Positions 1 through 40,450 of a DNA stretch of 40,450 nt are shown here, in pieces. The DNA lies in contig PABO01000021.1 of the NCBI GenBank assembly GCA_002699165.1, positions 2,882 through 43,331 of the forward strand, given 5' to 3'. The position numbers and the translations under genes were made by a program. Position 1 is the first letter of the stretch; every line of letters begins with the position of its first letter. The DNA is from Chloroflexota bacterium. Its GTDB lineage: Bacteria; Chloroflexota; Dehalococcoidia; Lucifugimonadales; Lucifugimonadaceae. Below the pieces are notes generated by a model. The model saw only the letters and a program-made list of their open reading frames with translations. It made no database searches and was not told the origin of the DNA.

Positions 1-224
1 TACGAAATAATCATATAAAAACAATTATTGCACCCAGAAGATCAATGAAAGCTCAGTTTAGATTTGCTAATAATATGAATGCAAAATTTGCTATCATTCT
101 TGGAGAAGATGAGATAAAAAATAATGTTATTTCCATTAAATCTCTAAACTCAAAAAAGGATCAGATAGAAATCAAGAATGATGATATAGAAAAAATAATA
201 AGCCTAATTAATTCTGAGGACTAG
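1..224 (+). CDS. hisS: Histidyl-tRNA synthetase, C-terminal fragment
   Basis: The open frame runs in from the left edge and ends at TAG 222-224, so only about the last 73 residues are visible. They read as the anticodon-binding domain of class II histidyl-tRNA synthetase: SMKAQFRFANNMNAKFAIIL followed by GEDEI and a strand ending KDQIEI matches the family pattern of a helix over the tRNA, the GEDE turn and the last beta strand. The enzyme charges tRNA-His with histidine in the cytoplasm. The catalytic core lies outside the window, so activity cannot be judged. prfA begins one base after the stop, so the two are probably co-transcribed. A related anticodon-binding protein such as HisZ is possible but less likely, because HisZ usually lacks this domain. 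Confidence 0.82.
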   Translation, partial: RNNHIKTIIAPRRSMKAQFRFANNMNAKFAIILGEDEIKNNVISIKSLNSKKDQIEIKNDDIEKIISLINSED

Positions 225-225
225 T

Positions 226-1311
226 ATGGAAGAATGGATATTAAATAGATTAAAAGAAATAAAGAATAGATTTGATGAAGTAGAACTACTCATGACTAAG
301 CAAGAAGTTGTATCTAATCAAAACGAAATGAAAAAACTTTCTAAAGAATATAAAAATTTAGTGAAAATTAATCAATTATGGGATGCATATAATAAAACTT
401 CTACACAAATAGAAGAAACAAAAGATATGATTGATTCTGATGATGAAGAGATTTCAGAATTAGCACAATCAGAAAACGAGACATTATCTGAAAATTTAGA
501 GAATATTTTTGATGAATTAAATAAAGAACTAATACCTAAAGATGCTACAGATGAAGCAGATGCGATTGTTGAAATTAGAGCAGGTACAGGCGGTGATGAA
601 GCTGCTATTTTTGGAAATGATCTATTAAGAATGTATTCAAGATATTCAGAAAATAATAAATGGAAAGTAAAAATATTAAGCTCAAATTATAGTGAATTTG
701 GAGGTATCAAAGAAGTTGTTCTAGAAATTTCAGGAGAAGGCACTTTTTCAAAACTAAAGCATGAAAGTGGTGTTCATAGAGTCCAAAGAGTTCCTAAAAC
801 AGAGTCTCAAGGAAGAATTCATACTTCAACTGCTACTGTTGCAGTTTTACCAAAATCAGAAGAAATAGATATAGAAATAAAAGATGACGACATACGAACA
901 GATGTTTTTCATTCTGGTGGCGCTGGTGGTCAAAATGTAAATAAGGTTGCTACAGCTATTCGACTAACTCACAACCCTTCAGGTATTGTTGTAGCATGTC
1001 AAAATGAAAGATCTCAACTACAAAATAAGATGCAAGCGATGGAAATACTGAAGTCTAAATTATGGGATCTAGAATTACGAAAACAACAAGAAGAAATTTC
1101 CAAAGCTAGAAAATCACAAGTTGGTTCTGGTGGAAGATCTGAAAAAGTTAGAACTTATAATTATCCTCAGAGTAGAATAACAGATCATAGAATCAACGTT
1201 ACTGTACATAATTTATCAGAATTTATGGATGGATTAATTGATGAGCTTATAGGCCCTCTTATGAAAAATGAACAAGCCCAAAAAATGTTGTCTCAAAATC
1301 CTTCTAAATGA
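226..1311 (+). CDS. prfA: Peptide chain release factor 1
   Basis: Release factor 1 recognises UAA and UAG in the ribosomal A site and triggers peptide release. The 361-residue length is normal. The N-terminal third is a charged helical domain. The codon-reading PxT tripeptide appears as P-K-T in RVPKTESQGR; RF2 would have SPF there, so this is RF1. The catalytic GGQ is in HSGGAGGQNVNKV. The ATG at 226 lies one base after the preceding stop. The end overlaps prmC by four bases (ATGA), which suggests translational coupling between the factor and the enzyme that methylates its GGQ glutamine. The gene itself ends in TGA, consistent with the standard code. Confidence 0.97.
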   Translation: MEEWILNRLKEIKNRFDEVELLMTKQEVVSNQNEMKKLSKEYKNLVKINQLWDAYNKTSTQIEETKDMIDSDDEEISELAQSENETLSENLENIFDELNKELIPKDATDEADAIVEIRAGTGGDEAAIFGNDLLRMYSRYSENNKWKVKILSSNYSEFGGIKEVVLEISGEGTFSKLKHESGVHRVQRVPKTESQGRIHTSTATVAVLPKSEEIDIEIKDDDIRTDVFHSGGAGGQNVNKVATAIRLTHNPSGIVVACQNERSQLQNKMQAMEILKSKLWDLELRKQQEEISKARKSQVGSGGRSEKVRTYNYPQSRITDHRINVTVHNLSEFMDGLIDELIGPLMKNEQAQKMLSQNPSK

Positions 1312-2150
1312 TCACAATTGGTGAAATCAAGAAAAATCTTATCTCTATACTAAATGATCATAATATTCCTGATTCGCAATTTGAAGCAATATCTATAATT
1401 GCCTATTCTCTAGGATTAGATCATAAAGAAGTTATCACTGAAAATGATATAAATATCTCAGATGAAGGGGAATTAAGAGTATTTGAAATACTTAAAAAAA
1501 GATTAGAAGGGAATCCATTAGCTTATTTAATTAATGAAAAAACTTTTTTTAATGAAATTTTTTTCATCGATCAAAATGTTTTGATACCTAGACAAGAAAC
1601 TGAAGAAGTAATTGAATATTTTTTTTCATTGAACCAAAACAATTCAATGAAAAATAAGAATATATTAGATATTGGAACGGGTAGTGGAATTATTTCTATA
1701 ATATGTAAAAAGAAATATCCTTTAGCCAATTTATTTTCTATTGATAAAAGTAATGGAGCAATTAATGTAGCTAAAAAAAATGCTGAAATAAAAAATGTTT
1801 CAATAGATTTTATATGTACTGATATTCAAAACTGTAAAATAAGTAAAATAGATTATGTAATAAGTAATCCTCCTTATATAAAACAAAAAATATTAAAAGA
1901 TTTGCAAATAGAAGTTTTGAAAGAACCCCTAATAGCCTTAAACGGGGGATTAGATGGATTAAAAGTTATAAAAAATATTTTTGAGTGGGAAAAAAACATT
2001 AATAATAATAATGCTTTACAAATAATTATTGAAATTGATGAACAAATTAAATATGAAGCAAAGGAACTAGCTAAAAACTTTTATCCTCATAAAAAAATAA
2101 AAATAATAAATGATATTGCAAATAAACCTAGGATTTTATCTATAAATTAG
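1308..2150 (+). CDS. prmC: Release factor glutamine N5-methyltransferase
   Basis: PrmC (HemK) transfers a methyl group from S-adenosylmethionine to the glutamine of the GGQ motif in release factors, which speeds termination. The 280-residue protein has a small helical N-terminal domain. A Rossmann methyltransferase follows, with the SAM-binding glycine motif DIGTGSGIISI near residue 120 and the catalytic NPPY motif in VISNPPYI, which binds the target glutamine. The ATG overlaps the prfA stop, the classic arrangement. The gene is richer in Lys, Asn and Ile than prfA, in line with strong AT bias. Its TAG is one base from the stop of the convergent rpsI gene, so no terminator fits between them. 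Confidence 0.95.
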   Translation: MITIGEIKKNLISILNDHNIPDSQFEAISIIAYSLGLDHKEVITENDINISDEGELRVFEILKKRLEGNPLAYLINEKTFFNEIFFIDQNVLIPRQETEEVIEYFFSLNQNNSMKNKNILDIGTGSGIISIICKKKYPLANLFSIDKSNGAINVAKKNAEIKNVSIDFICTDIQNCKISKIDYVISNPPYIKQKILKDLQIEVLKEPLIALNGGLDGLKVIKNIFEWEKNINNNNALQIIIEIDEQIKYEAKELAKNFYPHKKIKIINDIANKPRILSIN

Positions 2151-2151
2151 T

Positions 2152-2547
2152 TTATCTCTTTGTATATTGAGGAGCTTTTCTAGCTTTCTTTAGACCATAT
2201 TTTTTACTTTCCTTAACTCTTGAGTCTCGAGTAAGTAAACCATGAGATTTTAATTTTGGTCTCAATTCTATATCCATCTCACATAGAGCTCTAGCAATTC
2301 CAAGAGAAATAGCTCCTGATTGACCAGAAGCTCCTCCGCCTTGTATCTTAATCTCTGCAGAAATCTTTTCTTTATCAGTAATTTTTAGGGGAAGCAAAGC
2401 TATATTTACTAAATCATCCATTAACAATACTTCTTTGATTGTCTTTCCGTTCACTTGTATCTTACCATTAGTATTGAAAATCTTTACTCTGGCAATTGAA
2501 GATTTCCTTTTACCTGTTCCATAATAATATGTCTTTTTAGTTGTCAC
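2152..2547 (-). CDS. rpsI: 30S ribosomal protein S9
   Basis: S9 binds the 3' major domain of 16S rRNA, and its C-terminal tail reaches the P-site tRNA. The 131-residue product starts with YYYGTGKRKSSIARVKIF and ends in the basic tail KKARKAPQYTKR, whose final arginine is the conserved tRNA-contacting residue. The start is GTG, preceded by an AGAGGT Shine-Dalgarno-like stretch. It lies 11 bases inside the end of rplM, so the pair is probably translationally coupled. This is the last gene of the minus-strand translation cluster and it converges on prmC. No intrinsic terminator is visible between the two stops. Confidence 0.97.
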   Translation of the reverse strand: MTTKKTYYYGTGKRKSSIARVKIFNTNGKIQVNGKTIKEVLLMDDLVNIALLPLKITDKEKISAEIKIQGGGASGQSGAISLGIARALCEMDIELRPKLKSHGLLTRDSRVKESKKYGLKKARKAPQYTKR

Positions 2548-2992
2548 TCTTTACCTCTTTAGATTTATTCTCAAGTTGCGCTTGATGAGGATGATTATTT
2601 CCCGAATAAATTTTTAATCTTTTCAACATTTTTGCAGATAATTTATTCTTTGGAAGCATACCCTTAACAGCTTTTGTAATGATATATTCAGGTTTCTTTT
2701 CTATGAGATTGGCAAATGTTCTAACTTTAGTACTACCTGGTCTTGTAGTATGAGTAATATATTCTTTATCTGAATATTTCTTGCCTGTTACTTTTATTTT
2801 CGATGAATTTATTAATATAACAAAATCACCTGTTATATCATTTGGAATATAAGCAGGTTTATTTTTGCCCATTAGAATCATAGCGATCTTAGAAGCTAAG
2901 CGGCCTAGAGTTTCACCTTCAGCATCAATAAGAACCCATTTTTCTGAATTATTTTTTTCTTTTATAGAATAATGTTTTAATTTATTAATCAT
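2537..2992 (-). CDS. rplM: 50S ribosomal protein L13
   Basis: L13 is an early-assembling protein that binds 23S rRNA. At 151 residues it is slightly longer than the roughly 142 of E. coli, the surplus being a charged C-terminal tail. Family signatures include WVLIDAEGETLGRLAS, the MGKNKPAYIPN loop, HTTRPGSTK, and AVKGMLPKNKLSAKMLKRLKIY followed by HPHQAQ. A 40-base A/T-rich gap separates it from rplQ. That gap holds a 14-base palindrome (3003-3016) but no good Shine-Dalgarno. rplM-rpsI is the usual pair. In many bacteria truA sits before it, but here it follows rplQ directly. Confidence 0.97.
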   Translation of the reverse strand: MINKLKHYSIKEKNNSEKWVLIDAEGETLGRLASKIAMILMGKNKPAYIPNDITGDFVILINSSKIKVTGKKYSDKEYITHTTRPGSTKVRTFANLIEKKPEYIITKAVKGMLPKNKLSAKMLKRLKIYSGNNHPHQAQLENKSKEVKSDN

Positions 2993-3032
2993 TTTTTTTT
3001 CTAATAGATTTCTATTTTACACTTTTTTTTAA

Positions 3033-3386
3033 CTAATCAACTAGTTCCAATAAAGCTATTTCAGCATTGTCACCTTGTCTTGTCCCTAATAGAACAATTC
3101 TGGAATATCCACCATTTCTTTCAGTAAATTTTTCAGATACATTTTCAAAAAGATGATCAACTACTGATTTATCTAGAATAAATTCAGATACTTTTCTTAT
3201 TGAATTAAAATCCTTAGTTTTAGAAAGTGTAATCATTTTTTCAAGAATAGGCCTTGCTTCTTTAGCCTTAGCTTTAGTAGTTTTAATTCTTCCATGCATT
3301 ATTGTATCGGAAACTAAATTCCTCAATAAGGCTTTCCTTTGATTAGACGGTCTACTTAATTTATTTTTAGATAATCTATGTCTCAT
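3033..3386 (-). CDS. rplQ: 50S ribosomal protein L17
   Basis: L17 sits near the exit of the peptide tunnel in the large subunit. The 117 residues open with the diagnostic MRHRLSKNKLSRPSNQRKALLRNL. Helices containing RIKTTKAKAKEARPILEKMITL follow, and the protein ends in the strand RIVLLGTRQGDNAEIALLELV. It lies 19 bases after rpoA, the nearly universal rpoA-rplQ order, and is presumably part of the same transcript. Confidence 0.97.
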   Translation of the reverse strand: MRHRLSKNKLSRPSNQRKALLRNLVSDTIMHGRIKTTKAKAKEARPILEKMITLSKTKDFNSIRKVSEFILDKSVVDHLFENVSEKFTERNGGYSRIVLLGTRQGDNAEIALLELVD

Positions 3387-3405
3387 TTTATCCTCTTATA
3401 CTAAA

Positions 3406-4383
3406 TTATGAACTTTCAGGAAGCATGTTTCTTTCAGCAAGAACATCAAACAATTCGTCCAAAGATTTTCTACCAAAATTTCTTATTTTTAATAAATCTC
3501 CCTCGGGCATTGCTATAACTTCTCCAACTCTATTTATTCCAGCTCTTTTCAAACAATTTAGAGTTCTTGCAGACAAATCTAAAGTTTCAACTGGAGTGTT
3601 ATATATATCAGGACTAATTCCAAGACCTGCTGCAGGATTTTGCTCCTCAGTAGTTTGATCGAATTTACTGAATACATAAAAGCTATCCATTAAAGATTCA
3701 GAGGCTTTTTGCAGTGCAGATTGAGGATCAATAGTACCATCAGTCCAAATTTCTAATGTTAATCTTTCCCAATCAGATCTCTGTCCTACTCTGGTAGGTT
3801 GAACTGAAAAATTAGCTTTTTTTATAGGAGTAAAAATAGAATCAATTGGTAAAATACCTATATTTGAATCAAACTCATCAGAAGCTCTTCTATAACCTTG
3901 ACCTTGTTCAACACTAAACTCTACAGATAAATGTGCATCAGGGGAATCTAGGGTTGCCAGATGATGACCAGGATTCACAATTTCAAAATCAGCAGTTGCC
4001 ATAATATCACCTGCTTTTACTTCTCCTTCGCCTTCAACTTCCAGCCTTAGACGACCTGTTCTATCTGATAAAGATCTCAATCTGATACCTTTTGCATTCA
4101 TAAGAAATTCATTAACTTCTTCCCTCATGCCTTTTAAGGTTGAGTACTCATGTTGGATACCTTCTATTTTAACCCAATTTATTGCAGTTCCAGGTAGAGC
4201 AGATAACAGAGCTCTCCTTAAGGGATTACCTAGAGTAACTCCCCAACCTTTGTCTAAAGGTTCTGCTATAAATTTTCCATAGGTTTGATCCCCTTCTATC
4301 ATTCTGATAGAAAGCTCTGGAACCTCAGGTTCAGAAACAGATATATTGTCAATTGGTGATAATCCAAATTGTTTTTCTAACAT
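3406..4383 (-). CDS. rpoA: RNA polymerase alpha subunit
   Basis: The alpha subunit dimerises to nucleate RNA polymerase assembly, and its C-terminal domain contacts UP elements and activators. The 325-residue length is standard. The N-terminal domain shows GKFIAEPLDKGWGVTLGNPL with RRALLSALPG and the KGMREEV segment. The C-terminal domain, after a linker near residue 245, has the two helix-hairpin-helix elements LSARTLNCLKRAGINRVGEV and LLKIRNFGRKSLDEL. Placement between rpsD (three bases away) and rplQ matches the alpha operon. A complete C-terminal domain means activator contacts, for example from the GlnR-like regulator in this window, are possible in principle. Confidence 0.98.
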   Translation of the reverse strand: MLEKQFGLSPIDNISVSEPEVPELSIRMIEGDQTYGKFIAEPLDKGWGVTLGNPLRRALLSALPGTAINWVKIEGIQHEYSTLKGMREEVNEFLMNAKGIRLRSLSDRTGRLRLEVEGEGEVKAGDIMATADFEIVNPGHHLATLDSPDAHLSVEFSVEQGQGYRRASDEFDSNIGILPIDSIFTPIKKANFSVQPTRVGQRSDWERLTLEIWTDGTIDPQSALQKASESLMDSFYVFSKFDQTTEEQNPAAGLGISPDIYNTPVETLDLSARTLNCLKRAGINRVGEVIAMPEGDLLKIRNFGRKSLDELFDVLAERNMLPESS

Positions 4384-4386
4384 TTA

Positions 4387-4968
4387 TTACCTCCTTGAAT
4401 AGTATTCAACTATTTGCCTAGTATCAATCTCAAGCTCAGCGTCAGAAGCAGATGGAAGATTGTTTATTTGAGTAGAAAGTGCAGCTTTATCTAGAGATAA
4501 CCATTTTGCACATTGATTGTTCTTAATATTTTCACTTGCTATTTGAAACAAGCTAGAATTTTTTGACTTTTCTTTCCAGGTAATTTTATCCCCTTGCTTC
4601 ATTTCATAAGAAGGGATATTTACTTTTTTATCATTTACCAAAAAATGACCATGATTGACTGCTTGACGTGACTGCCTCCGAGTATTAAACATACCTGTCC
4701 TAAACATAACGTTGTCAAATCTCTTTTCTAATAATATAAGCAGTTCATCACCAGTTGAGCCTTCTATATTTGAAGCTTTATCATAGTAATTTCTAAACTG
4801 ACGTTCTAAAATGCCATATAAAAATCTTGCTTTTTGTTTTTCTCTAAGCTGAAGACCATATGGTGAAATTCTTCTCCTTTGAGACATTCTATTTTTTCCA
4901 GGCTTTTGTGCAATTTCTAAACCTAAAAACCTCATTCTTTTGTTTACTGGACCCGTGTATCTAGCCAT
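4387..4968 (-). CDS. rpsD: 30S ribosomal protein S4, zinc-free form
   Basis: S4 is a primary 16S rRNA binder that starts small-subunit assembly and often autoregulates the alpha operon. The 193 residues begin MARYTGPVNKRMRFLGLEIA and carry the S4 RNA-binding fold in LEKRFDNVMFRTGMFNTRRQ, SRQAVNHGHFLVNDKKV and the end QIVEYYSRR. The N-terminal CxxC...C/H zinc knuckle found in many homologues is absent: the only cysteine is near residue 154. This is therefore a C-minus S4, and at 193 residues it is somewhat shorter than the usual 200-209. It follows rpsK by 24 bases. Confidence 0.96.
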   Translation of the reverse strand: MARYTGPVNKRMRFLGLEIAQKPGKNRMSQRRRISPYGLQLREKQKARFLYGILERQFRNYYDKASNIEGSTGDELLILLEKRFDNVMFRTGMFNTRRQSRQAVNHGHFLVNDKKVNIPSYEMKQGDKITWKEKSKNSSLFQIASENIKNNQCAKWLSLDKAALSTQINNLPSASDAELEIDTRQIVEYYSRR

Positions 4969-4992
4969 ATAATTTCCTGTTCTAAATTATTT

Positions 4993-5376
4993 TTATACTC
5001 TTCTTTTCTTTGGAGGTCTGCATCCATTATGGGGAACAGGAGTAACATCCTTGATGGAGACAACTCTAATTCCAGCATGCTGAATTGCTCTAATAGCAGC
5101 TTCTCTTCCAGCTCCAGGACCCTTAACAAAAACATCTACTGTTTTCATCCCTAATTCAACAGCTGTTTCTGCTGCAGATTCTCCAGCTTTTTGAGCTGCA
5201 AAAGCAGTAGATTTTCTTGACCCTCTAAATCCTTTAGCACCAGCACTACTTTGAGCAATAACATTTCCACTATTATCAGTCATAGTGATTATAGTATTGT
5301 TAAAGGTTGCTTTAACATATGCATTACCTTGAGGGACAAATACTTTTTCTTTTTTTCTTGTTCTATTTCTAGCCAT
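4993..5376 (-). CDS. rpsK: 30S ribosomal protein S11
   Basis: S11 lies on the platform of the small subunit near the Shine-Dalgarno helix. The 127 residues carry [35 protein letters not shown], and the C-terminal [19 protein letters not shown] with the basic end [13 protein letters not shown]. The short basic N-terminal extension ([10 protein letters not shown]) is ordinary for the family. A different frame is open over part of this gene, but it has no family resemblance. Confidence 0.97.
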
Positions 5377-5398
5377 TTAAACCTTCTATACTTCTATA

Positions 5399-5779
5399 CT
5401 AGTGAGTTAATTTCTTTTTATTGGCAATAGTTCTTCGCTTACCTTTTTTTGTTCTTGCATTAGTTTTTGTTCTTTGTCCATTTGCAGGTAAACCATTTTT
5501 ATGCCTGGAGCCTCTGTAACTACCTATATCTCCCAATCTTCTAATGTTTAATTGAACTTCTCTTCGAAGGTCACCCTCAATTCTTACTTCAGATCTTTCG
5601 ATAGCACTTCTAATTCTTGCTAATTCATCTTCCTGAAGGTCTTTAACTCGTGTGTTTAAATCTATACCAACATCAGTGATGATTTTTTTTGAAATTGATC
5701 TACCTATTCCACTGATTGCAGTTAGCCCTATCTCAACTCTTTGCGTATCGGGTATATTTACCCCTGCCATCATAGCCAT
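5399..5779 (-). CDS. rpsM: 30S ribosomal protein S13
   Basis: S13 is in the head of the 30S subunit and forms bridges to the 50S subunit and the P-site tRNA. The 126 residues include [20 protein letters not shown] with GIGRS, the helical [20 protein letters not shown], the [20 protein letters not shown] loop and the conserved [17 protein letters not shown] tail. The first ATG gives [10 protein letters not shown]; starting at the third methionine would fit the family just as well. It is five bases from the end of rpmJ. Confidence 0.96.
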
Positions 5780-5784
5780 ATAAT

Positions 5785-5901
5785 TTATCCTTGAACTTGT
5801 TTAAATCTTGGGTTTTTTTTATTTATTATTCTAACTTTGCCTTTTCTTCTAATTATTTGATCGTCGGCACTTCGTTTTTTTATTGATGCTCTTTTTTTCA
5901 T
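5785..5901 (-). CDS. rpmJ: 50S ribosomal protein L36, zinc-free form
   Basis: This 38-codon gene lies between infA and rpsM. The reverse complement translates as [20 protein letters not shown], then [18 protein letters not shown] and a TAA stop. That matches L36 along its length, including the ASIKK start, the IRRKG core and the NPRFKQ end. The four zinc ligands of the usual form (C-x2-C, then C, then H) are replaced by R/S, D, I and F-type residues, so this is a C-minus L36. The order infA-rpmJ-rpsM is the standard location. The ATG at 5901 is 15 bases after the infA stop. Confidence 0.93.
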
Positions 5902-5916
5902 AATTTACTCACAGTT

Positions 5917-6135
5917 TTATTTAAATCTGTATGTTATTCTTCCTCTTGTTAAATCATAGGGAGACAGTTCTACTAGAACTCTGTCTCCGGGTAATATTCT
6001 TATATAATTTTTTCTAATTTTGCCAGATGCATGGGCTAAGACTTCGTGTCCATTAGCTAATTCAACTTTAAATGTAGTATTTGGCAGAGCTTCTTCAACT
6101 TTACCTTCTACTTCTATTGCTTCCTTTTTTGCCAT
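5917..6135 (-). CDS. infA: Translation initiation factor IF-1
   Basis: IF-1 occupies the A site of the 30S subunit during initiation. At 72 residues it has the exact family length. The single OB fold is clear: [20 protein letters not shown], then [20 protein letters not shown], then [20 protein letters not shown] and GRITYRFK. The ATG immediately follows the stop of map with no spacer, so translation may be coupled. The order map-infA-rpmJ-rpsM is the one found in Firmicutes, Actinobacteria and Chloroflexota. Confidence 0.97.
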
Positions 6136-6900
6136 TTATATACTTGCCTTTGTTAAAATCTCAGGACCATCTTCAGTTATTAAAATTGTGTCCTCAAAGT
6201 GTGAAGAAAGTTTTCCATCTTTAGTCACCACAGTCCATTTGTCATCCATGACTTTAGTCTGCCATTTGCCTTCAGTCACCATAGGTTCAATTGCTATGGC
6301 CATTCCAACTCTCAAAAGAGCTCCTTCATTTTTTTTACCAAAGTTAGGAACACTAGGAGGTTCATGTAACTGGCTTCCAATTCCATGGCCAACATATTCT
6401 CTAACAACATCAAAACCTTGACCTAGAACATACTCTTCAATTGAGTTAGATATAATACCTATCTTATTCCCAGCAATAGAATTTTTTATTCCTATTTGCA
6501 ATGCATTATCTGCAACTGAAATTAATTTATTTTTATCTTCGTCACTTGAATCTTCAATTATAAAAGTTCTTGCATGATCACTGTACATGCCCCCTACAAT
6601 TGCACCACAATCGATAGAAATAAGGTCTCCACTTAACAATTTTCTTTCTCCAGGAATCCCATGAACAATCTCTTCATTTATTGAAATACAAGCAGTAGCA
6701 GGAAATCCATATAAACCTAAAAAAGCAGGTTTAGCCCCTTCTTTCTCAATAAATTCTCTTAGAAAATTATCAACCTCTCCAGTAGTAACTCCAGACTGAA
6801 GTTTTTTACCACAATTTATCATAGCACGAGCTACTATGTCTCCAGCTTCCCTCATATGGGAAATTTGTTCTGGAGTTTTGATGGTCCCCTCAGTAAGCAA
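6136..6900 (-). CDS. map: Type I methionine aminopeptidase
   Basis: This cytoplasmic metalloprotease removes the initiator methionine from nascent proteins. The 254-residue protein has the creatinase ('pita bread') fold with all five metal ligands in context: D in ISIDCGAIVGGMYSD, a second D in the same segment, H in EYVGHGIGSQLHEPP, E in IAIEPMVTEG and E in SSHFEDTILI. HEPPSVPNFG is also typical. There is no N-terminal zinc-finger extension. The start appears to be TTG at 6900, because an in-frame stop lies directly upstream and the next ATG would delete the conserved IKTPEQI segment. A GGAG stretch sits about 12 bases upstream. Confidence 0.95.
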   Translation of the reverse strand: MLTEGTIKTPEQISHMREAGDIVARAMINCGKKLQSGVTTGEVDNFLREFIEKEGAKPAFLGLYGFPATACISINEEIVHGIPGERKLLSGDLISIDCGAIVGGMYSDHARTFIIEDSSDEDKNKLISVADNALQIGIKNSIAGNKIGIISNSIEEYVLGQGFDVVREYVGHGIGSQLHEPPSVPNFGKKNEGALLRVGMAIAIEPMVTEGKWQTKVMDDKWTVVTKDGKLSSHFEDTILITEDGPEILTKASI

Positions 6901-6938
6901 TTATTAAAGTATCTCCATTAATTAATGTACAAACTCTT

Positions 6939-6968
6939 AGTATATATCTAAATCATGCAAATTGTACA
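6939..6968 (-). promoter_or_regulatory. Possible internal promoter for map-infA and downstream
   Basis: In the 74-base adk-map gap the minus strand reads TGTACA (6968-6963), 18 bases, then TATACT (6944-6939). The -10 box and spacer length are the same as at the rpsL promoter, while the -35 matches 4 of 6. A 7-base inverted repeat, TGTACAA at 6926-6932 and TTGTACA at 6962-6968, flanks the element and could be an operator or chance. The gap is the longest inside the cluster, which makes an extra promoter plausible. Confidence 0.4.
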
Positions 6969-6974
6969 GTAGCA

Positions 6975-7601
6975 TTATTGTAATATTTTGTCAATTTCTA
7001 ATGAAACTTCTACAATTGAAGCATTGGCATTGATTTTTTTTAACAAGTCTTTCGTTTTATAAAATTCAAGTAGGGGTTCGGTTAATTCTTTGTATGTATC
7101 CATTCTTTTTGATATTGCAGAAGGTTTATCGTCCTCACGTTGGTACAAATCTTGAAAAGAACATCCATCAATACAAAAATATTCCTTATCATCTTTAGAA
7201 AAAGTTTTGGAGCAATTTTTACACGAAATTCTCTTAGATAGCCTGTTAATCAAGTCTTCAAACGGAACATCAAAATAAAGGACATGATCAATTTCCTTCT
7301 CAAGTATATTCATTTCTTTTTCTAATGATAATGCTTGATTTATTGTTCTCGGGAAGCCATCTAATAAAATAGATTCGATACTTTCTGTAGTTTTTAAAAC
7401 CATTTCTATAATTAAATTATCTGGGACAAGTTCCCCTTTTTCCATATAATTTTTTGCCTTTGACCCCAAATCTGATTTATTTGCAATTTGAGATCTTAGA
7501 ATATCGCCCGTAGATATGTGAGATAATTTATACTTTTCTACTAACTTTTGAGACTGAGTACCTTTACCTGATCCCGGAGGACCTAAAAGTATAATGTTCA
7601 T
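6975..7601 (-). CDS. adk: Adenylate kinase with zinc-type LID
   Basis: Adenylate kinase interconverts ATP+AMP and 2 ADP. The 208 residues start with the P-loop LGPPGSGKGT (residues 6-15), followed by STGDILR and the LLDGFPRT nucleotide-monophosphate site near residue 80. The LID region contains cysteines 127, 130, 143 and 147 in a C-x2-C...C-x3-C arrangement, so it probably binds zinc, as in Gram-positive-type enzymes. The gene lies two bases after secY and 74 bases before map. That 74-base gap holds a candidate internal promoter. Confidence 0.96.
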   Translation of the reverse strand: MNIILLGPPGSGKGTQSQKLVEKYKLSHISTGDILRSQIANKSDLGSKAKNYMEKGELVPDNLIIEMVLKTTESIESILLDGFPRTINQALSLEKEMNILEKEIDHVLYFDVPFEDLINRLSKRISCKNCSKTFSKDDKEYFCIDGCSFQDLYQREDDKPSAISKRMDTYKELTEPLLEFYKTKDLLKKINANASIVEVSLEIDKILQ

Positions 7602-7603
7602 TA

Positions 7604-8947
7604 CTAATTAACAAATCCTTCATAATTTCTCATTAGTAGCTGAGATTCTAATTGCCTCATAGTATCCAATGCAACTCCAACCATAATTAATAAACTTGTA
7701 CTTTGAACTATGCTAGTAGTTGATTCAAGTCCTGTAATGAAAGATGCAATAGATGGGATTACAGCTATAGTTCCTAGGAATAAAGCTCCTCCCCAAGTTA
7801 TTCTAATTATAACCCTCATAAGATATTCTTTAGTAGGAGGACCAGGCCTGATACCTGGTATAAAGCCATTGTTATTTTGCAGAGATTCTGCCAAATTTTG
7901 CTGATTATGGACTACCAATGTGTAGAAAAAGGTAAAAATTACTACAAGTATGAATACTGTTATCCAGTATAAGGTTCCCGTTGGTCCAAACTGAACTGTA
8001 AGCCATTGTGCAATTTGAGGGACAAAAGAATCTGAAGCTGGATCTACAAAATAAGATGCAACAACAGCTGGTAAGGCAAGTATAGAAAAAGCAAAAATCA
8101 AAGGTATCATTCCAGCGGAATTAACCCTTATGGGGATATGAGAAGATCCTTGTGATCTATACATTCTATTTCCTCTAAATACACTTCGGCCATACTGAAC
8201 CGGTATTCTTCTTTGAGCTTCAGTAAATATAACTATAGTGAAAACAATTAATAATATAAGGGCAATCAATAAACCAACCTGAAAAGGTTGATCTCGAAGA
8301 AGCCATAGTTGTGCTCCTATAGAAGGAAAGGTAGAAACAATACCCGCAAAAATTATCAAAGATATACCATTTCCAATTCCTTTTTCAGTTACCAATTCTC
8401 CTAACCATACTAGAATCATAGTTCCAGCAGTCATAGACAATAATATAGCCAAAGTGTTTAAGGTTTGCCCACCCCCAAAACCAATTCCTGTAAGTGCTCC
8501 TTGACCTAGGGCACCTGCAAATAAATTTATTTGTCCATAGCCTTGCAAAAAAGCTAGTGGAACTGTCAAATAATGAGTATACCTATTAATTGCTTTTCTT
8601 CCAGCTTCTCCTTCTTGTGCTAATTCTTTAAGTTGTGGCACCAAAGGAGTTAAGATCTGAATTATTATAGAAGCTGTAATATACGGATAAACCCCTAATG
8701 CAGCAATAGATAAATTCCTAAGTGCTCCTCCAGAAAAAATATCTATAAATCCTAATAAAGGATTTGCATCAAAAGCTGATTGCAAAGCTTCTTTATCAAC
8801 ACCTGGTACTGGAACATGAGCAAAAAATCTAAAAATAACCAGTATTAACAGGGTAAATAAAATTCTAGTTCTTAAGTCAGAGATATTAAATGCATCAATG
8901 ATAGCTTGAATCAAGGCAGGTCTATTAGATTGTGCTGTAGTAGTCAT
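7604..8947 (-). CDS. secY: Protein translocase subunit SecY
   Basis: SecY forms the membrane channel for secreted and inner-membrane proteins. The 447-residue protein shows about ten hydrophobic segments. Signatures include VPVPGVDKEAL and GGALRNLSIAALGVYPYITA near the plug and TM2, the GELVTEKGIGNGISLIIFAG segment, the cytoplasmic loop AQRRIPVQYGRSV and the late IPGIRPGPPTKEYL. It follows rplO by four bases and precedes adk by two, the spc-operon arrangement of Gram-positive and related phyla. Confidence 0.97.
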   Translation of the reverse strand: MTTTAQSNRPALIQAIIDAFNISDLRTRILFTLLILVIFRFFAHVPVPGVDKEALQSAFDANPLLGFIDIFSGGALRNLSIAALGVYPYITASIIIQILTPLVPQLKELAQEGEAGRKAINRYTHYLTVPLAFLQGYGQINLFAGALGQGALTGIGFGGGQTLNTLAILLSMTAGTMILVWLGELVTEKGIGNGISLIIFAGIVSTFPSIGAQLWLLRDQPFQVGLLIALILLIVFTIVIFTEAQRRIPVQYGRSVFRGNRMYRSQGSSHIPIRVNSAGMIPLIFAFSILALPAVVASYFVDPASDSFVPQIAQWLTVQFGPTGTLYWITVFILVVIFTFFYTLVVHNQQNLAESLQNNNGFIPGIRPGPPTKEYLMRVIIRITWGGALFLGTIAVIPSIASFITGLESTTSIVQSTSLLIMVGVALDTMRQLESQLLMRNYEGFVN

Positions 8948-8951
8948 AATG

Positions 8952-9395
8952 CTAGTTTATTACCTTTACTTCTCCTCCAGCTTTTTCAATCTTAGATTTT
9001 GCAGAAGAAGAAATAGCATGAACTTCTAAATTTAAAGATTTAGATATTTCCCCATTTCCAAGGACCTTAATCATTTGCTTATTTTTTATGACACCTTTTT
9101 TCTTAAAATCTTCTATAGTTACAGAATCTTGAGTAAATATATTAATCAAATCAGAAATATTTAATGCCACGTAATCTTTCTTAAAAACATTTGTAAAACC
9201 TCGCATGTGAGGTAATTTTTTCACAAGTCGTAATTGTCCACCTTCAAATGTAGGATTTAAGTTCCCTCCACTTCTAGACAATTGACCCTTAATACCTCTC
9301 CCAGAATAAGTACCCTTAGAGGCATTACCCCTTCCGACTTGATTACTCTTTGGAGTATTTTTATTTTTTCTTTTTATATCATGTAATTGAGGCAT
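8952..9395 (-). CDS. rplO: 50S ribosomal protein L15
   Basis: L15 is a late-assembling large-subunit protein with a long glycine-rich N-terminal extension. The 147 residues show KSNQVGRGNASKGTYSGRGI, LSRSGGNLNPTFEGGQ, LRLVKKLPHMRGFTN and the C-terminal strand pattern ending SSAKSKIEKAGGEVKVI. Both length and location, rpmD-rplO-secY, are standard. Confidence 0.96.
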   Translation of the reverse strand: MPQLHDIKRKNKNTPKSNQVGRGNASKGTYSGRGIKGQLSRSGGNLNPTFEGGQLRLVKKLPHMRGFTNVFKKDYVALNISDLINIFTQDSVTIEDFKKKGVIKNKQMIKVLGNGEISKSLNLEVHAISSSAKSKIEKAGGEVKVIN

Positions 9396-9407
9396 TTTTT
9401 CACCTAT

Positions 9408-9590
9408 CTATTTAACTTCTTCTGTTGAAATCAAATGATCAACTTTCTTAATCATTCCTTCTATTTGAGGAGACAAATCTTTCTGTACTTTAGATCCAAT
9501 TTTTCTTAAACCCAAAGCTCTTAAAGTATCTCTTTGCGCAGGGGAAGCTCCTATTTTACTTTTTCTTTGAAAAATTATAATTTTTTTCAT
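9408..9590 (-). CDS. rpmD: 50S ribosomal protein L30
   Basis: The 60-residue protein matches the short bacterial L30: MKKIIIFQRKSKIGASPAQR, then DTLRALGLRKIGSKV, then GMIKKVDHLISTEEV. It lies one base after rpsE and 12 before rplO. L30 is missing from some bacterial lineages, so its presence is a small taxonomic hint. Confidence 0.94.
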   Translation of the reverse strand: MKKIIIFQRKSKIGASPAQRDTLRALGLRKIGSKVQKDLSPQIEGMIKKVDHLISTEEVK

Positions 9591-9591
9591 T

Positions 9592-10161
9592 TTATGCTCT
9601 TCGTTTACTTATTTCTTTTTTAGGATTTTTCATACCTTTTAATGCTTCCATAGTTGCATAAACAACATTAATTGCATTTGTAGAACCAAAAGTTTTAGAT
9701 ACTACATCCTTTACTCCTACAGCTTCAAGAACCGCCCTTACTCCACCGCCAGCAATTAATCCTGTACCAGGAGCAGCTGGTTTTAGCATCACCTTTGATG
9801 AACCAAATTTAATAACTGATTCATGAGGCAAAGTAGTGTTATTCAAGGTAACATTTATCATTCTTTCTTTAGCATATTTTACTGCTCTTTGAACAGCATC
9901 AGGAACAGCACTTGCACTAGCTAATGCAATACCAACTCTTCCAGCACCGTCTCCTACAGCAACCATCGCATTAAATGACAAATTTCTTCCACCTTTGACC
10001 GTTTTAGAAACTCTTCTTATCTTAATTACGTTTTCTACTAAAGAAAATTCATCATTATCTCTATTCCTTCGAGATCTAGAATTTCTTCTGTTTGGATTAT
10101 TTCTGTTTTGATTATTTCTGTTTTGGTTATTATTATCTTGGGTTTTATTATTAGTTGTCAT
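9592..10161 (-). CDS. rpsE: 30S ribosomal protein S5 with Asn/Arg-rich N-terminus
   Basis: S5 helps control decoding accuracy and mRNA unwinding at the 30S entry site. The core is conventional: VIKIRRVSKTVKGGRNLSFN, AMVAVGDGAGRVGIALA, the PHESVIKFGSSKVMLKPAAP loop, GTGLIAGGGVRAVLEAVGV and KDVVSKTFGSTNAINVVYAT. At 189 residues it exceeds the roughly 167 of E. coli because of a disordered extension of about 35 residues. The extension is built from NQNRN-type units encoded by three 15-base tandem repeats (10087-10131) and then turns Arg/Ser-rich. The extension may bind rRNA or be a dispensable repeat expansion. Confidence 0.96.
   Translation of the reverse strand: MTTNNKTQDNNNQNRNNQNRNNPNRRNSRSRRNRDNDEFSLVENVIKIRRVSKTVKGGRNLSFNAMVAVGDGAGRVGIALASASAVPDAVQRAVKYAKERMINVTLNNTTLPHESVIKFGSSKVMLKPAAPGTGLIAGGGVRAVLEAVGVKDVVSKTFGSTNAINVVYATMEALKGMKNPKKEISKRRA
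10087..10131 (-). repeat. Three 15-base tandem repeats inside rpsE
   Basis: On the plus strand three consecutive 15-base units occur at 10087-10101, 10102-10116 and 10117-10131, all close to TCTGTTTTGATTATT with one or two changes each. They are in frame and encode the Asn/Gln/Arg pentapeptide repeats at the N-terminus of S5. Confidence 0.85.
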
Positions 10162-10166
10162 TTTAT

Positions 10167-10523
10167 TTATACCTCTATTCCGGATTCTCTAATTCCATCT
10201 GCAACTGCAGCAACTTTACCATGGTAAAGATTACCACCTCTATCAAACACAACCTTCTTAAATCCAAGTTTTGAAATCTTTTCTCCAAATTCTAAACCCA
10301 TTTTCTTAGAAATATCTTTGTTTATAGAAATAGACTCAGTTTTTAGGCTAGATAAAGATGACAATGTAATACCTTTAGAATCATCAATTAATTGAAGATA
10401 GATATTTTTATTTGATCTATACAAAGATACCCTAGGCCTATCATTAGTACCAGAAATTCTTTTTCGAACTCTTAGATGTCTTTTATTTCTTCCTAAAGAT
10501 CTTGTCTTTCTTGAAAATTTCAT
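10167..10523 (-). CDS. rplR: 50S ribosomal protein L18
   Basis: L18 binds 5S rRNA and helps dock it on the large subunit. The 118 residues include RIRKRISGTNDRPRVSLYRS-like text (RKRISGTNDRPRVSLYRSNK), NIYLQLIDDSKGITLSSLSS, and the end KVVFDRGGNLYHGKVAAVAD followed by GIRESGIEV. Its ATG overlaps the rplF stop by one base (TAATG), which indicates coupled translation. The gene is five bases upstream of rpsE. Confidence 0.97.
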   Translation of the reverse strand: MKFSRKTRSLGRNKRHLRVRKRISGTNDRPRVSLYRSNKNIYLQLIDDSKGITLSSLSSLKTESISINKDISKKMGLEFGEKISKLGFKKVVFDRGGNLYHGKVAAVADGIRESGIEV

Positions 10524-11077
10524 TATGCGTCTCCTGCTCCTACCGCTGCTTTACCAGATTTTCTTCGTATGATTTCGTCATCATACTTTATTCCTTTTCC
10601 AGTATACGGATTAGGCTTTCTTAGAATTCTTATTTTTGCAGCTTGCCTTCCAACATGTTCTTTATCAGGACCTTCTATTGTCAGTAAAGTTTGATCCTCA
10701 ATAGAAAATTTATTATCTCCTAATGGGTCCACTGTTATTGAGTGTGAAAATCCAAGACTTAATTCTAGAGATTTTCCTTTTAGTTGAGCTCTATAACCGG
10801 TTCCAATTAACACCAATTTTTTTGAGAAGCCTTCAGTAACTCCAACAACCATATTTGAAATCAAAGCTCTGTACAATCCATGCATAGACTTTGTTTCTAT
10901 ATCATCATTTTTTCTAGAAATACTTAGTATGTCATCAGATAAGTCTAATGATAAACTTTGGCTAGAAATTTTCTGATCTAAATGTCCCTTAGGGCCTTTA
11001 ACAGAAACTAGCTCTTTATCTATTTTTATTTCCACTCCAGATGGAATCTGGATAGGTTTATTTCCAATTCTACTCAT
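10523..11077 (-). CDS. rplF: 50S ribosomal protein L6
   Basis: L6 lies near the GTPase-associated centre of the 50S subunit. The 184 residues start MSRIGNKPIQIPSGVEIKID with the VSVKGPKGHL signature. The second domain has LIGTGYRAQLKGKSLELSLG, FSHSI, TIEGPDKEHVGRQAAKIR and the end RKPNPYTGKGIKYDDEIIRR, all diagnostic. The C-terminus has a short extra AAVGAGDA tail. Confidence 0.97.
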   Translation of the reverse strand: MSRIGNKPIQIPSGVEIKIDKELVSVKGPKGHLDQKISSQSLSLDLSDDILSISRKNDDIETKSMHGLYRALISNMVVGVTEGFSKKLVLIGTGYRAQLKGKSLELSLGFSHSITVDPLGDNKFSIEDQTLLTIEGPDKEHVGRQAAKIRILRKPNPYTGKGIKYDDEIIRRKSGKAAVGAGDA

Positions 11078-11086
11078 ATTTTCCTC

Positions 11087-11485
11087 TTACCATACATAAA
11101 ATAAAAGCTCTCCTCCAAGAGAATGCTTTTTTGCTTCAATTCCAGTCATTACTCCTTGAGAAGTAGATATTATTGCAACACCCATTCCTGAAAAGTAAGT
11201 TGGAATTTCATCTTTTTTAACATAAATTTTCAAGCCCGGCTTAGAAACTCTTTTTAAACCAGATATTGCCGAAGTCCCATCTTCGAAGTATTTCAGCTTA
11301 ACTGATAAATTTGAAAATTTCTCTGAATTATCTTCTGAAAATTCTGAAATAAAACCTTCTTTATTTAAGACTTCTAAAATCTTATGATTTAATTTGGATT
11401 TACCGATAGAAACTCTTTCATGTTTTACCATTACTGAGTTTCTAATTCTTGTAATCATGTCTGATATTTGATCTTCAATAGTCAC
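11087..11485 (-). CDS. rpsH: 30S ribosomal protein S8
   Basis: S8 binds helix 21 of 16S rRNA and in many bacteria autoregulates the spc operon. The 132 residues begin with the canonical DQISDMITRIRNSVMVKHE. The C-terminal domain has KPGLKIYVKKDEIPTYFSGM, GVAIISTSQGVMTGIEAKK and the terminal GGELLFYVW, matching the usual IxTSxGVMTxxEA...GGExLxYVW pattern. Confidence 0.97.
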   Translation of the reverse strand: MTIEDQISDMITRIRNSVMVKHERVSIGKSKLNHKILEVLNKEGFISEFSEDNSEKFSNLSVKLKYFEDGTSAISGLKRVSKPGLKIYVKKDEIPTYFSGMGVAIISTSQGVMTGIEAKKHSLGGELLFYVW

Positions 11486-11493
11486 AATAACCT

Positions 11494-11799
11494 CTATAAA
11501 CTTCCTTTTCTTATTCCTGGCAAATGCCCCCTTAGGGCTAAATCCCTCATTGAAATTCTACTTAATCCAAAAAATCTCATGTAACCTCTTGGCCTTCCTG
11601 TTTTTTGACATCGGTTTCTAACACGAACAGGACTAGAGTTTTTAGGTAATAAGGCTAATTTTTTTCGAGCTTCGATTTTTTCTTCGAAAGTTGACTCTGA
11701 TGAATTAGCAATATTTTTTAATTCATTACGAATCTCAGAATATTTTTCTACCATTCTTATTCTTTTATTATTTCTTGCTATTGCAGATTTCTTTGCCAA
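11494..11799 (-). CDS. rpsN: 30S ribosomal protein S14, long zinc-free form
   Basis: S14 is a 30S head protein near the A site. At 101 residues it is the long E. coli-type form, with MAKKSAIARNNKRIRMVEKY at the start and RVRNRCQKTGRPRGYMRFFG, LSRISMRDLALRGHLPGIRK at the end. It has one cysteine and no CxxC pairs. Genomes with the secY-adk-map-infA order more often carry the short 61-residue zinc S14 here, so the long form in this operon context is somewhat unexpected. It lies 10 bases after rplE. Confidence 0.96.
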   Translation of the reverse strand: MAKKSAIARNNKRIRMVEKYSEIRNELKNIANSSESTFEEKIEARKKLALLPKNSSPVRVRNRCQKTGRPRGYMRFFGLSRISMRDLALRGHLPGIRKGSL

Positions 11800-11809
11800 T
11801 TAGTTCTCC

Positions 11810-12394
11810 TTAATCACTTTCGAAAGGCATTCCCAACAATTCTAACAACTTCTTAGTTTCATTATCACTATTAGAAGTTGTAACAATATTGATTTGCATA
11901 CCTCTTAGTTTATCAATTTCATTATAATCAATCTCAGGAAAAATAACTTGTTCCTGTAATCCTAGAGAATAATTTCCATTACCATCAAATGATTTTTTAG
12001 ATACTCCTCTAAAATCTCTTACCCGAGGGAGTGAAACATTAAATAATTTATCCAGAAAAAACCACATATTATTAGATCTAAGAGTTACAGACAAACCAAT
12101 TACTTGGCCTTCTCTTAATTTAAAATTAGCAATAGATTTTTTAGCTTTTCTTTCAATTGGTTTCTGACCAGTAATTAGTTGGAGGTCTCTTGCAACAACC
12201 TGTACTACGTTTGATGAAACCAAAGCCTCGCCTAAACCTACATTTACTACTACTTTATTGACCTTAGGAACTCTAAGCTTATTAGTAAAACTAAATTCCG
12301 TCATCATTTGAGGAATAATTTCATCATTAAACTTCGATTTCAATCGAGGGGATAATTTTTCAGTATTTGAATTTTCTTTTTGTTTTGTAGTCAA
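11810..12394 (-). CDS. rplE: 50S ribosomal protein L5
   Basis: L5 binds 5S rRNA and contacts P-site tRNA. The 194-residue product has the core RVPKVNKVVVNVGLGEALVS, the ITGQKPIERKAKKSIANFKL segment, REGQVIGLSVTLR, and late LPRVRDFRGVSKKSFDGNGN followed by QVIFPEIDYNEID. The N-terminus is about 15 residues longer than usual and hydrophilic (TTKQKENSNTEKLSPRLK). A later start is not needed to explain it, but it cannot be excluded. Confidence 0.97.
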   Translation of the reverse strand: MTTKQKENSNTEKLSPRLKSKFNDEIIPQMMTEFSFTNKLRVPKVNKVVVNVGLGEALVSSNVVQVVARDLQLITGQKPIERKAKKSIANFKLREGQVIGLSVTLRSNNMWFFLDKLFNVSLPRVRDFRGVSKKSFDGNGNYSLGLQEQVIFPEIDYNEIDKLRGMQINIVTTSNSDNETKKLLELLGMPFESD

Positions 12395-12409
12395 CTAATT
12401 CTCCAATAT

Positions 12410-12724
12410 TTATTTCTTAGACTTTCTTACTATTCTGTTAAATTTACCTGAATCAAGCTGCTCATATGATACTCTTCCTGATTGTGAGCTCTCAGGATCT
12501 ATAAACATTACATTAGAAATATTAATAGGTGATTCTTTATCAACAATCCCTGATTGAGTTACATTAGGCGTATTTTTTATATGTTTTTTTGAAATATTTA
12601 CACCTTCAACTATTACTCTTGAATTTTTTTTATCAACACTTATGATATTCCCTTTTTTCCCTTTATCTTTGCCAGCTATTACAAGGACTTCATCACCTTT
12701 TTTTATTCTGTATTTTATACTCAT
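12410..12724 (-). CDS. rplX: 50S ribosomal protein L24
   Basis: L24 is an assembly-initiator protein of the 50S subunit. The 104 residues carry a KOW motif in KKGDEVLVIAGKDKGKKGNI and the follow-up VIVEGVNISKKHIKNTPNVT with a later SNVMFIDPESSQSGRVSY segment. Location between rplN and rplE is canonical. Confidence 0.96.
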   Translation of the reverse strand: MSIKYRIKKGDEVLVIAGKDKGKKGNIISVDKKNSRVIVEGVNISKKHIKNTPNVTQSGIVDKESPINISNVMFIDPESSQSGRVSYEQLDSGKFNRIVRKSKK

Positions 12725-12726
12725 AG

Positions 12727-13095
12727 TTATATTACCTCTGGAGCTAATGAAACAACTCTCATAAACTGTTTATCTCTAAGCTCCCTTGCAACAGGTCCAA
12801 AAATTCTTGTTCCTCTTGGATTATTATCTTCACCTATAATCACACAGGCATTTTCATCAAACTTAATATATGACCCATCATTCCTTCTAAGCTCTTTTTT
12901 TGTTCTGACAATTACAGCATTTACAACTTGATGCATCTTAACTGTTCCACCAGGTTGAGCATCCTTTACTGCACATGTAATAATATCTCCAATACCTGCA
13001 AATTTAGTATGGCTATTTCCATTAATATTTATGCAAAGAACTTCTCTAGCACCAGAGTTATCAGCAACTTTTAATCTTGTTTCTCTTTGTATCAT
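12727..13095 (-). CDS. rplN: 50S ribosomal protein L14
   Basis: L14 sits at the subunit interface next to L19 and binds silencing factor RsfS in many bacteria. The 122 residues are highly conserved: [20 protein letters not shown], the [15 protein letters not shown] segment, [20 protein letters not shown], and [20 protein letters not shown] followed by [20 protein letters not shown]. Confidence 0.98.
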
Positions 13096-13097
13096 TT

Positions 13098-13355
13098 TTA
13101 ACTTATTACCTCAACTAATTTCCATTTCTTTGTTTTAGATATAGGTTTTGAAAATTCAATCACAACACTATCTCCTACCTTAGCCTGCTCTTTAGGGTCA
13201 TGAGCAACAAGTTTAGTAAGCCTTCTAGTCGATTTTTTATATAATCTATCTTTTTGAGACCAGGCAACTCCTACAATAATAGTTTTTTCTGGTGTATCTG
13301 ATAGTACTTTTCCAATTCGTCTTGTTTTGCTATCCATCTTGATTTTCTTTCTCAT
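13098..13355 (-). CDS. rpsQ: 30S ribosomal protein S17
   Basis: S17 is an OB-fold primary binder of 16S rRNA. The core [40 protein letters not shown] and [20 protein letters not shown] are typical. The start is uncertain. The first ATG (13355) gives 85 residues and a 26-base overlap with rpmC. The second ATG (13337) gives 79 residues, an 8-base overlap and a more usual N-terminus ([10 protein letters not shown]). I list the longer form, but the shorter may be the real one. Confidence 0.93.
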
Positions 13356-13560
13356 CTATCTCTAGTTTTTCCAAAATTTTTCTTTCACTTAAAACTGTTG
13401 AAATTCTAGCTTTATCTTTTCTTAATTTATTTATTACGCTAGTATCGCTAAGTTGCATAGATTTATGCTTAAATCTATTCTCCATTATTGACTTCAATAT
13501 AGATTCTTTTTCTTTAATTAAGGCTTCTTTATCTAATTTTCTAATATCTTCAATATTCAT
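13330..13560 (-). CDS. rpmC: 50S ribosomal protein L29
   Basis: L29 is a two-helix protein at the tunnel exit, part of the docking site for SRP and trigger factor. The 76-residue product shows DIRKLDKEALIKEKESILKS, the ENRFKHKSMQLSDTSVINKL segment and RKDKARISTVLSERK, which fit the family's LxxxLxxxxxEL...R...GQL...R..IARIxTxL layout. An acidic tail makes it about a dozen residues longer than E. coli L29. Its ATG overlaps the rplP stop by one base. Confidence 0.93.
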   Translation of the reverse strand: MNIEDIRKLDKEALIKEKESILKSIMENRFKHKSMQLSDTSVINKLRKDKARISTVLSERKILEKLEIDEKENQDG

Positions 13561-13979
13561 TAAAACGCCAATTCTTCTCTTGATATAATTTTTGTTGAAA
13601 TGGGAAGCTTGTGCCCAGCTCTTTTAAGTGCTTCTCTAGCCACATCTTCTGGGACATCTCCTATTTCAAAAAGGATTCTACCTTTTTTAACAACAGAAAC
13701 CCATCTATCCACAGCTCCCTTACCTCCACCCATTCTTGTTTCAGCAGGTCTAGCACTAACAGGTTTATCAGGGAAAACTCTTATCCAGATTTGTCCTCCT
13801 CTTTTAACGTGACCTGTTATTGCTCTTCTTGCAGACTCAATTTGACGAGCTGTAATCCAAGAAGATTCCTGAGCTTTCAATGCAAAATCTCCATTCGATA
13901 TAGTTGACCCTCTAACGGCCATGCCTTTCATTTTACCTCTTTGCTGTTTTCTAAATTTAGTTCTACTCGGCTGTAACAT
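13560..13979 (-). CDS. rplP: 50S ribosomal protein L16
   Basis: L16 lies near the A-site finger and peptidyl transferase region. The 139-residue protein has the full set of signatures: [80 protein letters not shown] and [20 protein letters not shown]. Plus-strand open frames over this gene have no family resemblance. Confidence 0.98.
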
Positions 13980-13984
13980 TAAAA

Positions 13985-14707
13985 TTATCCTTCAGAGCTT
14001 GCTTGAGTGCTTTGGTTTTGTTGTTCATTACGTTCAATCCTAGCTGTTTTTATAGCTAGAAGATTTTCTGGAGTTGGAATAATATCACCTTTATATATCC
14101 ATACTTTTATACCAATTACTCCATATGTTGTGTTTGCTTCACTGATTTCATAATCAATTTCTGCTCTAAGTGTGTGTAGAGGTACACGTCCTTGCATATA
14201 TTTTTCAGTTCGAGCAATATCTGCTCCAGACAATCTTCCTGAAACAACCACCTTAATTCCCTGTGCTCCTACCTGCATTGTTCTTTGCATAGCAGTATTT
14301 ACTGCTCTTCTAAAAGCAACTCTTCTTTCCAATTGCTCAGCAATTGATTCTCCAACAAGTTTTGCTACAAGCTCAGGAACTCTTATCTCATTAATATTAA
14401 GTCTTACTGTATTTTTAGTCTTCTCTTCTAGGTATTTTTTCAATTCTTCTACCCTTGTACCACCTCTACCAATAATAATTCCTGGTCTAGCTGTATAAAC
14501 TGTAACTGAAATATCTTGTGAGCCTCTTTCTATTTCAATTTTTGAAATAGCTCCATTTTCTCCAAGTTCATTTGTGATAATTTCTCTAATATACCTATCT
14601 TCGTTTAGAAGCTTTGCATACGACTTTCCATTATTAGCATACCACTGTGATTGCCAGTCTAGTACTCCACCTAATCTAAAACCTGTTGGATGTGTCTTTT
14701 GTCCCAT
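13985..14707 (-). CDS. rpsC: 30S ribosomal protein S3
   Basis: S3 shapes the mRNA entry tunnel and contributes to helicase activity. The 240 residues start [23 protein letters not shown]-type RNA-binding domain follows with [20 protein letters not shown], then the C-terminal domain [20 protein letters not shown] and [20 protein letters not shown] followed by [16 protein letters not shown] short Gln/Ser-rich tail ends the protein. It abuts rplV directly. Confidence 0.98.
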
Positions 14708-15043
14708 TTATACTTCCTCTGAATTTACTTCTATTGTTATATGAGAAGAAGGCCTATCAAATGCTCCAGCTCTTCCTCTAGCTTTAGGCTTAAATCTCTT
14801 CATTCTAGGTCCAGCATCAGCAAATACTTTTGAAATAATTAGATCCTCTTCATTTGCTGAATCTTTGTTAACAGCATTTGCTATAGCAGAATTTAATATT
14901 TTCAAAATTTCTATTGCTGCAGGTGTTCCCAACATATTTAGTCGCAATTTTGCATCAGAAACTGGCCTCAATCTAATCAGATCAATAATTCTTCTTACTT
15001 TATATGCTGAATATCCAACATTTTTATTTTGAGAAATTGCCAT
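14708..15043 (-). CDS. rplV: 50S ribosomal protein L22
   Basis: L22 lines the constriction of the nascent peptide tunnel with a long beta hairpin. The 111 residues show AYKVRRIIDLIRLRPVSDAK, the LKILNSAIANAVNKDSANEE helix, and the hairpin DAGPRMKRFKPKARGRAGAF with terminal SSHITIEVNSEEV. The GRAG hairpin tip is the usual site of macrolide-resistance changes, and it looks wild type. The start overlaps the rpsS stop by one base. Confidence 0.96.
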   Translation of the reverse strand: MAISQNKNVGYSAYKVRRIIDLIRLRPVSDAKLRLNMLGTPAAIEILKILNSAIANAVNKDSANEEDLIISKVFADAGPRMKRFKPKARGRAGAFDRPSSHITIEVNSEEV

Positions 15044-15309
15044 TAATTACTTCCTCTTGAATGCCCTCTATATGTTCGAGTTGGAGAAAATTCTCCAAGC
15101 CTATGTCCAACCATATTTTCGCTTACAAATACAGGCACAAATTTTCTTCCATCATGTACAGCAAATGTAACCCCAACCATTTCTGGCATAATCATAGATG
15201 AACGAGACCAAGTCTTTATAGGTTCTCTACTTCCAGATGCTTTTATTTTTTCAACCTTTTTTAATAGTTTAGGGTCAACATATGGACCCTTTTTTATAGA
15301 TCTTGACAT
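15043..15309 (-). CDS. rpsS: 30S ribosomal protein S19
   Basis: S19 pairs with S13 in the 30S head. The 88 residues are unmistakable: [60 protein letters not shown] and [14 protein letters not shown]. It follows rplB by one base. Confidence 0.98.
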
Positions 15310-15310
15310 A

Positions 15311-16138
15311 TTATCTATCGTACCTTCTTCTTAAAACCATTTTATCTGTTTTTTTATTTCTTCTAGTTCTCTTTCCTAGTGCAGGTTTACCCCATGGAGT
15401 TTTAGGATGTTTCATTCCAACCCCGGCCCTTCCTTCTCCTCCACCATGTGGATGTGCATTAGGTGACATAGCTGATCCTCTTACTGAAGGCCTTCTACCT
15501 AATCTTCTTGAAGTTCCTGCTCTTCCTAGTTTTTTATTTTTATTCTCTGGATTGGAAACCTGTCCGATGGTAGCAGTACAATTACTTAGAACTCTCCTCA
15601 TTTCACCAGACGGTAATCTTAACAAAGTATATCCAGACTCATGAGCCATAACTTGAGCGGAAGTACCTGCTGATTTAACCATAACACCACCTTTACCTGG
15701 GGAAAGTTCAATATTATGAACAACAGAACCAGTCTGTAAAGATCCTAATTTTTTTGTATTTCCAATTGCATTTTCTGCATTTTCTCCATTCTCTATTACA
15801 TCTCCAAGATTAGCATTATTTGGCGTAATTATATATTTCCTAGTACCATCTTCATATCTGACAAGAGATATTCTGGCAGACCTATTTGGATCATACTCAA
15901 TTGATTCGATTACAGCTTTTCCTGTTTTTGATCGAATAAAATCTAAAATTCTATATCGTCTTTTATGCCCTCCACCTCTATGCCTAACTGTAATTCTGCC
16001 TTTATTATTCCTTCCTCCTTTTTTTGTCAAAGGAGCTAAAAGTGATTTATAAGGAACAGCGGTAGTTATATCTGAAAAATCATCAACAACAGCATCTCTT
16101 CTTCCAGCTGTTGTAGGTTTTAATTTTTTTGTAGCCAT
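15311..16138 (-). CDS. rplB: 50S ribosomal protein L2
   Basis: L2 is essential for subunit association and the peptidyl transferase centre. The 275 residues include [60 protein letters not shown], the internal [20 protein letters not shown] and the catalytic-region loop [20 protein letters not shown] with its conserved histidine. The usual [14 protein letters not shown] is altered to [13 protein letters not shown], a minor change. Confidence 0.98.
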
Positions 16139-16140
16139 TA

Positions 16141-16425
16141 TTACGCTCCCTCATAAAGAGTTATAGAGTCACCAAGCTTTAGAGTTATCACTGCTTTTTT
16201 CCAAGCAGGAGTTAAAACTCTATTTCTTCCATAAGTCTTATTCTTTCCTTTAACTTTCATTACATTGACATTTTCGACCGTTACATCAAATACTTCTTCA
16301 ATAGCACTTTTTATTTGAAATTTATTTGATTTTTTATGAACCTTAAAAACATATTTGTTACTCTCTTGAAGCAAAGAGCTTTTTTCAGTTATTATTGGAG
16401 ATATTAGAATTTCTTCGTTATGCAT
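16141..16425 (-). CDS. rplW: 50S ribosomal protein L23
   Basis: L23 sits at the tunnel exit and docks trigger factor and SRP. The 94 residues match the family: ILISPIITEKSSLLQESNKY, VFKVHKKSNKFQIKSAIEEV, FDVTVENVNVMKVKGKNKTY and a terminal KKAVITLKLGDSITLYEGA. It overlaps the end of rplD by eight bases, so translation is probably coupled to it. Confidence 0.97.
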   Translation of the reverse strand: MHNEEILISPIITEKSSLLQESNKYVFKVHKKSNKFQIKSAIEEVFDVTVENVNVMKVKGKNKTYGRNRVLTPAWKKAVITLKLGDSITLYEGA

Positions 16426-17182
16426 CTTTTTTTACAGTCTTTCGAGTTGTTTTAGCAGGCGCTTTCTTTGCAGGCGCTTTCTTAGCAGGAGCTTTCTTAG
16501 CAGGAGCTTTCTTTGCAGGAGATTTCTTAGCAGGAGCTTTCTTTGTTTTAAAATCTGGATCTCCCCACAAAGATTGGATTTTCTCAACAGCATCTAATTC
16601 AAAAAGGATATTTTTGGGCCTAATGAGCTGATATACATTTAATAAGCCAGCTTCAATTACTTCTACATTTTCAATGTTTTCACAAGATTTCTTAAGAACT
16701 CTATTATTCTCATTTGTGACAAAAAGAATAGTTCCTTTCAAATCAAGTGATTTCAAACATTCAATAACATTTTTTGTAGAAGGGCTTTCTGAAACAGGAG
16801 ATTTTTCAATTATGTTGATTTCTGAATCTTTCAACTTAGCCGAGAGTGCAATTTTTAGTGCCTTGGCTTTCATTTTCTTATTTAATGACTTTCGAATATT
16901 TTTTGGATGAGGCCCGTGAGCAACTCCTCCACCAACCATAATTGGAGATCTTTTAGAACCTACTCTAGCTCTACCACTTCCTTTTTGAGGTCTTAATTTT
17001 TGACCTGCATAGTTTACATTAGCCCTAGTCTTTGTACCTTTGGTCCATTGTCTTTGATTTGCTAAATATACATGAATTGATTGATGTAATAAATCAGAAT
17101 TTAAATCTTGTGCCCAAATACTTGGGTCTAAATCCAAAGACTTTAATTTTTTCCCTAAATTATTTTTTACTTCTATTTCCAA
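16418..17182 (-). CDS. rplD: 50S ribosomal protein L4 with Lys/Ala/Pro repeat tail
   Basis: L4 binds 23S rRNA domain I, and in E. coli it also represses the S10 operon. The core of about 205 residues is normal: the extended loop KGTKTRANVNYAGQKLRPQK, GSGRARVGSKRSPIMVGGGV and AHGPHPKNIRKSLNKKMKAK, then a Rossmann-like C-terminal half. At 254 residues it is about 50 longer than E. coli L4. The surplus is a strongly basic tail of KKAPA pentapeptides resembling histone H1 tails, encoded by six 15-base tandem repeats. The tail's function is unknown. Confidence 0.96.
   Translation of the reverse strand: MEIEVKNNLGKKLKSLDLDPSIWAQDLNSDLLHQSIHVYLANQRQWTKGTKTRANVNYAGQKLRPQKGSGRARVGSKRSPIMVGGGVAHGPHPKNIRKSLNKKMKAKALKIALSAKLKDSEINIIEKSPVSESPSTKNVIECLKSLDLKGTILFVTNENNRVLKKSCENIENVEVIEAGLLNVYQLIRPKNILFELDAVEKIQSLWGDPDFKTKKAPAKKSPAKKAPAKKAPAKKAPAKKAPAKTTRKTVKKDA
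16455..16544 (-). repeat. Six 15-base tandem repeats at the 3' end of rplD
   Basis: Six consecutive 15-base units run from 16455 to 16544. On the plus strand each is close to GCAGGAGCTTTCTTT, with a few changes (C for A in the first two, an A for C in the fifth, and variation in the final base). They are in frame and encode KKAPA/KKSPA pentapeptides. There are no spacers, so this is a coding minisatellite and not a CRISPR array. Its unit is more G+C-rich than its surroundings. Confidence 0.93.
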
Positions 17183-17196
17183 AATCTACCTATTTT

Positions 17197-17817
17197 CTAT
17201 TTCTGAATCTCGATCCTTAATGTTGAACCATTTGGTCCAGGAACTGATCCGTTTATAACTAATATATTGTTATCATTATCTATTTTAGCAACAGACAAAC
17301 CTTTCACAGTCGCTTTTTCATTTCCATATCGTCCTGGCATTCTAGTTCCAGGCCAAACTCTACCCGGAGATGAACCAGCACCAATAGAACCTACAGCTCT
17401 ATGCCTATCAGATTGCCCATGAGTTTTAGGCCCACCTTTAAATCCATACCTTCTAACTCCACCAGAGAAACCTCTTCCTTTAGTTGTCCCAGTAACTTTA
17501 ATTTTTGTATCTTCCTCAAAAATTTCAGTAGTAATCTCTTGACCTACTTCTATCTGATCAAAATCTTCAGCAGCAAATTCTTGCAATATTGAGAATTGAC
17601 CCCCAGATCTTTTTTGATGACCTTTTTGAGGAGAATTTATTCTCTTACTTTCAGAAAATCCAACCTGAACAGAATCATATCCATCCTTAGATTCAGTTTT
17701 GACTTGTGTTACAGTACATGGTCCTGCCTGAACTAGTGTAACAGGTAAAGCATTCCCGCTGTCATCATATATCAATGACATTCCTAGTTTTTTACCAATT
17801 ATTCCATTTATTTTCAT
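17197..17817 (-). CDS. rplC: 50S ribosomal protein L3
   Basis: L3 is an assembly initiator whose loop approaches the peptidyl transferase centre. The 206 residues start NGIIGKKLGMSLIYDDSGNA and carry VTLVQAGPCTVTQVKTESKD, TGTTKGRGFSGGVRRYGFKG, GPKTHGQSDRHRAVGSIGAG, PGRVWPGTRMPGRYGNEKAT and a late VINGSVPGPNGSTLRI, all family signatures. It lies 18 bases after rpsJ. Confidence 0.98.
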   Translation of the reverse strand: MKINGIIGKKLGMSLIYDDSGNALPVTLVQAGPCTVTQVKTESKDGYDSVQVGFSESKRINSPQKGHQKRSGGQFSILQEFAAEDFDQIEVGQEITTEIFEEDTKIKVTGTTKGRGFSGGVRRYGFKGGPKTHGQSDRHRAVGSIGAGSSPGRVWPGTRMPGRYGNEKATVKGLSVAKIDNDNNILVINGSVPGPNGSTLRIEIQK

Positions 17818-17835
17818 TTATTTACTCTTAAGTTT

Positions 17836-18147
17836 TTATAGTTTTATAGCTATATCAACACCTGACGGGACACTTAAGCTTGTCAGAGAATCAATAGTTT
17901 TTGAAGAAGGTTCTAATATATCAATTAATCTTTTATGCGTTCTTAATTCAAAATACTCTCTAGAATCTTTATTTACATGAGGCGATCTAATTACAGTGAA
18001 CATTCTCTTAGTAGTTGGCATGGGAACTGGACCTGCAACTCTAGCCCCTGTTCTTTCTGCAGTTTCTAAAATTTGCTGAGCAGAAACATCAAGAACTCTG
18101 TGATCAAAGGCTTTAAGTATTATTCTCATTTTTTGGGTGGGTGGCAT
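17836..18147 (-). CDS. rpsJ: 30S ribosomal protein S10 / NusE
   Basis: S10 acts both in the 30S head and as NusE in transcription antitermination. The 103 residues contain [40 protein letters not shown] and [20 protein letters not shown]. The first ATG overlaps the fusA stop (TAATG), giving a six-residue leader MPPTQK; a start at the second methionine (18129) would also give a normal protein. Normally tuf stands between fusA and rpsJ, and here it does not. Confidence 0.97.
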
Positions 18148-20228
18148 TAGCTTTCCTTTCCTTTACTTCCTGAAATTTCAGTTGCTATGTGGGCAGGTAC
18201 TTTTGCATAATGATCTAATTCCATTGAGAAACTAGCTCTACCCGTTGTTAAAGATCTCAAAGTTGTTGCATACTGAAAAGTTTCACCTAATGGAACATAA
18301 GCTGTAACATTTTGAGAATTAGATTGCTGTTCCATGCTAAGGATTTGTGCTCTCCTAGAGTTCAAATCTCCCAAACAATCTCCTAAAAATTCTTCAGGCG
18401 TAACTATATCAATTTTCATTATTGGTTCTAATAGAGATGGTGAACCGCTAGTCATTGCTGCCTTAAATGCCATTGAACCTGCAATTTTAAAGGCCATTTC
18501 AGAAGAGTCAACATCATGATGAGAACCATCTGTTAAAACTGCCTTGACATCTACTACAGGATATCCTGCAATAACTCCACTTGTAGCCGCCTCTCTAAAA
18601 CCTGATTCAATGGGTTTATAAAACTCAGTTGGCAAAGTAGCTCCAGTAATTTCTGATTCAAACTGAATGCCAGAACCTGGCTCCAAAGGCTCTACTCTCA
18701 GGGTACAATCTCCATATTGACCTTTACCTCCTGATTGCCTTATAAACTTTCCTTGTTTCTCGGAAGATTTTGTAATTGTTTCTCTGTAAGCAACCTTAGG
18801 CGCTCCTTGAATTGCGTCAACGTCAAATTCTCTTCTGAGTCTTTCAACAATTACATCAAGATGCAATTCACCCATTCCTGCTAATACAGTTTGCCCAGAT
18901 TCTTCATCAGTCCAAGTTTGTAAAGTAGGATCTTCCCCAGCCAATCTAGCTAAAGATTCGCCCATTTTATCTTGATCTGATCTTGTTTTAGGCTCAACTG
19001 CTACTGAAAGCACAGGATCAGGGAAATCAATAGATTCTAGCAGCAATGGATTTGATTGATCACATAATGTATGCCCTGTGATTGCATCTTTCAATCCAAT
19101 TGCAGCAACTATTTCTCCTGCTTTGGCTTGCTTAATTTCTTCTCTGGAATCAGCATGCATTTTCATTAATCTACCTGCTCTTTCTCTTGATCGAGTAGAG
19201 GCATTATATACATTTGCACCAGATTCTAATATTCCTGAATATATTCTTAGGTATACTAATCTTCCAACATGTTGATCAGTTACAACTTTGAAAACTAAGG
19301 CACTTAAGGGCTCCGAAGAATCAGGTTTTCTTTCTATATCTACTGAATCATCTGAAACATCGGTTCCTTTTATTGAAGGAACATCTATTGGAGATGGTAG
19401 ATAATCAATGACTGCATCTAACAGAGGATGAACTCCCCTGTGCCTAAGCGCCGAGCCACATAAAACAGGAAAAATCTCTAGATTAAGCACAGCTTTTCTA
19501 AGAGCTTTCTTTAGCTCCTCAACTGTTAATTCCTGATCGTCAAAAAACTTATCCATTAAATCTTCGTCTGTTTCAGCAATTTTTTCAATTAATTCATTTC
19601 TGTATTTCTCAACATCTTCTTTAAATTCATCGGGGATGTCAGTTTCCTTATGCTGTACTGCATCTTCTGTTTCATATATAAATGCTTTTCTTTCAATTAG
19701 ATCTATCATTCCAGTAAATGAGGATTCTGCCCCTATAGGAATTTGAAGAGGGACAGCATTAGCCCCAAGTCTATCATGGACGGTTTGTACAGCATTATAA
19801 TAATCGGCACCCAAACGATCCATCTTATTAACAAATATCATTCTAGGTACTTTATAATCGTTTGCTTGTCTCCAAACAGTTTCGGATTGAGGCTGAACAC
19901 CTGAGACTGATTCTAATACTACTACACCTCCATCTAAAACCCTCAAAGATCTTTGAACTTCAGCGGTAAAATCAACGTGCCCTGGAGTATCAATAATATT
20001 TACTTGATGATTTTTCCATGAGGCATTTGTAGCTGCAGAACCTATAGTTATACCTCTTTCTCTTTCGAGTGACATAAAGTCCATAACAGTTGTACCATCA
20101 TCAATATCACCGATCTTATATGTTTCTCCAGTGAAGTACAAAACTCTTTCAGTTACAGTTGTTTTACCAGCATCAATATGTGCTATAAACCCTATATTTC
20201 TAGTTTTTGATAAATCTTGCTCTGCCAT
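18147..20228 (-). CDS. fusA: Elongation factor G
   Basis: EF-G is the GTPase that drives translocation and helps recycle ribosomes. The 693 residues hold the G motifs AHIDAGKTT (G1), RGITI (G3 approach), DTPGHVDF and NKMD, then domains II to V through to [20 protein letters not shown]. The switch region ([20 protein letters not shown]) and [20 protein letters not shown] differ from the E. coli wording. They look more like the EF-G versions I recall from Chloroflexota and the spirochaete/planctomycete/delta type. It overlaps rpsJ by one base and lies 15 bases after rpsG. Confidence 0.97.
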
Positions 20229-20243
20229 AATTTTCTTTCTTTA

Positions 20244-20714
20244 TTACCATCTGTAATGAGCAAAAGCTCTATTTGCTTCTGCCATTCTATGTGAATCTTC
20301 TTTTTTCTTTATTGCATTACCAGTATTATTAACTGCATTCATAAATTCTGTGTAGAGTGAGTCTTCGATTGATTGACCTTTATTAGACCTAGCAGCTTCA
20401 ACTACCCATCTATGGGCTAGTGCGACTCTTCTCTTTGGTCTTATTTCTACAGGTACTTGATAGGTAGCTCCCCCAACTCTTCTGGGCTTAACCTCAAGTG
20501 TGGGCATAGTATTTTTCATTGCCTCATCAAATAATTCTATTCCAGGCCGTTTGATCTCTTTTTCTAATTTATCAATTGCAGAATAAACTGCTTTTCGAGC
20601 TACTGACTTCTTGCCACCAATCATTAATCGATTTATGAACTTGGATAAATCTGTACTTCCATACTTCGGGTCTGGATTAATTCTTCTTACTATTGATTTT
20701 CTTCTTCGTGACAT
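20244..20714 (-). CDS. rpsG: 30S ribosomal protein S7
   Basis: S7 nucleates the 30S head and touches the E-site tRNA; in E. coli it autoregulates the str operon. The 156 residues show MSRRRKSIVRRINPDPKYGS, KFINRLMIGGKKSVARKAVY, EVKPRRVGGATYQVPVEIRP, ALAHRWVVEAARSNKGQSIE and the final KKEDSHRMAEANRAFAHYRW. It follows rpsL by 19 bases. Confidence 0.98.
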   Translation of the reverse strand: MSRRRKSIVRRINPDPKYGSTDLSKFINRLMIGGKKSVARKAVYSAIDKLEKEIKRPGIELFDEAMKNTMPTLEVKPRRVGGATYQVPVEIRPKRRVALAHRWVVEAARSNKGQSIEDSLYTEFMNAVNNTGNAIKKKEDSHRMAEANRAFAHYRW

Positions 20715-20733
20715 GGCTTCCCTTTATAAATAA

Positions 20734-21153
20734 TTAACCTTGATCTCTGATGGTACCGTATTTACTTCTTCCTCTTTTTCTACCTTCAACTCCTGAGGTG
20801 TCAAGGGCCCCTCTTACAATGTGATATCTTACACCAGGGAGGTCTCTTACTCGACCGCCTCTAATTAAAACTACAGAATGCTCTTGTAAATTATGACCTT
20901 CTCCGGGTATATATGCCGTAACTTCCATTCCGTTAGTCAATTTCACCCTAGCAACTTTTCTCAATGCAGAGTTTGGCTTTTTAGGAGTAACAGTTCTAAC
21001 TTGAAGGCAAACACCTCTTTTTTGAGGGCTCCCAAATCTATCATTAGTCATTTTTTTTGTTAAAGAATTAAATCTAAATCTCAAGGCAGGTGCTTTAGCT
21101 TTTTTCCTCCCACTCATTCTAGGTTTCTTTATCAATTGATTGACCGTAGGCAT
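20734..21153 (-). CDS. rpsL: 30S ribosomal protein S12 with internal insertion
   Basis: S12 monitors decoding at the A site and is the classic streptomycin-resistance locus. Core signatures are [80 protein letters not shown] and [20 protein letters not shown]. Both streptomycin-site lysines appear wild type. At 139 residues it is about 15 longer than the standard 124. A block [17 protein letters not shown] sits between KAPA and GSPQKRG, where most homologues read KAPALxGSPQKRG. It is the first gene of the cluster, with AAAGGA seven bases before the ATG. Confidence 0.97.
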
Positions 21154-21372
21154 ATACTTTCCTTTATTTATAGCTTTATAGTGTTTATTCTTTTAAAATG
21201 GATTAATAAATTAAAAGGTTATTGATACCACAAACTACTAGTATACGAATTTTCTACCTTAAACGTCAACGAAAAAAGGTTAAATTTGTAAGTAATTTTT
21301 GCAAATAGTATTTTTCTCTTCCTGATTTTCGTTATAAAATTAGCCTTATTAGAAATTTTAAATACTTAAATT
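21154..21372. other. Divergent intergenic region rpsL / regulator
   Basis: This is the largest gap in the window (219 bases) and is strongly A/T-rich. It holds the rpsL promoter facing left. Facing right, toward the regulator at 21373, there is only a weak candidate: a TATAAA at 21333-21338 without a clear -35 box, and no Shine-Dalgarno before the ATG. I find no tRNA, small ORF or repeat here. Confidence 0.7.
21240..21269 (-). promoter_or_regulatory. Sigma-70-type promoter for the ribosomal cluster
   Basis: On the minus strand TTGACG (21269-21264) and TATACT (21245-21240) are separated by 18 bases, close to the housekeeping consensus. Transcription would start near 21233 and leave a leader of about 80 bases before rpsL. 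It is the only strong promoter I can find upstream of rpsL and so probably drives the str-S10-spc-alpha run. I see no convincing attenuator hairpin in the leader. Confidence 0.75.
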
Positions 21373-22149
21373 ATGTACAAAATTATAAATTTATTTGGTT
21401 TTAACCTAAGGTCTGAAGATTACATTATAAAGATTATAAGAGAATCTTTTAAATCTGCTGATATATTTTGCATCGAGGATTTTGAAATAGATGATAATCA
21501 GGAAAAGATATTATTAAAAGTCAAAAACAATAATCACCCACTAATAGATAAGGAAAATAATTCTATAGAATTTATCAATTTAGGTTCCAATCAAAATCAG
21601 GATAGCTTGAGCATAATAAATCTTCCATCATCTTTTTCTGAAAATTATTCTCAACTAATTGATCAAGATTTCCCTAAGATTTTTAATTTTGAGGATCATA
21701 AAATTTTTGAAACATATTTTTTCAACAAAAAAGATCTTTCAAATCAGATAGTAACTATGCCTATTTCTGAAAAAGACTTAGTAACAAAAATACAAATATG
21801 TTTCTATCAATCAAATATACTTAGTGAAAACATTAAAGAAGAAAAAATAATAAGCCAAGGCATGTTACAAATTGACACAGAAAAATATCTAGTAACTCTT
21901 GAAGGGAAAAAGATAGATCTTACTTTTAAAGAACTAGAATTACTCAAGGTTTTATCTTCTAATCCAGGAAGAGTTTTTTCAAGAGAAAATCTATTAAAAA
22001 ATATCTGGGATTATGACTATTATGGAGGAACAAGAACAGTAGATGTTCATGTAAGAAGACTTAGAAGAAAAATTGAAGATCATAAGTACCATTTTATAGA
22101 AACAATATGGAATGTTGGATATAAATTTAATGAGATAGAAATAGGATAA
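21373..22149 (+). CDS. GlnR-like OmpR-family orphan regulator
   Basis: A 258-residue DNA-binding regulator. Residues about 163-254 are an OmpR/PhoB winged helix-turn-helix: LTFKELELLKVLSSNPGRVF, SRENLLKNIW, then the recognition helix and wing GGTRTVDVHVRRLRRKIED and ETIWNVGYKF. The YYGGTRTVDVHVRRLR wording is what I recall from GlnR nitrogen regulators of Actinobacteria and relatives. The N-terminal 150 residues resemble a receiver only vaguely: no acidic pocket is evident, and the invariant Lys-Pro near the end appears as T-M-P (residues 128-130). No histidine kinase is adjacent. Only four bases separate it from glnA, so I infer a nitrogen-assimilation regulator working without phosphorylation. 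The weakest point is the exact ligand or signal. Confidence 0.8.
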   Translation: MYKIINLFGFNLRSEDYIIKIIRESFKSADIFCIEDFEIDDNQEKILLKVKNNNHPLIDKENNSIEFINLGSNQNQDSLSIINLPSSFSENYSQLIDQDFPKIFNFEDHKIFETYFFNKKDLSNQIVTMPISEKDLVTKIQICFYQSNILSENIKEEKIISQGMLQIDTEKYLVTLEGKKIDLTFKELELLKVLSSNPGRVFSRENLLKNIWDYDYYGGTRTVDVHVRRLRRKIEDHKYHFIETIWNVGYKFNEIEIG

Positions 22150-22153
22150 TTTT

Positions 22154-23443
22154 ATGAATAATAATTCAGATACTAAAGAATATATATTACGTCAAGCAAG
22201 TGAGCATGATGTTAAATTTATAAGGTTATGGTTTTGTGATATTTTGGGAAGATTAAAAGGATTTGCTATTAATGTTGAAGATCTTGAAGATTGTATTGAT
22301 AAAGGTGTTATTTTTGACGGAGGAGCGATAGAAGGGCTCGCAAGACAAGGGGAATCAGATACAATTGCAACTCCAGACTTAAATACTTGGCAAATTTTAC
22401 CCTGGCGACCAGATGAAAATTCTGTTGCTAGACTTTTTTGTAACTTAAATTCATTTAGTAATCAAGAAAAAGTTATTGATAGTAGAAATGTTCTACAGAA
22501 GAATTTAATGAAGGCAAACAAAAATGATTATAAATTTTATTTGTCTCCAGAAATAGAATTTTATTACTTAGATAGTGAGAAAAAAATTGTCGATGAAGAT
22601 GATGCAGGATATTTTGATCAGAGATCTGTTGTAAATAGAGGGTCAAATTTTAGAAGAGAATGTGTTTTGAGTTTAGAAGAAATGGGAATCCCAGTAAGAT
22701 CTTCCCATCACGAAGTTTCTATGAATCAACATGAAATTGGGCTAAGACATACAGATGCGCTGACTATGGCAGATTCAATTATTACTACCAGATTAGTAGT
22801 AAAGCAAACTGCATTAAACCATCAAGGTTTTGCAACATTTATGCCAAGGCCTTTTGGAAATCTAAATGGAAATGGATTACATTTATACTTATCTCTTTAT
22901 CAGGGAGACGAAAATGTTTTTTATTCAGAAAATACAAAAAATAATTTATCTAATTTAGGTGAAAATTTTATGGCAGGAATTTTAGAATACTCTGCAGAAA
23001 TGAGTATTTTGACAAATCAATGGATAAATTCATATAAAAGATTGCTTCCTAATCTTGAGGCGCCTGTTGCAGGTAAAGACTTATCAAATAATATTTCAGA
23101 CATAATACGAATCCCTAACATACTTAAGGGAGACAATAATAATGCAAGAATTGAGTTCAGATTACCTGATTCAGCCTGTAACCCATACTTAACTTTTTCA
23201 GCTATACTTCACGCTGGTTTAGAAGGAATAAAAAATGACATCAAAATAGAAAAAAAATGGAAATCGAATATTCCTTCTAGTCTATATGAGGCAATTAAAG
23301 TTTCTGAAAATAGCAATTTTTTAAAGGACGCAATAGGTAATGAAGCCTATAATAGTATCTTAGAGAATAAAGAAAAAGAGTGGATTGAACATCATTCAGT
23401 AGTCACAGACTATGAAAGAAAATACTATATGAAATTTCTGTAG
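22154..23443 (+). CDS. glnA: Glutamine synthetase, type I-like
   Basis: Glutamine synthetase makes glutamine from glutamate, ammonia and ATP. The 429-residue protein has the GS-I layout. D55 in FDGGAIEG is the subunit-interface residue; metal ligands are E133/E135 (SPEIEFYYL), E187 and E194 (HHEVSMNQHEIG), H243 (GNGLH) and E334; R296 (NSYKRL) and R336 (EFRLPD) are substrate residues. Odd point: the usual NRSAxIRIP reads NISDIIRIP, so the arginine equivalent to E. coli R339 is isoleucine 314, while R319 (R344) remains. The adenylylation NLY motif is absent, so E. coli-style GlnE control is unlikely. An AGGA stretch precedes the ATG. A glutamine-synthetase-like ligase acting on another amine is an alternative, but the gltBD neighbourhood favours nitrogen assimilation. 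Confidence 0.85.
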   Translation: MNNNSDTKEYILRQASEHDVKFIRLWFCDILGRLKGFAINVEDLEDCIDKGVIFDGGAIEGLARQGESDTIATPDLNTWQILPWRPDENSVARLFCNLNSFSNQEKVIDSRNVLQKNLMKANKNDYKFYLSPEIEFYYLDSEKKIVDEDDAGYFDQRSVVNRGSNFRRECVLSLEEMGIPVRSSHHEVSMNQHEIGLRHTDALTMADSIITTRLVVKQTALNHQGFATFMPRPFGNLNGNGLHLYLSLYQGDENVFYSENTKNNLSNLGENFMAGILEYSAEMSILTNQWINSYKRLLPNLEAPVAGKDLSNNISDIIRIPNILKGDNNNARIEFRLPDSACNPYLTFSAILHAGLEGIKNDIKIEKKWKSNIPSSLYEAIKVSENSNFLKDAIGNEAYNSILENKEKEWIEHHSVVTDYERKYYMKFL

Positions 23444-23459
23444 TAATTAAAATTTGTGA

Positions 23460-23509
23460 TTACTAAAATTTAGTAAAACTTAACATCTTTGTAACGGATT
23501 TGAGATAAT
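23460..23509 (+). promoter_or_regulatory. Candidate nitrogen operator and promoter before gltB
   Basis: The 90-base glnA-gltB gap contains three things. A perfect 17-base palindrome, TTACTAAAATTTAGTAA, lies at 23460-23476. Two similar half-sites, TTAAC (23480-23484) and GTAAC (23491-23495), are spaced 11 bases apart, one helical turn, as OmpR-family proteins prefer and similar to the GlnR box gTnAC-n6-GaAAC. A -10-like GATAAT is at 23504-23509. The half-sites cover the -35 position, which fits an activator. The palindrome might instead be a weak terminator, but it has no T-run after it. Confidence 0.4.
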
Positions 23510-23533
23510 CTTTTTACACAATTTTTTTTTAAT

Positions 23534-26500
23534 ATGAGCCAAAAAATAAAAAAATTAGAAAACCTAAATAAACTTAAACAAGAAGGTTTATGTACTTATC
23601 ATATGGATAAGGACGCTTGCGGAGTAGGGGTTGTTGCAAATATAAAAGGCAAAAAATCTAATACTATCGTTCAAAACGCACTAGAAGTTTTGGTAAATTT
23701 AGAACATAGAGGAGCTTGTGGATGTGATCCGGAAACAGGAGATGGAGCGGGCATAACCATCCAAATTCCAGATAAATTTATAAGGAAAGAGTTTGAAAAT
23801 TTAAGTATAGATCTTCCAAAACAAGGTTCTTACGCAACAGGAATAATTTTTTTACCTTCTGAGAATTCTTTGAGGGAGAAAATACTTGATATTATCAATT
23901 CAGTTATTAAGTCTTCTGATACCGGTTTAATAAGACTAAAAGACGTTCCAACTAATCCTGATGCTATAGGCGAATGGTCCAGAGATGCTATGCCTTCAAT
24001 AAAGCAAATTTTTATAGAAAATATAAAAAATATGCACGACAAAGATTTTTCTAAAGAATTATATATTTTGAGAAAAAGAATAGAAAAAAAAGTTGAAGAA
24101 TTAAAGGATAATAAAAATAAATTAATTATAGAAAATGAATTTTATTTTTGCTCCTTATCAAACAAAATTATTATATACAAAGGTCTACTTAAGACTGAAC
24201 AAGTATCAAATTTTTATTTAGATCTAAAATCTAGTGATATTGAAAGCTGTTTTGGCTTAGTCCATTCAAGATTCTCAACTAATACTTTAGGTTCATGGAA
24301 ATTAGCACATCCCTACAGAATGTTGGCTCATAATGGAGAAATTAATACTGTCAGAGGCAATAGAAACTGGATAAAAGCTAAAGAACAAAATTTAGTAAGT
24401 GAAAAATTCCCCAATAATAAAGATATTCTTCCTATATGTGAAGAAGACGCCTCCGATACTGCTTCATTAGATAATGTTTTTGAGCTTCTATTTCATGGTG
24501 GAAGAAGTATCGAACATGTTGCATCAATGATGATTCCTGCGGCTTGGGATCATAATAATCATATGGATCAAAAAACAAAAGATTTCTATCAATATCACTC
24601 AGGCCTCATGGAAGCATGGGATGGACCTGCAATGGTAGCTTTTACGGATGGGAATAAACTAGGAGCATGCTTAGACAGAAATGGGTTTAGACCTTTTAGA
24701 TATACAGTAACAAATGATGACATTCTAGTTATGTCTTCTGAAACAGGAGTTCTTGAGATAGACTCAAAAAAAATAAAACTTAAGTCTAGAATGACACCAG
24801 GAAAAGGATTTTTAGTAGATTTTGAGGAAGGTAGAATTATTGACTCTGAAGAAATAATGAATCGGCTAGTAAATCAAAAACCTTACTCTGAATGGATCAA
24901 TAAAAATTCTATAAATTTAGATGATATTGAAAATATTGAAAATAATGAAAAATTATTTAATTATGAAGGAGTAGAGCTTCTTGAGCAACAAATGGCCTAT
25001 GGTTATTCTAATGAAGATGTAGAGATATTGATAAGCCCTATGAGTTCAACTGGAAGTCAGCCAAATGGCTCAATGGGAAACGATGCACCTTTAGCCGTTT
25101 TGTCTGATAAGCCTCAAAATTTATTTTCATATTTCAAGCAATTATTTGCTCAAGTCTCCAATCCCCCATTAGATCCAATTAGAGAAAAAATGGTAACTCA
25201 AGTAAGCATACTAGCTGGTAAAAGAGAAAATTTACTCTCTGAAACAGCTTCACATGCAGAGTTAATAAAAATAGAGAGACCAATTTTACTTAATGAAGAA
25301 CTAAGCAAAATTCTAAGAATAAAGAAAAATGGAATAAAAGCTAAAAAAATATCTACGCTTTTTAAGGTAAACGAAGGCAAAAAAGGATTTAATGATTCTC
25401 TAGAAAAAATCAATAAGAATGCAGAAAAATTAATTGAACAAAACGTATCAATAATAGTTCTATCTGACAGAGGAGTAGATGAAAAAAATGGTGCTTTGCC
25501 CTCTCTACTTGTAGCAGGATCATTACATCACCATTTAATTAGAAAAAATTTAAGAGATAAAGTAGACTTGATATTTGAAACAGGAGAAGCAAGAGAAGTA
25601 CATCATTTTGCTCTATTATTTGGGTATGGTATTTCAGCAGTCAATCCTTTTATTGCTTTAGATACAGTTAGAAATTTATCTAATAAATCTGATTCAATAA
25701 AGAATCAAGAAAATTATTGTAAAGCCGCTATGTTGGGAGTTTTGAAAACTATGTCCAAAATGGGGATCTCAACAATGCAAAGTTACATGGGAGCCCAGCA
25801 ATTTGAAGCTATAGGTATAGGAGAAGATTTAATCAACAAGTCATTTACATGGACTCCTTCTAGAATCGGAGGGATTGGATTAGATGAAATAAGTGATGAT
25901 TATTTACTTTTTCATAATAACGCTTTTTCAAACTCAGAAATTCCTTCAAACCTAAAGTTGGATTTAGGAGGATTATATTTATGGAGAGGCACAGGAGAAA
26001 GACATATGTGGTCTCCTGAAACTATATCATTACTTCAAAAAGCTTCTACTCAAAATGACTCAATTACGTATGAGGAGTTTGAAGAAGCGGCTAATAAAGA
26101 TTATTATGGCGATATTACAATAAGAAATTTACTAGAAATAGATTATAAAAATTCAAACTCAATAGATATCAATGAAGTAGAGTCAGAATTAGATATACTA
26201 AAGAGATTTGCTACAGGAGCAATTTCTTTAGGTTCTATTTCTCGAGAAGCTCATGAAACATTAGCTATAGCCATGAACAGAATAGGTGCAAGGTCAAACA
26301 CCGGAGAAGGTGGAGAAGATCAATCAAGATTCATCCCCGATCCTAACGGAGATTCTAGAAACTCTGCAGTTAAACAAGTGGCATCAGGAAGATTTGGAGT
26401 AACAACAAATTATTTAGTGAATTCAAAAGATATTCAGATAAAAATGGCTCAAGGAGCAAAACCAGGAGAAGGTGGAGAAATACCTGGTCATAAAATTTCT

Positions 26501-28102
26501 GAATATATTGCATCAATAAGAAAAACTACACCCGGAGTTGAACTGATATCCCCTCCACCACATCATGATATTTATTCAATTGAAGATATGGCTCAACTAA
26601 TACATGATTTAAAAAATGTAAATGAGGATGCCCGTATTCATGTTAAGCTAGTCTCAGAAGTAGGAGTTGGAATTATCGCAGCAGGCGTTTCTAAAGGGAA
26701 AGCTGATGTAGTTCTTATTTCAGGCTTCTCAGGGGGAACAGGTGCATCTCCTTTATCCTCTATTAGGCATGCAGGATTACCTTGGGAGTTAGGAGTTGCA
26801 GAAACTCAACAAGTCTTAGTTGAACAAGGTCTAAGAGATAGAATTATTGTTCAAACTGATGGTCAACTAAAAACAGGAAAAGATGTTGCAATAGCTGCTA
26901 TGCTTGGGGCTGAAGAATGGGGAGTTGCAACAGCATCACTCATTACAATGGGATGCATAATGTTAAGAAAGTGTCACTTAAATACTTGTTCAGTTGGAGT
27001 TGCTACTCAAGACCCAGAATTAAGAAAACTATTCAAGGGAACTCCTGAAGCTGTGGTTAATTATTTTAGATTTATTGCTAAAAGCTTGAGAAAAGAAATG
27101 GCAAAATTAGGATTTAAGACTGTAAATGAAATGGTAGGAAGAGTCGATAAACTTGTTCAAAGAAAAGATATAGATCACTGGAAAGCAAAAAAAATAGATT
27201 TATCTAGAATTCTCTATAAACCTAATGGAATTGAAGGCCAAAAATCATTTTGTAATACTTCTCAAGATCATCAATTAGACATAGCTCTAGATAAAGAAAT
27301 TATTAGAAATATCAATCTAGAAAATCTTCAAAAAACCAAACAAGAATTAAATTATAAAATCAAAAATATAAATAGGACCGTAGGTGCTATAATCTCTGGT
27401 AAATTAACTAAAATGTTTGGTGAAAAGGGAATCCCTTCAGACAACTTAAAAATAAATTTTGATGGATCAGCAGGACAAAGCTTTGGAGCATTTCTTTCTA
27501 AAGGTATTTTCTTCAACTTAATTGGAGATGCAAATGATTATTTCGCTAAAGGTCTATCTGGAGGGAAAATAGCAGTTAGCCCAGATAGAATAAATCCTGA
27601 TTTTATAGCTGAAGAAAATATAATTATTGGAAATGTTGCCCTGTATGGTGCAACTGGTGGTGAGGTTTACATAAATGGTAAGGCTGGAGAAAGATTCTGT
27701 GTAAGAAACTCAGCTGCAGAAGCTGTTGTAGAAGGTATAGGAAATCATGGATGTGAATATATGACTGGTGGAAATGTTGTAGTTTTAGGAGAAGTTGGAA
27801 GTAATTTTGGTGCAGGAATGAGTGGAGGAATTGCCTATATTTATGACTCAAAATCAACTTTTGAAAAAAACTTTAATTCTGAACTATCAGATATTGAAAA
27901 AGTTTTAGTAAAATCAAAAGATGAAGAAAAACTATTACTTCTTCTTAGAAATCATATTAAATATACTAATTCTGAACAAGCAAATAGAATATTAAGTAAC
28001 TGGAAGGACGAAATAGGTAAATTTAAGAAAGTCATTCCAAGAGACTACGCAAAAATTTTAGACCAAAAAGAAGCGAAAAGAAAAGAAAAAATAAATGGGT
28101 AA
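23534..28102 (+). CDS. gltB: Glutamate synthase large subunit
   Basis: GltB converts glutamine and 2-oxoglutarate to two glutamates using electrons delivered by GltD. The 1522-residue protein has a short propeptide ending before Cys29 in DACGVG, the N-terminal nucleophile of the class II amidotransferase domain (about 29-430). A linker domain (about 480-770) and the FMN synthase domain (about 850-1220; motifs SNTGEGGEDQSRF, GAKPGEGGEIPGHKIS, SGFSGGTGASPLSSIRHAG) follow. The 3Fe-4S cysteines are C1141, C1147 and C1152. A GxGxG beta helix lies at about 1270-1470 (GNVALYGATGGEVYINGKAG, GMSGGIAYIYD). No Shine-Dalgarno is visible; a T-tract precedes the ATG. It overlaps gltD by eight bases. Confidence 0.97.
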   Translation: MSQKIKKLENLNKLKQEGLCTYHMDKDACGVGVVANIKGKKSNTIVQNALEVLVNLEHRGACGCDPETGDGAGITIQIPDKFIRKEFENLSIDLPKQGSYATGIIFLPSENSLREKILDIINSVIKSSDTGLIRLKDVPTNPDAIGEWSRDAMPSIKQIFIENIKNMHDKDFSKELYILRKRIEKKVEELKDNKNKLIIENEFYFCSLSNKIIIYKGLLKTEQVSNFYLDLKSSDIESCFGLVHSRFSTNTLGSWKLAHPYRMLAHNGEINTVRGNRNWIKAKEQNLVSEKFPNNKDILPICEEDASDTASLDNVFELLFHGGRSIEHVASMMIPAAWDHNNHMDQKTKDFYQYHSGLMEAWDGPAMVAFTDGNKLGACLDRNGFRPFRYTVTNDDILVMSSETGVLEIDSKKIKLKSRMTPGKGFLVDFEEGRIIDSEEIMNRLVNQKPYSEWINKNSINLDDIENIENNEKLFNYEGVELLEQQMAYGYSNEDVEILISPMSSTGSQPNGSMGNDAPLAVLSDKPQNLFSYFKQLFAQVSNPPLDPIREKMVTQVSILAGKRENLLSETASHAELIKIERPILLNEELSKILRIKKNGIKAKKISTLFKVNEGKKGFNDSLEKINKNAEKLIEQNVSIIVLSDRGVDEKNGALPSLLVAGSLHHHLIRKNLRDKVDLIFETGEAREVHHFALLFGYGISAVNPFIALDTVRNLSNKSDSIKNQENYCKAAMLGVLKTMSKMGISTMQSYMGAQQFEAIGIGEDLINKSFTWTPSRIGGIGLDEISDDYLLFHNNAFSNSEIPSNLKLDLGGLYLWRGTGERHMWSPETISLLQKASTQNDSITYEEFEEAANKDYYGDITIRNLLEIDYKNSNSIDINEVESELDILKRFATGAISLGSISREAHETLAIAMNRIGARSNTGEGGEDQSRFIPDPNGDSRNSAVKQVASGRFGVTTNYLVNSKDIQIKMAQGAKPGEGGEIPGHKISEYIASIRKTTPGVELISPPPHHDIYSIEDMAQLIHDLKNVNEDARIHVKLVSEVGVGIIAAGVSKGKADVVLISGFSGGTGASPLSSIRHAGLPWELGVAETQQVLVEQGLRDRIIVQTDGQLKTGKDVAIAAMLGAEEWGVATASLITMGCIMLRKCHLNTCSVGVATQDPELRKLFKGTPEAVVNYFRFIAKSLRKEMAKLGFKTVNEMVGRVDKLVQRKDIDHWKAKKIDLSRILYKPNGIEGQKSFCNTSQDHQLDIALDKEIIRNINLENLQKTKQELNYKIKNINRTVGAIISGKLTKMFGEKGIPSDNLKINFDGSAGQSFGAFLSKGIFFNLIGDANDYFAKGLSGGKIAVSPDRINPDFIAEENIIIGNVALYGATGGEVYINGKAGERFCVRNSAAEAVVEGIGNHGCEYMTGGNVVVLGEVGSNFGAGMSGGIAYIYDSKSTFEKNFNSELSDIEKVLVKSKDEEKLLLLLRNHIKYTNSEQANRILSNWKDEIGKFKKVIPRDYAKILDQKEAKRKEKING

Positions 28103-29549
28103 ATCCTCAGGATTTAAAGAAGTAAATAGGAACACAGAAAAACGTCTTGCTGTAAGTAAACGTGTAAAAAACTGGAAAGAAATATATATTCCATGGTCAA
28201 AAAAGGAGGCCTCTGTTCAAGCCTCTAGATGTATGGATTGTGGGGTCCCTTTTTGTAATAATGGATGTCCATTAGGGAACTTAATTCCAGAATGGAACGA
28301 TCTTGTTTACAAGCAAGATTGGGAAACTGCATACCAAAGACTTTCTGCAACCAATAATTTTCCCGAATTTACAGGTAGAATTTGCCCTGCTCCATGTGAA
28401 GCTTCTTGCACATTATCAATAAATAATGATCCAGTCAGTATAGAAATGATCGAAAAAAATATAATCGAAAAAGCCTTCGAATCTGGATTTGTAAAACCAG
28501 AACCTCCTACATTTAGAACTGGTAAAAAAATAGCTGTAATTGGTTCTGGACCTGCAGGTTTAGCAGCTTCCCAGCAACTTAATAGAGCTGGGCATAAAGT
28601 TACTGTTTTTGAAAGAAGTGATGAACCTGGAGGCTTATTGCGATATGGTATCCCAGAATTCAAATTAGAAAAAAATATAGTTCACAGAAGAATTGATTTG
28701 ATGAAAGAAGAAGGAATAGAATTTATTTGTTCAACAAATGTTGGAATAGACATAACAGCTGAAGAATTACAAACAAACTTTGATGCTATTTGTCTTGCTG
28801 GAGGGTCTACGGTTCCAAGAGATCTTCCCATTGATGGAAGAGCTTTAGATGGGGTTCATTTTGCAATGGAATTCCTTTCTCAGCCTAATTGGGTGGGAGA
28901 ATCTGAAAAAGTTCCGATTTCTGCAAAAAACAAAAATGTAGTAATAATTGGTGGTGGAGATACAGGAGCTGATTGTTTAGGAACTTCAATAAGACAGGGT
29001 GCTAAAAAAATTACACAAATTGAAATTTTACCAGAACCTCCTGAATCAAGAAAAAAAAATAACCCTTGGCCAGAATGGCCAATGATATTAAGAACATCAT
29101 CTGCACATGAAGAAGGTGGAGAGAGAGACTATAACGTCTTAACTAAAAACTTCTCTGGAAATGGCAAAGTAGAAAAACTGATTTGTGAAAAAGTTGAGTG
29201 GGTTGATAATGATGAAACAGGAAGGCCAGATCTTAAGCCAATAGAAAATAGTATATTCAAGATTGAAGCGGATCTAGTATTACTAGCTATGGGATTTGTT
29301 CATCCTTTACAAGAGGGATTATTGAATGACTTAACTGTTGAGTTTGATGAAAGAGGAAATGTTAAGACGGACAAAAATCTAATGACTAATATAGAAGGTG
29401 TTTTTTCCTGTGGTGATATGGAAAGAGGTCAATCTCTAGTAGTGCATGCTATAGCAAGTGGAAGAAGTTGTGCAAAAAAAATAGATCTATTCCTCGAAGG
29501 AAAATCTAGTTTGCCCGATGTAAGAGGATATTTTAGAAATTTTAAATAA
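28095..29549 (+). CDS. gltD: Glutamate synthase small subunit
   Basis: GltD oxidises NAD(P)H and passes electrons through FAD and iron-sulfur clusters to GltB. The 484 residues are the usual length. Cluster cysteines C46, C49, C54 and C58 (RCMDCGVPFCNNGCPLGN) and a second set in GRICPAPCEASCTL are present. The FAD Rossmann motif is AVIGSGPAGLAASQQLNRAG with EPGGLLRYGIPEFKLE, and the NAD(P)H site is VVIIGGGDTGADCLGTSIRQ. GDMERGQSLVVHAIASGR closes the FAD domain. The overlap with gltB suggests coupled translation and equal stoichiometry. Fifteen bases separate it from nadE. Confidence 0.97.
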   Translation: MGKSSGFKEVNRNTEKRLAVSKRVKNWKEIYIPWSKKEASVQASRCMDCGVPFCNNGCPLGNLIPEWNDLVYKQDWETAYQRLSATNNFPEFTGRICPAPCEASCTLSINNDPVSIEMIEKNIIEKAFESGFVKPEPPTFRTGKKIAVIGSGPAGLAASQQLNRAGHKVTVFERSDEPGGLLRYGIPEFKLEKNIVHRRIDLMKEEGIEFICSTNVGIDITAEELQTNFDAICLAGGSTVPRDLPIDGRALDGVHFAMEFLSQPNWVGESEKVPISAKNKNVVIIGGGDTGADCLGTSIRQGAKKITQIEILPEPPESRKKNNPWPEWPMILRTSSAHEEGGERDYNVLTKNFSGNGKVEKLICEKVEWVDNDETGRPDLKPIENSIFKIEADLVLLAMGFVHPLQEGLLNDLTVEFDERGNVKTDKNLMTNIEGVFSCGDMERGQSLVVHAIASGRSCAKKIDLFLEGKSSLPDVRGYFRNFK

Positions 29550-29564
29550 AAATTGGAATCATAG

Positions 29565-31289
29565 ATGTCTGATATAAAGATATCAATTAATCAAATAAAT
29601 ACTAAAGTTGGCTCATTACATTCCAATACTACAAAGATTGTTCAAAAAATCATTGAAGCATCTAATAAAAATTGCGATATAGTTTGCTTCCCTGAACTTT
29701 CAATTACAGGGTATCCTCCTGAAGATTTAGTTCTTAGTGATACATTTATAAATAATAATATTCATGCATTAAATCAAATAATTGATCATACAAATAATAT
29801 CACTGCTATTGTTGGATTTATAGATAAAAAAAATGATGAAATTTATAACTCTGCTGCTGTAATATCAGACAGAAAATTAATAGCTGTTTATAGAAAAAAT
29901 AAGCTTCCGAATTATGGGGTTTTTGACGAAAAGAGATATTTTTCATCAGGCAATCAAATAATTACTCTTAATAATAAAAATATAAAAATAGGAATAAGTA
30001 TTTGTGAAGATATTTGGGAAGATTTCGAAGTATGCAAGTTACAATCAGATTTAGGATGTAACTTATTAATAAATATCAATGGATCTCCTTTTGATAAAAA
30101 TAAAAAACTTTTAAGAGAAAAATTATTATCAAATGTGTCTAAAGAATGTAATGCTCATTTAGTTTATGTAAATGCAATTGGTGGACAAGATGAGTTAGTT
30201 TTTGATGGAAGTTCAATGGTCTATGATTTCAAGGGTGAAAAAATAATGAGTATGCCAAGCTTCAAGGAGAAAAGCGATGAAATTCAGTTATGTTTAGAAA
30301 ATAAAAAAACTATGTCATCGATAAATGAATATGATAAAAAATTTGAATTTATTGAAAAAGATATATCAATAAATAACCATAAAAAAATAGTCCAAAGAAA
30401 AAAAATAGTAAATTCTTCAACAAATGAAGATATATTAAATGCTTTAATTTTGGGAACAAAAGATTATGCTGAAAAAAATAATTTTGATAAATGCCTTGTA
30501 AGCTTATCTGGAGGTATAGATTCAGCTTTAGTTACAGTAATTGCTTGTGAAGCGATGGGTAGTGAAAATGTAAAAGCGGTAACATTGCCCTCAAAATATT
30601 CTTCTTCTCATTCTATTTCTGATTCAGAAGAATTATGTGAGAATCTAGGCCTTGATCTAGAAATAATACCTATTATGGAATCACATAAATCAATGTTAAA
30701 TTCTCTAGAAAATTTATTTATTGGAACAAAAGAAAATAATGCAGAGGAAAATTTACAAGCTAGAATCAGAGGTAACTTTATTATGGCTATATCAAATAAA
30801 TTTTCTTGGCTTGTATTATCTACGGGTAACAAATCTGAAATAGCTACAGGGTATGCAACTTTATATGGTGATATGGCAGGAGGCTTTTCTGTACTAAAAG
30901 ACGTTCCGAAAACAATGGTCTACGATTTATCAAATTTTATAAATACAAAAAAAGAAATAATCCCAAAAAATATCATAAAGAAACCACCTTCAGCAGAATT
31001 AAAGCCTGATCAGTATGATCAAGATACTTTACCTGATTACAATACCCTAGATATGATAATTGAACTTTATGTAGAAAAGAAAGAAAGTTTTAAAAAAATT
31101 ATTAGTAACAAAGAAATAAGAAAGAACATTTCTGAAGAAAAAATATTAGAAATATTAAAAATGATTGATAGAAATGAATATAAAAGGAGACAATCTCCAC
31201 CTGGAATTAAGATCACTTCTCTTGCTTTTGGCAGAGATCGAAGATACCCTTTAGCATCAGACCATAAGTATACATATACCGACTATTAA
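29565..31289 (+). CDS. nadE: Glutamine-dependent NAD+ synthetase
   Basis: This enzyme makes NAD from nicotinate adenine dinucleotide and ATP, taking the amide nitrogen from glutamine. The 574-residue protein fuses two domains. The nitrilase-type glutaminase (about 1-270) has the Glu-Lys-Cys triad at E44 (CFPELSITGY), K111 (RKNKLPNYGVFDE) and C147 (GISICEDIWED). The synthetase domain follows with the PP-loop SGGIDS at 315-320 and, later, LSTGNKSEIATGYATLYGDM and RRQSPPGIKI. Its place after gltBD links glutamine supply to NAD production. With nicotinate phosphoribosyltransferase at the right it gives two of the three Preiss-Handler steps; nadD is not in the window. Confidence 0.96.
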   Translation: MSDIKISINQINTKVGSLHSNTTKIVQKIIEASNKNCDIVCFPELSITGYPPEDLVLSDTFINNNIHALNQIIDHTNNITAIVGFIDKKNDEIYNSAAVISDRKLIAVYRKNKLPNYGVFDEKRYFSSGNQIITLNNKNIKIGISICEDIWEDFEVCKLQSDLGCNLLININGSPFDKNKKLLREKLLSNVSKECNAHLVYVNAIGGQDELVFDGSSMVYDFKGEKIMSMPSFKEKSDEIQLCLENKKTMSSINEYDKKFEFIEKDISINNHKKIVQRKKIVNSSTNEDILNALILGTKDYAEKNNFDKCLVSLSGGIDSALVTVIACEAMGSENVKAVTLPSKYSSSHSISDSEELCENLGLDLEIIPIMESHKSMLNSLENLFIGTKENNAEENLQARIRGNFIMAISNKFSWLVLSTGNKSEIATGYATLYGDMAGGFSVLKDVPKTMVYDLSNFINTKKEIIPKNIIKKPPSAELKPDQYDQDTLPDYNTLDMIIELYVEKKESFKKIISNKEIRKNISEEKILEILKMIDRNEYKRRQSPPGIKITSLAFGRDRRYPLASDHKYTYTDY

Positions 31290-31317
31290 TCTTCATAAAA
31301 AATTCATATATCTAAAC

Positions 31318-31323
31318 TATAAT
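31318..31323 (+). promoter_or_regulatory. -10 box of a possible leaderless transcript (htrA-like)
   Basis: A perfect TATAAT ends six bases before the ATG of the protease gene at 31330. Transcription would start at or next to the A of the ATG, giving a leaderless mRNA, and no Shine-Dalgarno is present. The -35 region is poor. Confidence 0.4.
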
Positions 31324-31329
31324 AGTTTT

Positions 31330-32439
31330 ATGAGTATAAAAAAAACCATAGTTTTTACATTTTTTTCTTTAATATTTTTAATAGGATGCGACAACCAAAA
31401 CTGGGAAGAACCCCAAGCAATCAAAGAATATAGTCCTGTAGAAATTTCTGAGATTTTTGAATCTCACTATAAAGAAATTTTTTCCGAAGTAGTTGAATCA
31501 ATAGTACAAATAAACCTATATAACCAAGATTCCAAAGGTATTCCTACAAATAAATCTGGAGCTGGAGCTGGTTTTTTTTGGGATAATAATGGAAATATTC
31601 TTACAAATTATCATGTAATCCAGCCAGCAATATCCTCAAAAAATATTTCTATACTAATTAGAACTTATACAAATGATGAATATTTAGCTGAAATAATGGG
31701 ATATGATTCATACTCAGACTTAGCAATTATAAAAATAAACAAACAAAACACAGTTCCTCTAGATCTTTACGATTCAGATATAATTTCTCCCGGAGAAATA
31801 ACACTTGCAATTGGTAGTCCTTTCGATCAAGAATTTACATTAACTACAGGTATTGTAAGTGCTATCGGAAGAACATTAGATTCAAGTTTTACTCCATATA
31901 AAATTCCTAGTGTAATTCAAACTGACGCTGCAATAAATCCAGGAAATTCTGGAGGACCATTACTTAACTCGAAGGGCAAAGTTGTGGGGATTAATACTCA
32001 AATTAAAAGTAATTCTAGGCAAAATTCTGGAGTCGGTTTTGCTGTCCCTATAAATTTAGCAAAACAAGTAGTGCCAAGTATTATAAATGGTAAAAGTCAC
32101 CTCTATTCTTATCTTGGAATAAATGCATTAAATTTAGATTATGGCTCTAGAATAAGAGCAAACGTAGAAGACAATTTCAAAGGAGTGCTTATATTAGATG
32201 TACTGAATGAAGGACCTGCACATCTAGCTGGTATAAAAGGAGATTCATCAATGCAACCTGATTTGAATTATGATGGAGATATAATCACCAAAATAGACAC
32301 TTATAAAATTGATACATTTGAAGACTTAATGTCTTATTTAGCACTTAACACTGAGGCTGGGGATATAGTAAAAATAGAAGTAGTAAGAGATTATAACTAT
32401 CTAAATATAGACGTTATGTTACAGGCAAGGCCAGATTAA
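31330..32439 (+). CDS. HtrA/DegP-like serine protease, lipoprotein
   Basis: A 369-residue trypsin-like protease of the HtrA family, which degrades or holds misfolded proteins outside the cytoplasm. Residues 1-20 form a signal peptide with the lipobox LIGC, so Cys20 is probably lipid-modified and the enzyme membrane-anchored. A spacer of about 40 residues follows, then the protease domain with the catalytic triad H95 (TNYHVI), D130 (YSDLAIIKI) and S207 (NPGNSGGPLLNSKG). A single PDZ domain (about 260-365) includes LNEGPAHLAGIKGD and the end TEAGDIVKIEVVRD. Most DegP proteins are soluble or membrane-anchored by a helix, so a lipoprotein anchor is a small variation. It lies between nadE and recA, probably under its own promoter. 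Confidence 0.92.
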   Translation: MSIKKTIVFTFFSLIFLIGCDNQNWEEPQAIKEYSPVEISEIFESHYKEIFSEVVESIVQINLYNQDSKGIPTNKSGAGAGFFWDNNGNILTNYHVIQPAISSKNISILIRTYTNDEYLAEIMGYDSYSDLAIIKINKQNTVPLDLYDSDIISPGEITLAIGSPFDQEFTLTTGIVSAIGRTLDSSFTPYKIPSVIQTDAAINPGNSGGPLLNSKGKVVGINTQIKSNSRQNSGVGFAVPINLAKQVVPSIINGKSHLYSYLGINALNLDYGSRIRANVEDNFKGVLILDVLNEGPAHLAGIKGDSSMQPDLNYDGDIITKIDTYKIDTFEDLMSYLALNTEAGDIVKIEVVRDYNYLNIDVMLQARPD

Positions 32440-32458
32440 AAATTAGAAGACAGAAGGC

Positions 32459-32499
32459 TTGAATAATTTAGAACATTTGTGCTATATTCATTATATACT
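32459..32499 (+). promoter_or_regulatory. recA promoter with candidate LexA box
   Basis: TTGAAT (32459-32464) and TATATT (32483-32488) are 18 bases apart; a second -10-like TATACT is at 32494-32499. Between them, TAGAACATTTGTGCTA (32469-32484) is an imperfect dyad whose core GAAC-n4-GTGC differs by one base from the GAAC-n4-GTTC SOS box of Gram-positive-type LexA. It lies where LexA would block polymerase. An AGGAG precedes the GTG start. Confidence 0.5.
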
Positions 32500-32519
32500 A
32501 ACATCTAGGAGACATTAAA

Positions 32520-33551
32520 GTGGCTAACAAAAAAACAGTAAAATCTGAAAATAAGACTATAGAACTGACTATTGAGCAAATTGAAAAAAGCTTTGGTAAG
32601 GGTGCCGTCATGAGAATGAATGAATCTGGCGATAACCTGGCAAAGATTCAGTCAATATCTACAGGTTCAATGGGACTCGATATTGCTCTTGGCATAGGAG
32701 GCGTTCCCAGAGGGCGTATAGTTGAAATATTTGGTGCAGAAAGTGCTGGTAAGAGTACACTGGCATTATCTTGCCTCGCAGAAGCTCAAAAAAATGGAGG
32801 TCAAGCTGCATATATAGATGTTGAACATGCCATGGACCCAAGTTATGCCCAAAAAATAGGGGTAAATAATAAAGAGCTTTTAATTTCTCAACCCAACTCC
32901 GCTGAAGAAGCTTTAGAAATAACAGATCATTTAGTTGCCTCAGGGGCACTTGATATTATAGTAATTGACTCAGTAGCAGCACTTGTACCTAGAGCTGAAT
33001 TAGAGGGAGAAATGGGCGACTACCATATCGGTGCCCAAGCAAGACTAATGTCCCAAGCATTAAGAAAATTAACAGCTACAGTTCACAAAACAAATACAAC
33101 TTGCATATTTATAAATCAATTAAGAGAAAAAGTAGGTGTAATTTTTGGATCACCAGAAGTAACTCCAGGTGGAAGAGCTCTAAAATTCTATAGTTCTGTA
33201 AGGATAGACCTAAGAAGATCAGAATCAATAAAAATAGGCGAAGAATTAATTGGAAATAAAGTAAGAGTTAGAGTCGTAAAAAATAAAGTAGCTCCTCCTT
33301 TTAAAAAAGCTGAAATAGAGATACTTTACAATGAAGGTATTTCAAAAGAATCTGAAATTTTAGATCTAGGTGTTATAAAAAATATTATAGAAAAAAGTGG
33401 ATCATTTTACTCATTTGAAGGTGAAAGACTTGGGCAAGGAAGGGAATCTGTAAGAAAATTTCTAAAGAATAATCCTGATATTTCAAAAAAAATAGAAGAC
33501 CTAATTCTTAATCCCGTAATAGAAAATGAAGAAACTGAAGATTCTATATAA
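32520..33551 (+). CDS. recA: Recombinase RecA
   Basis: RecA forms filaments on single-stranded DNA, exchanges strands in recombination and triggers LexA self-cleavage. The 343-residue protein has Walker [10 protein letters not shown] (residues 72-80), a Walker B-like strand [20 protein letters not shown], the L1/L2 loops including [20 protein letters not shown], and the motif [20 protein letters not shown]. The C-terminal region holds [20 protein letters not shown] and an acidic tail. The start is GTG at 32520, about seven bases after AGGAGA. recX does not follow; the next gene is unrelated. Confidence 0.98.
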
Positions 33552-33595
33552 ATAAAAAATTTCGAATAATATTTCTTGATATATGAATTTAATTG

Positions 33596-33601
33596 TAAAA
33601 T
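33596..33601 (+). promoter_or_regulatory. -10 box of a possible leaderless transcript (CNNM gene)
   Basis: TAAAAT ends six bases before the GTG at 33608, the same spacing as at the protease gene (TATAAT then six bases then ATG). No Shine-Dalgarno is seen, and the -35 is weak (a nearby TTGATA is too close). A leaderless start is the simplest reading. Confidence 0.3.
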
Positions 33602-33607
33602 CATATT

Positions 33608-34891
33608 GTGGAAGTTTTAATTACAATAATAGTTTTGGCTCTTATGGGAAGCGCATTTATTAGCGCTTCTGAGGCTTCAATCATAGCTGTTAATAGAGTT
33701 CGAATAAAAAATCTATCAGATCAAGGTAATAAAAAAGCTGCTGCCGTACAAAAAACTCTTGAAGAAAATGAAAAGTTTTTTGGAACACTATTGTTGTTTG
33801 GAAATTTATTAAATGTACTTATTGCCACCTTAGTTGGAACATTAATTATTAATTTATTTGGTGAAGGTGGATTTACTTCTGTAATAATAGCGACTGCTAT
33901 TTCAACAATAATTGTTGTAACATTTGGAGAATTGACTCCTAAGTCTATCTCAACCAGAATTGCTGATAAATGGTCTCTTCTAGTTATTAACATAATAAGA
34001 ACATTAATGCTTATTTCAGGTCCTGCAGTGTGGACATTCACTTTAGTCCCTAAAATAATAACTAAAACTTTTCTTAAGTCTACTATTGAGGAAAATCCAG
34101 TGGTAACTACTGGCGAATTAAGAACTCTAATAGATTTAGGAGAGGAAGAAGGAACTGTAGAGAGTGCTCAGGGTGAGATGCTAGAAAACGTATTTAGATT
34201 TGGAGAAATTCAAGTCAAAGATATCATGACACCAAGACCAGAAATAATATGGATTGATAAAAATATTTCTATCAACTCCTTTTTACGAATTTATAAAAAA
34301 ACACCACATACAAGATTCCCTGTATGTGATGGATCTCTAGATGAAGTAATGGGAATCATCAGTGTAAAAGAAGTAATGTTATATTTAGCGAACGATGGAT
34401 CAGATACAAATAAAAGTATCAGCAGCCTAATTAAAGAAAGTTTGTTTTCTCCAGAAATGAAACTATTAGATGAATTATTAGAAGAATTTCAAAATACTGG
34501 AAATAAAATCACACTAGTAATTGATGAATATGGAGAAATTTCAGGAATTTTGACTTTATCTAAATGTTTAGAAAAAATTGTAGGGGAAAGTTTAGAAGAA
34601 GGGGAACACAATATAAATAAAATATCAAAAACATCTAATGATCTATATATAGTAGATGCAAGTATTTCTATAAATGAAATAAATGATGAGATGAATTTAG
34701 ACATTCCAGAGGGAAGATATGAAACTCTTGCTGGATTTATAATTGACAGACTTCAGACTATTCCTGAAAAAAATACTAGAACTAATTTTAAGGGTTATAG
34801 ATTCACAATTATTGAAACAGAGAAAAAAAAGATTTCAAAAATACAAATAAGAATTCCAAATATCACAACTAAAAAAAATGTTGAAAATTAA
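33608..34891 (+). CDS. CNNM/CorC-type membrane protein with CBS domains
   Basis: A 427-residue protein of the 'hemolysin'/CNNM family (DUF21-CBS-CorC), members of which are linked to Mg2+ or Co2+ efflux. Residues 1 to about 190 form the DUF21 membrane domain with roughly four hydrophobic segments and the family text FISASEASIIAVNRVRIKNL, ATLVGTLIINLFGEGG and TFGELTPKSISTRIADK. Two CBS domains occupy about 200-330 (VKDIMTPRPEIIWIDKNISI; ITLVIDEYGEISGILTLSK). A CorC_HlyC domain (about 345-425) ends with GRYETLAGFIIDRLQTIPE. The start is GTG at 33608. The 'hemolysin' name is historical and no toxin role is implied. The end overlaps tilS by 14 bases. Confidence 0.92.
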   Translation: MEVLITIIVLALMGSAFISASEASIIAVNRVRIKNLSDQGNKKAAAVQKTLEENEKFFGTLLLFGNLLNVLIATLVGTLIINLFGEGGFTSVIIATAISTIIVVTFGELTPKSISTRIADKWSLLVINIIRTLMLISGPAVWTFTLVPKIITKTFLKSTIEENPVVTTGELRTLIDLGEEEGTVESAQGEMLENVFRFGEIQVKDIMTPRPEIIWIDKNISINSFLRIYKKTPHTRFPVCDGSLDEVMGIISVKEVMLYLANDGSDTNKSISSLIKESLFSPEMKLLDELLEEFQNTGNKITLVIDEYGEISGILTLSKCLEKIVGESLEEGEHNINKISKTSNDLYIVDASISINEINDEMNLDIPEGRYETLAGFIIDRLQTIPEKNTRTNFKGYRFTIIETEKKKISKIQIRIPNITTKKNVEN

Positions 34892-36215
34892 TGATATTTA
34901 TAAAAATCTAAGAACTAATATCCCCAAAAATATTTTAAGTGGTAATTCAAAAATAATTGTCGGATTCTCTGGGGGACCTGATTCAAGATTGCTAATTGAT
35001 TTTCTATGTAGATCAATACAGAACCCAGAAAAAAATATAATTGCAACACATGTAAATTATAAATTAAGAGAAAAAGATTCACAAAAAGATGAAGATTTAG
35101 TTACAGATATTTGCAAAAAAGAAAATATTAAATTAGAAAAATTTATTCATCCATTAAAAAATGAAACTAAAGGAATACAAGAAAAAGCACGTATAATAAG
35201 GCTTAATATTTTTAATGAATTATCAATTAAATATAAAACAAATAAAATTTTTTTAGGGCATAACTATAATGATCATATAGAAACAATTTTCTTGAATATT
35301 ATTAGGGGTACAGGCTTAAAAGGATTAGAGGGGATAAAAAGTAATAAGAAAATAAATTTTGAGAATAATTTATTACTAATATATAGACCTTTGATAAATT
35401 TAAAAAAACAATTTATTACAGAAACATGCATTAGAGAAAAACTTGAATTTAGAATAGATTTGTCAAATAAAAAAAATAATTATTCAAGAAACAAACTAAG
35501 AAATGAAATAATTCCTCAAATAGAAAAAATAAATCCTAAGTTTTTAGATTCTTTAAATTCCCTTTCTAAAATTACAAAAAAAAGAAATAATAAAAAAAAA
35601 GTTAGATTCGGAAAATATAAAGGCTTAGAAATAAAGGAAGTAATAAAAATCCTTTTCAGTGAGTATAAATATTTTAAACCTGATACTTTTCTTGGCAGGA
35701 ATCATTATGAAATGTTAGAGAATATTCTTCTAGAAGAAACCTTTTCAGAAAACTTACCAGGAAAGATCAGAATATATCGAAAAAATGATGAATTATTTTT
35801 TCAAGACTTATCTATAAAAAAAAATATAAAACAAATAAATAAGAAGATTTTAATTCCAGGAAAAACTATTTTGAGAGAAGATTGTCAAATAATCACTCGT
35901 CTAATAAATAAACCAAAAAATATAAAACAAATAAATAAAAAATCAATCTATATTAATAGAAAATATTATGATGAAAATTTATTTATCAGAATAAGAAATA
36001 ATGGAGATAGAATAAATTCTATTAGAAATATTTATACAAGAGTTAAGAAAGTATTATCTAATTCAAAAAATATAAAAAATAAAAAAGATGTGCTTATTTT
36101 AGAGTCAAATAATGAAATTTTATGGATAGTAGGTATAAAACAATCTATAAGTTCTTATGCAGAAAGAAACGATGACAAAGTACTCGAAATAAAATTTTTA
36201 GAAAATCCTGTCTAG
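34878..36215 (+). CDS. tilS: tRNA(Ile)-lysidine synthase
   Basis: TilS attaches lysine to C34 of the minor tRNA-Ile so that it reads AUA and not AUG, which matters in an AT-rich genome where AUA is common. The 445 residues carry the PP-loop SGGPDS at 31-36, then THVNYKLREKDSQKDEDLVT, KGIQEKARIIRLNIFNELS and LGHNYNDHIETIFLNIIRGT with GLKGLEGI. The tRNA-binding C-terminal domain is recognisable but divergent and very Lys/Asn/Ile-rich. It contains the octapeptide NIKQINKK twice, 32 residues apart. The last 18 bases overlap the end of the convergent nicotinate phosphoribosyltransferase gene. Confidence 0.92.
   Translation: MLKINDIYKNLRTNIPKNILSGNSKIIVGFSGGPDSRLLIDFLCRSIQNPEKNIIATHVNYKLREKDSQKDEDLVTDICKKENIKLEKFIHPLKNETKGIQEKARIIRLNIFNELSIKYKTNKIFLGHNYNDHIETIFLNIIRGTGLKGLEGIKSNKKINFENNLLLIYRPLINLKKQFITETCIREKLEFRIDLSNKKNNYSRNKLRNEIIPQIEKINPKFLDSLNSLSKITKKRNNKKKVRFGKYKGLEIKEVIKILFSEYKYFKPDTFLGRNHYEMLENILLEETFSENLPGKIRIYRKNDELFFQDLSIKKNIKQINKKILIPGKTILREDCQIITRLINKPKNIKQINKKSIYINRKYYDENLFIRIRNNGDRINSIRNIYTRVKKVLSNSKNIKNKKDVLILESNNEILWIVGIKQSISSYAERNDDKVLEIKFLENPV
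35821..35938 (+). repeat. Direct repeat of 22 bases inside tilS
   Basis: A 22-base A/T-only-but-for-one-C segment occurs identically at 35821-35842 and 35917-35938, 96 bases apart and in the same frame, encoding NIKQINKK-type text both times. It is low-complexity and may be coincidence in A-rich DNA. Confidence 0.6.
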
Positions 36216-37199
36216 TCTTGATGAAATTTTACTACCTGGTATTCTGCCTCGCCTTGCTATAGGCTTTCCTTCAATTTCCTTTATATCAGCCCTAAAATTA
36301 ATTTTGGAACCTCTTGCAATATAATTATCTATGGCAAATCCAGCAACAGCAGATTCATTATCTACAAATTTTTTAATATCATCTGGATTCATATCTCCAC
36401 TTACATATATATCACATCCAGAAATTTGCTCGGCTTCTAATTTTTTGTTTATTTCGTCAACAAGATTTGGAGTAATACCGCCTCTTTCTATAGGTGTTTC
36501 AATCCTTATTCCTCTCAATGTCTCTTTCATGGCTTTTCCAACTTGAATAGCTTCTTCAGCTTCATCTTTAAATGTATCTATCAAAACAACTCTAGGAACA
36601 TTTTTTTCCATATGTCTATCAAATGCTAAAGCTGCTCTGACTGTTTCTCCCATAATTAATACTAATGAATGGGGCATTGTCCCGGATGGAGTTGTTTGAG
36701 TTAATTTACCGCCAATCAAAGAACTAACAGCAGAACAACCACCCACATAAGCAGAATAGTCAACCTGCCCCGCTACTGAAGGATGAACCGATCTAGAAGC
36801 AAAGCTTACAACAGGGATCCCTGATGCGGCTACAACGCAATCATGAGCTGCAGTTGCCCAAGAGGAACAGGAAGTTAAAGTTCCAAGTAAAGATGTTTCA
36901 TATAATCCAAAACTTGCAAATCTTGCTTTTATTCTGAGAACCACTTCATTATCTGAGACTTCACTACCTTCCTGCAAAGCCCACAATTCTCGATCTGCTT
37001 CTGGTAGAACATTATCTAGTAAATCTATAATTTGATTTATTCCACATATAATGCCTGAATTAGTAGATTCTATTTCGTATGTTACAAAAGGATTTAATCC
37101 TTCATTTCGAAGAATATTTAGAGTTCTATGAAGATAAATTTCTGAGGTTTCTCCAACTATGATTGATCTATCTACTTGTTGTTTTTGATTATTTGACAT
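36198..37199 (-). CDS. Nicotinate phosphoribosyltransferase
   Basis: This enzyme joins nicotinate and PRPP to give nicotinate mononucleotide, the entry step of NAD salvage. The 333-residue product is the short type common in archaea and Chloroflexi. It shows FGLYETSLLGTLTSCSSWAT, the FASRSVHPSVAGQVDYSAYV segment, TTPSGTMPHSLVLIMGETVR, the strand VVLIDTFKDEAEEA and VSGDMNPDDIKKFVDNESAV, followed by GFAIDNYIARGSKINFRADI and KPIARRGRIPG. Members of this group have sometimes been labelled quinolinate phosphoribosyltransferase-like, but the SRSVHP and PSGTMPHS motifs favour nicotinate. It ends the minus-strand purM-purH run, and its last 18 bases overlap the end of tilS. Confidence 0.88.
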   Translation of the reverse strand: MSNNQKQQVDRSIIVGETSEIYLHRTLNILRNEGLNPFVTYEIESTNSGIICGINQIIDLLDNVLPEADRELWALQEGSEVSDNEVVLRIKARFASFGLYETSLLGTLTSCSSWATAAHDCVVAASGIPVVSFASRSVHPSVAGQVDYSAYVGGCSAVSSLIGGKLTQTTPSGTMPHSLVLIMGETVRAALAFDRHMEKNVPRVVLIDTFKDEAEEAIQVGKAMKETLRGIRIETPIERGGITPNLVDEINKKLEAEQISGCDIYVSGDMNPDDIKKFVDNESAVAGFAIDNYIARGSKINFRADIKEIEGKPIARRGRIPGSKISSRLDRIF

Positions 37200-37201
37200 T
37201 T

Positions 37202-37924
37202 TTATTTATCTATTTTTTTTAATAATTTCAATCTTAATTTAGTTAATCCTACTATATCCTCAATAGCGGTGCTAATTATATTTACACTTGTATTTGGGTC
37301 ATCTGTCCATTTTACTGGTATTTGATCAATTTTTAAATTAAATTTTCTAGCTATCAAAATTAATTCAGTATCAAAAAACCATCTATTATTTTCAACATAG
37401 TTTAAAACTTTTAGAATTTTTTTTCTAGAAAAAGCCTTAAAACCACACTGCATATCTTGTATTTTGCTTTTAGGAAAATAAATCTTAATTAATAAATTAT
37501 ATGCCCTTGATGTAAACTCTCTTATTTTTTTTCTTCCTATAACTTTTGATGTTTTTGATAATCTTGAACCAATAGATATATCATAACCTTTTAAATATAT
37601 CGATTCTACTAAATCTTTAAAATGATCCAAATCCGTAGATAAGTCAATATCCATATATGAAACAATGTCAGCGTCAGAGTTTATTATCGATTGTTTTATT
37701 GCTCTTCCTCTACCTTTTTGAGATATTGATAAATAATTATTAATTAGTTTTTTATTTAAGAGATCGTTACATATTGTAAATGTATTGTCATTTGATCCAT
37801 TATCAGCAACTGTAATATATAGATTTTTTTTGAAATCAATATCAAAAAATTCATTAAATTTTTTTATCTGATCATATATCGTTGATCCTTCATTATATAC
37901 AGGAAAAATTACTTCAATTTTCAT
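37202..37924 (-). CDS. Family 2 glycosyltransferase, dolichyl-phosphate-mannose synthase-like
   Basis: A 240-residue GT-A glycosyltransferase that probably moves a sugar from a nucleotide sugar to a polyprenyl phosphate or related acceptor. It begins IEVIFPVYNEGSTIYDQIKK, has the nucleotide-binding DNGSNDNTF, the metal-binding DID at residues 92-94 in YMDIDLSTDLDHF, GSRLSKTSKVIGRKKIREF and the family text QDMQCGFKAFSRKKIL followed by RWFFDTELILIARKFNLKID. There is no transmembrane tail, unlike some relatives. The substrate cannot be read from sequence. It is two bases from the nicotinate phosphoribosyltransferase gene and six from purH, so it is co-transcribed with metabolic genes of unrelated function. 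Confidence 0.88.
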   Translation of the reverse strand: MKIEVIFPVYNEGSTIYDQIKKFNEFFDIDFKKNLYITVADNGSNDNTFTICNDLLNKKLINNYLSISQKGRGRAIKQSIINSDADIVSYMDIDLSTDLDHFKDLVESIYLKGYDISIGSRLSKTSKVIGRKKIREFTSRAYNLLIKIYFPKSKIQDMQCGFKAFSRKKILKVLNYVENNRWFFDTELILIARKFNLKIDQIPVKWTDDPNTSVNIISTAIEDIVGLTKLRLKLLKKIDK

Positions 37925-37930
37925 AATTTT

Positions 37931-39448
37931 TTAATGTGAAAAGTGTCTTTGATTAGTAAAAATCATTTTGATACTTAATTCATCTGCTTTATTTATTACT
38001 TCTTTGTCCCTTATAGATCCACCAGGTTGAATAATAGTTTTAATATTATATTTGTCTGCTAATTCTATACTGTCTGCAAAAGGGAAAAAGGCATCTGATG
38101 CCAAAATTGAATTTTCAGAAATATATTTTTCAGCTCTTTTGCCTGCCAAGTTAACACTATTTATTCTATTTGGTTGCCCCGATCCCATTCCGATTATAGA
38201 TTCCCCCTCAGTTATAACAATGGCGTTTGATTTTATAAATCTTGTTGCATTCCAAGCAAATATTAAATTTTCAATCTCATCTTTTTCAGGTTTAATTTTT
38301 GTAATAAAATCCCAAGATTTAATATCTTCATTTGAATTATCTTTTTGTTGAAATAATATTCCACCGTTTATAGTCCTATATTCAGTATCTTGATGAACAA
38401 AATCTGAAGTAATAAGTCTCATGTTTTTTTTTGCAGTCAAAATTTTTAGCGACTCTTCAGAAAAGCTTGGTGCAATAATAACATCAAAGAACGTCTTAAC
38501 TATTTCTTTTGCAGTTTCGGTTTCTAGCTCTGCATTAAGTCCTACAATTCCTCCAAAAGCAGAAACAGGATCTCCTCTTAGCGCTAATTTGTATGCATCA
38601 AGCTGGTTATTCTGAGACGAAAGTCCGCAAGCATTAGTATGCTTTACTATGCTGACACATTTTTTAGAAAATGAATTAGCTGCATAAAATGCTGCATCTG
38701 CATCCAAATAATTTAAATAGGACATTTCTTTCCCATGTAGTAACCTTAGGTTTGCTACCCCATTTTTTTTGTCAGAATAGACAGCTCCTTTTTGATGTGG
38801 ATTTTCTCCATATCTCAGATCTTGAACCTTAGTTAGACTTAATTCAAGTTTTTCTGAAATTGATGAAGATTTATTTTCATTTTTACTCAAAAAGTTATAT
38901 ATTTTACTATCATAGTCAGATGTGAATTTAAAAATTTTAGTTGCAAGCTCTTTTCTAGTTTCTAAATCGACAGATTTAGCTTTTAATTTCGCTGAAATCA
39001 TATGGTAATCCTTTGGATCATAAATAACTATCATTCTTTTATAATTCTTTGCAGCTGCCCTCAGCATTGAGGGGCCTCCAATATCTATATTTTCAATAAT
39101 TTCACTATAAGTAGAATCTGCACTAGTTGAAACTTTTTCAAAAGGATAAAGATTATTTACAACAATATCAAACAAGTCTATATTCAGCTTCTTTATATCT
39201 GATAAATGATTCGGATTTTCAGGATCAGCAAGTATCCCTGCATGAAGATTTGGATGTAAGGTTTTTACTCTTCCATCAAGAATTTCCTCATGCCCTGTAA
39301 TTTCAAAGATTGATGAAACTTTGAATCCACAATTTTCAATAAAGCTTAATGTCCCTCCAGTAGAATATATTTGACAATTAATTGATTCAAGCGTTTCACA
39401 AAGTTGCTCAAGTCCATTTTTATCATAAACACTTATTAATGCTTTCAT
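37931..39448 (-). CDS. purH: Bifunctional AICAR formyltransferase / IMP cyclohydrolase
   Basis: PurH performs the last two steps of IMP synthesis. The 505 residues comprise the N-terminal IMP cyclohydrolase (methylglyoxal-synthase-like fold, about 1-190; ALISVYDKNGLEQLCETLES, YSTGGTLSFIENCG, DGRVKTLHPNLHAGILA and VNNLYPFEKV) and the AICAR formyltransferase domain (about 200-505; QDLRYGENPHQKGAVYSDKK, LLHGKEMSYLNYLDADAAFY, the catalytic KHTNACG, DPVSAFGGIVGLN and FFPFADSIELADKYNIKTII). Both active sites look intact. It lies 12 bases after purM and shares its transcript; purN is not between them. Confidence 0.97.
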   Translation of the reverse strand: MKALISVYDKNGLEQLCETLESINCQIYSTGGTLSFIENCGFKVSSIFEITGHEEILDGRVKTLHPNLHAGILADPENPNHLSDIKKLNIDLFDIVVNNLYPFEKVSTSADSTYSEIIENIDIGGPSMLRAAAKNYKRMIVIYDPKDYHMISAKLKAKSVDLETRKELATKIFKFTSDYDSKIYNFLSKNENKSSSISEKLELSLTKVQDLRYGENPHQKGAVYSDKKNGVANLRLLHGKEMSYLNYLDADAAFYAANSFSKKCVSIVKHTNACGLSSQNNQLDAYKLALRGDPVSAFGGIVGLNAELETETAKEIVKTFFDVIIAPSFSEESLKILTAKKNMRLITSDFVHQDTEYRTINGGILFQQKDNSNEDIKSWDFITKIKPEKDEIENLIFAWNATRFIKSNAIVITEGESIIGMGSGQPNRINSVNLAGKRAEKYISENSILASDAFFPFADSIELADKYNIKTIIQPGGSIRDKEVINKADELSIKMIFTNQRHFSH

Positions 39449-39460
39449 AAAAAATCCTGA

Positions 39461-40450
39461 TTATAGTATTTGGACATTTTCTTCATTATTTTTTTGGAGT
39501 TCAATTTCACCTAAAACCCAAGAGTCTTTACACGCATTTAAGATTTCTTGTTTATTTGAAGGATCAGCAATCAAAACAAGCCCAACTCCCATATTAAAAA
39601 CATCAAACATTTCTTTTTCTGATACTTTTCCCTCAGCCATAATATACTTAAATAGAGGAGGAATATCCCATGAGTTTTTCTTTATATTTGCTACAAGGTT
39701 TGGGCTAAATACTCTTGGAAGATTCTTTCTTAATCCACCACCTGTAATATGAGATATACCCGAAACTAAATTTAAAATTGAGTCAATTGTTGAGAGATAT
39801 TCTCTATGGGGCTCAGCTAAAAGCTCTCCTAAATTTTTACTTTCTCCACTGATTTTTTTTGACAGTACAGAAACATCATCATCAGAATTAAAAATTGATC
39901 TAACTAAAGAAAATCCATTTGTATGAAGACCACTAGAAGGTAACCCTATCAGAATATCTCCTTCTTTAGTATTGGTCCGCAATTTAAGATTTTCTTTATC
40001 AACACTACCAACCATAAATCCAACCACATCATAATCACCTTCATTGTATACTCCAGGTAAGGTGGCAGTTTCTCCTCCTATAACAGCACAATTTACTTTG
40101 GAACATGCTTCAGAAATTCCTTCTACTACATCTAAAACAATTTTTTCATTCAAATCCGCAAAAGCCAAATAATCTAAAAAAAATAATGGCTTAGCTCCTT
40201 GAGGAATTAGATCATTTATACAGTGGTTTACAATATCTATTCCAAGATTTTTGTGCAAACCTAACTTTGCAGAAATTTTTACCTTTGTTCCAACAGAATC
40301 AGTTGTTGACACTATAACTGAATTTTTGTCTAAACTCTGTCCAGAAAATAGACCTCCAAACCCATCTGAATTACTAATAACATGTTTATTATGGGTACTA
40401 ATTATTGATTTTATTAGTTTATCTTTAATGTGGTCAGATTTGTCTAAATC
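39461..40450 (-). CDS. purM: Phosphoribosylformylglycinamidine cyclo-ligase, 5' end cut off
   Basis: PurM (AIR synthetase) closes the imidazole ring with ATP. The frame is open right to the window edge, so the start codon is outside; about 330 codons are visible. The first visible residues include SDGFGGLFSGQS and VSTTDSVGTKVKISAKLGLH, the phosphate-binding segment of the family. Later come GAKPLFFLDYLAFADL, NCAVIGGETATLPGVYNEGD, YDVVGFMVGSVD, the LPSSGLHTNGFSLVR segment and SHITGGGLRKNLPRVF. The GTG at 40312 is not a start, because homology continues upstream of it. With purH it forms a purine-synthesis operon. Confidence 0.95.
   Translation of the reverse strand, partial: DLDKSDHIKDKLIKSIISTHNKHVISNSDGFGGLFSGQSLDKNSVIVSTTDSVGTKVKISAKLGLHKNLGIDIVNHCINDLIPQGAKPLFFLDYLAFADLNEKIVLDVVEGISEACSKVNCAVIGGETATLPGVYNEGDYDVVGFMVGSVDKENLKLRTNTKEGDILIGLPSSGLHTNGFSLVRSIFNSDDDVSVLSKKISGESKNLGELLAEPHREYLSTIDSILNLVSGISHITGGGLRKNLPRVFSPNLVANIKKNSWDIPPLFKYIMAEGKVSEKEMFDVFNMGVGLVLIADPSNKQEILNACKDSWVLGEIELQKNNEENVQIL

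Follow-up and report, generated by a model that had tools for sequence, protein, structure and literature searches.

A GlnR-type regulator with a probable degenerate receiver domain and its probable role in nitrogen assimilation in a lineage of Chloroflexota

Among described systems, the closest point of comparison for the regulator analyzed here is actinobacterial GlnR, which one review presents as an orphan and atypical regulator whose Asp-50 is unphosphorylated and, together with Arg-52 and Thr-9, makes the dimer (PMC10704036). The same review describes an activation complex in which four DNA-binding domains of GlnR are bound head to tail, gives the published GlnR boxes as GTnAC-n6-GTnAC and t/gTAAC-n6-Gc/aAAC, and mentions that both Ser/Thr phosphorylation and acetylation have been reported for GlnR from S. 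coelicolor (PMC10704036). It also presents Bacillus GlnR as a regulator controlled by feedback-inhibited glutamine synthetase (GS) (PMC10704036). Because actinobacterial GlnR is thus already orphan, atypical and not phosphorylated on Asp (PMC10704036), the idea of a phosphorylation-independent nitrogen regulator, which was put forward in a preliminary description of the DNA analyzed here, is less new than that description implied.

In this report, we focused on a regulator gene in a window of 40,450 nucleotides (the whole stretch of DNA that was analyzed) from a genome of 1.38 Mb in 37 contigs, which is 88% complete. A "SAR202 cluster bacterium" and "Chloroflexi bacterium TMED70" are among its close relatives, and the host lineage is a part of the Chloroflexota that includes a MAG labelled SAR202. 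The gene (21373-22149, plus strand) encodes a GlnR-type OmpR-family regulator of 258 aa, one of five OmpR-type winged helix-turn-helix (wHTH) proteins in the genome. Full-length orthologues with 52-60% identity are present in seven of the eight other genomes of the genus, the eighth being only 64% complete, and the reading frame is therefore not a chance one. Its product consists of an N-terminal putative degenerate receiver domain (residues 1-155, 21373-21837), recognized from the strand/helix order in AlphaFold2 models and from matches to receivers, with PF00072 absent, and of a C-terminal winged helix (residues 178-252, 21904-22128), Trans_reg_C being the sole Pfam family past the cut-off. 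Elsewhere, a stand-alone OmpR-type winged helix of 90 aa without an N-terminal domain is encoded at L095:2749-3021 (G000 C7).

The GlnR-like character that the preliminary description ascribed to the C-terminal winged helix, in which residues 214-231 read YDYYGGTRTVDVHVRRLR, is upheld by comparison with solved structures. When a 29-member profile of the regulator family (alignment A2 counts 29 rows once L016 and the duplicate L011 are left out) was compared with the PDB, three GlnR chains scored 156, 153, and 143 bits, versus 117 bits for VicR, which came next. According to their PDB titles, 8hig and 8hml are the DNA-binding domain of S. erythraea GlnR on DNA, and 8hih is an initiation complex with M. 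tuberculosis GlnR. The match to the closest entry is not confined to the winged helix but extends N-terminally into the receiver portion (profile positions 48-222). A MerR-type GlnR/TnrA is ruled out, as there is no MerR-type HTH and only Trans_reg_C passes the Pfam cut-off. Judged by its sequence, the protein is a GlnR-type regulator rather than a plain GlnR member because one reported feature of GlnR, the Asp, fails.

Loss of the receiver phosphorylation site is a property of the whole clade. We aligned 8 orthologues from the genus and 22 from the rest of the family with two canonical response regulators from the same genome as controls, both of which carry the Asp, the Thr, the Lys, and the acidic pair. 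The phospho-Asp is kept in 0/30 orthologues and so is the receiver Lys (0/30), which rules out a canonical response regulator. In all eight genus sequences, the acidic pair is replaced by Gly-Phe and the phospho-Asp by Asn, while the 22 others have Trp, Ser, Pro, or Ala at the latter position. In the window, G9-F10 (codons at 21397-21402) takes the place of the acidic pair in the alignment, the phospho-Asp site reads N83, L84, P85 (N83 codon at 21619-21621, placed by alignment and model), and M129 (codon at 21757-21759), within T128-M129-P130, falls in the column that holds the receiver Lys in the two canonical regulators. The preliminary description was thus accurate in finding no recognizable acidic pocket in the N-terminal part and a methionine, in T-M-P, for the receiver Lys; an intact Asp and Lys on alignment to a canonical receiver, which it had named as the contrary finding, is seen in none of the orthologues. 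Gly9 and Pro130 hardly vary within the family. Six relatives from the same class (L157, L158, L161, L163, L165, and L167) retain both Asp and Lys without the usual acidic pair, and the loss of the site may therefore have been gradual.

PF00072 is matched by none of 29 family members at E ≤ 1. Profile comparison links the N termini of the family to those of the class relatives with a probability of 96.8%, and the class relatives to canonical receivers with 98.5%; the genus N termini give no match (0.2-1.0%), with 0.7% for receivers and 0.4% for the family's own N termini. AlphaFold2 models built from four sequences (L008 and L010, which have undetermined residues, were left out of alignments A1 and A3, leaving four rows in each) have low confidence (pLDDT 62.6 over the full length and 65.1 over residues 1-158). 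At that confidence, they display the strand/helix order of a receiver, with N83 ending β3, M129 following β5, and two extra strands where α2 is expected. These strands correspond to a genus-specific insertion (residues 40-75, 21490-21597) containing an HPL motif that is invariant in the four sequences of alignment A1. In VIA comparisons, the low-confidence full model matches the PmrA receiver 9of5 (Z 10.0, rmsd 3.0, 115 residues aligned), and the domain model, also of low confidence, in which the last helix is not formed, has the response regulator 3eqz first (Z 7.7, rmsd 3.1, 103 aligned), with generic α/β folds alongside. A Foldseek search with the domain-only model returned no match at E 0.001. 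Structure prediction for residues 1-155, which the preliminary description had suggested, may point to a receiver by strand/helix order and by the presence of receivers among the best VIA matches, but in low-confidence models and with an empty Foldseek result for the domain. We read the domain as a probable receiver relic whose divergence is greatest in this genus.

Downstream of the regulator gene, on the same strand, lie a GS gene, gltB (glutamate synthase large subunit, 23534-28102), and gltD (small subunit, 28095-29549); its divergent neighbor is rpsL, with rpsG and fusA, an arrangement (named by position and sequence) that is conserved. A promoter-like TTGACG-18-TATACT precedes rpsL on the minus strand (21240-21269), and five genus relatives retain the CACAAACTACTAGTATACGAAT block around it. 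The order regulator-GS-gltB-gltD next to rpsL occurs in all eight loci of the genus (the window and 7/7 others). Elsewhere in the family, 14 loci from other genera all adjoin rpsL and 10 of them have the full order, so that the linkage of homologues to GS and gltBD anticipated in the preliminary description does exist. The four exceptions all belong to one genus, g9 (L056, L057, L060, and L062). Outside the family but within the order, six loci were inspected, and no GS, gltB, or gltD was found near the regulator in any of them.

A missing kinase partner, also proposed earlier, appears to hold for this genome but not for the family as a whole. No kinase gene lies beside the regulator in the window. 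Across the genome, two matches to PF00072 exceed the cut-off, both with a kinase gene of their own after them, and a third match is weak; HATPase matches comprise two beside these canonical regulators and three others, which look like GyrB-type and MutL-type genes by sequence. No spare kinase was found in the genome because both regulators that pass as receivers adjoin kinases of their own. In genus g9, however, a GAF-histidine kinase gene lies directly 3' of a regulator without phospho-Asp and Lys. HisKA and HATPase domains are confirmed there in L060 and L062, while in L056 GAF repeats run as far as the end of the contig, and in L057 just a fragment of a kinase is present. A small stand-alone protein with a weak receiver match below the cut-off (20.6 bits) is encoded at L091:1829-2260 (G000 C27).

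The gene that follows the regulator was described earlier as glnA, starting four bases later. A GS-like gene does start four bases past the regulator stop (22154-23443, plus strand, 429 aa), but the canonical glnA is elsewhere, on contig C21, and since this second gene scores 427 bits versus 294, the GS in the window is a divergent paralogue. It is also under the NCBIfam GlnA cut-off (331 versus 429). The Arg of the NRS motif in the canonical enzyme, which presumably corresponds to E. coli Arg339, is missing in 14 of 15 GS copies beside the regulator (L008 and L010 left out), and in the remaining one it falls on an undetermined residue. Most of the other motifs that were compared are preserved in the same copies. 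This paralogue might be a sensor that meters glutamine or ammonium and signals to a rebuilt N-terminal domain by protein contact, a doubtful proposal in our estimation. If true, it would represent an OmpR-type counterpart of the MerR-type GS-GlnR coupling in Bacillus.

Candidate binding sites for the regulator are concentrated upstream of amtB. In this genome, amtB1-glnK is preceded by TTTAC-6-GAAAC-6-GTAAC-6-TAAAC-6-GTAAC, and amtB2 by TTTAC-6-GAAAC-6-TAAAC-6-GTAAC-6-ATAAC. A three-unit pattern has five matches in the whole genome, four of which are at these two promoters (six matches for a reversed-pattern control). In nine genomes of the genus it has 25 matches, some of them related and overlapping and hence not independent, versus 26 for the reversed-pattern control; it is therefore the location of the matches, not their count, that carries the argument. 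Nineteen of the 25 are located upstream of an amtB match, at a distance of 54-103 bp, and cover 12 of the 18 amtB genes of the genus. Of the six others, four are inside reading frames (L104, L118, L125, and L128), one overlaps a frame end (L111), and one is under no frame of at least 80 aa (L124). A looser box of the published type is present upstream of 14/18 amtB genes in the genus (shuffle mean 0.14, maximum 2) and, among the matches listed, of 18/24 in other genera (shuffle mean 0.48, maximum 3), these 24 being the non-genus loci examined from among the more than 90 amtB matches that were listed for 55 of 61 genomes. The upstream count omits L084, which is only the 3' half of a split amtB. 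Altogether, GlnR-type boxes, often in arrays phased by 11 bp, precede 32 of the 42 amtB genes examined (about 0.6 in shuffles), versus 5/42 on the opposite strand, in upstream regions whose G+C content ranges from 0.18 to 0.67. Two observations concern the amtB loci themselves. The PII protein (glnK) encoded behind amtB1 (L089:4057-4410, G000 C11) is unusual in its T-loop region, FTGRGSSTQNRSSVPK, which lacks the Tyr that is presumably the usual site of uridylylation, and at G005:C7:45008-46211 amtB is split over two overlapping reading frames, possibly by a frameshift or an assembly error.

Within the window, a GlnR-type box (TTAAC-ATCTTT-GTAAC, 23480-23495, plus strand) found by both pattern and matrix lies upstream of gltB. 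A matrix trained only on boxes from other genera ranks it first of 80,870 window positions, and the region that had been suggested for DNA-binding assays, 23460-23509, indeed contains this best box. It overlaps the promoter-like -35 of a sigma-70-like TTAACA-18-GATAAT (23480-23509, plus strand), a consensus match of a kind no commoner than in shuffles. Of the six genus loci scanned, that of this species alone has the gltB box, which is absent from the five relatives, and a conserved gltB box is therefore ruled out; by eye, there is none in L097 or L098. Ahead of its ATG, the canonical glnA gene on contig C21 carries the box TTAAC-AGTTTT-GTAAC. The background of the matrix scan includes good sites at C8, at C15, and inside the glnA coding sequence that score as high or higher. 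Autoregulation via a GlnR box is ruled out, as the regulator itself has no box upstream in the genus loci scanned (0/6).

Together with the observed domain make-up, residue loss, synteny, and boxes, these data lead us to propose, with a probability of roughly 0.7, that the regulator is a GlnR-type orphan activator of nitrogen assimilation, from the OmpR/PhoB family, that is independent of Asp phosphorylation. Its winged helix would bind head-to-tail GTnAC/GAAAC units spaced 11 bp apart at its predicted targets, which are amtB(-glnK) and the canonical glnA, joined in this species by gltB, and binding would most likely activate these genes under nitrogen limitation. The receiver relic would be unable to accept a phosphate on Asp in the usual way, and its most likely role is in the assembly of dimers or tetramers on DNA, as reported for actinobacterial GlnR. 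Without an aspartyl phosphate, activity must be set in another way, which could be a ligand, contact with another protein (PII or GS, for example), a different covalent modification, of the kinds reported for S. coelicolor GlnR (Ser/Thr phosphorylation and acetylation; PMC10704036), or the amount of protein. We infer binding to the boxes, activation, and the mode of nitrogen sensing. The direction of the preliminary description was right; a metabolite or GS itself, which it named as possible signals, would be two candidates among those just listed. The kinase in genus g9 speaks against a blanket rule that the kinase partner is missing.

Other explanations were weighed against the orphan activator. 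The amtB arrays could belong to a different OmpR-type regulator, with the protein studied here controlling other genes and its linkage to GS-gltBD merely positional. The genome offers four other wHTH proteins for such a role, the regulator's own promoter lacks a box in the six genus loci scanned, and the linkage is missing in four family loci. Yet the arrays match the published GlnR box (PMC10704036), it is the winged helix of this regulator family that is closest to GlnR, and two canonical regulators are next to kinases of their own, all of which makes this explanation unlikely.

That the regulator is still driven by a kinase, through an unusual acceptor residue and by a kinase whose gene lies at another locus or in sequence absent from the assembly, appears very improbable, since Asp and Lys are lost in every orthologue, those beside the g9 kinase included, and the only two kinases found in the genome sit beside canonical regulators; in its favor are that same GAF-histidine kinase following the regulator in g9 and a genome that is 88% complete. 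A further view holds that the N-terminal domain has ceased to be a receiver and has been rebuilt from a different source, so as to recognize a new ligand or partner. The genus-specific insertion, the negligible profile probabilities (0.7% to receivers, 0.4% to the family's own N termini), and the lack of a Foldseek match for the domain-only model at E 0.001 speak for it. We nonetheless regard it as quite unlikely in view of the near invariance of Gly9 and Pro130 across the family, the receiver strand/helix order in the models with receivers among the best VIA matches, and the stepwise profile links from family to class (96.8%) and from class to canonical receivers (98.5%).

If the regulator is the orphan activator that we propose, a clade that has kept the GlnR winged helix and its boxes and lost the structural Asp suggests that this residue is dispensable, which narrows the search to other contacts, and an uncultured marine group gains a predicted nitrogen regulon. 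Our literature search found no paper joining SAR202 and GlnR; judged by title, it gave none on the present topic for GlnR, Chloroflexi, and nitrogen, and nothing usable for SAR202 nitrogen genes and RegPrecise regulons.

Comparison with known systems places this regulator nearest to actinobacterial GlnR, with which it shares the closest winged helix among solved structures, an orphan gene, a degenerate phosphorylation pocket and, at the level of predicted sites, boxes of the GTnAC-n6-G(A/T)AAC type in head-to-tail arrays before amtB and glnA. It differs in that actinobacterial GlnR keeps a structural Asp-50 (PMC10704036), whereas the Asp is absent in 30/30 orthologues here. Two more differences are an insertion of 30-40 residues in the genus regulator and a gene whose order relative to a GS paralogue and gltBD is fixed. 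To our knowledge, none of the aspartate-less or pseudo-receiver proteins ChxR, RitR, and HP1043 is a nitrogen regulator. They combine a receiver relic that has no usable phosphorylation site with an OmpR-type winged helix, and are mostly orphans (PMC12632262, PMC4395418); the present protein, with its probable receiver relic, resembles them in this, but its domain falls below Pfam receiver detection. With GlnR/TnrA of Bacillus, finally, it shares the predicted control of nitrogen genes including glnA, although those regulators belong to the MerR fold family, whereas the protein described here has an OmpR-type wHTH.
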